Source: Microbacterium sp. LWH3-1.2 (GTDB taxonomy: Bacteria; Actinomycetota; Actinomycetes; Actinomycetales; Microbacteriaceae). From it: a stretch of DNA of 64,000 bases. Positions within the stretch are counted from its first letter, which is position 1. Each line of letters starts with the position of its first letter. The DNA lies in the NCBI RefSeq assembly GCF_040675855.1, contig NZ_JBEGIK010000001.1, positions 2,976,001 to 3,040,000 of the forward strand, written 5' to 3'. The position numbers and the translations under genes are program-made. This document shows positions 1-64,000 of this stretch, in pieces. A model generated the notes under the pieces. That model made no database searches and was not told the DNA's origin. It saw only the letters and a program-made list of their open reading frames with translations.

Positions 1-330
1 GTCGCCCACGAGGATGGTGGGGTTCGGGTTCCCCCTCGCCTGGGCCCAGATCTCGGGCACCACGAACAGGGTGAGCACGCCGCCGACCACGAAGCCGACG
101 TGGACGACGGTTGTCACGACGGTCGCCCGCGCCTCTGCTCTGCGATACCACCGCGCGCGCAGCGAGGACATGAGCGGCGCCAGCACCGCGTCGTGCACGG
201 CGATCACCGCGACCAGCCAGACCATGAGCGCGAGCAGCCGGCTGGGCGACGACGTGGTCACGAGCAGGAAAACACCGTATCCCGCGACGGCGACGCCGAG
301 CGCCAGCAGGAGGGGGCGGAGAATGGTCAC
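1..330 (-). CDS. Partial polytopic membrane protein
   Basis: The gene starts at a GTG at 330 and runs off the left edge; 110 codons are visible. The protein opens with a hydrophobic stretch (residues about 4-25, TILRPLLLALGVAVAGYGVF), has a second membrane segment containing an in-membrane His-Asp pair (about 33-55), a basic loop (SLRARWYRRAEA) and a third membrane segment (about 75-95). The GTG overlaps the TGA of the upstream molybdopterin oxidoreductase (GTGA), so the two are translationally coupled. I do not recognise the family; position suggests a membrane partner of the redox pair upstream. The start and coupling are clear, the function is unknown. Confidence 0.6.
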   Translation of the reverse strand, partial: MTILRPLLLALGVAVAGYGVFLLVTTSSPSRLLALMVWLVAVIAVHDAVLAPLMSSLRARWYRRAEARATVVTTVVHVGFVVGGVLTLFVVPEIWAQARGNPNPTILVGD

Positions 331-938
331 GCGGACTCCTCCCGGATCGCAGAGAGCCATTTCGTCTGGAGCACGCCTGGCCGGCCGGGCGCGATGATGC
401 GCGCGGGGTACCCGTGATCCGCGTCGAGTGTCTGCCCGTTGAGCTCGAGCGCGACGAGGGTCAGCGGATCCCACGCGTAGTGCGGGGGCATCGTCGTCTC
501 CCTATATGCTCCGCGCGGCTGCAGACTCACCACACGCACCGTGTGCTCGGGGTTTGTTCCAGCGAGGGCGAGGAGGTCTCCCAGTGGCACGCCGCGCCAG
601 TGAGCCGTCGTGCTCCATCCCTCGACGCACGCGATCGGCAGAACAGCCTCGGCCTGCGGCATCCGTTCCAGATCCTCTCTCGAGAGCTCGATCGCGTCGC
701 GTGCGCTCGTCACGCGCAGGCGCCAGCCCGGATCGGCGGCCAGGCCTGCGACGCCGGCCTGCTTCGCCGTGCGGTTGATCGGCACTCCCTGGGGCCCGTC
801 GCCTTTGACGCGAGGCCCGAACAGATTGACGGGGGCGAGCGGGTCGAACGTCTGCCCGGCGGTGAGACCCACGAGCGCGACCGCCGACGCGCCTGCCCCG
901 ACGAGGAAGGTGCGCCGACTCTGCCGTTCAGTGCCCAT
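327..938 (-). CDS. Tat-exported molybdopterin-dependent oxidoreductase (sulfite oxidase fold)
   Basis: This 203-residue protein starts with a twin-arginine signal (SRRTFLVGAGASAVALVG, residues 7-24), so it should be exported folded. The body fits the oxidoreductase molybdopterin-binding domain of the sulfite oxidase/MsrP superfamily. Cys104 in IACVEGWST is the expected molybdenum-ligand cysteine. It is short for the superfamily, keeping only the Moco domain and no C-terminal dimerisation domain. The gene overlaps the upstream cytochrome b561-like gene by 11 bp and the downstream membrane-protein gene by 4 bp. That suggests a three-gene membrane redox module in which the cytochrome passes electrons to or from the Moco protein. 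The substrate cannot be read from the sequence. Confidence 0.85.
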   Translation of the reverse strand: MGTERQSRRTFLVGAGASAVALVGLTAGQTFDPLAPVNLFGPRVKGDGPQGVPINRTAKQAGVAGLAADPGWRLRVTSARDAIELSREDLERMPQAEAVLPIACVEGWSTTAHWRGVPLGDLLALAGTNPEHTVRVVSLQPRGAYRETTMPPHYAWDPLTLVALELNGQTLDADHGYPARIIAPGRPGVLQTKWLSAIREESA

Positions 939-1497
939 CGTCCGCCCCGCGGAGCCCGCGCCAGTGCGCCACGATGACCGGCAGCTTCACGCCGATGTGC
1001 ACCACGATCGCGCCGACGAGGACCCACGCCAGGGCCCAGTGGGTGCGCACGAACGAGAACGGCCATGGGTACCACTGGAAGGTGTTGAGCACCCCCATCA
1101 CGATCTGCAGCAGAGATGTCGAGACGAGCACCGCGACCGACACGCGCTCGACGACGTCGACGGGCCGCCGCACCGGCGGCCACGCGAAGAGCCGGGGATA
1201 GACCACCCAGAGCTTTGCGAGGACGAGAGGAAGCAGAGCGGTGCCCACTGCCACGTGGATCCCTTGTGTCCACTGGTACAGCTCGACCGGACGCGTGGGG
1301 AGGGGGAGCCAGCTGAGCGGATGCTGCTGAAGATGGCTGTAGATCCCGGTGAGAAAGCAGACCGCGAACCCCGCGCCGACGATCCGGCCGAGGACCACCG
1401 CGGTGCGGGGCGTCCGTTCGGGGGCATCGAGCGCCTGGCGCACGGCCGCGGCGCGTGCACCCGCGGCGTTACTCAGTCGTTCGGTGAGCGAGCCCAT
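928..1497 (-). CDS. Cytochrome b561/b6-like membrane protein
   Basis: The product has about 189 residues and four hydrophobic segments. His residues lie in or at the membrane edges (IYSHLQQH, QGIHVAVGTALL, FVRTHWALAW, AIVVHIGVKLPVIVAHW), the usual pattern for bis-haem b561-type cytochromes. It likely feeds electrons between the quinone pool and the exported molybdopterin enzyme encoded immediately downstream, which it overlaps. I chose the ATG at 1497; an in-frame GTG at 1518 would add seven residues and neither has a convincing ribosome site. The haem assignment rests on histidine placement and context only. Confidence 0.7.
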   Translation of the reverse strand: MGSLTERLSNAAGARAAAVRQALDAPERTPRTAVVLGRIVGAGFAVCFLTGIYSHLQQHPLSWLPLPTRPVELYQWTQGIHVAVGTALLPLVLAKLWVVYPRLFAWPPVRRPVDVVERVSVAVLVSTSLLQIVMGVLNTFQWYPWPFSFVRTHWALAWVLVGAIVVHIGVKLPVIVAHWRGLRGADDGH

Positions 1498-1613
1498 GCC
1501 GCCAGTTTCGTCTCGCACCGTGCGCCGGGCATCGGCGAGAGATGACGAACCGCGAACAACCGGTCGTCACCGAACCGTAAGGATTGTCCGCAGACTCCCC
1601 CGCTCGACATCGT

Positions 1614-1619
1614 CAGAGT
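1614..1619 (+). promoter_or_regulatory. Candidate -10 box of leaderless mtnP transcript
   Basis: CAGAGT (a CANNNT variant of TANNNT) ends six bases before the GTG at 1626, the same layout seen ahead of many genes in this window. Transcription would then start at or next to the start codon. Confidence 0.35.
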
Positions 1620-1625
1620 GGTCTC

Positions 1626-2463
1626 GTGACGGAATCGGACGACGCGCACGGCGCGCGCATCGGCATCATCGGCGGCTCGGGTCTTTAACGAGCTCATCGA
1701 CGAGCCCGTCTCGATCGACGTGCCCACACCCTACGGCCCGCCATCGTCGCCCATCACGGTCGGGGTGTTCGGGGGCACGCACGTCGCCTTCCTCGCCCGG
1801 CACGGCGCCGGCCACACGATTCCCCCGCACCGGGTCAACTACCGTGCGAACCTGTGGGCGCTCGCGTCGCTCGGCGTCAGCGCCGTCATTGGCTCGAGTG
1901 CCGTCGGCAGCCTCACGCCCGACCTGCCGCCCGACACGTTCGTGGTCCCCGATCAGCTGATCGACCGCACCCGCGCCCGCGCGGACACGTTCTTCGACGG
2001 CAGCGGCGTGCAGCATCTGGCTTTCGCGGACCCCTTCGATGCCGACATCCGTCGACTGCTCGTGGACGCCCTCACCGCCAGGGACGAGCGCTTCGCACCC
2101 ACCGGCACGACCGTCGTCATCGCCGGTCCGCGCTTCTCGACGCGCGCGGAGGCGCGCGGATGGCGGATGCTGGGCGCCGACATCGTCAACATGACGCAGT
2201 ACCCCGAGGCCGCGCTCGCCGCGGAGCTCAACCTCGGTTACGCGAGCCTGTCGTTCGTGACGGATGCCGACACCGGCCACGGCGCGGACGACGAGGCCGT
2301 GACCGCGGAGGTCGTCTTCCGGCGCCTCTCCGCGGCGCGCGAGCGGATCACGGGCACTCTCGCCGACGCCGTCGCCACGCTGCCCGAGGACTACGCCGCA
2401 CCGAGACGCATCGCTGCGAACGTCGTCGCCCGTGTGCTGGCGGGCGAGATCCCGGCGCGATGA
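1626..2463 (+). pseudogene. mtnP: S-methyl-5'-thioadenosine phosphorylase, frameshifted near the N-terminus
   Basis: Read from GTG 1626, the frame gives the phosphorylase N-terminus (RIGIIGGSGL) and then hits TAA at 1686-1688. The rest of the enzyme continues in the next frame (ELIDEPVSIDVPTPYG onwards) to 2463. Conserved features downstream include the phosphate-site segment FLARHGAGHTIPPHRVNYRA, VVPDQLIDRT and the purine-site segment GADIVNMTQYPEAALA. Deleting one base of CTTTAAC restores an unbroken protein of about 278 residues in which a Tyr codon would stand at the break. A GTG at 1720 would yield only an N-terminally truncated product lacking the GGSG phosphate loop. It overlaps the downstream epimerase gene (ATGA). 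This may be a real frameshift, a sequencing error, or less likely a +1 recoding site. Confidence 0.8.
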
Positions 2464-3533
2464 CCGGCACGCTCCTGGTCACCGGCGGTGCCGGCTTCAT
2501 CGGCTCGCACGTGGTTGCGACCGCACTCAGCCGGGGATGGCGGGTGAAGGTGCTGGACAGCCTGCGCCCGGACGTGCACCCGGCCTCGGCGCGCATGCCC
2601 GCGGGTGCCGAGTCCGTGGTCGCCGAGATGACGGACGCTTCCGTCGTTGCCGCTGCGCTGTCGGGCGTCGACGTCGTGTGCCATCAGGCAGCCAAGGTAG
2701 GGCTGGGGGTCGGCGTCGCGGACGCGCCCGACTATGTGCGCAGCAACGACCTGGGCACGGCCGTGCTGATCTCGGCGATGGCGGGCGCCGGAGTGCATCG
2801 CCTCGTGCTCGCATCGTCGATGGTCGTGTACGGCGAGGGACGCTACCGCGATGCGCTCGGGCAGATCGGCGCGCCGCCGCGGAGCGAGGGCGATCTCGCG
2901 GCCGGCCACTGGGAACCCCGCTCGCCGCGAACCGGCGAGCCGCTCGATCCGGAGCTCATCGACGAGACCGCGCCACTGGATCCGCGCAATGTCTACGCCG
3001 CCACGAAGGTGGCGCAGGAGCATCTCGTAGCGGCCTGGGCGCGCGAGACCGGGGGGCGGGTCGCGATCCTGCGCTACCACAACGTCTACGGACCGGGGAT
3101 GCCGCACGGGACACCCTACGCCGGAGTCGCATCGTTGTTTCGCTCGGCGCTCGAGGCCGGTCGCGCGCCGGTCGTGTTCGAGGATGGCGGCCAGCGGCGC
3201 GACTTCATCCACGTCGATGACGTCGCCGCTGCGAACTTCGCGGCGATCGGCTGGACGGCGAATGCCTCCGCCGGTGAGGCGCGGCCCTTCAACGTCGCGT
3301 CCGGCGAGGTCCGCACGGTGGGAGATATGGCCGAAGCTCTCGCGGCGGCCCTCGGGGGTCCGCAGCCCGAGCTGAACGGTGCGTACCGGCTCGGAGACGT
3401 ACGCCACATCACCGCCTCCGCCGAGCGCCTCCGGACCGAGCTCGGCTGGCGACCCGCGGTCCTGTTCGACGATGGGATGAAGGAGTTCGCCAACGCACCG
3501 TTGCGTCCTCGCGCCGAGGCGGCATCATCGTGA
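2460..3533 (+). CDS. NAD-dependent epimerase/dehydratase (extended SDR)
   Basis: This 357-residue protein has the Rossmann motif TGGAGFIGSH (residues 8-17), a Ser in the LASSMVVYG strand and the catalytic YAATK (YxxxK), which together define an extended short-chain dehydrogenase acting on a nucleotide sugar. A loop of about 50 residues (GRYRDALGQIGAPPRSEG onward) sits between VYG and the YxxxK. The ATG overlaps the mtnP stop and the gene overlaps the next one by GTGA, so all three are coupled. From memory, M. tuberculosis has a comparable grouping (Rv0535 phosphorylase, Rv0536 epimerase, Rv0541c membrane protein). Substrate unknown; a role in cell-envelope glycosylation is an inference. Confidence 0.88.
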   Translation: MTGTLLVTGGAGFIGSHVVATALSRGWRVKVLDSLRPDVHPASARMPAGAESVVAEMTDASVVAAALSGVDVVCHQAAKVGLGVGVADAPDYVRSNDLGTAVLISAMAGAGVHRLVLASSMVVYGEGRYRDALGQIGAPPRSEGDLAAGHWEPRSPRTGEPLDPELIDETAPLDPRNVYAATKVAQEHLVAAWARETGGRVAILRYHNVYGPGMPHGTPYAGVASLFRSALEAGRAPVVFEDGGQRRDFIHVDDVAAANFAAIGWTANASAGEARPFNVASGEVRTVGDMAEALAAALGGPQPELNGAYRLGDVRHITASAERLRTELGWRPAVLFDDGMKEFANAPLRPRAEAASS

Positions 3534-4873
3534 CCTTCTCACCGACCCGATCCCGCGTGCCGGCCACACGCACCACTGCGGCGACGATCGGCCTCGTGTC
3601 GACGCTCGCACTGATCATCGCGTCGATGGTCATCCCCGCCGTCACAAACTGGAACGTGCGCGCCGGGCAGTTCCCGCCACTGCACTCGATCTGGGTTCCG
3701 CGGATCGGGCCGGGCACACCGATCGCGATCCTCCTCGGCGTCCTGACGTGCGTATGGACGCCGCGAGCGGTGGCGTGGTCATGGCCGCGCCTGCTCGTCG
3801 CCGTCTATGTCACGGGCGTGGGCTGGATGCTGGCGCTCGCCACCGTGGACGGCCTGGAGGGTATCGGCGGCATCCTCGACGCCAAGACCGAGTATCTCCA
3901 GACAGCGCGCTCCGTGACCGACGTCGGCGAGATGCTTCGGATGTATATAGACCGCATTCCGCTCGACAGTGACGAGAACTGGCCGGTGCACCTCGCGGGC
4001 CACCCGCCCGGCGCGGTGCTCTTCTTCATCGGGCTAGTGCGTGTCGGGCTCAGCAGCGCCCTGTCCGCGGGTCTGGTGGTCACTCTGATCGCCGGAACTA
4101 CCGCGATCGCCGTGATGCTCGTGGTCCGGCGTCTCGGCGCCGAACGATTCGCCCGCGCTGCGGCCCCCTTCCTCGTCATCGGCCCGGCGGCGATCTGGAT
4201 GTGCGTGTCCGCCGATGCAGTGTTCGCGGCGGCCGGCGCCTGGGCCACCCTGCTGCTGACCATCGCCGCGACGAGCCACCGGCGCGGTGTGCGGGTGGCG
4301 ACAGGTGTCTCATCGGGTGTGGTGTACGGCGTCTGCGTCATGTTCTCGTACGGGCTCCCGTTGCTCGCGGTGCTTGCTGGCACGGTGCTCGTACTCGCCC
4401 GGTCGTGGCGTCCGATGGTCTGGGCCGCGCTCGGCTCCGCGGGTGTGGTCTTCCTCTTCGCTGCGCTCGGATTCGCGTGGTGGGAGGCGCTGCCCGTCCT
4501 CCGCGACCGCTATTGGGCCGGCATCGCGCACGAACGGCCCGGCCTCTACTGGACGTGGGCGGACCTCGCCGCAGTTGCAGTGAGCGCCGGACCGATGGTC
4601 GGTGCCGGGCTCGCCGTGGCCTTCTCCGATGCGAAGTCGGGGAATCCGACGCGACGCACCACAGCATGGCTTGCCCTCGCCGGGGTCGGGATGTGCGTCG
4701 CGGCGGCGATCTCGCAAATGAGCCGCGCCGAGGTGGAGCGCATCTGGCTGCCCTTCATCCCTTGGATGCTGCTCGCGACGGCACTGCTTCCCTCCCGCTG
4801 GCGACGGGCAGGCCTCATCGCGCAGATGGTCTTCGCGGTGATCGTGCAGCACCTGCTGTTCACACGTTGGTGA
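3530..4873 (+). CDS. Polytopic membrane protein, possible envelope glycosyltransferase
   Basis: The gene starts at a GTG overlapping the epimerase stop and encodes 447 residues with about ten hydrophobic segments spread over the whole length. A loop after the third segment carries acidic residues (DGLEGIGGILDAKTEYL) and a conserved-looking HLAGHPPGAVLFF motif. Such an early luminal loop is typical of C-type glycosyltransferases that use lipid-linked sugars. I do not recognise a named family with certainty; it resembles in size and layout the actinobacterial membrane proteins found near mtnP and epimerase genes. A function in lipid-linked sugar transfer is an inference from topology and neighbours. 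Confidence 0.7.
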   Translation: MTFSPTRSRVPATRTTAATIGLVSTLALIIASMVIPAVTNWNVRAGQFPPLHSIWVPRIGPGTPIAILLGVLTCVWTPRAVAWSWPRLLVAVYVTGVGWMLALATVDGLEGIGGILDAKTEYLQTARSVTDVGEMLRMYIDRIPLDSDENWPVHLAGHPPGAVLFFIGLVRVGLSSALSAGLVVTLIAGTTAIAVMLVVRRLGAERFARAAAPFLVIGPAAIWMCVSADAVFAAAGAWATLLLTIAATSHRRGVRVATGVSSGVVYGVCVMFSYGLPLLAVLAGTVLVLARSWRPMVWAALGSAGVVFLFAALGFAWWEALPVLRDRYWAGIAHERPGLYWTWADLAAVAVSAGPMVGAGLAVAFSDAKSGNPTRRTTAWLALAGVGMCVAAAISQMSRAEVERIWLPFIPWMLLATALLPSRWRRAGLIAQMVFAVIVQHLLFTRW

Positions 4874-5153
4874 CGGCCGGGTTCAAATCTCGGGCGCGCT
4901 GGGCAGCGGCTGCCCCCATGATGAGGGTGGGGCCCGCTCGTATCGACGGCGCCGCGCCGTCCCGCGACGAGCTCGGTCATCGATCGTGTCGCCCTTCGCG
5001 CCGGCGCTCGTCGCGGCGCAGTTCTCCGCGCCGACGAACAACCTCCCTGTAGGCGCTCAGATCCCCGAGAGTCCGCGGTCGGCGAGGGCACGATCGTTTC
5101 GAACCCGATAACAGTCGCGGGCGCGGGACGATGCGCCCGGGCGTCCCGGTGAC

Positions 5154-5576
5154 TCACGGCGACGCAGCGGGAGCAGCGCGCGAGAGCGTAAGCGTCCAGA
5201 TGTTCTGGAGGTCGCTGCGGCGATAGTCGAAGTCATCGACGAGGGCGTTGATGAGCGCGATGCCACGGCCGGATTCAGCGAGCGGGTCGGGCATCTCACG
5301 TGGGCGCATGTCAATGTCGGGCTCATCGGCGGAGTCGGTCAGCACGGCTCGGAGCGCGTCGGCGTCCGCGACGACGTGCAGACTGCAGAGGATTGCCGCG
5401 TGAGACGAGGCGTGTTGCAGCACGTTGGAGGCGAGTTCGATGACGGCGGTCTCGAAAGCCCAGCGATCAGGGCCGGCGACCGTCGGTTCGTTCCGCCACA
5501 ACGCGTCGAGCCCCGCGTGGACGACATCGACGCTGTCGGGCGGTGCGCGGAACGTGATCGTCAGTTCAGACACCGT
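5154..5576 (-). CDS. RsbW-type anti-sigma/serine kinase ATPase (HATPase_c)
   Basis: This protein of about 140 residues carries a GHKL ATPase N-box (ELASNVLQHAS) and a G-box (ESGRGIALINALVDDFDY), the signature of RsbW/SpoIIAB-like kinases. These bind a STAS antagonist and phosphorylate its Ser/Thr. The start is taken as GTG 5576, overlapping the end of the STAS gene by 11 bp; an upstream ATG at 5597 in the same frame is possible. It is the last gene of the operon OpgC fusion, GT2, STAS, ATPase. No sigma factor lies beside it, so its target may be something other than sigma. Confidence 0.85.
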   Translation of the reverse strand, partial: TVSELTITFRAPPDSVDVVHAGLDALWRNEPTVAGPDRWAFETAVIELASNVLQHASSHAAILCSLHVVADADALRAVLTDSADEPDIDMRPREMPDPLAESGRGIALINALVDDFDYRRSDLQNIWTLTLSRAAPAASP

Positions 5577-5898
5577 ATGCCTCGTCCGGCGAGGCATAGC
5601 TCGCGAGCACCCGATCCAGGCTCGATAGGCGAAGCACCATCAATACCTGATCGGTCGGCCGCGCGATCCGGAGGTCCCCGTCGGCCTGCCGCGCCGCCTT
5701 CAGGCATCCCACCAGTGCGCCGAGCCCCGACGAGTCGATGAACTCCACCCCGGCCAGGTCGACGACGATGCGATTCCCGTGGTCGGCGATAGCCCGCGTC
5801 ACGACCGACCGGAGTACCGGTGCGCTGATCAGATTGAGTTTGCCGACCGCGCGCACGATCGCGACCCCTGATCCTCTGTCCTCAACCTCGAACTGCAT
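5566..5898 (-). CDS. STAS-domain anti-anti-sigma-like switch protein
   Basis: This is a single STAS domain of about 110 residues. The phospho-acceptor loop is EFIDSSGLGALVG, with candidate serines at 56 and 57. It would cycle between phosphorylated and free forms under the ATPase encoded immediately downstream and the PP2C phosphatase encoded at 10.5 kb. The ATG at 5898 lies inside the 3' end of the glycosyltransferase gene (17-bp overlap), which ties its synthesis to that of the synthase. A longer in-frame start at 5919 would intrude further. The pairing as a partner-switch triad is inferred from family knowledge and gene order. Confidence 0.87.
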   Translation of the reverse strand: MQFEVEDRGSGVAIVRAVGKLNLISAPVLRSVVTRAIADHGNRIVVDLAGVEFIDSSGLGALVGCLKAARQADGDLRIARPTDQVLMVLRLSSLDRVLASYASPDEAYGV

Positions 5899-7918
5899 CG
5901 ACGGCCCCCTTCTCTTCATCGGTCTCCGGCTCGAAGCCGGTGTAGGTCACCGCGCTCAAGAGCACGCTCAGGATCACGAGGTCGAAGACCGCCCACCCCA
6001 CGTTGACGAGCGTGCCGACCGGATCCGCCCCGCTGAAGATCATGTGGAGCGTCCCGACGACGATCGCGAGCACGAGTATCGCCATCACGATCAGTTGCAC
6101 ACGGATCAGGTGCCACTGCGGTCCGTTCATCTGCGGGCGTGTCTTCGGCGTCACGGCGAAGCCGAGCGGGATGCGCAGCACGACGTTGTCGAACGCCGTT
6201 CGGCACGCCTTGATCCAGACGGGGAACAGCGCGAGGCTGTACTGCTGTCCGCGCCACGTCGGCGTGCCTTTCGCCGCCACGAGGAAGAGCAGCTGGTTCA
6301 CCAGCATGAAAGGGATGAACCGCACGAAGAACTCGAAAGCGGTCGTCGATACTGGAAGGATGCCGAGCACGAGGTAGATGATCGGCGCGGAGATGTACAC
6401 GACCGACGCATAGCCGCTCAAGTAGCTCCACATGGTGGCGAAGTACATGAGGCGCTGCGGCACCGACAGGGCGCGCTGAACGAGGGGGTTCTCGCGCAGG
6501 AACACCTGCATCGTCCCCTGCGCCCATCGCAGCCGCTGCGTGAGCATGGTTCCGAGGTCTTCCGGGGCCAGGCCGTCGGCGAGGAGCTCGTGGTGGTACA
6601 CACTCTTCCAGCCGAGGCCGTGCAGGCGCATACAGGTCGCCATGTCCTCCGTGACCGAGATCGTCGCGAGCGGCATCACGGGCTGTGCTTCACCGGGCCG
6701 GTCGACGGCGATCGTCTGCAGGATCGCCTGAACGGACTCGAGTGCGTTGAGCGGGGAGAGGTCCCGCTCGGACAGTGCCATGACGATGTCTTCGACGTAA
6801 GTCTGTGCGGCATCCGACTGGTCCCCGCCGCGCAGCCGGGCGAGTTCGCGGATCTCCGCTAGGTCGGCTTCGACCCCCGCGACATCGGAAGCAACGAGCG
6901 AGTAGCCGGCGGCGTCGACACGGGAGTGCAGGTCGTAGGTGATCGACGCGACGGACGCCCCCGACTCGAGCTCCGCGCGCGCCTGTGCGAGTGCCGCAGC
7001 GACGTCGTCTAGTGCGGTACGGACTGCGGGATCTTTCGCCGCTGGGTGTGCCACGGCTTTCGTGACGGCGCGGGATCCTGCCCGCAGCGCGGCGGCGAGG
7101 CGCTTGTCGAGATCGCGCACGTAACCCACGATGCCGAGCTGCATCAGGGCCTCGCGGCGCAGCACAGCATTGGATCCGCAGAAGAACGCCGCATTCCAGC
7201 CGTCCTTGCCCTGCTGGATCGGCCCGTAGAAAAGCGGGGCCTGGCTGCCGAGTGGGTCGCCGGTCGCGACGTTGGAGAAGACCTGCGGCGTCTGCACGAG
7301 CGCGACCTTTTCGTCGCGGAAGTAGCCCAGCGTGTGCTCCAGGATCTCCGCATGCGGGATCTGATCGGCGTCGAGGATGAGGATGAACTCACTCGTCGTC
7401 TGCTCGAGCGCGTTGTTGAGGTTGCCGGCCTTGGCATGCCGAGGGACGTCTTCCGTCCAGACTTCAGAGCGCGTGATGTAGCCGATCCCCGCCTCTTCCG
7501 CTGCGGCGCGCATCCCCGGGCGGTCACCGTCGTCGAGCACCCAGGTGCTGTGCGGGAAGCGCACCGCCTTGGCGGCGAGGGCCGTCGTCATGACGAGGTC
7601 GATCGGCTCGTTGTAGGTCGTGATGAAGACGTCCACCGTCGCGTCGGGATCGGGAGCAGGAGGCGCGGGGCGGCCCCGCGCGCGCCACATCGTCATGCCG
7701 AACAGGCCCACGTCGACGAGGCTGTAGGTCTCTGCGATCACGAGCGGCACGGCGATCCACCACGCGCTCCAGTTGAGTGAGTCGAGCCACCGCCACGCCA
7801 CGTAGTTGATGCCGAGCACAAGCGTGAGCACGACGATGACACGAAGCAGGAGCATGCGCCCCGGCGATGCGAGGGTGCTCTGTGTGTCGACCTCTGCGGG
7901 CCCCTCGAAGGCGCTCAC
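5882..7918 (-). CDS. Cellulose-synthase-like family 2 glycosyltransferase with internal insert
   Basis: This membrane synthase has 678 residues, two N-terminal helices (about 22-40 and 50-75), a cytosolic GT-A domain and about five C-terminal helices. Catalytic landmarks of processive GT2 enzymes are present: TYNEP (101-105), DDG (129-131), DAD (183-185), TED (423-425) and QRLRW (461-465). There is no PilZ domain, so direct c-di-GMP control as in BcsA is not expected. Residues about 263-419, between the acceptor-site CGSNAVLRR region and TED, hold an Ala-rich mostly helical insert of roughly 155 residues; ordinary members have only a few residues there. GTG 7918 overlaps the upstream OpgC-fusion stop. 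The product is a beta-glucan-like polymer by family; the sugar is unknown. Confidence 0.9.
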   Translation of the reverse strand: MSAFEGPAEVDTQSTLASPGRMLLLRVIVVLTLVLGINYVAWRWLDSLNWSAWWIAVPLVIAETYSLVDVGLFGMTMWRARGRPAPPAPDPDATVDVFITTYNEPIDLVMTTALAAKAVRFPHSTWVLDDGDRPGMRAAAEEAGIGYITRSEVWTEDVPRHAKAGNLNNALEQTTSEFILILDADQIPHAEILEHTLGYFRDEKVALVQTPQVFSNVATGDPLGSQAPLFYGPIQQGKDGWNAAFFCGSNAVLRREALMQLGIVGYVRDLDKRLAAALRAGSRAVTKAVAHPAAKDPAVRTALDDVAAALAQARAELESGASVASITYDLHSRVDAAGYSLVASDVAGVEADLAEIRELARLRGGDQSDAAQTYVEDIVMALSERDLSPLNALESVQAILQTIAVDRPGEAQPVMPLATISVTEDMATCMRLHGLGWKSVYHHELLADGLAPEDLGTMLTQRLRWAQGTMQVFLRENPLVQRALSVPQRLMYFATMWSYLSGYASVVYISAPIIYLVLGILPVSTTAFEFFVRFIPFMLVNQLLFLVAAKGTPTWRGQQYSLALFPVWIKACRTAFDNVVLRIPLGFAVTPKTRPQMNGPQWHLIRVQLIVMAILVLAIVVGTLHMIFSGADPVGTLVNVGWAVFDLVILSVLLSAVTYTGFEPETDEEKGAVDAVRG

Positions 7919-10395
7919 CGGGGCACCACCACGAAGAGGAAGCGCGTCTTGACCATGACCCACAGCAGGGCGAGCACGACGAGGTACGCGAGCGTGTCGA
8001 TGAGGACATTCCCTTCGTGGAGGACGGGGACGTTGGCCACCAGCAGGACGAAGAACACGTGCATGATGAACACGTACAGCGTGGCCTGCCCAAGGGGGAG
8101 GAAGAACCAGCCGAACAGTCGATTCACCGGCTTCCACAGCACGCTCAGCAGCGCGTACGCCGTGATCGTCACGAGGAAGACGTTGAGGAGCCGTCCGGGC
8201 TCCAGCGTCGTCCGCTCGAACAGGCTCGAGTATATGGAGGCGTAGGCGTTGGACGGGACGAGTCCGAGGCGCATATCGTACGCGCTCGAGAGGTATGGGT
8301 TGTTCCACGAGAAGACGGCCAGCGCCACCGTCGCCAGGACGCACAGGCCCAATGCGATCGAGCCGATCCTCGTCTGGAACCAGACGAGGATCTCCCGTCG
8401 GTGGAACCCGGCGACGGTACCGGTGACGAACAGCACCTGCCAGGTGAGCAGAGGGAACGAGTCCTCGAATTGCGAGGGGAGGACGCGGATCGAGAGGAAT
8501 CGTTCGATCACATAGACGGCCCAGCTGACAGCGAGTACGAGCGCCCAATTGCGCCTCGAGAGCGCCCACAGGATCAGCGGTGAGAGCGCGAGCATCACCA
8601 CGTAGAGGCCGAGCACGTTGACCTGCCAGGGGCCGAGCCGGAGCAGCGCGATGTCGACGACGATCGAGGGGTCCACGGGGTAGCGCAGGAGCGTCTCGAA
8701 GTTGGCGTAGAGCTCGTAGATGCGCCCCGTCGCCTCGCTGCCGGCAGCGCCCGTACCCTGATCGGTGAATGTCGTCACAGGTGTGGTGTTGAGGAAAGGC
8801 AGCAGGCTCAACGCGCCGATTATCATCACGACGACGAGCGCCGTCACGTACAGTTTCCACGCCCGTTGCGTCGTGCGGACCGTCACCTCCCCGACTCCGC
8901 CAGCCACGAGCTTCGGGCGATACACCATACCGAGAACGGCGCCCGAGAGCAGGACGAACAGCTCCGCACCGGACACGACGCCGATCGCCTCCTGTGTCGC
9001 GTTCTGCAGGAGCGATGTCAGCGCGAGGTGATTGACGACGACGAAGACGATCGCGACACCGCGCAGCAGATCGATGCGAAGGTCGCGGTTAGGGGGCCCA
9101 ATGTAGGCGAGACTCCCGACTCTGCCGCGCCGCAGCCCCCACACGAGCAGGAACGCCGTTGCGGCGAGCACGATGACGACGACGGCCCAGGCCGGCGCGC
9201 CCGAGATCGTCAGGCCGTTCGCCGTCGCCGTGCGGACGCCCGAGGGTGTGTAAACGGGGCCGAACACGAGCGGCCCGCGCTCCACGTCGGCCCGGAACGC
9301 GGCCGCGACAGCGGGATCGCTCGAGATGCTCCAATCGATGACCACCTCCCCCACCGCGACGCGCCGTGACGAGGAGTCCCGCCACAGCGCGACGTCGATC
9401 AGCGGGTAGTCGCCGCTGGTGAGAGCGTCGATGCTCTGCTGCCACCACGCTCGTTTGATCGCGAGAGCGGTCGCACCTCCGCTGCCGGGTGAGTACAGCG
9501 CCGCGGTCTCAAGGAGCATAGGCGTCCGGGTCGCGGCGGCGAACCGTCCGTAGAAGTCGAGAGCCCCTCGGCCCGACAGGTCGGAGAGGAGCGTGCCCTC
9601 TGCCGGGATCGCGTTGACGGGCGGTCCACCGCCGCTGGCGTCGTGATACGCGGCGAGACCGACCCAGTCGACGTACGAACGCCCCGGGTAATACGGGCCG
9701 TAGGGGTCGTCGCCGAAGCCGAGGCGCCCGTCAGCGTTCGTATCAAGGCCTGCCTCGTGAACTGCGCGCGGATCGGCGAACGGGTACGACTCGCCCGCGA
9801 GTGGCGACCAGACGAGTGCAGCATCGGGCAGGGATGCGTGCAGAGTGTCGGCGAACAGCCGGAACGCTGCGACATACGCCGCGGGCTCCTGACCCCACGG
9901 GACCCAGCTCGCGTTCATGTCGGGCGCAAACCGGACGTAGAAGGGCTGGTCGCCCTTCCCACTTGCGGCGAGCGAGTCGACGGCTTCTTGAGCCGCCTCC
10001 CGATCGAAGTCCGCGAGGCCGCCGGCAGGCTGCAGCGTGACGATCGGGATCGATCCCTCGGCGTGGCTCTGGCGGAAGAACTCGCCGAGGTACCGTTCCT
10101 CGTCGTCAGTGATGGGGAGTGTGGTGGTGTGCTCATATGCCGCCGGAGTGAGCCCGAGCCGATCCGCCTCCAGCCCTGCGTTGTCGATGCTCCAGTCGAG
10201 CGTGACCCCGAAGTACGCTCCTGACGACGGCGAGAGTGGCGCCTGCTCGGCGGGGACGACCGGAGGGGTCGGAGCGACAGCAGCCGCGGGGGAGGCTGCC
10301 AAGGCTGTCGACAGGAGCACGATTGCCGCAGCCCCCGCCAGGATCCTTCCCAGAGCGGCGCGCGACAGAACGTCCGTCAGTCGGCGAGCAGCCAC
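7915..10395 (-). CDS. Secreted GH26-like glycosidase fused to an OpgC acyltransferase domain
   Basis: The 826-residue protein begins with a signal peptide (residues 1-40, ALAASPAAA cleavage region). Residues about 55-370 resemble a GH26/mannanase-type barrel. YVRFAPDMNASWVPWGQ (143-159) aligns with the family's acid/base motif (usually H-E-M-N-x-x-W-Y-P-W), and LLETA (284-288) supplies the nucleophile Glu286. A transmembrane segment (393-411) leads to an OpgC-type domain (about 427-826, RIDLLRGVAIVFVVVNHL) with about ten helices, which in E. coli succinylates periplasmic glucans. GTG 10395 follows a strong AAGGAAGGAG site. The fusion would trim or sense and O-acylate the polymer made by the downstream synthase. 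Asp149 stands where Glu is expected, so hydrolysis is uncertain. Confidence 0.85.
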   Translation of the reverse strand: MAARRLTDVLSRAALGRILAGAAAIVLLSTALAASPAAAVAPTPPVVPAEQAPLSPSSGAYFGVTLDWSIDNAGLEADRLGLTPAAYEHTTTLPITDDEERYLGEFFRQSHAEGSIPIVTLQPAGGLADFDREAAQEAVDSLAASGKGDQPFYVRFAPDMNASWVPWGQEPAAYVAAFRLFADTLHASLPDAALVWSPLAGESYPFADPRAVHEAGLDTNADGRLGFGDDPYGPYYPGRSYVDWVGLAAYHDASGGGPPVNAIPAEGTLLSDLSGRGALDFYGRFAAATRTPMLLETAALYSPGSGGATALAIKRAWWQQSIDALTSGDYPLIDVALWRDSSSRRVAVGEVVIDWSISSDPAVAAAFRADVERGPLVFGPVYTPSGVRTATANGLTISGAPAWAVVVIVLAATAFLLVWGLRRGRVGSLAYIGPPNRDLRIDLLRGVAIVFVVVNHLALTSLLQNATQEAIGVVSGAELFVLLSGAVLGMVYRPKLVAGGVGEVTVRTTQRAWKLYVTALVVVMIIGALSLLPFLNTTPVTTFTDQGTGAAGSEATGRIYELYANFETLLRYPVDPSIVVDIALLRLGPWQVNVLGLYVVMLALSPLILWALSRRNWALVLAVSWAVYVIERFLSIRVLPSQFEDSFPLLTWQVLFVTGTVAGFHRREILVWFQTRIGSIALGLCVLATVALAVFSWNNPYLSSAYDMRLGLVPSNAYASIYSSLFERTTLEPGRLLNVFLVTITAYALLSVLWKPVNRLFGWFFLPLGQATLYVFIMHVFFVLLVANVPVLHEGNVLIDTLAYLVVLALLWVMVKTRFLFVVVPR

Positions 10396-10532
10396 TGTGC
10401 TCCTTCCTTGTGGCGACTACACAAAGATCGGCGCAAGACCGCGTCGTCGAGCCTGGACGATCAGAAGCATATTGCACACGCGGCGCACGGTGCTGAGGTG
10501 CGGGACGTCACGGGCAGGACACATCGCATCGC

Positions 10533-10538
10533 TAGGGT
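10533..10538 (+). promoter_or_regulatory. -10 box of GAF-PP2C phosphatase gene
   Basis: TAGGGT lies seven bases before GTG 10546, consistent with a leaderless transcript running away from the polysaccharide operon. The 150-bp divergent region should also hold the operon promoter, which I could not place. Confidence 0.45.
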
Positions 10539-10545
10539 GGGGCGC

Positions 10546-11706
10546 GTGATGGAAGGCAGCGAATCAGACCGGCTCATGAGTTTGCGCGAGCTGCAGATCT
10601 TCGGCACGCCTCCCGAGGAGCGGTTCGACCGCATCACCCGCCTCGCTCGAGAGGTATTTGACGTCCCCGTCGCCGAGATCAACTTCATCGACGCGGAGCG
10701 TCAGTTCACGAAATCGCCACAGCCGCCCGGCGCGGAGGTTTACACACCGCTCGACGTGTCGTTCTGTGACGTCGCAGTGAGATCGCCCGGGATCCTCGTC
10801 GTCCCCGACGCCGCAGACGACGACCGTTTCTCCTGGAAGGAGAGCGTGACGGGCGAACGGCACGTGCGGTTCTATGCGGGCCGCCCGCTCAGCGTCGCGG
10901 GAGGCCCGCTCGTCGGCACACTGTGTCTCGTCGACACGAAGCCTCGCGACTTCGGCACCGACCAGCAGCTCCTTCTCGACCAGATGGGCACGTGGGTCGA
11001 GCGCGAGCTGCACGCGAACGCCGAGATGGAGCTCGCCGCCCGCGTGCAGGGAGCTCTCTTGCCCGCCAGCCGGAAGCTCGCTCACGGATTCTCGATCGCA
11101 GCCCACTCTCGCCCGATCGGGGTCGTGGGCGGCGATTTCTACGCATGGCACGACGACGGCTCTCATGTGACCCTGCTGCTCGCAGACGCGATGGGCAAGG
11201 GTGTCGCAGGAGCCATCATCGCCGCGACGGTTCGTGCGGTGGCGCTAGGTCACCTCGACGTCGATCCGGTCGCTCTCCTCCGGTCCATCGATCGGCGTCT
11301 CGATGACGATTTCCGCCGCACTCAGACCTTCGCGACGGCGTTCGCGGCACGGGTCGAGCTGTCATCAGGAGAAATCGAGTACGCGGATGCCGGCCACGGT
11401 CTCTCCGCGGTGCTTCGCGCCGACGGCACCATCGAGCCCCTCCCGGCGACCGGCATGCCTCTCGGACTCTCATTGCACGCCGAATGGACTGTCCGTCGAT
11501 CCCGCCTCGCTTCGGGAGACTCAATGATCTCCGTAACCGACGGCGCCCTGGATCTGGGTGACGGGACCGTCCACGCGCTCAATCAGGTCTTCGCAGCGAT
11601 CGACCGTGAGGGCGACGCCGGCGCACGGCTCGCACCGCTACTCGCCAGCCTGGACGCCGTCACGCTCACCGACGACGTAGCGGCTGTCGTGCTGACCCGC
11701 ACGTAG
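10546..11706 (+). CDS. GAF-domain PP2C (SpoIIE/RsbU-type) serine phosphatase
   Basis: The protein has about 386 residues. The N-terminal half (about 15-150) is a GAF sensor domain that includes GRPLSVAGGPLVGTLCLVD. The C-terminal half is a SpoIIE-type PP2C domain with metal-binding motifs GGDFYAW, LADAMGKGVAGA, YADAGHGL and SVTDGALD, all intact. It should dephosphorylate a STAS protein, and the obvious partner is the STAS protein at 5.6-5.9 kb, since the gene is divergent from that operon. GTG 10546 fits a leaderless start; ATG 10549 is the next codon. The GAF ligand is unknown. Expected output: an environmental signal shifts the STAS protein to its free form. Confidence 0.88.
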   Translation: MMEGSESDRLMSLRELQIFGTPPEERFDRITRLAREVFDVPVAEINFIDAERQFTKSPQPPGAEVYTPLDVSFCDVAVRSPGILVVPDAADDDRFSWKESVTGERHVRFYAGRPLSVAGGPLVGTLCLVDTKPRDFGTDQQLLLDQMGTWVERELHANAEMELAARVQGALLPASRKLAHGFSIAAHSRPIGVVGGDFYAWHDDGSHVTLLLADAMGKGVAGAIIAATVRAVALGHLDVDPVALLRSIDRRLDDDFRRTQTFATAFAARVELSSGEIEYADAGHGLSAVLRADGTIEPLPATGMPLGLSLHAEWTVRRSRLASGDSMISVTDGALDLGDGTVHALNQVFAAIDREGDAGARLAPLLASLDAVTLTDDVAAVVLTRT

Positions 11707-11719
11707 CTCGCCACCTCAG

Positions 11720-12063
11720 GTGACGACGTTCGATACCCGCATCAGGCTGGGCACCGATCCACAAGCCATGCTGCGGCCGCCCGTCACCGACGACGGAGAC
11801 TCGTCGCAGTGGCGGAAGATCCTCGCCGACGCTGGCGTGCCTCGCACCCGCCGCGACACGTCGCGGCGCACGGCAGCGTCAGTCCTTATCGGGCACGGCG
11901 CCGACCCGGCGCCGGGGGCCGCGATCCTCGGGCACGGCGACCCCGGGTTCACCCTGCACACCTTCGTGCACGGCATCTACGAGAGAGGTGCACGCGGCGG
12001 TGTCCGTGCTGGAGAGGGTGCTGGATGAGATGCACGCCCCAGGCAAAGCTCGACGGAACGACA
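11720..12063 (+). pseudogene. Degraded C-terminal fragment of a tyrosine recombinase/integrase
   Basis: The reading frame 11720-12028 contains WRKILADAGVPRTRRDTS, RRTAASVLIGHG and AAILGHGDPGFTLHTFVHG. This matches the C-terminal catalytic region of phage-type tyrosine integrases (normally WRxLLxxAG..LHDxRHTAA..LGHxxxxxTxxxYxH). The HxxR His is replaced, the catalytic Tyr context is lost and a frameshift follows, because the typical tail (EVHAAVSVLERVLDEM) continues in a different frame from about 11985. Only the last third is left. It abuts a tRNA-Gln, a usual integration target, so it is probably the scar of a lost prophage or integrative element. Confidence 0.6.
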
Positions 12064-12065
12064 AG

Positions 12066-12089
12066 AAACCCCCGCCTGAGCGGGGGTTT
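12066..12089 (-). terminator. Rho-independent terminator after tRNA-Gln
   Basis: A perfect 10-bp stem AAACCCCCGC / GCGGGGGTTT with a CTGA loop and flanking A and T runs sits nine bases beyond the tRNA-Gln 3' end. Being symmetric, it could also stop rightward transcription coming from the integrase remnant. Confidence 0.85.
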
Positions 12090-12097
12090 TCGTATGG

Positions 12098-12169
12098 CTG
12101 GGGTACCTGGACTCGAACCAAGAACAACTGAACCAGAATCAGCCGTGTTGCCAATTACACCATACCCCA
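12098..12169 (-). tRNA. tRNA-Gln (anticodon CTG)
   Basis: The reverse strand folds as a tRNA: acceptor TGGGGTA/TACCCCA, anticodon loop TTCTGGT giving CTG, and TTCGAGTCC in the T arm. G is the discriminator, followed directly by an encoded CCA (12095-12097). It lies 69 bp downstream of gltX on the same strand. In actinobacteria, which usually lack GlnRS, this tRNA is first charged with Glu by GltX and then amidated by GatCAB, so the adjacency is functionally sensible. Confidence 0.95.
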
Positions 12170-12238
12170 AGGCTGTCAGCCGAAGCCGTGCCGAGGATAG
12201 AGTCTACGCGACGCCGGCACGTGCTCCAAACCGAGCAG

Positions 12239-13768
12239 TCACCCGCGCGCGTCGAGCAATGCTCCGAGCCGGCGGATCGACTTCGACTTGCCGAGCAGCT
12301 CCATCGACTCGAACAGTGGCGGCGACACCCGGCGGCCGCTCAGCGCGACGCGCAGAGGGCCGTAGGCGACGCGAGGCTTCAGGCCGAGTCCGCCCTCCTC
12401 CACCGGCGAGATGAGGGCGCCGGCGAGGGCGTCCTGCACGGCCGCGGCCGTGAACTCCGTGTCGGGAACGACCTCGAGCGCGCCGACGGAGGCGACCAGC
12501 ACCTCGTTCGCGTTCGCGGGAAGCGACGCGAGGGCGTCGTCCTGGTAGGCGACCACGTCGGAGAACAGGAAGCCGAGCAGTCCCGGGGCGTCCCCGAGCA
12601 GCTGCATGCGCTCCTGCACGAGCGGCGCAGCGGCGGCGAGCATGGCCCGCTGCGCCGCCGTCGGGTCCTCGTCGACCACACCAGCCGCGGCCAGGTACGG
12701 CACCAGGCGGTCGGCGAAATCGCCGGGCTGCAGCATCCGGATGTGGTCGCCGTTGATCGACTCTGCCTTCTTCTGGTCGAAGCGAGCCGGATTCGGGTTG
12801 ACGTCGACGATGTCGAAGGCGGCGACGAGCTCATCGAGCGAGAACACGTCGCGGTCCGGACCGATGGACCAGCCGAGCAGGGCGAGGTAGTTGAGCAGAC
12901 CCTCGTGGATGAAGCCCTTGTCGCGCTGCAGGAACAGATCGGCTTTCGGGTCGCGCTTGGAGAGCTTCTTGTTGCCCTCTTCGCCGAGCACGAGCGGCAT
13001 GTGCGCGAAGCGCGGAACGAAGGTCGTGACGCCGGCATCCACCAGCGCGCGGTACAGCGCCAGCTGTCGAGCGGTCGAGGGCATGAGGTCCTCGCCGCGG
13101 ATGACGTGCGTGATACCCATCAGCGCGTCGTCGACGGGGTTCACGAACGGATAGAGCGGCACTCCGCCCGCACGCACGAGCACGAAGTCCGGGAACGAGC
13201 CCGCCGGGAAGGTGACCTCGCCACGGATGAGGTCGACGTAGGTGAGGTCCTCATCCGGCACGCGCAGCCGCCAGGCGGGCTCGCGACCCTCGGCACGGAA
13301 GTCGGCCTTCTGCTGATCGGTGAGGTCGCGGTCGTGGTTGTCGTAGCCGAGCTGCTTCGCGCGGCCGTTCGCCTCGTTGCGGGCGTCGATCTCTTCGGGC
13401 GTCGAGTAGCTCTCGTACACGGCGCCGGAGGCGATGAGCCTGTCGAGCACTTCGCGGTAGATGTGGTGGCGCTGCGACTGGCGGTACGGCCCGTGCGGAC
13501 CGCCGACCTCGACGCCCTCGTCCCAGTCGATCTTGAGCCAGCGCAGGGCGTCGAGAAGCTGGTGATAGCTGTCCTCGCTGTCGCGCGCCGCGTCGGTGTC
13601 TTCGATGCGGAACACGAGCTTGCCGCCCGTGTGACGCGCATACGCCCAGTTGAACAGCACCGTGCGGATGAGTCCGACGTGCGGAAGACCGGTCGGCGAG
13701 GGGCAGAAGCGGACGCGGACGTCGGTGCCGGTGGCGGTCGTGGTGCGGGGATCAGGCGAAGAAGACAT
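12239..13768 (-). CDS. gltX: Glutamate--tRNA ligase
   Basis: This 509-residue class I aminoacyl-tRNA synthetase has the usual length for the family. It shows the HIGH-type motif [10 protein letters not shown] near the N-terminus, [13 protein letters not shown], and the KMSKS-type motif KKLSKRD in the second half, followed by a helical anticodon-binding domain. It charges tRNA-Glu, and in organisms without GlnRS probably also tRNA-Gln, whose gene follows it. ATG 13768 was chosen because it gives the family N-terminus; longer upstream frames run into the LysR gene. TAGACT sits eight bases before the ATG and may be the -10 box. Confidence 0.97.
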
Positions 13769-13779
13769 CGCCCTCAAGT

Positions 13780-14751
13780 CTAGTTGCGGGATGCTGCGGG
13801 ACCCGGCTCGTCCGCGGGCTCGGCGATCAGCCGCGCGAGGGCGTTCAGCGTCGCCCGCACAGCCGGCACGCGATCCGCGCCGCGCGCCGTGACGGTGTGG
13901 ATGCGGCGCTGCTCCCCGGCCGGCAGCGGCACGACGGCCACCCCGGGCAGCTGGGGGAAGGACTCGACCGCCATCCGCGGCAGTGTCGCGACACCGATCC
14001 CCTGTGCGACGAGCCCTTCGACGGCGACGAAGTTGTCTGTCTCGAACGCGATGCGCGGCGCGAACCCGGCGCGCCCGCACAGCTCGAGCAGGTGCCCCCG
14101 GCAGCGTGGACAGCCGGCGATCCAGTCGTCGTTCTCGAGGGTCGCGACGTCGATGATGTCCGCGGTCGCCGCAGGATGCTCAGCCGGGAGTACCGCGAGC
14201 AGCTCGTCGGCGCCCACGGTGTGCACGGCGAGGCCGCGGGCGCTCGACCCGTGCGGGTCGTCGCGGTCGCCCGGGTAGCTGAACGTGAGGGCGATGTCGG
14301 TGCGGTCTTCGCGGACCGCCTCGACCGCCTCGGGCGGTTCGGCCTCGACGTACGTGAGGGAGATTCCCGGATGGCGCTGCGCGAGGTCCGCGAGCAGGCG
14401 CGGCACGATCGTGGGCGACGCGGAGGGGAACCCGACGAGCCGCACCCGTGCGGAGCGCAGGCCGCGGAGCTCGGCGAGTTCGCCGGCGGCGGCATCCAAT
14501 GCCGTCGTCACGGCCGGGGCGTGGCGCGCGAGGATGCGACCCGCGTCGGTGAGGCGGACGCTGCGACCGACGCGTTCGACGATCGCCACTGCGAGGCGCT
14601 GCTCGAGTCGCTTGAGCTGCTGGCTCACCGCGGGCTGGCTGTATCCGAGGGCGAGGGCGGCGCCCGTGATGGAACCCTCGTCGGCGATCGCTTTCACGAC
14701 GCGGAGTTCGCGGGCGTCGAAGCCGGGGTCGTCATCCCAAGGATCAGCCAT
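13780..14751 (-). CDS. LysR-family transcriptional regulator
   Basis: This 323-residue regulator has an N-terminal winged helix-turn-helix (residues about 12-70, [21 protein letters not shown] then [10 protein letters not shown]) and a C-terminal periplasmic-binding-like effector domain. It is divergent from the class V aminotransferase-like gene at 14834, the standard LysR arrangement, so it probably controls that gene and itself. ATG 14751 is preceded by a TATGAT box six bases upstream that overlaps a palindrome, which supports both the start and autoregulation. The effector is unknown. A Cys-Pro-Arg-Cys pair ([10 protein letters not shown]) in the effector domain is unusual and could be redox- or metal-responsive; that is speculative. 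Confidence 0.92.
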
Positions 14752-14757
14752 GCTTGA

Positions 14758-14775
14758 ATCATAAGCGCCCGTTAT
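14758..14775 (-). promoter_or_regulatory. LysR autoregulatory site: -10 box and palindrome
   Basis: Positions 14758-14763 read TATGAT on the minus strand, six bases from the LysR ATG. Positions 14761-14775 form ATAA-N7-TTAT, a T-N11-A type palindrome typical of LysR operators. The overlap of the two suggests self-repression. Confidence 0.5.
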
Positions 14776-14833
14776 GCGATGCATGTGACACCTGTCGTAG
14801 ACGCAAGCAATCACCACCCTCCACTCTGGATCC

Positions 14834-15901
14834 ATGACCGCGATCGCTCCTTGCCCCCCTCTCGATGTCGCCCGGCGAGAGTTCGCGGGCGGCCGCGACT
14901 ACCTCGCGGCGTGCACGGTGGGCCTGCCCAGCCGCGCGACGCGACGCGCCGTGCTCGCCGACCTCGACGCCTCTGCCTCCGGGCGCCCGGACCTCGCCGC
15001 GTACTGCGCGGCGGTGGAACGCTCGCGCACGCTGTTCGCGTCGCTCGTCGGCGTCGGTGCCGAGCGGGTGGCCATCGGCTCGCAGACCTCGGTCGCGGCG
15101 GGGATGGTGGCGTCCGCGCTCCCGCAGGGAGCGGAGGTGCTCGTGCCCGACGGCGAATTCTCGTCCCTCGTGCTGCCGTTCATCCACGCCGGGCGTGAGC
15201 TCGTCGTGCGCACCGCACCGCTCGCCGACCTGGCGGCGCATGTTCGTCCGACCACGGCCCTGGTGGCCTTCTCGGTGGTGCAGTCCGCGACCGGCGAGGT
15301 GGCGGACGCCGCGGCCATCGCGGCTGCCGCGGCGGCGCACGACGCGCTCACGCTGTGTGACGCGACCCAGGCTGTCGGATGGCTGCGGGTCGAGGCATCC
15401 GTCTTCGATGCCGTCGTCTGCCACGCGTACAAGTGGCTGTGCGCGCCGCGCGGCGTGTCGTTCCTCACGGTGTCGCACCGCCTGGGCGCGCGGATGACGC
15501 CGCTGAACGCCGGCTGGTACGCCGGAGACGACCCGTGGTCGTCGTGCTACGGCGGGGAGGTGGCCCTGGCCGCCGACGCCCGCCGCTTCGACGTGTCGCC
15601 GGCCTGGCAGGCGTTCGTCGGCGCGGCGCCCGCTCTCGAGCTGTTCGCCTCGCTCGATCCCGCCGAACTCCACGAGCACGCGACCGGGCTCGCCGCGGCG
15701 TTCCGCACCGGGCTCGGCCTCGCACAGCCCGAGCGTGCGTCGGCGATCGTCACGTGGGACGATCCAGAGGGGTGGGATCTCGCACGTCTCGCGACCGCGG
15801 AGATCACCGCATCCGGTCGGTCTGGCCGCGCTCGCGTGGCGTTCCACGTGTTCAACGACGCCGATGACGTCGACCTCGCGCTCGCGGCGCTGGGCCACTG
15901 A
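14834..15901 (+). CDS. Aminotransferase class V-fold PLP-dependent enzyme
   Basis: The product is a 355-residue fold-type I PLP enzyme of the class V/cysteine desulfurase-like group. Features include the small-domain start REFAGGRDYLAACTVGLPSR, the PLP Asp/Gln region LCDATQAVGWL and the Schiff-base Lys in CHAYKWLCAPRG. No conserved active-site Cys loop of a desulfurase is evident, so an aminotransferase or lyase role is more likely. It is divergent from the LysR regulator and likely its target. CACTCT lies six bases before the ATG. The substrate is unknown. Confidence 0.85.
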   Translation: MTAIAPCPPLDVARREFAGGRDYLAACTVGLPSRATRRAVLADLDASASGRPDLAAYCAAVERSRTLFASLVGVGAERVAIGSQTSVAAGMVASALPQGAEVLVPDGEFSSLVLPFIHAGRELVVRTAPLADLAAHVRPTTALVAFSVVQSATGEVADAAAIAAAAAAHDALTLCDATQAVGWLRVEASVFDAVVCHAYKWLCAPRGVSFLTVSHRLGARMTPLNAGWYAGDDPWSSCYGGEVALAADARRFDVSPAWQAFVGAAPALELFASLDPAELHEHATGLAAAFRTGLGLAQPERASAIVTWDDPEGWDLARLATAEITASGRSGRARVAFHVFNDADDVDLALAALGH

Positions 15902-16121
15902 CGACACGCCCTCGAGGCACCCGGACGACTGCGCAGACCGCCGACGCGGGTCAGCCAGGCCATGCACGACGGAGGCCGCATGACCGGCCACCTCGGCCGC
16001 ACGCCGCCGGGCGGATGCCGCCGCCGCGTCCCGAGATGACCAAGCTCGGCGACGACCTCGAGTCAGCCATCGTCACGGACCTCGTCGAGGGCGCGGTTCT
16101 GCGCCTCGCGTCGGGCGGCGG

Positions 16122-17423
16122 TCAGGCACCCGACGCGGTGTCCGATGCCCTCGCGGCCGACGCCCGCCAACCGAGCGGCGAGAGCAGCACCGACGCGGCG
16201 ACGAGCACCAGGACGACAAGGGCGAGGCCGCCGTAGCCGATCCAGCCCAGCAGCGCGCCGGCGGCGATCGCGCCGACGCCGCCGACGATGCTCATGGTGA
16301 AGTCGCTGATGCCCTGGCGCCTGGTCCGCAGCGCCTCTGACGAGGATTCGGTCAGCAGCGTGGACCCGGCGACCGTCGTGGCGCTCCAGCCGAGGCCGAG
16401 CAGAACGAGGGCGACGGTGACCGCCGTGGTCGACGCCTGACCGAACGACGCAGTCAGCAGCGCAGCGGCTAGCAGCACCTGTCCGATGAGGATCGTGGGA
16501 ACTCGACCCGCCTTGTCGGCGAGGATGCCGAAGACCGGTGACAGCACGTACATGCCGGCGATGTGCAGGCTGATCGTGAGGCCGATGATCGACAGCGTCG
16601 CCGCCTCCGACGCCTCGTGCGTCAGATGCGCCAGGTGCACGGGCGTCATCGCCATGACCGACACCATCGTGCCGTGCGCCGCGGCGACCGCGAAGATCGC
16701 GTACCGAGCGGCCACCGGACTATCCGCCTTGGCGATCGCGCGGCTTCCCGCCTTCGCGGAGGCCACCACGCGCTGCGCGAGCAGTAGCGGATCGGGACGC
16801 ATCGCGACCAGATACAGGATGATGGCGAGCCCCTGCGCGATGACGGTGAACAGGTACGCTCCCGTCAGCGGGGGCATTCCGATCGCCCCGCCGATCACCT
16901 CGCCGGGGCCGGTGAGGTTGGGGCCGAGGACCGCGCCCACAGTGGTGGCCCACACCACGATCGACAGATCGCGCCCACGCGAGGCATCCGTCGCCAGATC
17001 CGCCGCGGCGAAGCGGGACTGCAGATTCGCGGCCTGACCCGAGCCGATGATGAGGAAGCCGCCGAGCAGCACCGGAAACGACCGCAGGGCGACGGCGAGG
17101 ATGACGAGGCCGACGCCGATGAGCGCGACCGCCATACCGGTCGTGAGCGAGCGCCGGCGACCGCGGCGGTGGGCGATCGCCGCCAGCGGCACGGCCGTGA
17201 GCGCCGTGCCGAACGTGACCGCTGCCGCTGCCAGGCCGGAGAACGCGTCCTCGCCCGACAGCTCGGCCGCGAGCACAGCGCCGAGCGACAGCGTCGCACC
17301 GAATGCGAGGCCGCCCAGTACCTGCCCGCCCGACAGCACCCATACCGTGCGTCGCTGGACGCGGGCGATCTCTTCGGCGGTCGGCGCGAGGTCGACCGCC
17401 GGTTCTGACCCGGTCTCAGGCAT
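16122..17423 (-). CDS. MFS transporter
   Basis: This 433-residue major facilitator protein has about twelve hydrophobic segments. The cytoplasmic loop between helices 2 and 3 has the basic motif AIAHRRGRRRSL (equivalent of the GxxxDRxGRR signature) and a repeat of it after helix 8 (GILADKAGRVPTI). Its ATG overlaps the 3' end of the FAH-family gene by 8 bp, so the two are one operon and the transporter may move the hydrolase's substrate or product. From memory, M. tuberculosis also has an MFS gene between the FAH-family gene and leuB near gltS. Substrate unknown. The 220 bp downstream to the aminotransferase gene holds nothing I can assign. Confidence 0.85.
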   Translation of the reverse strand: MPETGSEPAVDLAPTAEEIARVQRRTVWVLSGGQVLGGLAFGATLSLGAVLAAELSGEDAFSGLAAAAVTFGTALTAVPLAAIAHRRGRRRSLTTGMAVALIGVGLVILAVALRSFPVLLGGFLIIGSGQAANLQSRFAAADLATDASRGRDLSIVVWATTVGAVLGPNLTGPGEVIGGAIGMPPLTGAYLFTVIAQGLAIILYLVAMRPDPLLLAQRVVASAKAGSRAIAKADSPVAARYAIFAVAAAHGTMVSVMAMTPVHLAHLTHEASEAATLSIIGLTISLHIAGMYVLSPVFGILADKAGRVPTILIGQVLLAAALLTASFGQASTTAVTVALVLLGLGWSATTVAGSTLLTESSSEALRTRRQGISDFTMSIVGGVGAIAAGALLGWIGYGGLALVVLVLVAASVLLSPLGWRASAARASDTASGA

Positions 17424-18183
17424 CGCGGGCGGGATTGCGGAGCGTCCCGAGCCCGGTGATCTCGACCTCGACGGTGTCGCCCGCGCTGATCTGGCCGACG
17501 CCGGCAGGTGTGCCGGTCAGGATCACGTCGCCCGGGAGCAGTGTGAAGGCGGCGGAGGCGAAGGCGATGACGTCCGCGAGGGAGAAGACCATGTCGCTGA
17601 TCGGACCCTGCTGGCGGACCTCGCCGTTGAGTCGCGTCGTGATCACGGCGGGGCCGGTCACGTCGAAGTCGGTCTCGATCGCCGGGCCCAGTGGGCACGA
17701 CGTGTCGAACCCCTTGGCCCGCGCCCACTGACCATCGGACTTCTGCCAGTCGCGAGCGGTGAGGTCGTTGGCGATCGTGTAGCCGAACACGTAGTCGAGC
17801 GCGTTCTCGGCGGACACGTTCTTCGCGATGCGGCCGATGACCGCGGCGAGCTCGCCCTCGAAGCTGATGAAGTCCGACCCCTTCGGCAGAACCACGGCGT
17901 CGCCGGGGCCGATCACCGAGGTGTTCGGCTTGAAGAACAGCATCGGCGACGCGGGCACGTCGTTGCCGAGCTCGGCCGCGTGGTCGCGGTAGTTGCGGCC
18001 GACCGCCACGATCTTGGAGCGCGGGATCACCGGCGCGAGCAGCGCGACGTCGGCGAGCGGCACGCGCTCCCCCGTGGTCTCGTAGCCGGCGAACATGGGG
18101 TCGCCCGCGAGGACGACCAGCTCGCCCTCGTCGACGATCCCGAATCTGATGGCGTCGTTGTGGCTGAAGCGCGCGATCCTCAC
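17416..18183 (-). CDS. Fumarylacetoacetate hydrolase family protein
   Basis: The 255-residue protein has a short N-terminal domain and the FAH catalytic domain. The metal-site residues are recognisable: ISFEGELAAVIG (ExE type), an Asp in ANDLTARDWQ and Lys in RAKGFDTSCPLGP. Members act as hydrolases, decarboxylases or isomerases on 2-oxo- or acylpyruvate-type substrates, some on oxaloacetate. The GTG at 18183 sits six bases after a TAGGCT box, consistent with a leaderless mRNA. A strong terminator upstream isolates it from ilvE. The precise reaction cannot be told from sequence. Confidence 0.9.
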   Translation of the reverse strand: MRIARFSHNDAIRFGIVDEGELVVLAGDPMFAGYETTGERVPLADVALLAPVIPRSKIVAVGRNYRDHAAELGNDVPASPMLFFKPNTSVIGPGDAVVLPKGSDFISFEGELAAVIGRIAKNVSAENALDYVFGYTIANDLTARDWQKSDGQWARAKGFDTSCPLGPAIETDFDVTGPAVITTRLNGEVRQQGPISDMVFSLADVIAFASAAFTLLPGDVILTGTPAGVGQISAGDTVEVEITGLGTLRNPARDA

Positions 18184-18189
18184 GGGCTC

Positions 18190-18195
18190 AGCCTA
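18190..18195 (-). promoter_or_regulatory. -10 box of FAH-family/MFS operon
   Basis: TAGGCT on the minus strand ends six bases before GTG 18183, indicating leaderless transcription. Confidence 0.5.
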
Positions 18196-18209
18196 GCCAC
18201 CTGCTCCGA

Positions 18210-18247
18210 CGAACGAAGGCCCGCGGTCTCCCGCGGGCCTTCGTTCG
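18210..18247 (-). terminator. Terminator downstream of ilvE
   Basis: A perfect 17-bp inverted repeat (arms 18210-18226 and 18231-18247, core GGCCCGCGG) with a 4-base loop lies eight bases beyond the ilvE stop. There is no long T run, as is common for GC-rich actinobacterial terminators. Confidence 0.8.
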
Positions 18248-18254
18248 AGATCGG

Positions 18255-19361
18255 TCAGGCGTCGAGGCGCACGAGCCAGCCGTGCTTGTCTTCACGGCGC
18301 CCGTACTGGATGTCGGTGAGCTCCTCGCGCAGCGACAGCGCGAGCGGGCCGGTCGGCTGCTCGTCGAGGAAGTCCTTCCCCTTGAGCACGCCGATGGGGG
18401 TGAGCACGGCAGCGGTGCCGCACGCGAACACCTCGACGATGTCGCCGGAGGCGACGCCCTGGCGCCACTCGTCGAACGACACGGCGCGGCCCTCGACCTT
18501 GTGGCCGCGGTCGGTCGCGAGCTGCAGGATCGAGTCGCGGGTGATGCCCTCGAGGATCGAGTCGGACTGCGGGGTGACGATCGTGCCGTCCTTGTAGACG
18601 AACACGACGTTCATGCCGCCCAGCTCCTCGACGTTGCGGTCCTGGTCGAGGAACACGACCTGGTCGCACTCGTTCTCGTACGCCTCGGACTGCGGCAGCA
18701 GGCTGGCGGCGTAGTTGCCGCCGGTCTTGGCCGCACCCGTGCCGCCCTTACCGGCGCGCGCGTAGTCCTCACTGAGCCAGATCGACACCGGCTGCACGCC
18801 ACCCTTGAAGTAAGCGCCGGCGGGTGAGGCGATCACGTAGTAGCCGACCTTGTGCGCGGGACGCACGCCGAGGAACGCCTCCTTGGCGAACATGAACGGA
18901 CGCAGGTACAGGCTCTGGTCGTCACCGGACGGCACCCAGGCGCCGTCGACGGCGATGAGCTCGCGCAGCGACTGGATGAAGTAGGACACCGGCAGCTCGG
19001 GCAGCGCGAGGCGACGTGCGGAGCGCTGAAGGCGCCGGCCGTTCTGGTCGGGGCGGAACGTGTGGATCGAGCCGTCGGCGTGGCGGTAGGCCTTGATGCC
19101 CTCGAAGATCTCCTGACCGTAGTGCAGGACCGCCGCGGCGGGATCGAGCGAGAGCGGGCCGTACGGCTGGACGCGCGGGCGGTGCCAGCCACCGCCGACG
19201 GACCAGCAGATGTCGACCATGTGGTCGGTGAAGCTGGTGCCGAAGCCGGGGTTCGCGAGGATCTCCTCGCGTTGCTGCGTGGTCTTCGCCTGCAGGTTGC
19301 GGTTGACGGTGAACTCGAGCGGCGCGAGTCCGGTGTCGGGGTCGGAATCGATGAGGGTCAT
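18255..19361 (-). CDS. ilvE: Branched-chain amino acid aminotransferase
   Basis: This 368-residue fold-type IV PLP enzyme has the length of the actinobacterial class II IlvE group. Motifs include YGQEIFEGIKAYRH near residue 80, the PLP Lys in GAAKTGGNYAASLL, and EELGGMNVVFVYKDG. It transaminates Ile, Leu and Val with 2-oxoglutarate and is the last step of their synthesis. It sits downstream of leuB on the same strand with 60 bp between them and has its own strong terminator. The ATG at 19361 gives the normal family N-terminus. Confidence 0.96.
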   Translation of the reverse strand: MTLIDSDPDTGLAPLEFTVNRNLQAKTTQQREEILANPGFGTSFTDHMVDICWSVGGGWHRPRVQPYGPLSLDPAAAVLHYGQEIFEGIKAYRHADGSIHTFRPDQNGRRLQRSARRLALPELPVSYFIQSLRELIAVDGAWVPSGDDQSLYLRPFMFAKEAFLGVRPAHKVGYYVIASPAGAYFKGGVQPVSIWLSEDYARAGKGGTGAAKTGGNYAASLLPQSEAYENECDQVVFLDQDRNVEELGGMNVVFVYKDGTIVTPQSDSILEGITRDSILQLATDRGHKVEGRAVSFDEWRQGVASGDIVEVFACGTAAVLTPIGVLKGKDFLDEQPTGPLALSLREELTDIQYGRREDKHGWLVRLDA

Positions 19362-19421
19362 GACGGCCTGTGCTTTCGTGCGGACGGATCCGCGAGGGTG
19401 GAGGCGCTTGCGGGATCCAGG

Positions 19422-20474
19422 TTACGCCTGGAGTCGGGCGGCGATGGCGTCGCCGATCTGCGCGGTGGTGCGCGATGCCGTGCCCCGGCTCGCGATGTCC
19501 TCCTCGACAGCCGTGGTGACGCGCTGTGCCTCGTCGGTGAGCCCGAGGTGATCGAGCAGCAGTGAGACGGAGAGGATCGCGGCCGTGGGATCGGCCTTCT
19601 GCTGTCCTGCGATGTCGGGCGCCGATCCGTGCACGGGCTCGAACATCGAGGGGAACGCGCCGTCGGGGTTGATGTTGCCCGAGGCTGCGAGGCCGATGCC
19701 ACCGGTGACGGCGCCGGCCAGGTCGGTGAGGATGTCGCCGAAGAGGTTGTCGGTGACGATCACGTCGAAACGACCTGGGTTCGTGACCAGATAGATGGTG
19801 GCCGCGTCGACGTGCACATAGTCTACGGTCACGTCCGGGTGCTCCCGCGCCACCTCGTCCACGAGGCGCTTCCAGATGCCGCCGGCGTGCACGAGCACGT
19901 TGGTCTTGTGCACGAGCGTGAGCTTCTTGCGGCGGCGCTCGGCGAGATCGAAGGCGTAGCGCACGACGCGCTCCACCCCGAAGGCGGTGTTCACCGAGGT
20001 CTCGTTCGCGACCTCGTGCGGCGTGCCCGTGCGGATCGAGCCGCCGTTCCCGACGTACGGCCCCTCGGTGCCCTCGCGGACGACGACGAAGTCGATATCA
20101 CCCGGCTCGGCCAGCGGCCCCGGCACACCCGGGTACAGCTTCGACGGCCGCAGGTTGACGTAGTGGTCCAGCTCGAAGCGCAGCTTCAGCAGCAGTCCGC
20201 GCTCGATGTTCGCGTTCTTCAGCCGCGGGTCACCCGGCACTCCCCCGACGGCGCCCAGCAGGATCGCATCGTGGTGCTTGATCGCGTCGAGGTCGTCGTC
20301 CGTGAGCGTGTCGCCGGTCTCGAGGAAGCGCCCGGCACCGAGCGAGTACCGCGTCTTCTCGAAACGGATGCCACTGCCCGCGGTCGCGGCGTCGAGCACC
20401 TTCTCCGCTTCGGCGATGACCTCCGGACCGATGCCGTCACCCGGGATGACGGCCAGTTTCACGACGCGCGACAT
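19422..20474 (-). CDS. leuB: 3-isopropylmalate dehydrogenase
   Basis: This 350-residue decarboxylating dehydrogenase starts with the family pattern [15 protein letters not shown]. Metal and substrate motifs are intact: [13 protein letters not shown] and the C-terminal NAD-site [18 protein letters not shown]. It oxidises 3-isopropylmalate to 4-methyl-2-oxopentanoate in leucine synthesis. Its start is only 7 bp from the stop of the MFS gene upstream, so it could be read from that TetR-controlled promoter as well as its own. It precedes ilvE on the same strand. Confidence 0.97.
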
Positions 20475-20481
20475 GGTGCTC

Positions 20482-22023
20482 CTATGACTTCTGGCGGGAC
20501 CCTCCCAGGGTAGTGGCCGCGATGACCCCCGCGCCGACCACGAGGGCCGCCCCGATGAGGGCCGTGACGGTCACGCCCGCGTCGAACGCGGTCGCCGCCG
20601 CCTCGAAGAGCGCCTGGCCGGTCGCCCCGCCGATCTGGTCTGCGGCGTGCACCGCACCGGCGAGGGTCTCGGACGCGGACGCGGCCGCGGCATCCGTCAC
20701 GCCGTCCGGCACCACGAGATTCGACCGGTAGAGCGCGGTCAGGATGCCGCCCAGCACTGTTGTGCCGAGAACAGCACCCAGCTCGTACGCGGTCTCGGAG
20801 ACGGCGCTGGCAGCACCGGCCTTCGCCGGCGGTGCACTCGAGAGGACCAGCTCGTTCGAGACGGTCTCGGCTGCGCCGATGCCGATGCCGAGCGAGATGA
20901 ACGCCACGGCAAGCGTGCCCACACTGTCGGGGCCGGTGGCGAATGCCACGGCGATGTAGCCCGCGACCGAGAACACGAGCGCAGCCGGCACCACGACGCG
21001 GGCAGGCCACTTCTTCGAGATCGGCACGACCGCGAGGCCCGCCAGGATCATCATCGCGAGTCCGGGGACGAGTGCCAGCCCTGCCTGCATGGGCGACAGA
21101 CCCACGATGAGCTGCAGGTGCTGCGCGACGAAGAACAGGAAGCCGACAAGCGCGATCACGCTGAGCAGGTTCACCAGCAGCGCACCGCTGAAGGTGCCGA
21201 GGCCGAACAGGCGCATGTCGAGCATCGGACTCGTGGCACGCAGCTGCCGGCGGACGAAGAGCACCCCGAAGCCGAGACCGACGAGCATCGGCAGCCACGC
21301 CGCGACCGCGAACCCGTGCACCGCGAGCTCCTTCATTCCATAGACGATCGGGATCATCGTGGCCATCGACAGCACGATGCTCAGCGGATCGATGCGGCCC
21401 GGCCTCGGGTCGCGGCTCTCGGGCACGAGAAGCGGCGCGAGCACCAGCAGCGGGATGAGCACGGGGACCGAGAGGAGGAACACCGAGCCCCACGAGAAGT
21501 GCTCGAGCAGCAGTCCGCCGACGATCGGGCCGAGCGCCGCACCGGCGGAGAACATCGACGCCCACACCGCGATCGCGAGGCGCCGCTGATCACGGTCGGT
21601 GAAGATGCTGCGCAGCAGCGAGAGCGTCGACGGCATCAGCATCGCGCCGAACACGCCCATCGCCGCGCGAGCGGCGATGAGCCACGCGGCGCTCGGCGCG
21701 AAAGCCGCGAGCACGGAGACGGCGGCGAAGCCGGTCGCGCCGATGAGCAGCATCCGTCGCCGCCCGAACCTGTCGCCGAGCGTGCCCATCGTGACGAGCA
21801 GGCCCGCCAGAACGAGCGGATACGCGTCGATGATCCACAGCTGCTGGGCGCTCGAGGGCCCCAGCTCGAGGGCGATCGACGGCAGCGCGAAACTCAGCAC
21901 CGTGTTGTCGACCGAGACGAGCAGCACCGGCAGCATGAGCACGACCAGCGCCGCCCAACCGCGCCAGCCGACCTTCCGGGCCTGTGCGTCGGCGAGCGAG
22001 AGTTCTTGAGTGAGAGTCATCAT
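20482..22023 (-). CDS. MFS drug/solute exporter (DHA2, 14-helix type)
   Basis: The 513-residue membrane protein has about fourteen helices. It carries DHA2 signatures: motif A in [18 protein letters not shown] and motif C-like [18 protein letters not shown] at helix 5, which mark an antiporter-type multidrug exporter. Two ATGs stand in tandem at 22023 and 22020. It is divergent from a TetR regulator with a clean palindromic operator between the genes, so it is very likely repressed until a ligand appears. It is unrelated to leucine synthesis although it lies 7 bp ahead of leuB. Confidence 0.92.
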
Positions 22024-22025
22024 TT

Positions 22026-22047
22026 CTATACCGTCCAGCCGGTATAG
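22026..22047. promoter_or_regulatory. TetR operator palindrome
   Basis: Perfect 8-bp arms CTATACCG and CGGTATAG separated by six bases, immediately before the exporter start and upstream of the TetR gene. Location and symmetry fit the binding site of the adjacent TetR repressor. Confidence 0.7.
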
Positions 22048-22086
22048 TAACAGGATGCTGCGACACATGTCGATACCATCGAGGCC

Positions 22087-22632
22087 ATGAGCCGCCCTCC
22101 CCTCGCCCGCGAGAAGGTGCTCGACGCCTTCGAGCAGATCCTCATCGAGGAGGGCGAGCGAGCGGCCACCATGGACGCCACTGCCAAGGCCGCGGGCGTG
22201 TCGAAAGGCGGCCTGCTCTACCATTTCGGCACGAAGGAGGCACTCGCGGCCGCGCTGATCGAGCGGCTGCGCGCGCTGGTCCAGGAGGACGCCGACCTCA
22301 TGGCGGCGGCGCCTGAAGGCCCCATCGCCTACTTCCTGCACACGTCGGTCATGGCGAACGACCCGATCGACCGCGCGATCCTCGCGACCTCGCGTCTCGC
22401 TCAGGGCGGCGACGCCTCAGCGAGCGATGCGCTGCGGCAGACCCGCGATGACTGGGCGGCCGTGCTCGAGCCCCACACGAAGGACGCGACGGCCCTCGAC
22501 CTCGTGATGCTCGTGAGCGATGGCCTCTACTTCAACAACGCTCTGTCGGGCGGGTCGATCCCCGGCCCGGTCCCGCGCGGCGAGGCGCTCGACGCCCTCG
22601 TCGCGCTCGTCGAGCGCGCCACCCGCCCCTGA
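22087..22632 (+). CDS. TetR-family repressor
   Basis: This 181-residue regulator has an N-terminal helix-turn-helix (residues about 8-55, AATMDATAKAAGVSKGGLLYHF) and an all-helical ligand domain. It is divergent from the DHA2 exporter and should repress it through the palindrome at 22026-22047. TACCAT seven bases upstream of the ATG suggests a leaderless transcript. The inducer is unknown; exporter type suggests a lipophilic or cationic compound. Confidence 0.9.
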   Translation: MSRPPLAREKVLDAFEQILIEEGERAATMDATAKAAGVSKGGLLYHFGTKEALAAALIERLRALVQEDADLMAAAPEGPIAYFLHTSVMANDPIDRAILATSRLAQGGDASASDALRQTRDDWAAVLEPHTKDATALDLVMLVSDGLYFNNALSGGSIPGPVPRGEALDALVALVERATRP

Positions 22633-22680
22633 ACGGGCCCGTCGGGCCGGCCGTCGGCGGATGGCAGACGGATGCCGCAA

Positions 22681-22697
22681 CCCCGGCCCCTCCGGGG
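22681..22697. terminator. Possible short terminator between convergent genes
   Basis: CCCCGG / CCGGGG with a CCCCT loop lies between the 3' ends of the TetR gene and serA. The stem is only 6 bp and lacks a T run, so it is weak evidence. Confidence 0.3.
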
Positions 22698-22725
22698 GCT
22701 CAGAGACGCAGCATCCATCCTGGAA

Positions 22726-24330
22726 TCAGGACTCGGTGATCTCGATCTGGCGGAACAGATCGGCCTGGATCGCCGTGCTCACCTCGTCGAGGAGGGCGTC
22801 GGGCACGGGCGAGTCGACCGTGAGCACCGAGAGCGCCTGGCCGCCGGCCGTCTGGCGCGCGATCTGCATGCCGGCGATGTTGATGCCCGCCTCGCCGAAC
22901 TTCTGGCCGTAGATCGCCACGATGCCGGGGCGGTCGGTGTAGAGCATGACGACGTGGTTGGTCTCGATCGGCAGCTCGATCGCATAGTCGTTGATGCCCA
23001 CGAGCTTCTCGACCTGCTTCGGCCCCGTGAGCGTGCCCGAGATCGCGAGTTGCGAGCCGTCCGACAGGGCGCCGCGCAGTGTGATGACATTGCGGTACTC
23101 GGGGCTGTCGTCGTCGACGAGCAGACGCACCTCGACGCCGCGCTGCTCGGCGAGCAGCGGCGCGTTCACATACGACACCGTCTCGCTGACGATGTTCGTG
23201 AAGACGCCCTTGAGCGCGGCGAGCTTGAGCACGCTGACGTCGTAGGCCTGCAGCTCGCCGTGCACCTCGACGTCGAGGCTCGTGAGGGGCGACCGGGCGA
23301 GCGCCGAGAAGATCTGGCCGAGCTTCTCGACCAGCGGTATGCCGGGGCGCACGTACGGGTCGATGACGCCGCCCGCGACGTTGACGGCATCCGGAACCAG
23401 CTCTCCGCCGAGAGCGAGACGCACCGACTTCGCGACCGAGACACCCGCCTTCTCCTGAGCCTCCTCGGTGGAGGCACCGAGGTGCGGCGTGACGACGACA
23501 TTGGGCAGGTCCAGCAGGGCCGCCGCGGTGCCGCCGTCCGCCGGCGGCTCCGATGTGAAGACGTCGAGACCCGCACCGGCGATCTCGCCCGCGGTCAGGG
23601 CGGCGTGCAGCGCCTCCTCGTCGATGAGTCCGCCGCGCGCGACGTTCACGACGTACGCGGTCGGCTTCATGATCTTGAACTGCTCGGCGCCGATCATGCC
23701 CGTCGTCTCGGGGGTCTTCGGCATGTGGATCGTGACGAAGTCGCTCTGCGCGAGCAGCTCGTCGAGCGTGACCAGCTGCACGCCCAGCTGCTGCGCGCGA
23801 GCGCTCGTGACGTAGGGGTCGTACGCGATGACGCGGACGTCGAACGCCTGGAGGCGGGCGGTGATCAGGGCGCCGATGCGGCCCAGGCCGATGATGCCGA
23901 CCGTCTTCTCGAACAGCTCGGTGCCGGTGTACGAGCTACGCTTCCACGCGCCGCCTGCGAGCGAGGCGTGCGCGGCGGGGATCCGGCGCGCGAGGCTCAG
24001 GATGTGGCCGACGGTCAGCTCGGCCGCCGAGATGATGTTGGAAGTCGGGGCGTTCACGACCATGACACCGGCGGTGGTGGCCGTCTTGATGTCGACGTTG
24101 TCGAGCCCGACGCCGGCGCGGGCGACGACCTTGAGGACGGGCGCCGCGGCGATCGCCTCGGCGTCGATCTTCGTCGCCGAGCGGATCAGCACCGCGTTGG
24201 CGTCGGCGAGAGCCTCGAGCAGCGCGGGACGGTCGGTGCCGTCGACGTTGCGCACGTCGAAGTCGGGCCCGAGGGCGTCGATCGTGGCGGGAGAGAGCTC
24301 TTCGGCGATGAGGACGACAGGCTTCGGCAC
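22726..24330 (-). CDS. serA: D-3-phosphoglycerate dehydrogenase
   Basis: This 534-residue enzyme is the long form. It has a substrate domain, an NAD domain with VGIIGLGRIGALIT, catalytic Arg, Glu and His regions (NVARGGLIDEEAL; VVTPHLGASTEEAQ), an intervening domain and a C-terminal ACT domain (about 460-534). It oxidises 3-phosphoglycerate as the first step of serine synthesis; the ACT domain allows serine feedback. The GTG start at 24330 has an AAGGAA ribosome site. Its place between leuB and ilvC matches the order I recall from mycobacteria. Confidence 0.97.
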   Translation of the reverse strand: MPKPVVLIAEELSPATIDALGPDFDVRNVDGTDRPALLEALADANAVLIRSATKIDAEAIAAAPVLKVVARAGVGLDNVDIKTATTAGVMVVNAPTSNIISAAELTVGHILSLARRIPAAHASLAGGAWKRSSYTGTELFEKTVGIIGLGRIGALITARLQAFDVRVIAYDPYVTSARAQQLGVQLVTLDELLAQSDFVTIHMPKTPETTGMIGAEQFKIMKPTAYVVNVARGGLIDEEALHAALTAGEIAGAGLDVFTSEPPADGGTAAALLDLPNVVVTPHLGASTEEAQEKAGVSVAKSVRLALGGELVPDAVNVAGGVIDPYVRPGIPLVEKLGQIFSALARSPLTSLDVEVHGELQAYDVSVLKLAALKGVFTNIVSETVSYVNAPLLAEQRGVEVRLLVDDDSPEYRNVITLRGALSDGSQLAISGTLTGPKQVEKLVGINDYAIELPIETNHVVMLYTDRPGIVAIYGQKFGEAGINIAGMQIARQTAGGQALSVLTVDSPVPDALLDEVSTAIQADLFRQIEITES

Positions 24331-24468
24331 GGGTGTTCCTTAGTGGGGCGGTGCGCGAACGCGCGGAGCAGAACCGGATGCCGCGCCGCACGCCGTCGGG
24401 GGGCGAGGCCTGTGCCAGCCTACCGCCCGCGCGGCGACGTGCCCGACCGTGTGACGGCAGCCGGCGGC

Positions 24469-24843
24469 TCAGCCCAGGAACGACGCAGAGTCGAGGGTCG
24501 TGTACGCGACGACGTTCAGCCAGAAGACGGCCACGAGCGCGAGGCCGGTGAGCATCACGAGCAGCAGTTCGTGCGGGGAGCGCCGGTATCCGATCGCGAA
24601 GGCTCCGCCCCACACCAGGAGCGGGAACACGGCGGCGAAGATCCAGATGAACCACCCGAGAGCATTGAGGGTGAGGCCGGCGTCGGCGAACACGCCGAGC
24701 GTGGCGACGAGGTTGCCCACCGCGTTCCAGACGGCGTACGCGTAGAACAGCCCGACGACACCCGAGATCGCGGCCACGAGCCAGGTGGGCGTCTTGCCGC
24801 GTCTCGCGACCGGGGGCGCAGCATCCGTCATCTCATCGCTCAT
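24469..24843 (-). CDS. Small membrane protein, four helices
   Basis: The 124-residue protein has four hydrophobic segments (about 20-42, 50-70, 72-92, 97-118) and a short cytoplasmic N-terminus. The ATG overlaps the stop of the upstream membrane-protein gene (ATGA), so they are coupled. I do not recognise the family. The pair lies directly upstream of serA, with about 140 bp between them. Confidence 0.75.
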   Translation of the reverse strand: MSDEMTDAAPPVARRGKTPTWLVAAISGVVGLFYAYAVWNAVGNLVATLGVFADAGLTLNALGWFIWIFAAVFPLLVWGGAFAIGYRRSPHELLLVMLTGLALVAVFWLNVVAYTTLDSASFLG

Positions 24844-25385
24844 TGTCCGATCGCCCCGATCATCACGAAGGGCCATGGCAGGAGCAGCACCACTCCCGCC
24901 GCGAGCCACGCGAACCGCACCCAGGCGCGCGACGAGCGGGTGAGCAGCAGGGTCGTGGCGAACCACAGCAGCGGGGCGAGCACCGCGAGCCACAGACTCC
25001 CCTGGTACATCACGTCCATCACGAGGTACTGCGCCTTGCCCTGCAGGCGCAGGCCGCCGATCAGCCAGCCGATCGCGTAGAGGGTGTACACGCCGCCGAG
25101 CACGCCGAACGCGATCAGCGCGCCGTTGCCCATCGGCTGGCGGTCGCGCGTTGCCGCCGGAGCGTGGGAAGGCGTCTTTGAGACGGATGCTGCGACCGGC
25201 GCGTCCGCGGAGCCCAGCGTCTCGCTGCCCTTGCCGACGGCGGTGAAACCCTTCGGGAGTTCAGCCGGGGAGGAGTGGGCCGAAGTCTCGGACCCGTCCC
25301 CCTCATCGCTGGCCGCGCCGTGGTCGAGCGTGGGATCGTCGTCGCCGTCCCAGGTGAGGGCGTCGTCGTCGCGTCCGGTCGTCAC
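24840..25385 (-). CDS. Membrane protein with acidic disordered N-terminus
   Basis: The 181-residue protein has an acidic, low-complexity first half (DDDALTWDGDDDPTLD, then Ser/Ala/Pro rich) followed by three or four membrane helices from about residue 90. The GTG at 25385 is six bases after a TACGCT box, which supports this start over an upstream ATG. It is coupled to the 124-residue membrane protein downstream. Family not recognised; the layout suggests a small two-component membrane complex. Confidence 0.75.
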   Translation of the reverse strand: MTTGRDDDALTWDGDDDPTLDHGAASDEGDGSETSAHSSPAELPKGFTAVGKGSETLGSADAPVAASVSKTPSHAPAATRDRQPMGNGALIAFGVLGGVYTLYAIGWLIGGLRLQGKAQYLVMDVMYQGSLWLAVLAPLLWFATTLLLTRSSRAWVRFAWLAAGVVLLLPWPFVMIGAIGQ

Positions 25386-25391
25386 GTTCTC

Positions 25392-25397
25392 AGCGTA
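25392..25397 (-). promoter_or_regulatory. -10 box of the two-gene membrane operon
   Basis: TACGCT on the minus strand ends six bases before GTG 25385, the leaderless layout. Confidence 0.45.
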
Positions 25398-25460
25398 GTG
25401 CCGCGGCTCCGCACGCCCGGGCGCCACCCGCGCAGGGAGCGGCACCCGGGCCTGCGTCGG

Positions 25461-26315
25461 TCATTCGAAGAGCCGCAGCATCAGCGTGTGCCAGGTCACC
25501 GGACCCACGATCCCGTCGACGGGCGGCGCGAACAGCTGCTGGAACTCGCGGACGGCGGCGTCGGTGGCCGGGCCGAAATCACCGTCGACGGTGAGCCCGG
25601 CGAGGAGCGTCTGCACCGCCCGCACGGCCTCGCCCTCAGCCCCGCCGGGGCCATCGCCCTGCTTCACGGCGAGGATGAGGCTCGGCCAGTCGAGCTGGCC
25701 GAGAGTGGTCGAGATCTCGACGGCGCGCAGCGTCTGCTGGAAGGTCTTCACCGCCTGCCCGCTCTCTGGACCGAACGCGCCGTCCGCGGCGATGGTCGCA
25801 CCGCGCGCACGCAACAGGTGCTGCGCAGCGAGGACGCGCCAGTTCGTGGCCTGCGACGAACCCTGCTTCACGAGGGCCCACGGGCGCTCGCCCGGCAGGA
25901 ACGTGCTGAAGAACGACCAGGTCTCGCGGCCGGCGATACCGTCGATGGTGAGGCCCCACGACTCCTGGAAGAACTCGACGCGCTCTTTCGTGATCGGGCC
26001 GAAGTCCCCGTCCACGACCAGCGGGTCCTCCCCCGGCGATCGCACGAGTCCGAACTGCTGCACGGCGCGCACCGCGTCGCCGGTCGACCCCTGCTGCACC
26101 GCGATGACGAGCTCGGGCCACGTCACGGGTCCGACGATGCCGTCTGCCGGCACGCCCTGCGCGGTCTGGAATGCCGTGACCGCCGCAGTGGTCGCGGGAT
26201 CGTACGTTCCGGTGACGGCCACGGCATGGCCGTGCGCTCGCAGGAGGTACTGGATGCCGGGGACGATCGCTGCCGACGATCCCGGTCCGACGGTGCTCCA
26301 CGGCTCGACGTTCAT
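25461..26315 (-). CDS. Four-repeat peptidoglycan-binding domain protein without signal peptide
   Basis: The 284-residue protein consists of four PG_binding_1-type repeats of about 65-75 residues, each ending in a version of DGxFGPxTxxAVxxFQ followed by DGIVGPVTW. Repeats 1 (1-72), 2 (73-138) and 4 (215-284) keep the motif well; repeat 3 is more divergent. There is no catalytic domain and no evident signal peptide, lipobox or anchor, since the N-terminus [12 protein letters not shown] goes straight into repeat 1. Export would need a non-classical route or a misplaced start. It lies downstream of the secreted phosphoesterase gene on the same strand. Confidence 0.85.
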
Positions 26316-26393
26316 GACGGCTCCTCTGCTCTGGGTCGATCGGGGCTCTGCGCCCCTCACGCTTTCGAGGCGTGCCGCTCGTGCCCTGATACC

Positions 26394-29300
26394 TCAGCCG
26401 TGCACGAGGGTGACGGCATCCGTCTCCACCGCCTTCGAGTGCTGGAGCGCCAGCTGCACGGCGAACGCATCGTCCTCCTCGGTGTAGCGGTGCTGCAGCC
26501 CCTGCGCAAGGATCCGCCACGGTCGTTCGTTCGACGGGGTCGCCGCAGCGCCGTCGTCGGGAAGGAACTGCGTGTAGTCGTACGGATGGCTCGCGGTCGC
26601 GCCGAGCGGCACCGAGAAGGTGTCGACGGCCAGCACACCGGCGGCGAGATCGAGCTGAAGCAGCCGCTGGAACCCCGTCGCCCGCTCCCCCGTCGGGGTG
26701 CGGAACTCCTGGTAGTCACCGAGCGCCTCGAGCACGGTGTGTCCGGGGATGCCCCCGGCGTTCTCGGTGACGATCGCGCCGAGCCCGTGGAAGTGCCCTG
26801 ACAGCACGAGCACGACGTTGCGGTTCGGCGCGACGACCTGTTCCCAGAGCAGATCGCCGTGAGAGACCCACCGTGACGTGGTCGAACGCTCCGCGTCGTC
26901 CTCGGCGGACGCTGGCGTGAGGTGCTCGTGCGTCGAGATGACGATGTTCGCGTCCCGGTGAGCCGCCACCACGTCTTCGGCCCACGCGATCTCGCGTTCG
27001 CCGTATGCGTACGGCAGCGAGATCATCACGAACCTCGCACCGCCCGCCTCGAACGACGACCAGTTCGCACTGTTGTCGTCGGCCGTGAGCGATCCGCCGA
27101 ACCACGGCTGCTCCCGGTAGCGCTCGGGGCCGAAGTACTCGTTGAACAGATCGTTGCTCACGCCGCGCTTGTTGTCGTGGTTGCCCGGGAGCACGCTGTT
27201 GGCGATGCCGTTGTCATCGAGCACGCCCTGCAGCCGCGACGCCACCTCGTACTCGCGGCGGGCACGCTCCTCTGTCTGGCCCGGATCGACCCAGTTCTGG
27301 ATGAGGTCGCCCGTGTGCGTGACGAAGGCGAGTTTGCGCGCCTCGGCGTTCTGGGCGAGCCACGCCACCTCGCCGGCGTACACCTCGGGGTACGCCTCCG
27401 AGTAGTACTGCGTGTCGGTGATGTGCCCGAGTGCGAGGTCGTAGTCCGAGGGGTCCGCCAGTCCTTCCGCTGTGACGGCCCGCGACTCCGCGGCCGGCAC
27501 GACCTGCACCAGCAGGTCGGCGGCGCCGTCGACGATCTCCTCCGCACGTACGAGGCCCTCGAGCCTCACTGCGGCGGTGGCGGCGGCATCCGTCCCCGTC
27601 GCCGCGCCCGCGGCGTGGTCGAGTGCCCGCCAACCCGCCTGGCGTGCCGTTCCCGACTCCGGCACCCACACCGAAAGACGCACCTCCGCGCGCCCGACGG
27701 TGCGACCTCTCCACGAGACGGCGCCGCCGCCCTCGGGAAGTCGAACCCGCATCCGCACATAAGGCAGGTCGTATGCGTCGTCGCGCGCGGTCGGCTCCGT
27801 TGCGGGAACCTCCCGCTCGCCTGGTGCGCTGCGGCTCGTGAGGGGCGAGAGCGAAGACCCGGCATGGGCCGCGATCACCTCCAGGGGCACCCCGTCCCCG
27901 CCCTGTGGAGTGGATACGGATGCTGCGGCCCGGCCGATCGCGGACTCTCCCGCGTCCGAACGGGCCCGCTCGAGCGCGCGCTCGATCACCTCGTCCGCGG
28001 ACACCGCGCGGGTTCCGGCGAGGACGCCGGGACTCGCGGCGGCGGGCACGAAGTCGCTCGCGTCGTCGCCGGTGAACGCGGCGCGCTGCAGCGTCTCTCC
28101 CCGCAGTCGGTCGACCGCGAACGTCGACAGGGCGAGTCCCTTCGTGCACGGGCTCTCCCGGTCCACGCTGCTGTCCATTTCGTTGCGGTGGTAGACGCCG
28201 ACGCTGTCGACGCGGCGTCCGGAGGCGTCCTGCACCCAGACCCCCGCTCCCGCCAGCTCGAGCGCATCGTCATAGGCGGCATCCGCGGTGTCGGCGGCGG
28301 GGGTGCCCGCGAGGGCGGCCGTCCACGTCTCGTCGGGACCGAGCACCGTTCCGGACGGCACCACGGCGAGGTCGGCGAACCGCCGGAACCCGTCGGCCCC
28401 GCACGCGATGAGCGTCCACCCCGAGATGTCCACCTCACTCGCGTCGAAGTTCGCGAGCTCGACGAAGTTGCGTCGCGGCATCCCGGCGATCTCCGGGTCC
28501 GTCGCGATCTCGCTGACCGCGACGCCTGGCCGGTCGCCGTACGCGGACGCCGCGCTGGCTGCCGCGCCGGCAGCAGAGCGCAGTGCGTTCGGTTCGCCGG
28601 GCGTGCGGACCGCGATCGTGAATCCACCGTCCGCCCGTCGCTGCCAGCTCTGACCGGTGCGGTAGTCCAGCGTCGAAGGGAGCTTGTCGCGACCGGTCTG
28701 GCAGGCGGTGTCCTCCCAGGACGACACCCCGATCCCGTCGACCCGGCGCCCGTCCGCGGCGACGAGGAGGGCGCCGTATGCGGTGTCGGCGAGAGAGGTG
28801 GCCACGCGGACGTGCGGCTGTCCCGCGAACGCGGGACCCCCGACCACGAGGCGCCCGCCCGGCGCCAGCGCCGTGTCTGCGCCGAACACGTGCTGGAGCG
28901 CCGCGGTCGGCGCGGCTCCGGTCGCGGTGCAGCGGTACAGCCGCCAGCCGCCGAGGTCCACGGCGGTCATGCCGTCGTTGACGAGTTCGACGAAGTCGTC
29001 GCCATGGCCGGCCGGCCCCGCCGCGGCGATCTCGGAGACCCTCACCGATGCTCCCGAGGCCTCCGCGAGCCGGTTCGGTTCGCCGGGGGTCCCGACCGCG
29101 CGCACCCATCGTCCGTCGCCGGACGATCCGGCACGCTGCCAGCTCTCGCCCAGCGCCGCGGCGGTGGTGACGGGAAGCTCGACACCCCCGCCGCACTCCG
29201 ACATGGTCGGCGCGGGGTCATCCGAGTAGGCCGCGAGCGCGTCGACGGTCTCGCCCGATGGGGCGATGAGGATGAGCCCGTATCCGCGCTCCGCGAGGCG

Positions 29301-29639
29301 CGCAGTGGGGAACGCGCGCCGCTCCCCCGCGGCGAGGATGATGCCGCCGAGATCGGCCTCGGGATCCGACGGGCGGGAGCGCAGCCCCTCCTCGTCGCAG
29401 TGGAACACCGTGTATCCGGTGAGGTCGACGGGGTGGTCGCCTGGATTCGCCAGCTCGAAGAATCCGGAGGCCGGCCCTCGGGCGCCCGCAGGCGACACCT
29501 CGTCGATGGTGACGGCGCCCGTCGACGAAACGCCCCGCGGTGTCTCCGGCGCACCGGTGGGGCCACCCGTCGAAGCAGCGGTCCCGACGAGGATGAAGGA
29601 TGCCGAAAGGAATGTGATCACACGGTTCGTGACGCGCAC
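26394..29639 (-). CDS. Large secreted lamin-tail/metallophosphoesterase protein
   Basis: The 1081-residue product starts with a signal peptide (VITFLSASFILVGTAAST). Residues about 40-185, 195-350 and 370-555 are three lamin-tail-like repeats (each with VSEIA/IDEVS, FVELxN, VDLxGW/Y and ending in GEPN or similar). From about 735 a calcineurin-like phosphoesterase follows: HITDTQYY, THTGDLIQNW, LPGNHDN, ISTHEH and LSGHFHG supply the metal ligands. The usual DxH of motif I reads D-T-Q. No cell-wall anchor or C-terminal helix is visible, so it is probably released or held by the LTD domains. It probably acts on extracellular phosphoesters or nucleic acids; substrate unknown. Confidence 0.88.
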   Translation of the reverse strand: MRVTNRVITFLSASFILVGTAASTGGPTGAPETPRGVSSTGAVTIDEVSPAGARGPASGFFELANPGDHPVDLTGYTVFHCDEEGLRSRPSDPEADLGGIILAAGERRAFPTARLAERGYGLILIAPSGETVDALAAYSDDPAPTMSECGGGVELPVTTAAALGESWQRAGSSGDGRWVRAVGTPGEPNRLAEASGASVRVSEIAAAGPAGHGDDFVELVNDGMTAVDLGGWRLYRCTATGAAPTAALQHVFGADTALAPGGRLVVGGPAFAGQPHVRVATSLADTAYGALLVAADGRRVDGIGVSSWEDTACQTGRDKLPSTLDYRTGQSWQRRADGGFTIAVRTPGEPNALRSAAGAAASAASAYGDRPGVAVSEIATDPEIAGMPRRNFVELANFDASEVDISGWTLIACGADGFRRFADLAVVPSGTVLGPDETWTAALAGTPAADTADAAYDDALELAGAGVWVQDASGRRVDSVGVYHRNEMDSSVDRESPCTKGLALSTFAVDRLRGETLQRAAFTGDDASDFVPAAASPGVLAGTRAVSADEVIERALERARSDAGESAIGRAAASVSTPQGGDGVPLEVIAAHAGSSLSPLTSRSAPGEREVPATEPTARDDAYDLPYVRMRVRLPEGGGAVSWRGRTVGRAEVRLSVWVPESGTARQAGWRALDHAAGAATGTDAAATAAVRLEGLVRAEEIVDGAADLLVQVVPAAESRAVTAEGLADPSDYDLALGHITDTQYYSEAYPEVYAGEVAWLAQNAEARKLAFVTHTGDLIQNWVDPGQTEERARREYEVASRLQGVLDDNGIANSVLPGNHDNKRGVSNDLFNEYFGPERYREQPWFGGSLTADDNSANWSSFEAGGARFVMISLPYAYGEREIAWAEDVVAAHRDANIVISTHEHLTPASAEDDAERSTTSRWVSHGDLLWEQVVAPNRNVVLVLSGHFHGLGAIVTENAGGIPGHTVLEALGDYQEFRTPTGERATGFQRLLQLDLAAGVLAVDTFSVPLGATASHPYDYTQFLPDDGAAATPSNERPWRILAQGLQHRYTEEDDAFAVQLALQHSKAVETDAVTLVHG

Positions 29640-29718
29640 AAGCCGACCGTGACCGGGCGAGGTGAACCGGCGCGGGCACCCCGGTGCTCATCCGGTGTAC
29701 GGCTGCGGGACGGTTGTC

Positions 29719-30435
29719 TCAGCCGGCGGCGGCGACGGCCTCCGCCACGAGCGCAGGGTCCGTCACGTCGTGCCCGGCTGAGCCGCCGCCCGGGCCGGAT
29801 GGCGCACCGTGGCCGGCGCGCGATCGCGCGGAAAGGTGCACCGCGTCGACGCCGGCCGCGAACAGCGCCGGGATGTCGGCCGGCTGCACGCCGCCGCCCG
29901 CCATCACCTCGACGCCGCCCGAACGCGACGCGAACGCCGCCAGCGTCGCGAGGCCGTCGATGGAGCGCGGCGCTCCGCCCGAGGTGAGCACGCGGTCGAC
30001 GTGCTCGGCCACCAGCGCGTCGAAGACGGCCGACGGTTCGGCGGCGGCGTCGACGGCGCGGTGGAAGACGAGGGTCGCCGGGCCCGCAGCCTCCCGCCAT
30101 CGGCGCAGAGCGTCGACATCGAGACCGCCCGTGGAAGTCAGCGCGCCCACGACCACGCCGCCTGCGCCGCGATCGACGCACGCGCGGATGTCGGCCGACA
30201 CGATGGCGACCTCTTCGGGTCCGTAGACGAACCCGCCGCCGCGCGGACGCACCAGCACGTTCACGGTCGAGGGGTCGACGGCGGACAGCACCGTCTCGAG
30301 CGTCGCGAGCGACGGCGTCAGCCCCCCGACGTCCAGTGCCTGGCACAGCTCGAGGCGCGCAGCTCCGGCGCCGATCGCGGCGCGAGCTCCGGCGGGGTCT
30401 TGGACGGCGATCTCGACGGGGCGCGGTGCAGGCAT
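29719..30435 (-). CDS. cutC: CutC-family protein
   Basis: This 238-residue TIM-barrel protein matches the CutC family: VEIAVQDPAGARAAIGAGA near the start, RLELCQALDVGGLTPS, and VLVRPRGGGFVY. The name derives from copper tolerance in E. coli, but the biochemical function is poorly defined. ATG 30435 is six bases after TAGGCT, so the mRNA is likely leaderless. It is a single gene, separated from its upstream neighbour by a terminator. Confidence 0.92.
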   Translation of the reverse strand: MPAPRPVEIAVQDPAGARAAIGAGAARLELCQALDVGGLTPSLATLETVLSAVDPSTVNVLVRPRGGGFVYGPEEVAIVSADIRACVDRGAGGVVVGALTSTGGLDVDALRRWREAAGPATLVFHRAVDAAAEPSAVFDALVAEHVDRVLTSGGAPRSIDGLATLAAFASRSGGVEVMAGGGVQPADIPALFAAGVDAVHLSARSRAGHGAPSGPGGGSAGHDVTDPALVAEAVAAAG

Positions 30436-30441
30436 GTCGTG

Positions 30442-30447
30442 AGCCTA
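30442..30447 (-). promoter_or_regulatory. -10 box of cutC
   Basis: TAGGCT on the minus strand ends six bases before the cutC ATG, the same sequence and spacing as ahead of the FAH-family gene. Confidence 0.5.
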
Positions 30448-30478
30448 GTCCGGGCGCGCGCCGCGCCGCAGACACGGT

Positions 30479-30510
30479 GAGACCCGCCGTTCTCCCGGGC
30501 GGCGGGTCTC
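30479..30510 (-). terminator. Terminator after the 68-residue ORF
   Basis: An 11-bp perfect stem GAGACCCGCCG / CGGCGGGTCTC with a 10-base loop lies six bases beyond the stop of the small gene at 30517. Confidence 0.75.
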
Positions 30511-30516
30511 TACGGT

Positions 30517-30723
30517 TCACGAGAATCGCAGCTGCGGTGGTCTCGTGAAGAGGTGCCGGAACCACACGCCGAGGCCTGCGATGACGTGCGACGCCGGGCT
30601 CTCCGGCGTGATCGTCGCGCCGCGATCGGCGATGCTGTCGAGAATCTCGTTCTCGCGATCCAGGGCGGCCGCCCGCTCGCGATCGAGCCGGTCGGCCGTG
30701 AAGGTCAGGGTGTTCCCGTCCAT
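30517..30723 (-). CDS. Small hypothetical protein (68 residues)
   Basis: The ATG at 30723 has a good AAAGGA ribosome site nine bases upstream, and a hairpin terminator follows the stop, so this is a plausible single-gene transcript. The protein has a charged helical N-terminal half (ADRLDRERAAALDRENEIL) and a short hydrophobic patch (HVIAGLGVWFRHLF). No known family is recognised. Confidence 0.6.
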   Translation of the reverse strand: MDGNTLTFTADRLDRERAAALDRENEILDSIADRGATITPESPASHVIAGLGVWFRHLFTRPPQLRFS

Positions 30724-30982
30724 GGCCGTTCCTTTCGTGATGCTCGCCCGGGTTGGCGAGGCTGTGTGATGTGAGTTGCGGTCGCGGTGCGGTGATACCC
30801 CGAGGGCGTGAACACCACGTCGCGGCGTCCGGTATCGGTATCGGGTGCGTCCGGTACGGATCCGGTACCGATGAGAGACGGATGCCGCCGACGCTCGTTT
30901 CCGCGGAGATCACGCTGCATCCATGCGGTGGCTTCATCGCGTGAGCGTTGAACGCTGCGTCCGCCCGCCCGAGAGGGGAATG
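30724..30982. other. Intergenic region with short GGTATC/GGTAC repeats
   Basis: No gene is supported here. The middle (30830-30871) carries repeated GGTATCGGTATCG and CCGGTACGGATCCGGTACCG elements that could form imperfect palindromes. It lies between the 68-residue gene's start and the ilvC terminator, so it should contain the small gene's promoter. Confidence 0.4.
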
Positions 30983-31021
30983 ACCGAAGGCCCGGCCCCG
31001 CGAACGGGAACCGGGCCTTCG
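30983..31021 (-). terminator. Terminator after ilvC
   Basis: A 12-bp perfect stem CCGAAGGCCCGG / CCGGGCCTTCGG lies 13 bases beyond the ilvC stop and closes the ilvBNC operon. Confidence 0.8.
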
Positions 31022-31034
31022 GGTGAAGCGAGGA

Positions 31035-32111
<1,077 letters not shown>

Positions 32112-32621
32112 TCAGCCGCGCAGCACACGCTCGGTGATGCTCTTGCCGCCGCGGCCGATCGCGACGAGGCCGGACTGTGCCAGCTCCTTGATGCCGAACG
32201 GCTCGAGCGCGCGCAGGAACGCGTCGACCTTGCCCTTGTCGCCCGTCACCTCGACCACCAGCGCGTCGGGCGCGTAGTCGACGATCTGGCCGCGGAAGAG
32301 GTTCACGACCTCGAGCACGTTCGAGCGCGTCTGGTTGTCGGCGCGCACCTTCACGAGCATGTGCTCGCGCTGGACGGATGCCGCGGGGTCGAGTTCGACG
32401 ATCTTGATGACGTTGATGAGCTTGTTGAGCTGCTTCGTGACCTGCTCGAGGGGAAGCTCATCGACGTCCACGACCACCGTGATGCGCGAGAGGCCGGGCA
32501 CCTCGGTGACACCCACCGCGAGCGACTCGATGTTGAAGCCGCGCCGGGCGAACAGGCCGGCGACGCGGGTCAGCAGACCGGGCTTGTCCTCCACGAGGAG
32601 GCTCAGCACGTGACTCGTCAT
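32112..32621 (-). CDS. ilvN: Acetolactate synthase small (regulatory) subunit
   Basis: This 169-residue protein has an N-terminal ACT domain (HVLSLLVEDKPGLLTRVAGL, valine-binding) and the C-terminal half typical of IlvN/IlvH. It activates IlvB and confers valine feedback. The ATG at 32621 follows the ilvB stop by 3 bp, so synthesis of the subunits is matched. Confidence 0.97.
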   Translation of the reverse strand: MTSHVLSLLVEDKPGLLTRVAGLFARRGFNIESLAVGVTEVPGLSRITVVVDVDELPLEQVTKQLNKLINVIKIVELDPAASVQREHMLVKVRADNQTRSNVLEVVNLFRGQIVDYAPDALVVEVTGDKGKVDAFLRALEPFGIKELAQSGLVAIGRGGKSITERVLRG

Positions 32622-32624
32622 GTC

Positions 32625-34430
32625 TCAGTCCTCCTGCTCGTCGAAGGCGGGCGAGTGGTCCCGCGCGTACTGGACGAAACTGTTGCTCACGCCCTGCGGC
32701 ACCATCGGCCACACCATCGCGTCGGCGCTCACGACGAAGTCGATGACGACGGGACGGTCGTTGGTCTCGAGCGCTGTCTGGATCGCAGCATCCACGTCCT
32801 CTTCCTTCTCGACGCGGATCGCGAGGCAGCCGTACGCCTCCGCCAGCTTCACGAAGTCGGGGATGCGCACCGTGCCGTGGCCGGTGTTGAGGTCGGTGTT
32901 CGAGTGGCGGCCGTCGTAGAACAGCGTCTGCCACTGGCGCACCATGCCCAGCGACGAGTTGTTGATGATCGCGACCTTGATCGGGATGTTGTTGATCGCG
33001 CAGGTGGCGAGCTCCTGATTGGTCATCTGGAAGCAGCCGTCGCCGTCGATCGCCCACACGACGCGGTCGGGCTCGGCGACCTTCGCGCCCATCGCCGCGG
33101 GCACCGAGTAGCCCATCGTGCCCGCACCGCCGGAGTTCAGCCAGGCGTTGGGGCGCTCGTACTTGATGAACTGCGCGGCCCACATCTGGTGCTGGCCGAC
33201 TCCCGCGGCGTAGACGCCCTCGGGGCCGGTGAGCTCGCCGATGCGCTGGATCACGTACTGCGGCGCCATGTGGCCGTCGGTCGGCTGCGTGTACCCGAGC
33301 GGGAACTCGTCGCGCAGGCCGTCGAGGAACGACCACCACTCGGAGATGTCGGGCGCCGTGCCGCCGCTGACCGCACGGAACGCGACGTCGAGGTCGACGA
33401 GCACATCCTTGAGGTCGCCCACGATCGGCACGTCGGCGGTGCGGATCTTCGAGATCTCGGCGGGGTCGATGTCGACGTGCACGACCTTCGCGTGGGGCGC
33501 GAACAGCGCGGCCTTGCCCGTGACGCGGTCGTCGAAGCGGGCGCCGAGGGCGACGATGAGGTCGGCCTCCTGCAGCGCGAGCACCGCCGGCACCGTGCCG
33601 TGCATGCCGGGCATGCCCAGGTGCTGCGCGTGCGAGTCCGGGAAAGCGCCGCGGGCCATGAGGGTCGTGACCACCGGCGCGCCCGTCGTCTCGGCGAGCG
33701 AACGGAGCTCGTCGGAGGCGCGAGCACGGATCACTCCGCCGCCGACGTACAGCACGGGCTTCTTGGCGTCGGCGATGAGCTGAGCCGCGGCCTGGATCTG
33801 CTTGCCGTGCGCCTTGGTCACGGGGCGGTAGCCCGGCAGGTCGATGTTCGGGGGCCACACGAACGGCACCTCGGCCTGCTGCGCATCCTTCGTGATGTCG
33901 ACGAGCACGGGGCCGGGACGCCCGGTCGACGCGATCTCGAACGCGGCAGCGATCGCGCCGGGGATGTCCTCCGCGCGCTTGACCAGGAACGAGTGCTTGG
34001 TGATCGGCATCGTGATTCCCACGATGTCGGCCTCCTGGAACGCGTCGGTCCCCATGAGGGTGGAGAAGACCTGGCCGGTGATGCACACGATCGGCACGGA
34101 GTCCATGTACGCGTCGGCGATGGCGGTGACGAGGTTCGTGGCGCCAGGGCCGGACGTCGCGAGCGCGACGCCGACACGACCGGATGCCGCGGCGTACCCC
34201 TCGGCGGCGTGACCGGCGCCCTGCTCGTGACGGACAAGGATGTGGCGCACGGATTCGTCATCCATGAGCGGGTCGTAGACGGGCATGATCGCCCCGCCGG
34301 GAAGACCGAAGACGTCGGTCACCCCGAGCAGGTCGAGCGATCGGACGACCGCTTCCGCGCCCGTGAGCACGGGCGTCGAGGCGGTGCGGGCTGGCGGCCG
34401 GGGAACGGCCGCGGCGGTGTCGGCTGACAT
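32625..34430 (-). CDS. ilvB: Acetolactate synthase large (catalytic) subunit
   Basis: The 601-residue ThDP enzyme has [14 protein letters not shown] and the catalytic Glu in [14 protein letters not shown] in its N-terminal domain. The central FAD/regulatory domain and the C-terminal ThDP/Mg motif [15 protein letters not shown] with its paired Asn ([13 protein letters not shown]) follow. It condenses two pyruvates, or pyruvate with 2-oxobutyrate. ATG 34430 has a GAATT-rich upstream and lies 46 bp from the ilvD stop; that gap is too short for a peptide attenuator, so regulation would be from a promoter further upstream or a short leader. Confidence 0.98.
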
Positions 34431-34476
34431 GGTGAATTCCTCTGAAGTGGGCCGGAGGGGATGTCGGAAGCCAGGC

Positions 34477-36195
34477 TCAACCGGTGGTCGCGCCCTCCGC
34501 AGCGGAGCGCACGAGTCGGGAGTACTTGGCAAGGACGCCACGGGTATAGCGCGGGGGAAGCGGCTCCCAGCCAGAGCGGCGGGAGTCAAGCTCGGACTCG
34601 TCGACGAGTAGGTCGAGAGTGCGAGCCGCGATATCGACCCGTATCAGATCACCATCGCGCACGAAGGCGATCGGACCTGCGTCCACCGCTTCGGGAGCTA
34701 TGTGGCCGATGCACAGGCCGGTTGTGCCGCCTGAGAATCTGCCGTCCGTCAAGAGTAGTACATCTTTTCCCAGCCCAGCGCCCTTGATGGCCGCGGTGAT
34801 CGCGAGCATCTCGCGCATGCCCGGCCCGCCCTTGGGGCCCTCGTAACGGATGACCACGACGTCGCCCGCCGCGATCTCACCGGCCTCGAGGGCGTCCATC
34901 GCGGCACGCTCCCGCTCGAACACGCGCGCGGGGCCTTCGAAGACGTCGGCGTCGAACCCGGCGGACTTGACGACGGCGCCCTCGGGAGCGATCGAGCCGT
35001 GCAGGATCGTGATGCCCCCCTTGGCGTGTATCGGGTCGTCGAACGAGTGGATGACGGTGCCGTCGACCGGGTCGGGGTCCAGGTCGGCGAGGTTCTCGGC
35101 GAGCGTCTTGCCCGTGACGGTCAGCGCATCGCCGTGCAGCAGGCCCTCGTCGAGCATCGCCTTCATGATGACCGGGATGCCGCCATGGCGGTCGACGTCG
35201 TTCATGACGTACTTGCCGAACGGCTTCATGTCGGCCACGTGCGGCACCCTGTCGCCGATGCGGTTGAAGTCGTGCAGGCTGAGGTCGACGTCGGCCTCGC
35301 GCGCGATCGCGAGCAGGTGCAGAACGACATTGGTCGAGCCGCCCAGCGCCATCGCCAGGGCGATCGCGTTCTCGAACGCCTCCTTGGTGAGGATGTCGCG
35401 CGTCGTGATCCCCTGTCGCAGCAGGTTGACGACCGCCTCGCCGGAGCGATGCGCGAAATAGTCGCGGCGACGGTCGGCCGAAGGCGGTGCGGCCGAGCCC
35501 GGCAGGCTGAGGCCGAGCGCCTCGGCGACGGAGGCCATCGTGTTGGCCGTGTACATGCCGCCGCACGCACCCTCGCCGGGAGCGATCGCGCACTCGATCC
35601 GCTTGAGGTCGGCTTCGCTCATCTTGCCTGCGAGGCACGCGCCCACCGCCTCGAACGAGTCGATGATGGTGACGTCCTTCTCGGTGCCGTCCGAGAGCTT
35701 GACCCAGCCGGGCGCGATCGAGCCGGCGTAGAGGAAGACACTGGACAGGTCGAGGCGCGCCGATGCCATCAGCATGCCGGGGATCGACTTGTCGCAGCCG
35801 GCGAGCAGCACCGAGCCGTCGAGGCGCTCGGCCATGATGACGGTCTCGACCGAGTCGGCGATCACCTCGCGCGAGACGAGCGAGAAGTGCATGCCCTCGT
35901 GGCCCATCGAGATGCCGTCCGACACCGAGATGGTGCCGAACTGGAGGGGGTATCCGCCGCCGGCGTGAACGCCCTCCTTGGCGCCCTGCGCGAGCCGGTC
36001 GAGACTCAGGTTGCAGGGGGTGATCTCGTTCCAGCTCGACGCGATGCCGATCTGCGGCTTGTCCCAGTCCGCGTCGCCCATGCCGACGGCGCGGAGCATG
36101 CCGCGCGATGTCGTCGCTTCGATGCCGTCGGTGACGACGCGACTGCGGGGCTTGATGTCGATGGAGTTGTCAGCAAGCGAATCGGGCTGGGCCAT
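34477..36195 (-). CDS. ilvD: Dihydroxy-acid dehydratase
   Basis: This 572-residue Fe-S dehydratase carries the cluster-ligand motifs [10 protein letters not shown] and [15 protein letters not shown], plus the early Cys in [13 protein letters not shown]. It converts dihydroxy acids to 2-oxo acids for Val and Ile. A TACACT box six bases ahead of ATG 36195 suggests a leaderless promoter, from which ilvD-ilvB-ilvN-ilvC may be read together. Confidence 0.98.
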
Positions 36196-36201
36196 TGGTT
36201 C

Positions 36202-36207
36202 AGTGTA
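36202..36207 (-). promoter_or_regulatory. -10 box of ilvD
   Basis: TACACT on the minus strand ends six bases before the ilvD ATG. Confidence 0.5.
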
Positions 36208-36258
36208 TTCCCGCACAGCGACTCGCTCGCCCCGAGTGACGGAGCCGGGGCCCCCGAC

Positions 36259-37038
36259 CTATGCCCGGCTCAGCGAACGCGCGGCTGCGAGCTGCTGCAA
36301 CAGGGCCGCGAGAGCCGTGATGTCGGCTACCCGCACCCTGGCGGAGGTCTGCCCCTCCCCCACGCGCACACCGACGTCTCCCTCTCCGAGGCTCGCCAGC
36401 GCGTCCTCGTCCGTGACGTCGTCGCCGGCGAAGAGCACGGCGGTCGCGGCGACGCGCTCGCGCAGTTCGGCGATCGCGGAGTCCTTGCCCTCGTGCCGGA
36501 ACGCGAACTCGACGATGCTGTGCCCGGTGCGGCGGCGCCAGTGCGGCGCCTCGGCCGCGACGATCTCGTCGACGAGGCGATTCGCCTCGGCGGCCGCTTC
36601 GGCCGTGGCGCGCCGTGTGTGCACGCCGAACCCGAAGGTCTTCGGCTCGATCCAGACGCCCTCCAGGTGCCGGGTGGCGTCTTCCGCGTGGCCCCGCAGC
36701 GCGTCGCGCAGGGCGACACCCGCCTCGTCTTCGCCGTGGCTCGCGATGCCCTCGCCCGGAATCCAGAACTCCGCGCCGTGCGACCCGGCGAGCAGCACCC
36801 TCGAACCGTCGTCGTGCTCGGCGATGACCCGGAGATCCACGAGGCTCCGCCCCGACACGAACGCGACGATCGTGTCAGGCGTCGCGACCAGCGCGTCCAC
36901 GGCGTCGCGGGCGGCGGGCAGCATCCGCGCATCCATCGGCTCGTCCTCGAGCGGCGACAGCGTGCCGTCGAAATCGAGGGCGACGAGCAGGCGATCGGCT
37001 GCTGCGAGCCGGGCGATCGCGTCGTCCGCTGCGGTCAT
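36259..37038 (-). CDS. otsB: Trehalose-6-phosphate phosphatase
   Basis: The 259-residue HAD phosphatase has motif I LVALDFDGTLSPL with the nucleophile Asp, motif II VAFVSGR, the cap-region GSHGAEFW and motif IV LFAGDDVTDEDAL. It removes phosphate from trehalose-6-phosphate made by OtsA. Its ATG overlaps the otsA stop (ATGA), so the two are coupled. Confidence 0.95.
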   Translation of the reverse strand: MTAADDAIARLAAADRLLVALDFDGTLSPLEDEPMDARMLPAARDAVDALVATPDTIVAFVSGRSLVDLRVIAEHDDGSRVLLAGSHGAEFWIPGEGIASHGEDEAGVALRDALRGHAEDATRHLEGVWIEPKTFGFGVHTRRATAEAAAEANRLVDEIVAAEAPHWRRRTGHSIVEFAFRHEGKDSAIAELRERVAATAVLFAGDDVTDEDALASLGEGDVGVRVGEGQTSARVRVADITALAALLQQLAAARSLSRA

Positions 37039-38480
37039 GCGTCGGCCTTCACGGGCTTGCTCGCACGCGCGGCGTCGAGCGCGTCGAGGAAGGACCGCGA
37101 CCAGCTGGCCACGTCGCTTTCGACGACCTTCTTGCGCAGCGCCCGCATGCGGCGGCCCTGCTCGGCGGCCGGCATCTCGATCGCGCGCATGATCGCCTCC
37201 TTCATCCCGTGGATGTCGTGCGGATTGATGCGTATGGCGCTCGGAAGCTCGTCGGCGGCGCCGGCGAACTCGCTCAGCACCAGTACGCCGCGATTGTCGG
37301 TGCGCGCTGCGACGTACTCCTTGGCGACGAGGTTCATCCCGTCACGCAATGCCGTCACGAGCATGACGTCGGCGGCGCGGAACAGCGCCACCATCTCTTC
37401 GCGCGGGTACGCCTGGTGCAGGTAGCGGATGGCGGTGTGCCCCATCGTGTCGTGGTCGCCGTTGATACGGCCGACGGTGAGCTCGATCTCATCACGCAGC
37501 TGCATGTACGCCTCGACGCGTTCACGGCTCGGGCTCGCGACCTGCACGAGGGTGACGTCCTCGACGTCGATCCGGCCGTCCTCGAGGAGCTCGCCGAACG
37601 CCTTCAGACGGTGGCGGATGCCCTTCGTATAGTCGAGCCGGTCGACACCGAGCAGGATCTTCTTCGGATTTCCGAGGCTCTCGCGGATCTCGGCCGCGCG
37701 GGCCATGATGTCGGGGCGCCCGGCGAGCTCGATGTACGAGCCGGTGTCGATCGAGATCGGGAACGCCTTCGCGAGCGCGTTCCGGGTCGAGCCGTCCGGC
37801 TCGGGAACCGCGATACCGGTCGCCTTCGTCTGGTAACGAAGCTGCCGGCGCACGGCGCGCGCGAAGTTGCCGGCGTCCGCCACGCGCTGGAAGCCGATGA
37901 CGTCGGCGCCCAGCAGGCCCTCGAGCACCTGACGTCGCCATGGCAGCTGCGAGTAGAGCCCGTATGCCGGGAAGGGAATGTGGTGGAAGTAGCCGATGGT
38001 GAGGTCGGGGCGGGCTTCGCGCAGCATCTGGGGCACCAACTGCAGCTGGTAGTCCTGCACCCACACCGTGCCCCCCTCGGCGGCGACGCCTGCAGCTGCC
38101 TCGGCGAAGCGGCGGTTCACTTTGACGTACGCATCCCACCACAGACGCCGGTACCGCGGCGCCGCGATCACGTCGTGGTAGAGAGGCCAGAACGTGTCGT
38201 TCGACATGCCTTCGTAGTAGAGCTCGACCTCTTCCGCGCTCAGCGACACCGGGACCAGTTGCGTGCCTTCGAACTCGAACGGCTCGACCTCGATGTCGGG
38301 CTGGCCGGGCCAGCCCACCCAGGCTCCGTCGGCGCGCCGCATCACCGGCTCGAGGGCCGTCACGAGCCCTCCGGGCGACCGACGCCAGTCCTGCTCATCA
38401 GCGGCGTCGACGACCCGGTCGACGGGGAGGCGGTTGGCGACGACGACGAGTTGGGCGGCGGGCGGGACGGGCTCTGTCAC
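37035..38480 (-). CDS. otsA: Alpha,alpha-trehalose-phosphate synthase (GT20)
   Basis: The 481-residue retaining glycosyltransferase has VVVANRLPVD, the glucose-6-phosphate loop SPGGLVTAL, WVGWPG, WVQDYQLQLVPQMLR, GYFHHIPFP and LGVDRLDYTKGI, all hallmarks of OtsA. It joins NDP-glucose and glucose-6-phosphate, giving trehalose for osmotic and desiccation tolerance. The GTG at 38480 has an AGGAG ribosome site, so it has a leader, unlike many neighbours. Confidence 0.97.
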   Translation of the reverse strand: MTEPVPPAAQLVVVANRLPVDRVVDAADEQDWRRSPGGLVTALEPVMRRADGAWVGWPGQPDIEVEPFEFEGTQLVPVSLSAEEVELYYEGMSNDTFWPLYHDVIAAPRYRRLWWDAYVKVNRRFAEAAAGVAAEGGTVWVQDYQLQLVPQMLREARPDLTIGYFHHIPFPAYGLYSQLPWRRQVLEGLLGADVIGFQRVADAGNFARAVRRQLRYQTKATGIAVPEPDGSTRNALAKAFPISIDTGSYIELAGRPDIMARAAEIRESLGNPKKILLGVDRLDYTKGIRHRLKAFGELLEDGRIDVEDVTLVQVASPSRERVEAYMQLRDEIELTVGRINGDHDTMGHTAIRYLHQAYPREEMVALFRAADVMLVTALRDGMNLVAKEYVAARTDNRGVLVLSEFAGAADELPSAIRINPHDIHGMKEAIMRAIEMPAAEQGRRMRALRKKVVESDVASWSRSFLDALDAARASKPVKADA

Positions 38481-38604
38481 GCGGTCTCCTGACGGTTTCG
38501 TGGACTCGGCACGCCCAGGCTAACAGCGCCGCTCTCGCCCCCGGCGCGCCTTGACGAGGCGCACGGCGCTGTGTCAAGGGGCGCGATGCCGGGATGCGTC
38601 GCGC

Positions 38605-38610
38605 TAACGT
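38605..38610 (+). promoter_or_regulatory. -10 box of the 84-residue membrane protein gene
   Basis: TAACGT ends six bases before ATG 38617, the leaderless layout. Confidence 0.45.
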
Positions 38611-38616
38611 GGGCCC

Positions 38617-38871
38617 ATGCGCAAGTACCTCTTCGGCACCGGCATCCTTACCGCGATCACGGGCGGGCTGACGCTGATGAGAGGGCTCCGCGAGAACGAG
38701 CCGTTCACCTGGCGCATGGCGCTCGCGTGGCTCAGCTGGGGCATCTCCCTGGCGCTCGCGATCGGCGCGATCGTCGACGTCCGCCGCGCCTCGCGCGGCG
38801 AGCTCATCGCGAACGACTCCCCCGTCCACGGACGCGAGAAGAAGCTGCTCCGGCGCCGCATCGAGTCCTGA
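38617..38871 (+). CDS. Small membrane protein (84 residues)
   Basis: The protein has two hydrophobic segments (about 4-20 and 34-53) and a basic C-terminal tail (REKKLLRRRIES), so it probably sits in the membrane with its tail inside. A TAACGT box six bases before the ATG and a strong hairpin after the stop frame it as an independent transcript. No family recognised. Confidence 0.7.
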   Translation: MRKYLFGTGILTAITGGLTLMRGLRENEPFTWRMALAWLSWGISLALAIGAIVDVRRASRGELIANDSPVHGREKKLLRRRIES

Positions 38872-38878
38872 GCCAGGA

Positions 38879-38909
38879 GCGCCACGAGACCGGCCGGGTC
38901 TCGTGGCGC
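38879..38909. terminator. Bidirectional terminator
   Basis: A 13-bp perfect stem GCGCCACGAGACC / GGTCTCGTGGCGC with a 5-base loop lies between the convergent ends of the 84-residue gene and the thiolase gene and can serve both. Confidence 0.85.
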
Positions 38910-38926
38910 TTCCGCATCACGTGCTC

Positions 38927-40111
38927 TCAGCGCGTGAGGATGAGCGCGTCTCCCTGACCGCCGCCACCGCAGAGCGCGACCGCCGCCGTGCCACCGCCGC
39001 GGCGGACCAGCTCGTGCACGGCGTGCACGACGAGGCGGTTGCCGGATGCGCCGATCGGGTGTCCGATCGCGATGCCGCCGCCGTGCGGGTTGACCACGTC
39101 GTCGGGCAGGCCGAGCTCCGCCTGCGAGCGCACCACCACCGCTGCGAACGCCTCGTTGATCTCCACGATGTCGAGGTCGCCCGCGGCGATGCCCTGCTTG
39201 GCCAGTGCCTTCTCGATCGCGCGCGCGGGCTGCGAGTGCAGCGAGTTGTCGGGGCCGGCGACCTGACCGGACGCACCGACGACCGCGAGCACGTCCCAGC
39301 CGTTCTCATCGGCGTGCGAGCGCGTGGTCAGGACGACTGCGGACGCGCCGTCCGAGATCTGCGACGAGTTGCCCGCCGTGATCGACCCGCCGGATGTGAA
39401 GGCAGGCCGAAGGCCCGCGAGCGTTTCGACGGTGGTCTCCGGGCGGACCCCCTCGTCCTTCGTCACGACGACCGGGGCGCCCTTGCGCTGCGGGATCTCG
39501 ACAGGGACGATCTCGGCGTCGAACACGCCCTCGGTCTGCGCGGTCGCCGCACGCTGGTGCGACCTGGCGGCGACAGCATCCTGAGCTTCTCTCGTCACTT
39601 CGAGCCGATCGTTGTGCCGCTCGGTCGACGCGCCCATGCTCTCGCGGTCGTACGCGTCGGTGAGGCCGTCATAGGCCATATGGTCGAGCACCTCGATCGA
39701 GCCGTACGCCCAGCCGTCGCGCGAGCCCATGAGCAGGTGCGGGGCGCGGGTCATCGACTCCATTCCGGCGGCGACCACGACGGTCGCGTCGCCCACGGCG
39801 AGCATGCGCGCGCCGTCGATGATGGCCGTGAGCCCGGAGAGGCACACCTTGTTGACCGATCCGGAGTGGACGTCCCAGGCGATTCCGGCGCCCACCGCCG
39901 CCTGGCGCGCGGGATTCTGCCCGGATCCGGCCGGGAGCACCTGGCCGACGAGCACCGCGTCCACGGCGTCGGCGGGGATGCCGCCCTTCTCCAGTGCGCC
40001 CTTGATCGCGGCGCTGCCCAGCTGCACCGCGGTGAGCGGAGCCAGCTGCCCCTTCAGCCGCCCCTGCGGTGTGCGCGCAGCGGCGACGATGACGACGTCG
40101 TCGTGGTTCAT
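38927..40111 (-). CDS. Acetyl-CoA C-acetyltransferase (thiolase)
   Basis: The 394-residue thiolase has the nucleophilic Cys in VNKVCLSG (about residue 89), the His in [14 protein letters not shown] and the second Cys in CGGGGQGDA, all three catalytic residues. It would cleave acetoacetyl-CoA to two acetyl-CoA. The ATG overlaps the CoA-transferase B stop (ATGA). With the CoA-transferase and 3-hydroxybutyrate dehydrogenase it completes ketone-body breakdown. Biosynthetic direction is possible but less likely in this context. Confidence 0.94.
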
Positions 40112-40761
40112 GCTTCGATTCTCTCTCCGACGGCGACCGTCAGCTCCGGTTCGGTCGCCGCGATGACCTCTTCCACCGTGACGCCGGGGGCCGTCTCGAC
40201 CAGCACGAGTCCGGCATCCGTCACATCGATGACCGCCAGGTCCGTGATGATGCGGTCGACGACGCCGCGCCCGGTGAGGGGCAGCGAGCACTCGTTCACG
40301 ATCTTGGCCGAGCCGTCTTTCGCGACGTGCTCCATGAGCACGATGAGCTTCGCGGCGCCGTGCACCAGGTCCATTGCGCCGCCGGGGCCCTTCACCATCT
40401 TCCCGGGGATCATCCAGTTCGCGAGGTCGCCCGTGGCCGACACCTGCATCGCGCCGAGGATCGCGGCGTCGATCTTGCCGCCGCGGATCATGCCGAAGCT
40501 CGTCGCCGAGTCGAAGAAGGCGGAACCCGGCAGCGTCGTCACCGTCTCCTTGCCGGCGTTGATGAGATCGGGGTCGACCTTCTCCTCGGTCGGGTACGGG
40601 CCGACGCCGAGGATGCCGTTCTCCGACTGCAGCACGACCGTCACGTCGTCGGGCACGAAGTTGGGCACCAGTGTCGGCAGGCCGATGCCCAAGTTCACGT
40701 ACGCGCCGTCGGCGAGCTCCCGGGCCGCGCGCGCGGCCATCTCGTTGCGGGTGAGGGGCAC
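40108..40761 (-). CDS. 3-oxoacid CoA-transferase, subunit B
   Basis: This 217-residue subunit carries the catalytic Glu in [12 protein letters not shown], with [12 protein letters not shown] before it. It forms the active CoA-transferase with subunit A, moving CoA from succinyl-CoA or acyl-CoA to acetoacetate or a related 3-oxoacid. The start is GTG 40761, one base past the subunit A stop and preceded by a GGAG site. Specificity between SCOT (acetoacetate) and PcaIJ-type (3-oxoadipate) cannot be decided from motifs; the neighbours favour acetoacetate. Confidence 0.92.
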
Positions 40762-40762
40762 G

Positions 40763-41563
40763 TCAGGCTCCTTCCGGCATCTCGCGCGATGCGGCCTGCG
40801 CGACGCTGACCGTGCGCCGTTCGATGCGCTTCTCGATGTCGGGTCCGACCTCCACGATGCGGTGCACGTAGATGCCGGGGAGATGGATGCTGTCGGCATC
40901 GAGTTCGCCCGGTTCGACGAGCTCCTCGACCTGGGCGATGCAGACGCGACCCGCCATGGCGGCGAGCGGGTTGAAGTTGCGGGCGGCCTTGTTGAAGACG
41001 AGGTTGCCGTGGCGGTCGCCCTTCCACGCGTGCACGAGGGCGAAGTCCGTGACGATCGCCTCCTCCAGCACGTAGTCGCGCGGGGCGCCCGACACGTCGA
41101 AGGTGCGCACGTCCTTGACCGGGGACGCGACCGCGATGCTGCCGTCGGCGGCATAGCGGCGCGGTAGCCCGCCCTCGGCGACCTGCGTGCCGACACCGGT
41201 CTGCGTGTAGAACGCGGCGATGCCCGAGCCGCCGGCCCGGAGCTTCTCGGCGAGCGTGCCCTGCGGCGTCAGCTCGAGCTCGAGCTCCCCCGACAGGAAC
41301 TGCCGCTCGAACTCCTTGTTCTCCCCGACATACGACGAGGTCATCTTGCGGATCCGCTTGGCGTTCAGCAGGATGCCGAGCCCCCAGTCGTCGACGCCGC
41401 AGTTGTTGCTGACGATGCTGAGGTCGCTCGTGCCCTGCGCGAGCAGCGCCTCGATGAGTGCGATGGGGTTGCCGGAGAGCCCGAACCCTCCCACCGCGAG
41501 GGACGCGCCGTCGGGGATGTCGGCGACGGCCTCGGCCGCCGATCCCCAGGTCTTGTCGATCAT
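40763..41563 (-). CDS. 3-oxoacid CoA-transferase, subunit A
   Basis: This 266-residue subunit has the family pattern [17 protein letters not shown] and [14 protein letters not shown], plus [19 protein letters not shown]. It pairs with subunit B encoded directly downstream. The ATG at 41563 faces the divergent IclR gene, with about 110 bp between them, and this is the first gene of the A-B-thiolase operon, so it is the likely IclR target. Confidence 0.92.
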
Positions 41564-41662
41564 TCTGCTCCTTTGCATTCCGGTCGCTCGATGTCCATCC
41601 TGCGGCTCCGAGGGCGACCGCACCACTTCCCCGCTTGCCATGTGGCCGCCCAGCCCCGTAGC

Positions 41663-41677
41663 GTCCATATTGTGGAC
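41663..41677. promoter_or_regulatory. Candidate IclR operator palindrome
   Basis: GTCCA-N5-TGGAC overlaps the presumed IclR start codon and lies about 100 bp upstream of the CoA-transferase operon. Binding there would repress the IclR gene itself. Confidence 0.4.
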
Positions 41678-42460
41678 ACCACCGCCCAGCGCAGCGTTCC
41701 CGGAGCCCAGTCGGTCGCTCGCGCGGCCCAGCTCCTGCGCCTGGTGACGTCAGGAGGAAACGACGGGATGCCGGTGGCCGAGCTCGCTCGCCGCGCCGGT
41801 CTCACGCGCCCCACGACGCACCGCCTGCTCACCGCGCTGCGCCACGAAGGCCTGGTCGATCAGGATGAGCGCAGCGGGCGATGGATGCCCGGGCCCGAGC
41901 TGTATCTGATGGGCACGGTCGCGGCATCCCGCTACGACATCACCGCGGTCGCGCGCGACATCGTGCGCTCGCTGGCGGTGCGCACCGAAGAGAGCGCGTT
42001 CCTCTCGGTGCGCCGCGGCGACGAGACGGTGTGCCTCCTGCGCGAGGAGGGGAGCTTTCCGATCCGCTCATTCGTGCTCTCGGAGGGCGTGCGGTTCCCA
42101 CTCGGCGTCGCCTCGGCCGGTCTCGCGATCCTGTCGTTCCTGCCACCCCACGATGTGGACGCCTACTTCGAGCGTCACCCCGACCTTCCGCGCGAATGGG
42201 GTGTCGCCCACAGCGTGCAACGCCTGCGCACCCGCCTGCGCGACACGCAGGAGCGCGGCTACGCCGTGAATCCCGGGCTCATCGTCGAGGGCTCCTACGG
42301 CATAGGCGCCGCGGTCTTCACGCGCGAGGGCCACCCGCAGTGGGCGCTGAGCCTCACCGGCGTCGAGTTCCGCTTCGGTCCGGACCGCCTCCCCGAGCTC
42401 GGCCGCACGCTGCTCGCGCACGCGCACCAGCTCACCACCCGCATCGCCGCATCGCGCTGA
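41672..42460 (+). CDS. IclR-family transcriptional regulator
   Basis: The 262-residue regulator has an N-terminal winged helix (residues about 10-75, MPVAELARRAGLTRPTTHRL) and the IclR effector domain (SFPIRSFVLSEGVRFPLGVASAG). It is divergent from the CoA-transferase/thiolase operon and likely controls it. GTG 41672 gives the standard N-terminus; no ribosome site is visible, and a palindrome overlaps it. The effector may be a pathway intermediate, which is inference. Confidence 0.9.
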   Translation: MDTTAQRSVPGAQSVARAAQLLRLVTSGGNDGMPVAELARRAGLTRPTTHRLLTALRHEGLVDQDERSGRWMPGPELYLMGTVAASRYDITAVARDIVRSLAVRTEESAFLSVRRGDETVCLLREEGSFPIRSFVLSEGVRFPLGVASAGLAILSFLPPHDVDAYFERHPDLPREWGVAHSVQRLRTRLRDTQERGYAVNPGLIVEGSYGIGAAVFTREGHPQWALSLTGVEFRFGPDRLPELGRTLLAHAHQLTTRIAASR

Positions 42461-42477
42461 CCGGTTCCCTCGGCGTC

Positions 42478-42606
42478 TTCGCTCACCTGTCACAAAGCGC
42501 TGCCCACCACGACAGATCGTGACAGGTGAGCATCAGCGACCCAACCCCGGATTTCGCTCACCTGTCACAAAGCGCTGCGCGCTACGACAAATCGCGACAG
42601 GTGAGC
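42478..42606. repeat. Two tandem 75-bp units, each a long hairpin
   Basis: Units starting at 42478 and 42553 share 26 identical bases (TTCGCTCACCTGTCACAAAG and on). Each contains an inverted repeat GCTCACCTGTC / GACAGGTGAGC (13 bp with CAC/GTG in the first copy, 11 bp in the second) around a loop of about 25-29 bases. They fill the space between the convergent ends of the IclR and alpha/beta hydrolase genes. There is no T run. They may be REP-like elements, double terminators, or mRNA 3'-end stabilisers. Confidence 0.8.
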
Positions 42607-42607
42607 A

Positions 42608-43516
42608 TCACTGGGCGGGAACCGCCGAGAGCTCCTCGCGGATCGCGGCGGCGACCACGTCGGCACCTGCGGGAGACATGACGATCGTGTAGTGGTTGAA
42701 TCCCTCGACCCGCTCGTGCTCGACCGCGGGGTGCTCCGCGAGCAGCCGGTCCAGGTGCTCCGGGGCGTACAGGCCGGGCGGCTCGTTCTGCAGGCCGCGC
42801 GGCACGGTGATGAGGCGGGTCGGATGCTGCAGCCCGGCCAGCGCTGCCGGCAGCGACGTGCCTGTGTTCATGTCGACGGTGTCGTCCGCGGTCGTCGTGT
42901 AGCTGGTCGCCGGGCGGAACCCACCGGCGCCGTCGTCCACCAGGTCGTAGGCGAGGTAGCGCTCGAGTTCGGGCGTCCATACGCCGGTGAACGCCGGATG
43001 CTGCCGCCAGAAGTCGAGGTACTCCCCCGTGCCCGCGAACCTCATCGACAGACGCGCCGCCGTGGGACCGAGAATGCCCGCGACGAGTTCGTCGGTGCTG
43101 AGCCCAGCCGGGACATCGAGCGGCAGCCCGCCGTCGACGAGCAGCAGCCGCGACACGCACTCGGGGTTCAGGTGCGCGAACACGACGGACACGAACCCGC
43201 CCATCGAGTGCCCCACGACCACCGTGCGCTCGATCCCGAGCGCATCCAGCAGCGCTGCGAGGTCTGCGGCGTGAGCGGCCATCCCCGCGGCGCCCTCGAT
43301 GCCGTTGCTGCGTCCGCGTCCTCGGAGGTCGGGTGCGACGACGCGGACCCTCGGCAGGCGGTCCACGACGAACGGCCACGCGAGGTGCGACGCCGTGACG
43401 CCGTGCACCAGCAGCACGGTAGGAGCGTCGGCTGCAGCATCCGCAGGCTCCCACACACCTGCGCGGAGCGCGCCGCCGTCGACGGGGACATCGATCGTCC
43501 GATACGCGTGGCTCAT
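42608..43516 (-). CDS. Alpha/beta hydrolase
   Basis: The 302-residue hydrolase has the oxyanion motif LLVHGVTASHLAW, the Ser nucleophile in VVGHSMGGFVS, and a His near the end in EGFNHYTIV. The acid residue is likely in the GLYAPEHLDR region. Its ATG overlaps the 3-hydroxybutyrate dehydrogenase stop. An esterase releasing 3-hydroxybutyrate from an ester or oligomer would fit the cluster, but that is inference; substrate unknown. Confidence 0.88.
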   Translation of the reverse strand: MSHAYRTIDVPVDGGALRAGVWEPADAAADAPTVLLVHGVTASHLAWPFVVDRLPRVRVVAPDLRGRGRSNGIEGAAGMAAHAADLAALLDALGIERTVVVGHSMGGFVSVVFAHLNPECVSRLLLVDGGLPLDVPAGLSTDELVAGILGPTAARLSMRFAGTGEYLDFWRQHPAFTGVWTPELERYLAYDLVDDGAGGFRPATSYTTTADDTVDMNTGTSLPAALAGLQHPTRLITVPRGLQNEPPGLYAPEHLDRLLAEHPAVEHERVEGFNHYTIVMSPAGADVVAAAIREELSAVPAQ

Positions 43517-44268
43517 CGCGCGGTCCATCCGCCGTCCATCGTGTACGAGGCGCCCGTGACCATGCCGGCCCTGTCCGACACGAGCCACCCCGCGAGAGAG
43601 GCGACCTCGTCGGCCTCCACGAGCCGCTTCACGGCACTCTCGGTGAGCATGATCTTCTCGACGACCTCGCTCTCGGCGATGCCGTGGACCTTGGCTTGAT
43701 CGGTGATCTGCTTCTCGACGAGCGGGGTTCGCACGTAGGCAGGGTTGATGCAGTTGCTCGTCACACCGTGCGGTGCTCCTTCGAGGGCGGTCACCTTCGA
43801 CAGCCCCTCGAGTCCGTGCTTCGCCGAGACGTACGCCGACTTGAAGGCGCTCGCCCGCAGGCCGTGCGCGCTCGAGATGTTGACGACGCGTCCCCAGCCC
43901 CGCTCGTACATCGCCGGCAGCGCCGCGCGGATGAGCAGGAACGGCGACTCGAGCATGAGCCGCACGATGAGCCGGAACACGTCCGGGTCGAACTCGGCGA
44001 TCGGCGCGACGCGCTGGATCCCGGCGTTGTTCACGAGGATGTCGACGTCGAGCGTCAGGTCGTCGAGTGCGGCGGTGTCGGCGAGGTCGACGACCCACGG
44101 CTCACCGCCGACGGCGGTGGCAGCATCCGTCGCGGCATCGGCGTTCAGATCCGCGATGACGACGTGCGCGCCGCGCGCAGCGAATTCGTGGGCGCACGCG
44201 AGGCCGATGCCGCTCGCCCCACCGGTGACCATCGCGCGCTTGCCCGCGAGATCCTTCTCCACCGTCAC
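43513..44268 (-). CDS. 3-hydroxybutyrate dehydrogenase (SDR)
   Basis: The 251-residue classical SDR has TGGASGIGLA (NAD site), NNAG, the catalytic Ser in NISSAHGLRAS, and YVSAKHG (YxxxK). The 3HBDH-like segments AFKSAYVSAKHGLEGL and NPAYVRTPLVEKQI, with the Gln/Lys-rich lid that follows, resemble bacterial BdhA. It would oxidise 3-hydroxybutyrate to acetoacetate, the substrate of the CoA-transferase encoded nearby. It overlaps its neighbours on both sides. Confidence 0.88.
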   Translation of the reverse strand: MTVEKDLAGKRAMVTGGASGIGLACAHEFAARGAHVVIADLNADAATDAATAVGGEPWVVDLADTAALDDLTLDVDILVNNAGIQRVAPIAEFDPDVFRLIVRLMLESPFLLIRAALPAMYERGWGRVVNISSAHGLRASAFKSAYVSAKHGLEGLSKVTALEGAPHGVTSNCINPAYVRTPLVEKQITDQAKVHGIAESEVVEKIMLTESAVKRLVEADEVASLAGWLVSDRAGMVTGASYTMDGGWTAR

Positions 44269-44942
44269 TCCGTCTCTCCCGCTCGCGGCGCGAGCGCGTT
44301 GTCGATGAACCGGGTCATGCCGGCGAACACGACCGGGTCGAGCTGTGCAGGCGGCTTGCCGTCGGCGTCACGCTCCCAGAGCAGGAATCGCATGCCGATG
44401 AGCTCGCCCATGCCCATGAGGGCCCAGGCCGTCGTCTCGGGGTCCAGGGCGCGGTCGACGTCACCGGTCGCCTGCGCGGCGCGCAGTCCGGCCTCGTAAC
44501 CCTCGACGATGCGCGTGTAGTGCGTGCGCAGCACCTCGGGCGAGACGAACTCGGCTTCGCGCACGACGCGATACAGAGCCGGGTGCGCCGCCGTGAACCG
44601 GAAGAAACCTGCGAAGCCCGCACGCTCCGCCTCGAGGCGACCGGATGCCCCGGCCATCGCCTCCGACATCGAGTGGCGCACGCGGCGGTTGAGGTCGAGC
44701 ACGAGCGCCTCGAAGATCGCCTGCTTGCTGTCGAAGTACAGGTAGAACGTGCCGAGACCGATTCCCGCGCGCTCGGTGATCTTGACGATGGATGCCTCGT
44801 GGTAGCCCTGCTCGGCGAACACGAGCTCCGCTGCCTCGAGCAGGCGGCGCCTCGTCGCCTCGCCCCGCTTGGTGAGCGGGCGCCCCGTGGCGGACGACAC
44901 CAGCTCCTCTTCCCGGTCGACGATTTCATCGGACATGCTCAT
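44265..44942 (-). CDS. TetR-family regulator
   Basis: The 225-residue regulator has its helix-turn-helix at about 30-75 (SIVKITERAGIGLGTFYLYF) and a ligand domain with a TetR_C pattern. It lies inside the operon between the acyl-CoA ligase and the dehydrogenase, with ATGA overlaps on both sides, so it is co-transcribed with the genes it probably controls. By family and context, an acyl-CoA or CoA-ester ligand is likely but unproven. Confidence 0.9.
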   Translation of the reverse strand: MSMSDEIVDREEELVSSATGRPLTKRGEATRRRLLEAAELVFAEQGYHEASIVKITERAGIGLGTFYLYFDSKQAIFEALVLDLNRRVRHSMSEAMAGASGRLEAERAGFAGFFRFTAAHPALYRVVREAEFVSPEVLRTHYTRIVEGYEAGLRAAQATGDVDRALDPETTAWALMGMGELIGMRFLLWERDADGKPPAQLDPVVFAGMTRFIDNALAPRAGETE

Positions 44943-46564
44943 CGGGATTCCCCCTTCGTACGCTCGCGCACCACTGCGGGCGCGCGCTCCCCAGCACGAT
45001 CTTCCTGGTCCCGGAGCGGTTCGACCAGCAGCCTCGCCTCGTCGCGAAGACGCGATCGTGCGAGCTTCTCGATCGTCGACCGCGGCAGCGTGTCGACGAT
45101 CGCCACATGGACCGGGATCTTGAAGGCCGCAAGGTTGCGCCGCGCGTGCGCGAGCACCTCGTCTGCCGAGAGCGCGGCTCCGCCGGCGGGCACCACGAAC
45201 GCGACCCCGCGCTCGCCCCACACCGCGTCCGGCACGCCCACGACGGCGGCCGCCTCCACAAGCGGGTGCAGGCAGAGGGCGTGTTCGACCTCCGCCGGGG
45301 CGACGTTCTCGCCACCCGAGATGAAGATGTCCTTGAGTCGGTCGACGATGCGGTAGACGCCGGACGCGTCGCGCGATGCGAGATCGCCGGTGCGCAGCCA
45401 CTCGCCGCTCATCGCGCGGGCGGTCGCGTCGTCGTCGCCGAGGTAGCCGGCGAAGACGCTCGGACCACGCACCCACAGCTCGCCGGTGGCCTCGCCCTCC
45501 AGCGCGAGCTCCGACGCCGGGTCGACGATGCGCACCGACACGTGGGGGTAGGGCCGGCCGACCGCGCCCGGCGCCCCGGCCGCTTCCGCGGCGGGCAGGT
45601 GCAGAACATTGGGCGCCGCCTCAGTGAGCCCGTAGCCCTGCGTCAGCGGGACGCCCCGCGCCGTCCACGCCTCCTGCAGCGATGCCGGCATCGTGGCGCC
45701 GCCGACCAGGGCGAGGCGCAGGGATGAGGCATCCGTCTGCCGCCACTCGCGGTCTCCCGCGAGCAGCGCGTACTGCGTCGGCACGCCCATCATCGCGGTG
45801 ACCTGCCTGTCCTCGATCAGCCGCAGTACGCGCGCCGGCTGGAACGAGCGCTCGAGCACGACGGTCGCTCCGACCCACCACGCCAGGAGCGGCTGGCAGT
45901 TCCACGCGGCGACGTGGAACTGCGGGAGCATCGCGAGCACGACGTCGTCCTGCGTGAGCGGCAGCGCCTGCGCGAGGGCGAGATTGTTCCAGAAGCAGTT
46001 GGCGTTCGTCAGCACGACGCCCTTGGGCGCGGCCTCGCTGCCCGACGTGAAGATGACGAGCAGCGGGTCGTCGTCGCGCACCGGCCGGCGCGCCATGGGG
46101 CTCACCGCGCGAGGAACGGATGCTTCGACCCCTGTGGTTCCGAGCGCCGCGGCGCGCGGCATCCCGTCCGCGAGGCGCAGCGCCTCGCCGGCGAGCGCTG
46201 CGTGCTCGTCCTCGATCAGCACCAGAGCCGGAGCGGACCGGGTGAGCACCTCGGCGAGCTCGCGCGGAGTGAGCCGCCACGACAGCGGCACGAAGGCGAC
46301 GCCCGCGATCGCGCACGCGAAGAACGCCACGACGTGGTCGGTGGAGTTGCCCGACACCGTCGCCACGCGAGCGCCGGGCCCGTAGCCCGCCTGCCGCAGC
46401 GCCTCGGCCAGTTCCGTCGCGCGGGCCGCCAGCGTCGCATAGTCCACCGTCACGCCGCGGTCGTCGATGGCGATGCGCCCCGGCGAGCGCGTCGCCCGGT
46501 CGACGATCCACCGGCCGATCGTGTGCGGTCCGTCGTCGAGGTCGGGGTCGGCGGTCCGGCTCAT
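44939..46564 (-). CDS. Acyl-CoA synthetase (AMP-forming)
   Basis: The 541-residue ANL-family ligase has the P-loop IFTSGSEAAPKGV, LTQGYGLTEAAP, GELWVRGPSVFAGYL, the hinge DRLKDIFISGGENV and the C-terminal catalytic Lys in LPRSTIEKLARS. It activates a carboxylic acid as acyl-AMP, then acyl-CoA. Its ATG overlaps the livM stop. The acid may be a short- or medium-chain or hydroxy acid imported by the adjacent ABC system; specificity cannot be read. The tail after the Lys is longer than usual (RDEARLLVEPLRDQEDRAGE). Confidence 0.92.
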   Translation of the reverse strand: MSRTADPDLDDGPHTIGRWIVDRATRSPGRIAIDDRGVTVDYATLAARATELAEALRQAGYGPGARVATVSGNSTDHVVAFFACAIAGVAFVPLSWRLTPRELAEVLTRSAPALVLIEDEHAALAGEALRLADGMPRAAALGTTGVEASVPRAVSPMARRPVRDDDPLLVIFTSGSEAAPKGVVLTNANCFWNNLALAQALPLTQDDVVLAMLPQFHVAAWNCQPLLAWWVGATVVLERSFQPARVLRLIEDRQVTAMMGVPTQYALLAGDREWRQTDASSLRLALVGGATMPASLQEAWTARGVPLTQGYGLTEAAPNVLHLPAAEAAGAPGAVGRPYPHVSVRIVDPASELALEGEATGELWVRGPSVFAGYLGDDDATARAMSGEWLRTGDLASRDASGVYRIVDRLKDIFISGGENVAPAEVEHALCLHPLVEAAAVVGVPDAVWGERGVAFVVPAGGAALSADEVLAHARRNLAAFKIPVHVAIVDTLPRSTIEKLARSRLRDEARLLVEPLRDQEDRAGERAPAVVRERTKGESR

Positions 46565-47718
46565 GCGCGCACCTCCGCCGGCGCGTCGGCCGTCTCGGGT
46601 GCCAGCTCGGCGTCGTCGAGCTGCCGCAGCGACCCGCGCACCTTCTCGCCGCGGCGGCGCCGGACCGCAGCGTCGAGCGTTCCCGCGATACCGCCCGGGA
46701 GGAACATCACCACGACGATGAAGAGCACTCCGAAAAGGAACAGCGGCTCCGACAGCGGAATCCGCAGCACGTCGGGAAGCCCGGCGATGGCGTCGGAGCC
46801 GGCGAACACCGTGAGTCGCTGATCGAGCAGCGTGTAAAGCACACCGCCCACGATGGCACCCCAGCGGAATCCGACGCCACCCAGCACCACCATCACCAGG
46901 ACGGTGATCGTGAGGTCGGCCGACACGGACCGCGGGACGGTGCCCGACTGCAGCAGCATGTACGCCACGCCGGCGAGACTGGCGAGCCCCGCGGCGATGA
47001 CGAACACGATGAGTCGCACGCGGTACGGCGAGAGCCCGAGCACGCGCACGCGCCGCTCGTTCTCGCGCGTCGCCCGGGCGAGGTGCCCCAGACGCGAGGT
47101 GTCGACCCACAGCACCACGAGATACACCACCACGAGCACGACAAGCGTGAACCAGTACAGGTTGCGCGTGTTCACGACCCCGATGAGGAAGTCGGGCACC
47201 TGCGCCGTGTTGAGGCTGAGCCCCTCCTCGCCGCCGGTGACCTGCGAGTTGCGGCGCACGAGCACCGAGCCGGCCTGCGCGAACGCCAGCGTCACCATCG
47301 CGAACGGGATGCCCGAGACCCGCATCGACACGGCGCCGGTCACGAGCGCGATCACCATGCCGCCGATCAACGCGATGAAGACGCCGGGCCAGAGCGGCAC
47401 GCCGAAGTGCTCGAGCGCGATGCCCAGCCCGTAGGCGCCGGCGCCGAAGTAGAGAGCGTGGCCGAAGGACAGCATCCCTCCTGAGCCGAGCAGCAGGTTG
47501 TACGACAGCGCGAGCGCCGCGAACACCATGCACAGCGAGAGCAGCGCGAGCGTTCCCGGCATGTACGTCGGTGTGGGCAGGATGCCCGGCAGCGAGAGGT
47601 TGAGCAGCGGCAGCGCCGCCATGAAAGCGACGAGCAGGACGCCGACAACGGCGGGAATGAAGCGACGGATGCTGCGCGAGGAGGCGGCATGCGGGCCCTG
47701 AGCCTGTCGAAGGGTCAT
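46561..47718 (-). CDS. livM: Branched-chain amino acid-type ABC permease LivM
   Basis: The 385-residue permease has ten or so helices and the EAA-like loop RENERRVRVLGLSPYRVRLI. The first 12 residues (MTLRQAQGPHAA) come from a repeat element (47696-47714). An Arg-rich linker precedes helix 1. It pairs with LivH; ATGA overlaps join both neighbours. Its C-terminus is a charged tail (RRRRGEKVRGSLRQLDDAE). It belongs to the HAAT uptake family and may carry amino acids, amides, urea or, in this context, a hydroxy or acyl acid. Confidence 0.93.
   Translation of the reverse strand: MTLRQAQGPHAASSRSIRRFIPAVVGVLLVAFMAALPLLNLSLPGILPTPTYMPGTLALLSLCMVFAALALSYNLLLGSGGMLSFGHALYFGAGAYGLGIALEHFGVPLWPGVFIALIGGMVIALVTGAVSMRVSGIPFAMVTLAFAQAGSVLVRRNSQVTGGEEGLSLNTAQVPDFLIGVVNTRNLYWFTLVVLVVVYLVVLWVDTSRLGHLARATRENERRVRVLGLSPYRVRLIVFVIAAGLASLAGVAYMLLQSGTVPRSVSADLTITVLVMVVLGGVGFRWGAIVGGVLYTLLDQRLTVFAGSDAIAGLPDVLRIPLSEPLFLFGVLFIVVVMFLPGGIAGTLDAAVRRRRGEKVRGSLRQLDDAELAPETADAPAEVRA
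47696..47714. repeat. REP-like element CCCTGAGCCTGTCGAAGGG at the livM start
   Basis: This 19-bp imperfect palindrome belongs to a short repeat that I know from many bacterial genomes, usually between genes. Here it begins one base after the ATG and encodes TLRQAQG of LivM, so it has become coding. Confidence 0.6.
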
Positions 47719-48590
47719 GCCTTCCTCCCGAGGAGTCCGGTCGGGCGCACCAGCAGCACGAGCGCCAGCAGGATGACGACGATGAAGTCGCCGGTGCCGC
47801 CGAGGTAGAAATTGGCGAACTGCTGCAGCACCGCGACCAGCACGGATGCGACCGCGGCACCGGTGAGCGAGCCGAGGCCGCCGACGACGGTGACGATGAA
47901 CGCGAAGATGAGGAGCGTCTGTCCGAGGTGCGCCGACACGAATGTCGAGTAGTGCATCGCGAGCACCCCGCCGATTCCCGCCGCCGCGCCGCCGATCGCG
48001 AAGACCAGGGTGAACGAGCGCCGCACGTCGATGCCGAGCGCCGTCACCATCGAGCGGTTCTCGACGCCGGCGCGGATGATCATGCCGTAGCGCGTCTTCT
48101 GCAGGAACAGCACGAGGGCGGCCAGCACGAGCACCGCGGCGATCATCAGCACCCAGTAGGTGTTCGGGATGCGGGCGCCGAGCACGTTCGTCGTCTGCGT
48201 GAGCCACGGGGGTCCGCCGATGTGGATGGGGTCGGTGCCCCAGATCCCCTCGAAGAGCGCGACGGAGGCGAACGACAGGCCGACCGTCACCAGCACCTGC
48301 TCGATATGCCGCTCGTAGAGCGGGCGGATGAGCACGAACTCGGTGAGCGTCGCGAACACGGCGCCCACGCCCGCGCCGACGACGACGGACAGCAGGAACG
48401 ATCCCCACGATTCGGTGCCGAGCGCCTGCGCGACCATGAAGCCCATGAACGCGCTCAGCGTGAGGAACGCGCCGTGCGCGAAGTTGAGCACGTGCATGAG
48501 TCCGTAGATGAGGCTCAGCCCGCTCGCGACCAGGAAGTAGAGGGCGCCCAGACCGACGCCGGTGATGAGGGTGAGGACGAGGGTGCTCAT
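47715..48590 (-). CDS. livH: Branched-chain amino acid-type ABC permease LivH
   Basis: The 291-residue permease has eight or so helices with the family motifs GLSLIYGLMHVLNFAHGAF, NRSMVTALGIDVRRS and VGGLGSLTGAAVAS. It dimerises with LivM. Start ATG 48590 overlaps the livF stop. Confidence 0.95.
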   Translation of the reverse strand: MSTLVLTLITGVGLGALYFLVASGLSLIYGLMHVLNFAHGAFLTLSAFMGFMVAQALGTESWGSFLLSVVVGAGVGAVFATLTEFVLIRPLYERHIEQVLVTVGLSFASVALFEGIWGTDPIHIGGPPWLTQTTNVLGARIPNTYWVLMIAAVLVLAALVLFLQKTRYGMIIRAGVENRSMVTALGIDVRRSFTLVFAIGGAAAGIGGVLAMHYSTFVSAHLGQTLLIFAFIVTVVGGLGSLTGAAVASVLVAVLQQFANFYLGGTGDFIVVILLALVLLVRPTGLLGRKA

Positions 48591-49327
48591 GCAGCGTGCT
48601 CCACGTGGACGCCGAGGAGGCGGCGGGTGAGGTCCTCATCGTCGAGGATGTCGCGCGCCTTGCCGACGTGCGCGACGCGCCCGCCGGCGATGACGACGGC
48701 GTCGTCGGCCAGGCGGCGCACGACCTCCAGGTTCTGTTCGACCAGGAGGATCGGAACGGACGTCGACGCCTCCTGGAGGGCCTCGGCGACCTCGGCGACG
48801 ATCTTCGGGGCGAGGCCCTTGGTGGGCTCGTCGACGAGCAGCAGCCGGTTGTCGTTGAGCAGTGCCCGCGCGACCGACACCATCTGCTGCTGGCCGCCGG
48901 AGAGCGTGCCGGCCTGCTGATCGCGACGGGCGACGAGGTCGGGGAAGAGGTGCGCCACGAACTCGTGTCGCGGGTTGCGCTGTCGCTCCGCGAGAGCAAG
49001 GTTCTCGGCGACGGTGAGCTTCGAGAAGACCTCGCGGTCCTCAGGGACGTACCCGACGCCGCGCCGCACGATGCGGTGCGTCGGCAGGCCGTCGATGCGC
49101 TCGCCGGCGAGCGTCACCTCACCGCGACGCGCCATGAGCCCGAGGATGCCGCGCAGCGACGACGTCTTGCCGACACCGTTGCGGCCGAGCACCGCCGTGA
49201 TGCCGGTGGCGGGCACGTCGAACGAGACGTCCTCCACGACCTGCTGACCCGCGATGGTGCACCGAAGGTTCCGTACGGTGAGAATGGCGGCGCTGGCCGC
49301 GCCGCCCCTGGCATCGATGCTGCTCAT
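48587..49327 (-). CDS. livF: ABC transporter ATPase LivF
   Basis: The 246-residue ATPase has Walker A LGRNGVGKTSS, the signature LSGGQQQMVSVARAL, Walker B LLLVDEPTKGLAP and the LivF-typical YVPEDREVFSKLTVAENL. It energises uptake together with LivG. It overlaps both neighbours by 4 bp. Confidence 0.96.
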   Translation of the reverse strand: MSSIDARGGAASAAILTVRNLRCTIAGQQVVEDVSFDVPATGITAVLGRNGVGKTSSLRGILGLMARRGEVTLAGERIDGLPTHRIVRRGVGYVPEDREVFSKLTVAENLALAERQRNPRHEFVAHLFPDLVARRDQQAGTLSGGQQQMVSVARALLNDNRLLLVDEPTKGLAPKIVAEVAEALQEASTSVPILLVEQNLEVVRRLADDAVVIAGGRVAHVGKARDILDDEDLTRRLLGVHVEHAA

Positions 49328-50136
49328 GCCGCCTCCCCCGCCGATCCGGTGCCGAGGTACGCGCTCTGCACGAGAGGGTCGTCCATGATCCGCTGCGGCG
49401 TGTCATAGGCGATGATCGTGCCGAAATACATGACTGCGACCTTCTCGACGAGCCCCATGAGGACGTCGATATGGTGTTCCACCATCAGCAGGGTGCAGCC
49501 CTTCTCGCGCTGCATCTGGCGGATGTTGTCGACGAGCCCGGCGACGTCGCCCGAGGCGACGCCCGCCATGGGCTCGTCGAGCAGCACGATGCTCGCCTCG
49601 GTGGCCAGCAGCACCGCGATCTCGAGCTTGCGCTTGTCGCCGTGCGAGATGTCGCCCGCGAGCGCGCCACGCTTGTGACTGAGCCCGACGGCCTCGAGCT
49701 TGTCCAGCGCGACCTCCGTGGCGGCATCCGTCCGCTTCGGGAAATGCAGGAGCGAGCCCGAGCCGCCGAGCGGCACCTGGGCGGCCACACGCACATTCTC
49801 GAGCACGGACAGCTTGGGGAACAGGCTCGAGGTCTGGAAGGTGCGCCCCAGTCCCGCCCGCGCCCGCGCGGGCACCGACGCCGTCGTGATGTCTCGGTCG
49901 TCGAGCACGACGCGGCCGGCAGTGGGCTTCATGAGCCCGGAGATCACATTGAAGAGCGTGGTCTTGCCGGCGCCGTTCGGACCGATGACGCCCACGAGGG
50001 AGCCCGCGTCGACGTCGAGTTCGACGTCCTTCAGGATCGTCGCGCCGCCGATCTGCAGGCCGAGGCCCTCGATCTTCAGCGGAGATCCGCGGCGTGCGGA
50101 CTCCGCGACGGGTGCGGACGGGACTGTGGTGTTCAT
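49324..50136 (-). CDS. livG: ABC transporter ATPase LivG
   Basis: The 270-residue ATPase has Walker A GPNGAGKTTLFN, the LivG-type RTFQTSSLFPKLSVLENV, a divergent signature DISHGDKRKLEIA and Walker B IVLLDEPMAGV. The signature reads SHGDKRK rather than LSGGQ; LivG proteins commonly show such a change (LSYGxQR), so it is not a defect. The start is 19 bp from the binding-protein stop. Confidence 0.95.
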   Translation of the reverse strand: MNTTVPSAPVAESARRGSPLKIEGLGLQIGGATILKDVELDVDAGSLVGVIGPNGAGKTTLFNVISGLMKPTAGRVVLDDRDITTASVPARARAGLGRTFQTSSLFPKLSVLENVRVAAQVPLGGSGSLLHFPKRTDAATEVALDKLEAVGLSHKRGALAGDISHGDKRKLEIAVLLATEASIVLLDEPMAGVASGDVAGLVDNIRQMQREKGCTLLMVEHHIDVLMGLVEKVAVMYFGTIIAYDTPQRIMDDPLVQSAYLGTGSAGEAA

Positions 50137-50155
50137 CGTTTCGCGAAGCCCCTGA

Positions 50156-51355
50156 TCAGTCGGCTTCGGCGGGAGCGACGTCGTCCGCCGAGACGGTGTC
50201 GACGAGTTCGGGCACGAAGGTGCCGCCGTCGGCGACGAGCTTCACCTGGTACATCTCCTGGATGAGGGCGTGGTCGCCCTCCCGCACCGCCATCGTGCCC
50301 TTCGGGCCCTCGAACTCGAAGCCCTCGAGCGCCGAGACCATCGCGTCGACGTCGCCCTGGCCCTCCTGGATCGCGTGGACGATCATGATCGCCGCGTTGA
50401 AGCCGTCGGGGCTGAACAGGTCGGGCGTGCCCCCTGCGTCCTCGATCGCCTCGACCATGGCGGAGTTGACGTCGTTGTCGGGCGCCTCGGGGAAGTAGTG
50501 GTTGAGGAAGTTGATCTTCTCGGATGCCTCGCCGTAGGCGCCGAACGTCGCCGAGTCGCCGAGGCCGGTCACGACCGGGATCTCGTCGAGGACGCCCTGC
50601 TGGCTCATCGCCTGCCACATCGCGCCGGAAGTCGCACCCGCCCACGCGACGAACACGAGGTCGGGCGCGCCGGCGAGCACCTGCTGCGCGAACGGCGTGA
50701 ACTCGGTGGCGTCCTCGGCGACGAGCACGGAGTTCACGGACGCACCCTGTCCGCCGAGGATCGCCTCGACCGCCGCCACGTTGCCCTGGCCGAACGCGTT
50801 GTCCTGTGCGAACACGGTCACCGTCTTGCCCTCGATGTCGTCGAGGAACGTGCCCGCCGTCGCGACGTCCTGCGCGCTCTGGCGGCCCGAGCGGAACGTG
50901 TAGTCGTTGATGCCCGTAATCGCGTCGGCAGCGGCGGGGCCGGAGATGTAGAGCACCTTGTTCTGCTCGGCCTGCTCGGCGACGGCCAGAGCGACACCAG
51001 ATGAGGCGGTGCCGGCGATGATGTCGACGCCCGAGCCGATGAGCTCCTTGACGGCGGTGACCGCCTTGTCGGGATCGCCCGCGTCGTCGCGGTACTCGAC
51101 GTTGATCGTCGTGCCGTCGATCTCGCCGGTGCCGTCGGTGGCGTAGTCGAGCCCCGCCTTGAACGCGTCGAGGTACTGCTTGCCGTAGCCGGCGAGCGGA
51201 CCGGACTCGCTGGTGACGATGCCGACGGTGACCTCGGACGGTCCGCCGTCGGTCACCTCGCCGGACGGCGTCTCGGTGGTCGGCGCGCAGGCCGCCAGGG
51301 CGAGCGCTGCCGTGACGACCACGGAGCCCAGGAGCAACTTCTTCGTAACCCGCAT
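50156..51355 (-). CDS. ABC transporter substrate-binding lipoprotein (LivK/HAAT type)
   Basis: The 399-residue receptor has a lipoprotein signal (ALALAACAPT, lipobox LAAC), then a type I periplasmic-binding fold with GIVTSESGPLAGYGKQYLDAFKAG at its start. It is the first gene of the Liv operon and probably made in excess of the permease. It would bind the imported compound; branched amino acids are the default by family, but the enzymes downstream suggest a short-chain acid or derivative. Confidence 0.94.
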   Translation of the reverse strand: MRVTKKLLLGSVVVTAALALAACAPTTETPSGEVTDGGPSEVTVGIVTSESGPLAGYGKQYLDAFKAGLDYATDGTGEIDGTTINVEYRDDAGDPDKAVTAVKELIGSGVDIIAGTASSGVALAVAEQAEQNKVLYISGPAAADAITGINDYTFRSGRQSAQDVATAGTFLDDIEGKTVTVFAQDNAFGQGNVAAVEAILGGQGASVNSVLVAEDATEFTPFAQQVLAGAPDLVFVAWAGATSGAMWQAMSQQGVLDEIPVVTGLGDSATFGAYGEASEKINFLNHYFPEAPDNDVNSAMVEAIEDAGGTPDLFSPDGFNAAIMIVHAIQEGQGDVDAMVSALEGFEFEGPKGTMAVREGDHALIQEMYQVKLVADGGTFVPELVDTVSADDVAPAEAD

Positions 51356-51438
51356 GTGCGTGCCTTTCCCCATTGGAAGGATCTGGTGCGTGAACCGGTG
51401 CGTCGAACTCAAACATGAGATCCGATTCAGGTTCTTGC

Positions 51439-51468
51439 AATCTACGAAGGCAAGGGCGTCGAGGTCAA
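51439..51468 (-). promoter_or_regulatory. Sigma-70-type promoter of the liv operon
   Basis: TTGACC and TAGATT separated by 18 bases on the minus strand. The start codon is about 80 bp further on, so this transcript has a leader. It likely drives livK-G-F-H-M, the ligase, TetR, dehydrogenase and hydrolase genes, which are contiguous with 4-bp overlaps. Confidence 0.6.
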
Positions 51469-51535
51469 GTCGGCGACCCTGTTCCCCGACCGTCGTTACC
51501 GAATCGCGACGGTGGGGTGGGGCATCCACTTACTT

Positions 51536-51563
51536 CATACCTTTGGTATATATCAAAGGTATG
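51536..51563. promoter_or_regulatory. MarR operator palindrome
   Basis: Perfect 10-bp arms CATACCTTTG / CAAAGGTATG around an AT-rich 8-base centre (GTATATAT), ending eight bases before the MarR GTG. It would cover the promoter of the MarR-MFS operon, giving autorepression. Confidence 0.75.
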
Positions 51564-51571
51564 CTTTTTCC

Positions 51572-52030
51572 GTGACCCACGATCAGGACATCGAGACCCT
51601 CATCGTCGCCGCCCACGCGCTCACCCGCGTCGCGGCGCTCGAGACCGCCAGCGAGACCCCCGCCGCGCAGTGGCGGACGCTCACGATCCTGCGGGACCAC
51701 GGCGCGCTGCGCGTCGGTGAGCTCGCCCGCCTCAGCCGCGTGACCCAGCCCGGCATGACGCGGCTGATCGGTCACATGACCGACCACGGGCTGGTGTTGA
51801 GGACGACGGATGCCGCGGACTCGCGGGCGACGGTCGTCGAGGTGACCGCGCTCGGCCTCGAAGCGCTCCAGACGTGGCTGCTGCAGCTCACCGCCGCGCT
51901 CGCCCCGCACTTCGAGGACCTGGAACCCGATGAGTGGGAAGCCCTCCGGACGACCGCTTCCGTCCTCACGCGCACGCTCGACCGCACGCGCACCGCGTCG
52001 GCCGCCGGCACGGCCGAGGCCACCCGATGA
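51572..52030 (+). CDS. MarR-family regulator
   Basis: The 152-residue regulator has the winged helix ALRVGELARLSRVTQPGMTRLIG and MTDHGLVLRTTDAADSRAT (wing). GTG 51572 is preferred over an ATG at 51512 because a perfect palindrome fills the space between them. It overlaps the MFS gene by ATGA, so the pair is autoregulated and probably answers to a phenolic or drug-like ligand. Confidence 0.92.
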   Translation: MTHDQDIETLIVAAHALTRVAALETASETPAAQWRTLTILRDHGALRVGELARLSRVTQPGMTRLIGHMTDHGLVLRTTDAADSRATVVEVTALGLEALQTWLLQLTAALAPHFEDLEPDEWEALRTTASVLTRTLDRTRTASAAGTAEATR

Positions 52031-53259
52031 GCGCGCACGGGCACAGCACCGACTCACAATGGCGCCAGCCCGCCCAGGTGTGGGCGGTGGCGTTCGCGTG
52101 CGTCGTCGCGTTCATGGGCATCGGGCTCGTCGACCCGATCCTGCCCGCGATCGCAGAGTCGCTCGAGGCCAGCCCGGTGCAGACCGAGCTCCTCTTCACC
52201 AGCTATCTGCTGGTCACGGGTCTCGCGATGCTCGTCACGAGCTGGATATCGAGCCGCATCGGCGCGAAGGCGACCCTGCTCATCGGCCTGGCGCTCATCG
52301 TGGTGTTCGCGCTGCTCTGCTCGCTGAGCGGCAGCGTCGACGCGATCATCGGCTTCCGCGCCGGGTGGGGCCTCGGCAACGCCCTGTTCATCTCGACAGC
52401 GCTCGCGACGATCGTCGGGGCCGCGTCCGGCGGCAGCGGTGCAGCGATCGTGCTCTACGAGGCCGCACTGGGTCTCGGCATCGCGGTCGGTCCGCTCCTG
52501 GGCGGCCTGCTCGGCGAGATCAGCTGGCGCGGACCGTTCTTCGGCGTCGTGGCGCTGATGGCGATCGCGTTCGTCGCCGTGCTCGTGCTGTTGCGCGGGC
52601 CGATCGAGAAGCCGGTGCCTGTGCCGCTCTCGGCGCCCTTCACAGCGCTCCGCATTCCGTCGCTGGCCGTACTCGCCGTCGCAGCGCTGTTCTACAACAT
52701 CGGCTTCTTCGTGCTGCTCGCGTTCTCGCCGTTCCCGCTCGGCTTCGGAGCGATGGGCATCGGCTTCACGTTCTTCGGCTGGGGCGTCGCCCTCGCGATC
52801 ACGAGCGTGTGGGTCGCACCGCTGCTGCTGCGCTTCATGGCCCGCACCACCGTCATGCTCCTGACACTGCCGCTGCTCGCGATCGACCTGGTCGTCGCCG
52901 GAGTCGTCGTCGATGACGCTGCGGCGCTCGTCGCTTCGATCATCGTCGGCGGACTCCTCCTCGGTGTGATGAACACCGTGCTCACCGAGTCGGTGATGGA
53001 GGCGACCGACCTCCCCCGCTCGGTCGCCTCCTCGTCGTACTCGGCCGTCCGCTTCCTCGGCGGTGCCGCCGCTCCCCCGCTCGCCGCCCTGCTCTGGCAC
53101 CTGTACGGCCCGACCGTGCCGTATCTGTTCGCCGCCGCATCCGTCGTCGCCGCGACGGGCACGATCCTCTTGGGCCGGCGCGCGCTCGCGCGCATAGACG
53201 AGCGCGAAGCGGATGCCGCGGAGGAGGCCGCGGCGGTCCTCGTGGGCGACGCGGGCTGA
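52027..53259 (+). CDS. MFS transporter (MarR-controlled)
   Basis: The 410-residue protein has twelve helices, with MGIGLVDPILPAIAESLEAS at helix 1 and WISSRIGAKATLLIG as the loop 2-3 motif (its basic residues partly replaced). It looks like a DHA1-type exporter, and its coupling to MarR supports efflux. A terminator and tRNA-Lys follow. Confidence 0.9.
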   Translation: MSAHGHSTDSQWRQPAQVWAVAFACVVAFMGIGLVDPILPAIAESLEASPVQTELLFTSYLLVTGLAMLVTSWISSRIGAKATLLIGLALIVVFALLCSLSGSVDAIIGFRAGWGLGNALFISTALATIVGAASGGSGAAIVLYEAALGLGIAVGPLLGGLLGEISWRGPFFGVVALMAIAFVAVLVLLRGPIEKPVPVPLSAPFTALRIPSLAVLAVAALFYNIGFFVLLAFSPFPLGFGAMGIGFTFFGWGVALAITSVWVAPLLLRFMARTTVMLLTLPLLAIDLVVAGVVVDDAAALVASIIVGGLLLGVMNTVLTESVMEATDLPRSVASSSYSAVRFLGGAAAPPLAALLWHLYGPTVPYLFAAASVVAATGTILLGRRALARIDEREADAAEEAAAVLVGDAG

Positions 53260-53274
53260 GTCGCCGGAGACGGC

Positions 53275-53304
53275 AGAAGGGCGGTCCTTGCGGACCGCCC
53301 TTCT
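53275..53304. terminator. Terminator after the MarR-MFS operon
   Basis: A perfect 13-bp stem AGAAGGGCGGTCC / GGACCGCCCTTCT with a TTGC loop lies 16 bases after the MFS stop. It may also end the opposite-strand tRNA-Lys transcript. Confidence 0.85.
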
Positions 53305-53310
53305 CAGTTG

Positions 53311-53383
53311 TGCACCCCCTGGGACTCGAACCCAGAACCCACTGATTAAGAGTCAGTTGCTCTGCCGATTGAGCTAGAGGTGC
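53311..53383 (-). tRNA. tRNA-Lys (anticodon CTT)
   Basis: The reverse strand folds with acceptor GCACCTC/GGGGTGC, D arm TAGCTCAATCGGCAGAGCA, anticodon loop CTCTTAA giving CTT, and TTCGAGTCC in the T arm. A is the discriminator. CCA is not encoded. It is convergent with the MFS gene and divergent from the hisN-like gene. Confidence 0.95.
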
Positions 53384-53464
53384 GTTGTTCACGACGAGGC
53401 GAACGAGGATCAACATTAGCATCACGATCGCGTCTCGTGAAATCGAGGCGGGAGGGCCTCCGGC

Positions 53465-53470
53465 TATCCT
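53465..53470 (+). promoter_or_regulatory. -10 box of the hisN-like gene
   Basis: TATCCT ends six bases before GTG 53477, the leaderless layout. Confidence 0.45.
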
Positions 53471-53476
53471 TGATCC

Positions 53477-54304
53477 GTGACCTCCCCCTCCCCCGTTTCG
53501 ACGTTCGACACGCCGTTCGAGGGAGATCTCCGGGCCGATCTCGATCTCGCCCTGCGTCTGGCCGATGCGGCGGATGCGGCATCCATGTCCCGCTTCGATG
53601 CGGCCGATCTCGACGTCCACCTGAAGGCCGACGCGAGCCACGTCACCGAGGCCGATCTCGCCACGGAGCGCGCCCTGCGCGACCTGCTCGAGTTCGAACG
53701 CCCGGGTGACGGCGTGTTCGGCGAGGAGTACGGCGTCACGGGCGATTCGGCGCGGCAGTGGATCATCGACCCGATCGACGGCACCGCGAACTACCTCAAG
53801 GGCATCCCTATGTGGACGACCCTCATCGCCCTCGCGATCGACGGCGTGCCGCGCGTGGGGGTGGCCAGCCAGCCCGCCATCGGCCGGCGCTGGTGGGCGG
53901 CGACCGGACTCGGCGCCTGGACCAACACGCCGACGGGTGCGACGAAGCGCCTCGCGGTGTCGACGGTGGATGCGATCGCCGACTCCAGCGTGAGCTTCCA
54001 GAGCATCGGGCAGTGGCGCCATGCCGGCAAGCTCGACGCGCTCGAGCGGCTGACCTCGTCGGTGTGGCGCGATCGCGGCTACGGCGACGCCTGGCCGTAC
54101 ATGCTGCTGGCCGAGGGGCGCCTCGAGTTCGTCGCCGAGTTCGACGTCAAGGAGTACGACATCGCCGCGCTCGTGCCGATCGTGACCGAGGCCGGCGGCA
54201 AGTTCACATCGTTCGACGGCGACGACTCGATCTCCGGGCGTTCCTCGCTCGCGACCAACCGCGTGCTCCATTCCGCCTATCTCGACCTGCTCCACTCCGC
54301 CTGA
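53477..54304 (+). CDS. hisN: Inositol monophosphatase-family protein, probably histidinol-phosphatase
   Basis: The 275-residue Mg-dependent phosphatase has the metal motifs FGEEYG, WIIDPIDGTANYLKG and, at the C-terminal side, EFDVKEYDIAAL (where WD is usual). The pattern and length fit the actinobacterial HisN group, which dephosphorylates L-histidinol phosphate; inositol-1-phosphatase activity is the alternative. It stands alone with a leaderless-type promoter. Confidence 0.85.
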   Translation: MTSPSPVSTFDTPFEGDLRADLDLALRLADAADAASMSRFDAADLDVHLKADASHVTEADLATERALRDLLEFERPGDGVFGEEYGVTGDSARQWIIDPIDGTANYLKGIPMWTTLIALAIDGVPRVGVASQPAIGRRWWAATGLGAWTNTPTGATKRLAVSTVDAIADSSVSFQSIGQWRHAGKLDALERLTSSVWRDRGYGDAWPYMLLAEGRLEFVAEFDVKEYDIAALVPIVTEAGGKFTSFDGDDSISGRSSLATNRVLHSAYLDLLHSA

Positions 54305-54356
54305 TCCCGTACCGCCTGACACCCGACCGCCTCCTATCCCCCACGGAGTCTCTCTG

Positions 54357-54935
54357 ATGCCTGCCACTCGCATCCTCGGCGCAGCCGCCGCCCTCGCCCT
54401 CTCGGCGCTCGTTCTGACGGCCTGCGCCGGCGCACCCGAGCCGGTGCCGGAAGAGACGGGCAACGGCCAGACGCCCACCGCGGCCGCGCCCGAGCCTTCG
54501 GCGACGCCCGAGCCCGCGCCCGCCTCGACCGAGGATCCGACCTGCACCACGATCATCGGTGAGTCGGTCGTGGCGAACTTCGAGAACCTCGGGTGGAGCT
54601 CGCAGGCGTCGCCGCTGTACATCGGCAGCACGGAGATCGAGGACGGCCTCCAGTGCATGTGGGCGGACTTCGAGGGTCCCGCCGGCGACCATGGGCAGAT
54701 GTTCGGCTGGGCACCTCTCGCAGACGACCAGGCCGCGGACCTGCAGGAAGAGCTCGAGGCCCAGGGCTGGGTGCGCGAAGAGGACGCCGCAGGCGTGTAC
54801 ATCACGGAGAGCGCCGACACCGCGATCGCGACGGATGCCGAGGGCTACGGCATGACGTACCTCTTCACGTCCGGCCAGGTGAAGGTGGCCGACACGAAGC
54901 AGGGCCTCCTCCTGATCGAGTGGCCCAAGAGCTGA
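54357..54935 (+). CDS. Secreted lipoprotein of unknown function
   Basis: The 192-residue protein has a lipoprotein signal (ALSALVLTACAGA, lipobox LTAC) and a Pro/Ala/Glu-rich linker (about 22-60). A small globular domain follows with Cys at CTTIIGES and CMWADFEG, which may form a disulfide. GGAG precedes the ATG. It lies 52 bp downstream of hisN on the same strand. No known family recognised. Confidence 0.8.
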   Translation: MPATRILGAAAALALSALVLTACAGAPEPVPEETGNGQTPTAAAPEPSATPEPAPASTEDPTCTTIIGESVVANFENLGWSSQASPLYIGSTEIEDGLQCMWADFEGPAGDHGQMFGWAPLADDQAADLQEELEAQGWVREEDAAGVYITESADTAIATDAEGYGMTYLFTSGQVKVADTKQGLLLIEWPKS

Positions 54936-54942
54936 TCCACGC

Positions 54943-55356
54943 TCAGCGCGCGCCCACCAGCGAGAGCAGGCTGCCGAGTCCCTCCGGCGTCCCCGGCCAC
55001 CAGCGCTCGATGGCGGGTGTCCCGGCTGTTCGGATCGCGTACCGCAGCGCGATCGCGACGATGATCGCATCGTCCGCGTATCCGAGCACCGGGATGAAGT
55101 CCGGCACCAGGTCGATCGGCAGCAGCAGGTACGCCAGCAGCCCGCCGAGCCACCACCGGGTGGCCCGCGGCACCTCGGGATCGACGATCAGGCGCTTCAG
55201 CAGCACGACGACGTCGGCGACGAGTCGTATGATCTGGCGCCAGTCAACGTTGCGACCCGCTCGGCGCTGCTGCACCCACAGGATGAGCAGCAGCACCAGC
55301 CAGACGATGATGAGCCCGCCGACCGCGGAGATGACGGCGACGGCCCAGTCCGGCAT
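54943..55356 (-). CDS. DUF1232 (YkvA-type) membrane protein
   Basis: The 137-residue protein has one N-terminal transmembrane helix (AVISAVGGLIIVWLVLLLIL) and a DUF1232 domain with the hallmark LLPIDLVPDFIPVLGYADD (about 79-98). The function of the family is unknown. TACAGT six bases before the ATG suggests a leaderless mRNA. It is convergent with the lipoprotein gene, with 7 bp between the stops. Confidence 0.88.
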   Translation of the reverse strand: MPDWAVAVISAVGGLIIVWLVLLLILWVQQRRAGRNVDWRQIIRLVADVVVLLKRLIVDPEVPRATRWWLGGLLAYLLLPIDLVPDFIPVLGYADDAIIVAIALRYAIRTAGTPAIERWWPGTPEGLGSLLSLVGAR

Positions 55357-55362
55357 CCGTCG

Positions 55363-55368
55363 ACTGTA
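55363..55368 (-). promoter_or_regulatory. -10 box of the DUF1232 gene
   Basis: TACAGT on the minus strand ends six bases before ATG 55356. Confidence 0.5.
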
Positions 55369-55392
55369 ACACCCTGCCCCGACGGCACACCG

Positions 55393-55398
55393 TAGGCT
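55393..55398 (+). promoter_or_regulatory. -10 box of yaeQ
   Basis: TAGGCT, the same hexamer as ahead of cutC and the FAH-family gene, lies eight bases before ATG 55407. It faces the DUF1232 -10 box only 24 bp away, so the two divergent promoters overlap. Confidence 0.4.
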
Positions 55399-55406
55399 CG
55401 ATTCCC

Positions 55407-55946
55407 ATGGCGATCGGCGTGACGATGTACACCTTCGATATCCAGCTGGCCGACGTCGATCGGAGCGTCTACGAGGATCTCTCGGTGCGGGTGGCGCGGC
55501 ATCCGTCCGAGACCGACGCGTTCATGCTGACGCGCGTGCTCGCGTACGCGCTCGAATACGAGGAGGGCATCGGGTTCAGTGAGGGGATCTCCGCGACGGA
55601 TGAACCTGCCGTGCTCGTACGCGATCTCACCGGCGCGCTCGTCGCCTGGATAGAGGTGGGCGCCCCGGACGCCGCCCGCCTGCACACGGGCAGCCTCGCG
55701 GGCGCGCGCGTCGCCGTGTACACGCACCGCGATCCGGTGAAGGTGGCCGCTCCGTGGGCGGGCAAGAAGATCCATCGCGCCGACGAGGTGAAGCTCTACA
55801 GCTTCGACCCCGGCTTCTTCGATTCGGCCACCTCAGCGCTCGAGCGGCGTAACACGATGATCCTCTCGATCACGGAGAGGCGCCTCTACCTCGACCTCAA
55901 CGGCTCGTCCTTCGAGTCCGACATCCACGAGATCACGGCCGGCTGA
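55407..55946 (+). CDS. yaeQ: YaeQ family protein
   Basis: The 179-residue protein shows the YaeQ pattern: TMYTFDIQLADVDRSVYEDL at the start, FMLTRVLAYALEYEEGIGFS, and WIEVGAPDAARLHTG. The family has a PD-(D/E)XK nuclease-like fold in known structures, with no firm function. The C-terminal MILSITERRLYLDLNGSSFE is also typical. It is convergent with the NUDIX gene, 6 bp apart. Confidence 0.9.
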   Translation: MAIGVTMYTFDIQLADVDRSVYEDLSVRVARHPSETDAFMLTRVLAYALEYEEGIGFSEGISATDEPAVLVRDLTGALVAWIEVGAPDAARLHTGSLAGARVAVYTHRDPVKVAAPWAGKKIHRADEVKLYSFDPGFFDSATSALERRNTMILSITERRLYLDLNGSSFESDIHEITAG

Positions 55947-55952
55947 GCCTGA

Positions 55953-56369
55953 TCAAGCCGGCAGGAAGTTCTCCCGCGCCAGCGGCGCGATCTCCAGGTG
56001 CTGCGCATCGGCACGGGAGACCCACCGCAGCTCCTCGATCTCGGCGTCGATCACCGGCACCTGATCGCCGATGTCAGCGACGAACACGTCCGCCACCACG
56101 AGGAAGCCCGGTTCGTTCGCCGCGGCCGCCGTGAACAGGCCCAGCGAATCCAGCCGATCGGGCTCCACCGAAAGCCCCAGCTCCTCGAACAGTTCTCGGC
56201 TCAGCGTCTCGGCCGCCGTCTCGTCCGGTTCGGGTTTGCCTCCCGGCTGCATGAACGCCGTCGTGCCGGCCTTGCGCACCAGCAGGAGCTCATCGCGGTC
56301 GTTCAGGATGACAGCGGCTGACACACGGATGCTGCGCGTCGACGTCGATGCCGGGTTCGAGGTGCTCAC
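55953..56369 (-). CDS. NUDIX hydrolase
   Basis: The 138-residue protein has a complete Nudix box: GGKPEPDETAAETLSREL followed by FEELGL (GX5EX7REUXEEXGU). It hydrolyses a nucleoside diphosphate derivative of unknown identity. The GTG at 56369 is six bases after TAGCGT, a leaderless layout. Confidence 0.92.
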   Translation of the reverse strand: MSTSNPASTSTRSIRVSAAVILNDRDELLLVRKAGTTAFMQPGGKPEPDETAAETLSRELFEELGLSVEPDRLDSLGLFTAAAANEPGFLVVADVFVADIGDQVPVIDAEIEELRWVSRADAQHLEIAPLARENFLPA

Positions 56370-56375
56370 GAAGGC

Positions 56376-56381
56376 ACGCTA
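56376..56381 (-). promoter_or_regulatory. -10 box of the NUDIX gene
   Basis: TAGCGT on the minus strand ends six bases before GTG 56369. Confidence 0.5.
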
Positions 56382-56407
56382 ACAGGAACCGCCGAATCGG
56401 CCTGGCG

Positions 56408-56413
56408 TAGAAT
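56408..56413 (+). promoter_or_regulatory. -10 box of the zinc-knuckle SDR gene
   Basis: TAGAAT lies five bases before GTG 56419, divergent from the NUDIX promoter. Confidence 0.4.
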
Positions 56414-56418
56414 CACGT

Positions 56419-57900
56419 GTGCTTCCCGATTCCCCCGCGCCCTCCGACCTGCCGCCGAGCGGCATCGACCCGGACGATCTGGCGACCACCCTGCGGGTGC
56501 TCGCGATCATGCCGGGTGTCGACGAGTCGCACCCCGATTACGTGGCCGTCCGCCGGGCGACCGCCGCGATGTTCAAGGCGGTCAAGAAGGTGCGGCGCCG
56601 CGAGATCCGCGAGGCGATCGCCTCCGCCGACCGCGCTGTCGTCGCCGCAACGGCCACAGGGGCGCCGGACCGCATCGACGACGAGACCCGCGGCATCCCG
56701 ATCAGCTCGTCCACGACCGCGCCCACCGCCGGCACTCTCCTCAAGCCGCGCGCCTGCTACATCTGCAAGCAGCCGTACACGATCGTCGACGCGTTCTACC
56801 ACCAGCTCTGCCCGACGTGCGCGGCGATGAGCCACGCGAAGCGCAACGCGCGCACCGATCTCACCGGCAAGCGCGCGCTGCTCACCGGCGGCCGCGCGAA
56901 GATCGGCATGTACATCGCGCTGCGCCTCCTGCGCGACGGCGCGCACACCACGATCACGACGCGCTTCCCCCGCGACGCCGTGCGCCGTTTCAGCGGCCTC
57001 CCCGACGCCCCGGAATGGATCGATCGCCTGAAGGTGGTGGGCATCGACCTGCGCGATCCCGCCCAGGTGATCGGGCTGGCGGAGGACGTCGCGGCTGCAG
57101 GTCCGCTCGACATCCTGATCAACAACGCGACCCAGACCGTGCGCCGCTCGCCCGGTGCGTACCAGCCGCTCGTCGACGCCGAACTCGCACCGCTCCCCGA
57201 TGGGCCTCTGCCGGAGCTGGTCACATTCGGCCACACGAACGACCGCCACCCGCAGGCACTGGAGCGCTCGGTCACCGCTCATCCGATCCTCGCCGCGGCC
57301 GCTGCGCGTGCCGACGAGCTGACCGAGCAGGCCATGGCTGCCGGTTCCAGCTCGCTCGAGCGCCTCGCGGCCGGCACCGCCATCGATGCCGGCGGGCTGA
57401 TCCCCGACCTCGATCACACCAATTCGTGGGTGCAGAGCGTCGACGAGGTCGACCCGCTCGAGATGCTCGAGGTGCAGCTCGCGAACACGACAGCACCGTT
57501 CCTGCTCGTGTCGAAGCTGCGGGCATCGCTGGCCGCGAGCCCGGCCCGCAGGACGTACGTGGTCAATGTCAGCGCCATGGAGGGCGTCTTCAATCGCGGG
57601 TACAAGGGGCCGGGGCATCCGCACACCAACATGGCCAAGGCGGCCGTCAACATGCTGACGCGCACGAGCGCGCGCGAGCTCTTCGAGACCGATCGCATCC
57701 TCATGACGAGCGTCGACACCGGCTGGATCACCGACGAGCGCCCGCACCCGACGAAGGTGCGCCTCGCGGAGGAAGGCTTCCACGCGCCGCTGGACCTCGT
57801 CGACGGCGCCGCCCGCGTCTATGATCCGATCGTGCGCGGTGAGGCGGGCGAAGACCTGTTCGGCGTCTTCCTCAAGGACTACGCGCCCGGGCAATGGTGA
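56419..57900 (+). CDS. SDR-like protein with N-terminal helical domain and CxxC zinc knuckle
   Basis: The 493-residue protein has a helical N-terminal part (about 18-75), a four-Cys knuckle (CYIC at 113-116, CPTC at 131-134), and an SDR-like Rossmann domain from about 150. The NAD loop is TGGRAKIGMYIA (divergent from TGxxxGIG) and NNAT replaces NNAG. Ser385 is present, but the YxxxK site reads TNMAK (403-407), so the catalytic Tyr is missing while Lys407 remains. An insert of about 100 residues (250-345) separates NNAT from the active-site region. It may bind NAD(P) without ordinary redox activity. Function unknown. Confidence 0.75.
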   Translation: MLPDSPAPSDLPPSGIDPDDLATTLRVLAIMPGVDESHPDYVAVRRATAAMFKAVKKVRRREIREAIASADRAVVAATATGAPDRIDDETRGIPISSSTTAPTAGTLLKPRACYICKQPYTIVDAFYHQLCPTCAAMSHAKRNARTDLTGKRALLTGGRAKIGMYIALRLLRDGAHTTITTRFPRDAVRRFSGLPDAPEWIDRLKVVGIDLRDPAQVIGLAEDVAAAGPLDILINNATQTVRRSPGAYQPLVDAELAPLPDGPLPELVTFGHTNDRHPQALERSVTAHPILAAAAARADELTEQAMAAGSSSLERLAAGTAIDAGGLIPDLDHTNSWVQSVDEVDPLEMLEVQLANTTAPFLLVSKLRASLAASPARRTYVVNVSAMEGVFNRGYKGPGHPHTNMAKAAVNMLTRTSARELFETDRILMTSVDTGWITDERPHPTKVRLAEEGFHAPLDLVDGAARVYDPIVRGEAGEDLFGVFLKDYAPGQW

Positions 57901-58124
57901 ACCTGCCTGGGCCGGGTCGGCGGGTGGTGGTGCGCTACATCCTGCCCACGGGCCAGGCGACGGATGCCCTCGGCGAGCTCCTGAGCACCGACGAGGATTA
58001 CGTCGTGGTCGACGGCAAACGCGGTGTCGAGCGCATCCCGCGCGGCGCGATCATCGCCGCGAAGGAGGTGCCGCCCCCGCCCGCACCTCGTGCGCCGCGG
58101 CGCCCTGTTCCGCCGATCGAATGA
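57894..58124 (+). CDS. Small SH3-like protein (76 residues)
   Basis: The ATG lies inside the last codons of the SDR-like gene, so it is coupled to it. The sequence (VVVRYILPTGQATDALGELL, then YVVVDGKRGVERIPRGAII) resembles the small beta-barrel domain found at the N-terminus of some actinobacterial GNAT acetyltransferases. Here it stands alone with a Pro/Arg-rich tail (PPPPAPRAPRRP). It may be an interaction module for its neighbour; the assignment is tentative. Confidence 0.6.
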   Translation: MVNLPGPGRRVVVRYILPTGQATDALGELLSTDEDYVVVDGKRGVERIPRGAIIAAKEVPPPPAPRAPRRPVPPIE

Positions 58125-58291
58125 GCGGTTGATCGGGAAGAACCTCGTCCCGCTCTTGGTTCGGAAGTCCGATGAGCACCGTCGCAGGACTCCTCCGCAT
58201 CCACAACGGTGCGATCACGTCGTCTACCGTGCTCCTCGCCGAAAGGTGAGGCGGGCAGGCCGCGACCGGCACGACCTGCCCGGGAAGGCCC

Positions 58292-59269
58292 TCAGAAGCG
58301 CAGCAGCACCTTGCCGTCGCGCCCCGGCACCGCGCTGGCGGCGGCGGCCCGGCGCGCCTGGTCGAACGGGAACACCGCGTCGACCGGAAGTGACACCTCA
58401 CCCGACCCGATGCGCTGCACCAGCTCGGCGAAAAGCGCACCGCGGGTGGCAGCATCCATCGTCTGACTGACCTTGCTGCCCCAGAAACCCTTCACCGTCG
58501 CCTGCTTGAAGATGAGGTCGCCCGCCGAGAGCTGCAGCGTGCCCGACGCCATCGATCCGAACGACACGAGGGTGCCGCCATCGCCGAGCAGCGACAGCAG
58601 GTCGCCGGCGGCCTCGCCGCCGACGGAGTCCACCGCCGCACGCGGCGCGTTCCCGCCGAGGATCGCCGCCGCGCGTTCCCGCCAGTCATCCGATGCAGTC
58701 GACACGACATCACGGATGCCGAGCCCGGCCAGTTCATCGACGCCGGCATCGCGGCGCACCAGGCCGAGAACGCGTACGCCACGTGCTGCGGCGAACTGGG
58801 CGACGAGCCTGCCGACGGCGCCGTTCGCGGTGTTCTGCACGATCCAGTCGGCCGGCTGCACATCGAGGAAGTCGAGCAGGCTCAGCGCGCTGAACGGCAT
58901 CGAGATGAGCTGTGCGGCCGTCTCGTCGCTCACCGCGTCCGGCACGGGAACGAGCCCGGCCGCATTCGCGACGAAGTACTCGCTCCACACCCCGAACGTG
59001 CCGCCGGTGGCGACCCGCTGCCCGACCTTCAGCGACTCGACACCGTCGCCGAGAGCGTCCACGACTCCGACGGCCTCGGTGCCGGAGGCCGCAGGAAGCT
59101 CGGGCTTATAGCCGTATGTGCCGCGGATCGTCCAGAGGTCGTGATTGTGGATGGGCGAGAGCACCGTCCGCACCCTCACTTGTCCTGCGCCCGGCTCGGG
59201 CAGCGGTCTCTCCGCGACCTCGAGGACCTCGGTCGGGTCGCCGAATGCGGAGCGGATGAGTGCGTGCAC
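58292..59269 (-). CDS. Zinc-independent quinone oxidoreductase-like (MDR) protein
   Basis: The 325-residue medium-chain dehydrogenase has a GroES-like N-terminal domain and a Rossmann domain with NTANGAVGRLVAQFAA. Cys ligands for structural zinc are absent, which places it with quinone/enoyl reductases. GTG 59269 is preceded by AAGGAG. It probably reduces quinones or enones with NADPH; the true substrate is unknown. The 170 bp downstream, to the small SH3-like gene, hold nothing I can assign. Confidence 0.9.
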   Translation of the reverse strand: MHALIRSAFGDPTEVLEVAERPLPEPGAGQVRVRTVLSPIHNHDLWTIRGTYGYKPELPAASGTEAVGVVDALGDGVESLKVGQRVATGGTFGVWSEYFVANAAGLVPVPDAVSDETAAQLISMPFSALSLLDFLDVQPADWIVQNTANGAVGRLVAQFAAARGVRVLGLVRRDAGVDELAGLGIRDVVSTASDDWRERAAAILGGNAPRAAVDSVGGEAAGDLLSLLGDGGTLVSFGSMASGTLQLSAGDLIFKQATVKGFWGSKVSQTMDAATRGALFAELVQRIGSGEVSLPVDAVFPFDQARRAAAASAVPGRDGKVLLRF

Positions 59270-59415
59270 GGTGGTGCTCCTTGGTAAGTCCCGGGCCGCG
59301 GGTGCGCAGCCCCTCGAAGGTAAGCCCTCCACCGGCCGCTCGCATTCCCCTGCCTCGCGGAGCGCGCGGCTGTCGCCGCCCTGCGGGTCGAGCGGGTGGT
59401 GAGAGCGCAGGGTGT

Positions 59416-59600
59416 CTATGCGGACCTGGCACGTCTGAGTTGGTCGAGCAGGAGCCGGTTGGGTCCGCGCCATCGTCGTTGCGGGTCGATCCAGCCGGGT
59501 GGTCGCAGCTGCGGCATGCCGTCGACCATGCGGATCGAGCACCCGCTGCTCCGCCTCATCCGAAGCGTCCCCGGCGGCAGCCTCCGGTCAGAGGTCACTC
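59416..59600 (-). pseudogene. Remnant of a DUF222/HNH endonuclease C-terminus
   Basis: On the minus strand, RRSSGCSIRMVDGMPQLRPP followed by GWIDPQRRWRGPNRL matches the region just after the HNH motif in DUF222-type (13E12-like) endonucleases of actinobacteria. The HNH residues and the whole upstream protein are missing. The rest of 59270-59777 holds no gene I can support, so this is a decayed mobile-gene scar between two oxidoreductase genes. Confidence 0.5.
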
Positions 59601-59777
59601 TGAGGACAAGTCCCGAGACCCGAACGATCCCTACATGGGGAGGAGAGCCCCTGGTACGGTCAACCAGTGCCCGCCCGACCGACCAGACGTCGTCGAGCGG
59701 ATTGCTGACGAAGACCGGCGTGCCGCGCGGAGGGGTCCGCGCGCCCTCTGGCACACGGATCCCTCCATATCCTGCGA

Positions 59778-60536
59778 TCAGCTGCGCGGAGGGTTCGCCG
59801 GCAGCCATTCCCCCAACGTCGTCTCGAACACCTGCGCCCCGCCCACGGGCATGAGTGTGCGCTCCTCCATGAGCGCGCCGAAGTACGGCGCCTCGGGGTC
59901 GGTCACGACCTCACGTGCATCGCCACGGAACGTCAGCCCACGACGCACCATCTCATCGAGTCCCATGACCTCGGGCCCGGCGATCTCGGCGTCGGCGTTC
60001 AGCGGGGCGCCCGCGGCGGTACGCGCGACGGCGGTCGCGACATCCTCCGCGGCGATCGGCTGCACGAGGTTGCCCGGCAGGTGGATCGCGTCACCGTTCC
60101 CCGACACCCCCGCGATGCCGGTGATGAACTCGAAGAACTGGGTAGCGTGCACGATCGAGTACGGGATGCCCGAGTCGCGGATCAGCTCCTCCTGCGCGGT
60201 CTTCGCCGCGAAGTACGAGATCGTGTTCGGACGGTTCGTGCCCACCACGGTGAGCGCGACGAAGTGCCCGACGCCCGCCTCGCGCGCTCCCGCGATGAGG
60301 TTCCGCGTCGACGTCGTGAAGAACTCCATCACGTCCGCCGGCGCGAACGACGGCGAGTTCGACACGTCGACCACGACATCCGCCCCCTTCAGCGCGTCGG
60401 CGAGGCCCTCGCCGGTGATGGTGTTGACGCCCGAGTTCGGAGAGGCCGGAACAGCGTCGTGGCCGTGCGCGGTGAGCTTCGCGACGACCTTCGAGCCGAC
60501 GAGCCCGGAGCCGCCGATGACGATGATCTTTGCCAT
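59778..60536 (-). CDS. NAD(P)-binding (NmrA/atypical SDR) oxidoreductase, ECF41 target
   Basis: The 252-residue protein has the atypical SDR nucleotide motif IVIGGSGLVGSKVV and no YxxxK in the standard place, like NmrA or NAD(P)H-binding regulators. It lies downstream of the ECF41-type sigma gene and its own promoter (60585-60611) carries the same sequence as the sigma gene's promoter. ECF41 sigma genes are known to neighbour carboxymuconolactone decarboxylases, oxidoreductases or epimerases, so this is the expected target gene. Confidence 0.88.
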   Translation of the reverse strand: MAKIIVIGGSGLVGSKVVAKLTAHGHDAVPASPNSGVNTITGEGLADALKGADVVVDVSNSPSFAPADVMEFFTTSTRNLIAGAREAGVGHFVALTVVGTNRPNTISYFAAKTAQEELIRDSGIPYSIVHATQFFEFITGIAGVSGNGDAIHLPGNLVQPIAAEDVATAVARTAAGAPLNADAEIAGPEVMGLDEMVRRGLTFRGDAREVVTDPEAPYFGALMEERTLMPVGGAQVFETTLGEWLPANPPRS

Positions 60537-60584
60537 GATGTGCCTTTCGTTCGAGGAGCGCGTGGGGCGGCGCTCACCATCCAT

Positions 60585-60611
60585 GACCGGGTCGGCGCCG
60601 GAAGTGTGACA
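60585..60611 (-). promoter_or_regulatory. ECF41-type promoter of the oxidoreductase gene
   Basis: On the minus strand, TGTCACA (60611-60605), 16 bases, then GGTC (60588-60585; CGGTCA in context). TGTCACA is the -35 element I know for ECF41 sigma factors, whose -10 is CGTC. The start codon lies about 50 bp downstream. Confidence 0.7.
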
Positions 60612-60619
60612 GCCCGGCG

Positions 60620-61033
60620 TCAGCAGTTCCAGTGCGTCAGCTTCTCCGGGTTGAGGACGAGCCACGCCTCGAGAATCAGCCGGCCCCGAACACGGATGCT
60701 GAGCACCCCGGTCACGTGTCCTGCTCGGCACAGGACGACGCCCGGCATGCCGTTCACCGACTCCACCCGCTGCGACTCGACCGCCGCGATCAGCATCTCG
60801 CCGAGATACTCCCCGACGATCGACGCGCCCTCGAGCGCCCGAGCCGGAGCCGCCACGGCCCCACCGCCGTCGACGGTAAGAACGACGCGGGGGTGCAGCA
60901 TCCGTTCCAGTCCGCGGGAATCACCCGCCCGTGCAGCGGCGACCAACGCCAGAACGACGCGTTCGTGCTGCGCAGTGCTCGCGGTCGAGCGCCGCGCGGA
61001 GCGGTGCAGCCACTCGCCAGGACGCCTGGTCAC
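60620..61033 (-). CDS. Free-standing SnoaL-like domain resembling the ECF41 C-terminal extension
   Basis: The 137-residue protein has the NTF2/SnoaL-like fold pattern AAARAGDSRGLERMLHPRVV with TVDGGGAVAAPARALEGASI and ends in VLNPEKLTHW. These DGGG and NPxKL motifs are the ones found in the regulatory C-terminal extension of ECF41 sigma factors. The upstream sigma protein has its own copy (SDGNG and SPDKL), so this is a second, detached domain. GTGA overlap couples the genes. It may act as a co-regulator or compete for the ligand; that is inference. Confidence 0.75.
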   Translation of the reverse strand: MTRRPGEWLHRSARRSTASTAQHERVVLALVAAARAGDSRGLERMLHPRVVLTVDGGGAVAAPARALEGASIVGEYLGEMLIAAVESQRVESVNGMPGVVLCRAGHVTGVLSIRVRGRLILEAWLVLNPEKLTHWNC

Positions 61034-61935
61034 GCCCCGACCTGGGCGACGTGCCCGAGCTTGTCGGGGCTCATGACCCAGAGCAGGCGACGGATGCCGT
61101 CCTCCCCCGCCGTGACGGTGACGAGAGTGGTGACCTCCCCGTCCTCCGAGAGGGTGGCCGCGGGCTGCCCGTTGACCTCGACCCAGTCGATCTGCTTGCC
61201 GGTCCAGAAGTGGCTGGAGAACGCGGCGACGAACTTCGCGACGCGACGTCGCCCGGCCACGGGGACGCGCGCGGCGAGCTTGACGCCGTTGCCGTCGCTG
61301 TAGCTGACGACGTCCTCCGCGAACAGCCGCTCGAGGTCGCTCACGTCGCCCTTCTGCGCGGCGACGAGGAACGCCTCGAGCAGGCGGCGCTGCTCGGCGG
61401 CGGCCACCTCCGCCTTGCGTGCCGACGCCAGATGCTTGCGAGCACGGCTGACGAGCTGGCGGGCACTCGCGACGGTCGCGCCCACGACGTCGGCGATCCG
61501 CTCGTACGGATAGTCGAGCGCTTCGCGGAGGATGTACGCGGCACGCTCAGTGGGCGTCAGCTTCTCGAGCATGAGCAGCATCGCGTACTGCAACGCTTCG
61601 CCGCGCTCGGCGCCGAGCGCGGGGTCGGCATCCGTGTTGACCGGCTCGGGCAGCCACGGTCCGATGTACGTCTCGCGGCGCGCGTGCGCCGACTGGGTGG
61701 CGTTGATCGAGAGTCGCGTCGCGACGGTCGCGAGGAACGCACCCGGCTCCCGGATGTCGCTGCGGTCGGCGTTCTGCCAGCGGATCCAGGTCTCCTGCAC
61801 GATGTCTTCCGCATCGGCGACGGTGCCGAGCATGCGATACGCGATGCCGAAGATCCGCCTCCGGTGCTCGTCGAAGACCGTGACCGCGAGGGCGATGTCG
61901 TCCCGATCGTTCATGCGCTCCGTGGTCTCGCCCAT
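61030..61935 (-). CDS. ECF41-type (SigJ-like) RNA polymerase sigma factor
   Basis: The protein of about 301 residues has sigma region 2 (VFDEHRRRIFGIAYRMLGTV, AEDIVQETWIRW), the linker motif WLPEP, region 4 (LTPTERAAYILREALDYPYE) and a SnoaL-like C-terminal extension (about 190-301) with YSDGNGVKLAA and SPDKLGHV. This fits group ECF41, in which the extension replaces an anti-sigma factor. ATG 61935 has a GGGAGAAG ribosome site; ATG 61953 and 61914 are alternatives. The gene is preceded by a promoter matching its own group's consensus, so it is probably autoregulated. Confidence 0.9.
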   Translation of the reverse strand: MGETTERMNDRDDIALAVTVFDEHRRRIFGIAYRMLGTVADAEDIVQETWIRWQNADRSDIREPGAFLATVATRLSINATQSAHARRETYIGPWLPEPVNTDADPALGAERGEALQYAMLLMLEKLTPTERAAYILREALDYPYERIADVVGATVASARQLVSRARKHLASARKAEVAAAEQRRLLEAFLVAAQKGDVSDLERLFAEDVVSYSDGNGVKLAARVPVAGRRRVAKFVAAFSSHFWTGKQIDWVEVNGQPAATLSEDGEVTTLVTVTAGEDGIRRLLWVMSPDKLGHVAQVGA

Positions 61936-62030
61936 TGCGTCTGCTTCTCCCATCGCCGCGCTCAGCGTACGCCCGCGACCGATGGCAGGAGCGCGTCGTC
62001 GCGCCCGGAAACGCGCGCGTCTCCAGCTGA

Positions 62031-62057
62031 GACCGGACACGACCGCGATCTGTGACA
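62031..62057 (-). promoter_or_regulatory. ECF41-type promoter of the sigma gene
   Basis: On the minus strand, TGTCACA (62057-62051), 16 bases, then GGTC (62034-62031; CGGTCTC in context). Spacing and boxes are identical to the site at 60585-60611, which strongly supports one sigma factor reading both. Confidence 0.7.
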
Positions 62058-62081
62058 GATCGGCGGAAAGTCTGTGAGAGC

Positions 62082-62489
62082 TCAGCCGGCGTGTGGCTTC
62101 GGAGGGTTGTGCATGAACTCGATACGGATGCCGTTGTCGTCCTCCACGAACGACGCGTAGTACCGCTCGTTGAACCGCGGGTACAGCTTCGGCTCGCGCA
62201 CCGGACTCCATCCCGCGGCGAGCGCGATGGCATGCAGCCGGTCGACCTCGTCGCGGGAGTCCACCGCGAAAGCCAGGTGCTGCCAGCCGACGGAGCCGTG
62301 ACGGTGCGGCCGGGTCCCAGTTTCCCGCGCCGGGAAGAGGATCAGTTCCGTCTCGTCCTCGACGTACCACGCGACCCCGGTGTCACTGTCGGTGCGCTCC
62401 ATTCCGAGCGCCGTGAGCACGGGGTCGAACTGCGCGACGGCGCGGGGCAGGTCTTCGACGGTGACGCCGAGGTGATCGAAGAGAGGCAT
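62082..62489 (-). CDS. VOC (glyoxalase/dioxygenase fold) protein
   Basis: The 135-residue protein is a vicinal-oxygen-chelate domain: FDHLGVTVEDLPRAVAQF at the start, WQHLAFAVDSRDEV in the middle and VEDDNGIRIEFMHNP at the end. It has candidate metal residues His6, His in QHLAF and Glu in RIEFM. Substrate unknown. It ends just before the sigma-gene promoter and is on the same strand. Confidence 0.9.
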   Translation of the reverse strand: MPLFDHLGVTVEDLPRAVAQFDPVLTALGMERTDSDTGVAWYVEDETELILFPARETGTRPHRHGSVGWQHLAFAVDSRDEVDRLHAIALAAGWSPVREPKLYPRFNERYYASFVEDDNGIRIEFMHNPPKPHAG

Positions 62490-62592
62490 CTCGCCAGTGT
62501 CTTGGACGACGCGCCCACGGATCCGTTCGACGCGCCGTCGGCCGACCTGTGGGGCAGACTTGACGAGTGCCTCGGCGAGCGGAAGGGTGCCC

Positions 62593-62943
62593 GTGAAGAT
62601 CAGCGAACTGCAGCGATTCGTCGCCGTCGTCGACGAGGGCATGCATGTGCCGCGTGCGGCGGACGCGCTCGGCGTGCCGCTGGCGTCGCTCTACTCCACG
62701 ATCGACAAGCTCGAGACCGACGTCGGGCACCCGCTGTTCACACGAAGCAAGCCGAACTGGTCGCTGACCCAGGCGGGCGCGCTCCTGCTCGAAGAGGCCA
62801 GGACTCGGATCGCGCAAGCCCCGCCTCCGGCCGCGAAGCCGAAGGCTCCTGCGGGCGGCAAGGCGAAGGCGTCCAAGGGCAAGGGCCGCGCGCCGATCGT
62901 GAAGGGCCAGCCGAAGCCGTACAAGAAGCGTCAGGGACGCTAA
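62593..62943 (+). CDS. LysR-type DNA-binding domain with a Lys/Pro-rich tail
   Basis: The 116-residue protein contains only the LysR winged helix (ISELQRFVAVVDEGMHVPRA, then SLYSTIDKLETDVGHPLFTR) followed by a low-complexity basic tail (about 75-116: KPKAPAGGKAKASKGKGRAP and on). No effector domain exists and the frame has no decay, so it is a deliberate short form rather than a truncation. The tail resembles those of actinobacterial nucleoid proteins. GGAAGG precedes the GTG at 62593. It is divergent from the VOC gene. Confidence 0.8.
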   Translation: MKISELQRFVAVVDEGMHVPRAADALGVPLASLYSTIDKLETDVGHPLFTRSKPNWSLTQAGALLLEEARTRIAQAPPPAAKPKAPAGGKAKASKGKGRAPIVKGQPKPYKKRQGR

Positions 62944-62964
62944 GCGTCCGTCGGCTTCGCGAGA

Positions 62965-64000
62965 CTACAGTTCGGTGACGCGCCCGGCGGCGACGCGCCA
63001 GTGGCGGTCGAGGTTCACGGCGTCGAGCATCCGGCGGTCGTGCGTCACCAGCAGCAGGGTCCCCCGATAGGACTCGAGTGCCTCCTCGAGCTGCTCGATC
63101 GCGGGCAGATCGAGGTGGTTGGTCGGCTCGTCGAGCACCAGCACGTTCACGCCACGCGCCTGCAGAAGCGCCAGGGCCGCCCTTGTGCGCTCGCCCGGCG
63201 AGAGCTCGTCGACCGGTCGGCGCACGTGGTCCGCTTTCAGGCCGAACTTGGCGAGCAGGGTCCTCACCTCGCCGGACTCCATGTCCGGCACGAGTTCTCC
63301 GAACGCCGCAGCGAGCGGCTGTGACCCCACCAGCAACGACCGAGCTTGATCGATCTCGCCGATCTCGACGTTGGCCCCGACGCCCGCTGTGCCCGCGGTC
63401 GGTGTTTGGCGACCGAGCAGTGCACGCAGCAGCGTGGACTTGCCGGCGCCGTTGTGCCCCGTGATGCCGATCCGCTCCCCGGCGTTGACTTGCAGCGACA
63501 CCGGTCCGAGCGTGAACGAACCCTGCTCGAACACGGCGGCGCTGAGCGTCGAGACGACGGTGCTCGAGCGCGGCGCCGCGCCGATCGTGAACTCGAGCTG
63601 CCACTCCTTGCGCGGCTCCTCGACCTCCTCCAGCCGCGCGATGCGACTCTCCATCTGCCGGACCTTCTGCGCCTGCTTCTCGCTGGACTCGGTATTGGCC
63701 TTGCGCCGGATCTTGTCGTTGTCGGGCGACTTCTTCATCGCGTTGCGCACCCCCTGGCTCGACCACTCCCGCTGCGTGCGCGCCCGCGCCACCAGGTCGG
63801 CCTTCTTCTCCGCGAACTCGTCGTACTTCTCCCGCGCGTGCCGGCGAAGCGTCGCGCGCTCCTCGAGGTAGGCGTCGTAGCCCCCGCCGTAGACGCGATT
63901 CGAGTGCTGTGCGAGGTCGAGTTCGAGTACGCGGGTCACGCAGCGCGCGAGGAACTCGCGATCGTGACTGACCAGCACGACACCGCCACGGATGCCGCGC
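62965..64000 (-). CDS. ABC-F family ATPase (partial, C-terminal part)
   Basis: The frame runs off the right edge; 345 codons are visible. They start with the end of the first ATPase domain (VVLVSHDREFLARCV), then the charged interdomain linker with basic helices. A complete second ATPase domain follows: Walker A GHNGAGKSTLL, signature LSPGERTRAALAL, Walker B VLVLDEPTNHLDLP and switch VTHDRRML. ABC-F proteins act on ribosomes; some give antibiotic resistance. Which subgroup this is cannot be decided from the part visible. Confidence 0.93.
   Translation of the reverse strand, partial: RGIRGGVVLVSHDREFLARCVTRVLELDLAQHSNRVYGGGYDAYLEERATLRRHAREKYDEFAEKKADLVARARTQREWSSQGVRNAMKKSPDNDKIRRKANTESSEKQAQKVRQMESRIARLEEVEEPRKEWQLEFTIGAAPRSSTVVSTLSAAVFEQGSFTLGPVSLQVNAGERIGITGHNGAGKSTLLRALLGRQTPTAGTAGVGANVEIGEIDQARSLLVGSQPLAAAFGELVPDMESGEVRTLLAKFGLKADHVRRPVDELSPGERTRAALALLQARGVNVLVLDEPTNHLDLPAIEQLEEALESYRGTLLLVTHDRRMLDAVNLDRHWRVAAGRVTEL

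What the first reader, a model, noticed from the sequence alone, without database searches (positions are those of the whole stretch)
5154..11706. Polysaccharide synthase operon wired to a complete phosphatase/STAS/kinase switch with no sigma factor
Overlapping genes encode a glycosidase-OpgC fusion, a cellulose-synthase-like GT2, a STAS protein and an RsbW-type ATPase, with a divergent GAF-PP2C phosphatase. The three switch parts are all present and keep their key residues, yet no sigma factor lies nearby and the synthase has no PilZ domain. The STAS gene even starts inside the synthase gene. I propose that partner switching directly controls polymer synthesis or export, replacing c-di-GMP. 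A precedent for the principle is SypE/SypA in Vibrio fischeri, where a PP2C/kinase protein and a STAS protein control biofilm polysaccharide. This arrangement with the synthase in the same operon is not one I know.
Basis: partly seen in the sequence, partly recalled or inferred. Interest (0 to 1): 0.82.

Follow-up and report, generated by a model that had tools for sequence, protein, structure and literature searches.

The report
Phosphoswitch wired to a polysaccharide synthase
Many soil and plant bacteria carry a sugar-polymer synthase gene joined to a three-protein phosphorylation switch of the kind that normally controls gene expression, and the evidence suggests that here the switch acts on the synthase itself, which can be tested directly.

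Summary
Confirmed. A coupled operon (GH26-like/OpgC fusion, cellulose-synthase-type GT2, STAS, RsbW-type ATPase) lies beside a divergent GAF-PP2C phosphatase. It is a conserved cassette: of 80 named actinobacterial GT2 loci, 75 have STAS directly after GT2, 74 the ATPase, and 71 both plus a phosphatase in the fetched stretch. This genome shows no SigB/F/G-type sigma factor, nor do 12 of 21 family genomes with the GT2-STAS pair.

New evidence points to the synthase as target. Its clade has a helical insert of about 150 residues absent from BcsA; 36 weaker GT2 hits are never beside a STAS gene. Where no kinase was found in the genome (5 genomes, two lineages), STAS stays beside GT2, once fused to it, and lacks the phosphoserine; in both lineages the insert has lost the same distal segment (about residues 343-388).

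Best reading: dephosphorylated STAS sits on the synthase and allows synthesis; kinase and phosphatase set its state. Phosphorylation, binding and sign are not shown. Against exclusivity: 9 of 32 STAS/ATPase genomes lack this GT2, and SigB/F/G genes are enriched in carriers (9 of 21 against 9 of 129).

The parts
5154..5573 (-). RsbW-type serine kinase/ATPase (HATPase_c_2); GTG 5573 overlaps the STAS stop as GTGTCTGA; alternative ATG at 5597
   Evidence: PF13581 53 bits; Glu54/Asn58 invariant in 37 rows; the only PF13581 match of the genome in a short open frame (161 aa, the others 429-1058); junction
5566..5898 (-). single-domain STAS protein, proposed output of the switch; alternative upstream ATG at 5919
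   Evidence: PF01740 66.8 bits, TIGR00377 73.9 bits over cut-off; the only one over the TIGR00377 cut-off in the genome
5731..5733 (-). codon of Ser63 of P0002, predicted phosphoserine (DSSGL)
   Evidence: aligned with the DST of RsbV 6m36_B; Ser at this position in the 74 named GT2-adjacent STAS proteins that have the ATPase
5882..7918 (-). GT2 polysaccharide synthase, cellulose-synthase superfamily, no PilZ domain
   Evidence: Pfam; DDG, DAD, FFCGSN, TED, QRLRW and FAVTPK motifs; Foldseek best match BcsA 9b8v_E
6893..7132 (-). proximal part of the clade-specific insert (GT2 residues about 263-342), predicted helical; kept also in the kinase-less variants
   Evidence: absent from BcsA; helices 255-289, 297-318, 323-360 in the model; kept in L147 and six second-type proteins
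6749..6892 (-). distal part of the insert (GT2 residues about 343-390): end of the third helix, a stretch of low confidence, and the conserved SPL motif; lost in both kinase-less lineages
   Evidence: missing 340-388 in L147, 345-388 in L065, and most of 343-390 in the five other second-type proteins; S388, P389 invariant in A4
7915..10395 (-). fusion of a GH26-like domain (about 9283-10215) and an OpgC membrane acyltransferase (about 7945-9087)
   Evidence: OpgC_C 222 bits; AlphaFold model of the N-terminal part matches GH26 lichenases, E 2e-12
10549..11706 (+). divergent GAF-PP2C (SpoIIE-type) phosphatase, proposed activator of the STAS protein
   Evidence: SpoIIE 92.9 bits, GAF 48.3 bits; one of two PF07228 matches in the genome, the other Stp/PstP-like by eye

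Best explanation
The locus is a self-contained cassette in which a PP2C/STAS/kinase partner switch controls a cellulose-synthase-type polysaccharide synthase after translation. The STAS protein is the output. In its unphosphorylated form it binds the cytosolic side of the synthase, most likely the helical insert of this clade, and is needed for or activates synthesis. The RsbW-type ATPase phosphorylates STAS Ser63 and removes it from the synthase; the GAF-PP2C phosphatase, responding to a signal through its GAF domain, restores it. The distal segment of the insert (about 343-390) would be the element that makes the synthase depend on the switch, for example an autoinhibitory loop, since it is lost together with the kinase and the phosphoserine. 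Shown here: conserved order and coupling of the genes, the insert, the joint loss of kinase, phosphosite and distal segment in two lineages, one natural GT2-STAS fusion, and no canonical sigma partner found in this genome. Inferred: phosphorylation, binding, docking site, role of the distal segment, and the sign of the effect. The sign is inferred because a permanently unphosphorylatable STAS kept with, or fused to, a synthase makes little sense as an inhibitor.
For: (1) Of 80 named loci, 75 have STAS directly downstream of GT2, 74 the ATPase, 64 a phosphatase directly upstream and 10 more one in the fetched stretch; 71 have all. Of the five without adjacent STAS, one is a contig end (L162), two have an inverted STAS-ATPase pair nearby (L133, L139), two have none in the stretch (L166, L185). 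The STAS profile match starts at or before the GT2 stop in 68 of 75; for the 60 whose match begins at a start codon, 56 overlap. (2) 0 of 36 weaker GT2 hits lie within 3 kb of a STAS hit; 22 of 26 strong ones lie within 500 bp, and two of the other four have a divergent STAS there. (3) STAS and ATPase were found in the identical 32 of 150 family genomes; all 23 genomes with a GT2 over 700 bits are among them. (4) The insert is absent from BcsA and from the five outgroups measured, and is modelled as long helices. (5) Six second-type loci (GT2-STAS followed by a GH26-like gene) have Ala or Pro at the phosphoserine position; one is a single 830-residue open frame in which Pfam finds both domains. 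L147, in another part of the GT2 tree, has Trp there. In five of these seven genomes no ATPase of this family was found. All seven GT2s lack the same distal segment of the insert, while 110 other rows keep 151 or more residues there (some of those rows are repeats of one gene). (6) No SigB/F/G-type sigma over 160 bits in this genome or in 12 of 21 GT2-STAS genomes. (7) ATPase-phosphatase fusions in two loci.
Against: No physical or genetic data. 9 of 32 STAS/ATPase genomes have no GT2 of this clade, and 24 of 46 STAS hits are not within 500 bp of one (two of the 24 lie about 1.6 kb upstream of one), so the trio can serve something else. SigB/F/G-type genes are commoner in GT2-STAS genomes (9 of 21) than in the rest (9 of 129), which a sigma link would explain; none was found at the locus. 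G031 and G105 have GT2 with an adjacent ATPase but STAS elsewhere; L166 and L185 have GT2 alone at the locus, with STAS elsewhere in the genome. G352 and G231 carry the phosphosite-less STAS but do have an ATPase, beside a separate ordinary cassette. The joint losses are only two independent events. The joint loss of the distal segment and the ATPase also fits an ATPase docking there. The insert is less conserved than the rest (mean identity 0.55 against 0.82 for the N-terminal GT part), and the model is of low confidence at 237-247, 363-387 and 413-420, next to and within the insert. The tree carries long-branch warnings. The distance-correlation test did not discriminate.
Confidence: 0.64

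Rival explanations
1. Canonical direction: the ATPase itself binds and inhibits the synthase (an 'anti-synthase', as RsbW is anti-sigma), perhaps on the distal segment of the insert, and dephosphorylated STAS mainly pulls the ATPase off.
For: STAS and ATPase co-occur in the identical 32 of 150 genomes. G031 and G105 keep the ATPase next to GT2 while STAS sits elsewhere. The distal segment of the insert is lost where the kinase is lost.
Against: In five genomes where no ATPase of this family was found, the STAS is still kept beside GT2, once fused to it; it would have no job there under this model alone. STAS, not the ATPase, is the gene directly next to GT2 in 75 of 80 loci.
Confidence: 0.15
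2. The trio is an ordinary transcriptional switch: the ATPase binds a sigma factor encoded elsewhere (ECF, principal or SigB/F/G) and the synthase gene is only a co-transcribed client.
For: The families are those of anti-sigma switches. SigB/F/G-type genes are enriched in GT2-STAS genomes, 9 of 21 against 9 of 129. Orphan trios exist without GT2. An ECF-like ORF lies 0.8 kb from GT2 in L176.
Against: 12 of 21 GT2-STAS genomes, this one included, have no SigB/F/G hit over 160 bits. With six sigma queries, a sigma-like ORF was found in only 2 of the 120 fetched stretches (L088, about 8 kb away, and L176, 0.8 kb away), both weak and ECF-like. It does not explain the GT2-STAS fusion, the phosphosite-less STAS, the lost insert segment, or the linkage to one GT2 clade.
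Confidence: 0.14
3. The switch controls another product of the cassette, such as the OpgC acyltransferase or the GH26-like hydrolase, or polymer export, rather than the synthase.
For: The OpgC/GH26 fusion is in the same coupled operon here, and a GH26-like gene follows each of the six second-type pairs.
Against: A hit of 300 bits or more to the window's GH26-OpgC model is present in only 18 of 80 named loci (16 over the whole model), others having weak or no hits in the fetched stretch, while GT2-STAS is kept in 75. The GH26-like domain follows a signal-like helix and is probably outside the cell (inference), whereas STAS is cytosolic.
Confidence: 0.06

Closest known systems
SypE/SypA of Vibrio fischeri
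   Same: Kinase/PP2C pair acting on a single-domain STAS protein that controls biofilm formation at a level below transcription; the unphosphorylated form is active and SypA's target is unknown (PMC10120452 and PMC8256260, passages). V. vulnificus and V. parahaemolyticus have SypA but no sypE orthologue (PMC4517449, passages), which resembles the kinase-less genomes here.
   Different: The passages read do not describe SypA as coupled or fused to a synthase. Here STAS is coupled to one synthase clade with its own insert; kinase and phosphatase are usually separate proteins.
SiaABCD of Pseudomonas aeruginosa
   Same: Partner switch whose phosphorylatable protein (SiaC) directly binds and activates a co-encoded enzyme through helical stalks (PMC8457831, abstract; PMC7647112, passages).
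   Different: The enzyme is the diguanylate cyclase SiaD, so polysaccharide is reached through c-di-GMP; SiaC is phosphorylated on Thr68. Here the candidate target is the polymer synthase itself.
BcsA bacterial cellulose synthase (PilZ/c-di-GMP)
   Same: Same superfamily and catalytic motifs; nearest fold in the PDB; FxVTxK gating-loop motif kept (its role is recalled).
   Different: No PilZ domain; TIGR03030 345 bits against a cut-off of 699; extra helical insert; STAS partner.
RsbU-RsbV-RsbW / SpoIIE-SpoIIAA-SpoIIAB sigma switches
   Same: Same three protein families.
   Different: No sigma gene at the locus and no SigB/F/G-type sigma found in this genome.
STAS domains as parts of larger machines: MlaB, and Anabaena all4160 (a glycosyltransferase with an N-terminal STAS domain)
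   Same: Precedents for a STAS domain as part of a transporter or enzyme (MlaB chains matched; all4160 as stated in PMC8256260, passage).
   Different: MlaB belongs to a lipid transporter; all4160 was not examined here.

Membership tests
Canonical sigma-factor partner switch (Rsb type) | PP2C phosphatase, STAS with phosphorylatable Ser, HATPase_c_2 kinase | tested here: met
   Pfam; Ser63 aligned to RsbV; kinase and phosphatase activity not tested
Canonical sigma-factor partner switch (Rsb type) | cognate SigB/F/G-type sigma factor in the genome | tested here: not met
   best TIGR02980 hit in G000 is at the principal sigma, 130.6 bits; the other sigma hits are ECF-like by eye. An ECF or principal sigma as target is not excluded.
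SypA-type output STAS | unphosphorylated STAS is the active output on a non-sigma target | tested here: inconclusive
   supported only by phosphosite-less STAS kept or fused with GT2; no binding or mutant data
SiaABCD-type enzyme switch | switch protein directly binds a co-encoded enzyme | not testable with these tools
   co-encoding and one fusion shown; the structure tool folds single chains only
Cellulose-synthase superfamily GT2 | DxD, TED, QxxRW motifs and membrane channel fold | tested here: met
   motifs; AlphaFold and Foldseek to BcsA
BcsA (c-di-GMP-regulated cellulose synthase) | C-terminal PilZ domain | tested here: not met
   no PilZ in Pfam scan; TIGR03030 below its cut-off
OpgC acyltransferase | OpgC_C domain | tested here: met
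   PF10129 222 bits
Glycoside hydrolase family 26 | GH26 fold | tested here: met
   Foldseek top hits are GH26 enzymes; no Pfam or PDB sequence hit
Glycoside hydrolase family 26 | catalytic acid/base Glu | tested here: inconclusive
   the window has PDMN where the consensus of the 16 rows of A5 is PEMN; the residue's role is recalled, not tested

The most novel reading that the evidence does not exclude
A widespread actinobacterial mode of post-translational control of processive polysaccharide synthases: a STAS protein docks on a dedicated helical insert of the synthase as an activating subunit, its occupancy set by a co-encoded kinase/phosphatase pair and read by a distal segment of the insert. 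It would be an alternative to PilZ/c-di-GMP gating. In at least two lineages the kinase, the phosphosite and the distal segment are gone together and STAS has become a fixed, once even fused, subunit.
Probability: 0.57. Interest if true: 0.88.

Novelty: new variant of a known kind. Interest (0 to 1): 0.78.

Why it matters
What unphosphorylated output STAS proteins such as SypA or HmpV bind is stated as unknown in the passages read. Here a STAS gene is coupled to, and once fused with, a polysaccharide synthase in tens of actinobacterial species, with a candidate docking element and a candidate switch segment. The question becomes a short list of experiments. If right, anti-sigma-type switches also act directly on biosynthetic membrane enzymes, and one can predict from sequence which actinobacterial polymers are switched this way and which are always on.

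Tried and rejected

Mirror-tree test (63 of 80 named loci, those with all four genes in the usual order): all pairs correlate (r 0.83-0.94); partial correlations are highest with GT2, the longest and least noisy protein, so it says nothing on direct binding.

Replacement of c-di-GMP: not supported, three GGDEF matches in the genome.

Neighbours of orphan trios: 10 ORFs scanned gave no common candidate target; some may be wrong-frame ORFs.

L147 was first taken for a broken GT2 because the profile matched in two pieces; on rechecking, both pieces are in one open frame of 655 codons with a shortened insert.

Integrase remnant at 11720-12028: suspected by eye, no Pfam or PHROGs hit.

Published description: nine literature searches, of which aimed at such an operon and 40, 50, 67 and 87 at known systems or surveys; in the listings seen (not always all hits) no title or abstract describes a GT2-STAS-kinase-phosphatase operon. 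The operon survey PMC7112194 has no occurrence of STAS, anti-sigma or PP2C in its held main text. The library lacks most subscription papers.
Full report
WHAT IS THERE. The finding is accurate. On the minus strand four genes are coupled: a GH26-like/OpgC fusion (10395-7915), a GT2 synthase (7918-5882), a STAS protein (5898-5566) and an RsbW-type ATPase (5573-5154), with junctions GTGA, a 17-bp overlap, and GTGTCTGA. A GAF-PP2C phosphatase diverges at 10549-11706. Pfam gives Cellulose_synt/Glyco_trans_2_3, STAS, HATPase_c_2, OpgC_C and GAF+SpoIIE, and no PilZ. The catalytic motifs of the synthase and a FAVTPK motif are present. STAS Ser63 aligns with the DST serine of RsbV.

THE REST OF THE GENOME. 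The window's genome (3.94 Mb, 99.99% complete) has one STAS over the TIGR00377 cut-off; the four weaker hits (L026-L029) read as SulP-type transporters by eye. It has eleven HATPase_c_2 hits; the trio's is the only one in a short open frame (161 aa, the others 429-1058), and the seven others for which I read a protein (L002-L008) look like sensor kinases. It has two SpoIIE-profile hits, the trio's and a Stp/PstP-like phosphatase by eye. So this is the only complete partner switch seen. The 16 Sigma70_r2 hits are one principal sigma and ECF-like proteins by eye. The SigBFG model finds nothing better than the principal sigma here (130.6 bits, cut-off 234). Over 150 genomes of the family, 18 have a hit above 160 bits (I set the line in the gap between 164 and 137 bits; only 1 of 150 passes the curated cut-off). 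They include 9 of the 21 genomes with the adjacent GT2-STAS pair and 9 of the other 129. Twelve of 21 GT2-STAS genomes therefore run the cassette without such a sigma factor found, but the enrichment speaks somewhat for the transcriptional rival.

CONSERVATION. In 150 genomes of the family (Microbacteriaceae, inferred from named relatives), 24 loci in 23 genomes have a GT2 above 700 bits; 22 of the 24 have STAS within 500 bp. Two more loci, about half identical (G133, G118), also have an adjacent STAS found by profile. Of the 24, 23 have the ATPase and 20 a phosphatase (200 bits or more) in the fetched stretch (my count). None of 36 weaker GT2 hits is within 3 kb of a STAS hit; five of the 36 were measured and have no insert. 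STAS and ATPase were found in the identical 32 genomes, which include all 23 GT2 genomes. A scan of named species returned the best 80 of at least 568 relatives, in genera such as Rathayibacter, Cryobacterium, Arthrobacter, Pseudarthrobacter, Kocuria, Nocardioides, Williamsia, Gordonia, Rhodococcus, Cellulomonas, Tessaracoccus and Clavibacter. Of 80: 75 STAS adjacent, 74 ATPase, 64 phosphatase directly upstream and 10 more in the stretch, 71 all; 18 have a GH26-OpgC model hit of 300 bits or more, 16 of them over the whole model. The STAS profile match begins at or before the GT2 stop in 68 of 75 (median -4 bp); in 60 of the 75 it begins at a start codon, and 56 of these overlap. The patchy distribution (23 of 150 family genomes) and a GT2 tree that mixes families fit horizontal spread as a unit.

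THE INSERT. Against E. coli BcsA the profile of 57 rows (the window and 56 of the 80 named loci) has one large break: BcsA runs from residue 447 to 449 where this clade has about 150 extra positions, between FFCGS and TED. The stretch from Gly262 to Thr423 is 155-167 residues in these 57 rows and 7 in five CelA-like outgroups. AlphaFold (57 rows, mean pLDDT 81.7) makes 255-289, 297-318 and 323-360 helices (block means 75-95 up to residue 350, then 63), followed by a low-confidence stretch 363-387 and a helix 389-403; confidence is also low at 237-247 and 413-420. SiaC, the switch protein of SiaABCD, binds helical stalks of its enzyme (PMC8457831, abstract), which is a lead and not a test.

VARIANTS WITHOUT THE PHOSPHOSITE. 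Six genomes carry a second type, GT2-STAS followed by a GH26-like gene (G133, G118, G352, G231, G416, G375). At the phosphoserine position they have Ala or Pro (TPAGL, TAAGI, GASGV twice, SPSGI, SPSGV). In G133 both domains are one 830-residue open frame; Pfam finds Cellulose_synt and STAS in it. In G352 they are two ORFs in one frame separated by one stop. L147 (Microbacterium rhizomatis), whose GT2 groups with the window's and not with the second type, has DWSGL in its STAS and no ATPase or phosphatase at the locus. Of 12 exception genomes searched (those of L133 and L139 were not), all 12 have a STAS, while in G133, G118, G416, G375 and L147's genome no ATPase of this family was found at E 1e-5. 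G352 and G231 have an ATPase, beside a separate ordinary cassette. Conversely the 74 named GT2-adjacent STAS proteins with an ATPase keep the serine. The synthase changed with them: aligned to the window, L147 lacks residues 340-388, L065 lacks 345-388, and the other five second-type proteins lack most of 343-390, while the proximal helices stay. By a motif count, 117 of 136 non-outgroup GT2 rows were measurable: the six second-type rows have 117-124 residues and the other 111 have 151-173; L147 was not caught by the motif and has 109 by alignment (some rows are repeats of one gene). So kinase, phosphosite and distal segment went together in two lineages. This argues that STAS is worth keeping with the synthase without its kinase, that the unphosphorylated form is the useful one, and that the distal segment serves the switching. 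It is two events only, and an ATPase dock on the distal segment would fit as well.

MECHANISM. Best reading: PP2C keeps STAS unphosphorylated, STAS engages the insert and permits synthesis, the ATPase phosphorylates STAS and stops it. Gene order and coupling, the insert, the joint losses and the fusion are shown; phosphorylation, binding, docking site and sign are inferred. The GH26-like domain (Foldseek to GH26 lichenases) and OpgC suggest a beta-glucan-like, acylated polymer; that is a guess.

KNOWN SYSTEMS. It works like SypE/SypA and SiaABCD, but membership in neither is shown. SypA acts below transcription on an unknown target (PMC10120452, PMC8256260, passages); SiaC activates a diguanylate cyclase (PMC8457831 abstract, PMC7647112 passages). 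In the listings of nine literature searches of an open-licence library I saw no description of this operon.

Noticed in passing
window 9919-9921 (GH26-like domain): The window has PDMN where the consensus of the 16 rows of A5 has PEMN, at what looks like the GH26 acid/base residue (role recalled), so this hydrolase copy may be altered.
   Followed up: partly
L067-L081: STAS-ATPase(-phosphatase) sets without this GT2 in the fetched stretch, with varied neighbours; their target is unknown.
   Followed up: partly
L094:7364-9016 and L105:7256-9109: ATPase and GAF-PP2C fused in one ORF, a SypE-like combination, upstream of the GT2 cassette, with a second STAS before them.
   Followed up: partly
window 11720-12169: The cassette ends beside tRNA-Gln(CTG) at 12095-12169, with a 102-aa ORF that resembles an integrase C-terminus by eye but has no Pfam or PHROGs hit; possible island edge.
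   Followed up: partly
L177: The record titled Kitasatospora arboriphila has nearly the same domain coordinates as Williamsia muralis L156; possibly mislabelled or contaminated, so I do not use it as evidence for Streptomycetales.
   Followed up: no
family genomes: SigB/F/G-type sigma genes are about six times commoner in genomes with the GT2-STAS pair (9 of 21) than without (9 of 129); none was found at the pair's locus.
   Followed up: no
L176:6599-7168: An ECF-like ORF on the opposite strand 0.8 kb upstream of GT2, the only sigma-like ORF close to a cassette among the stretches searched.
   Followed up: no
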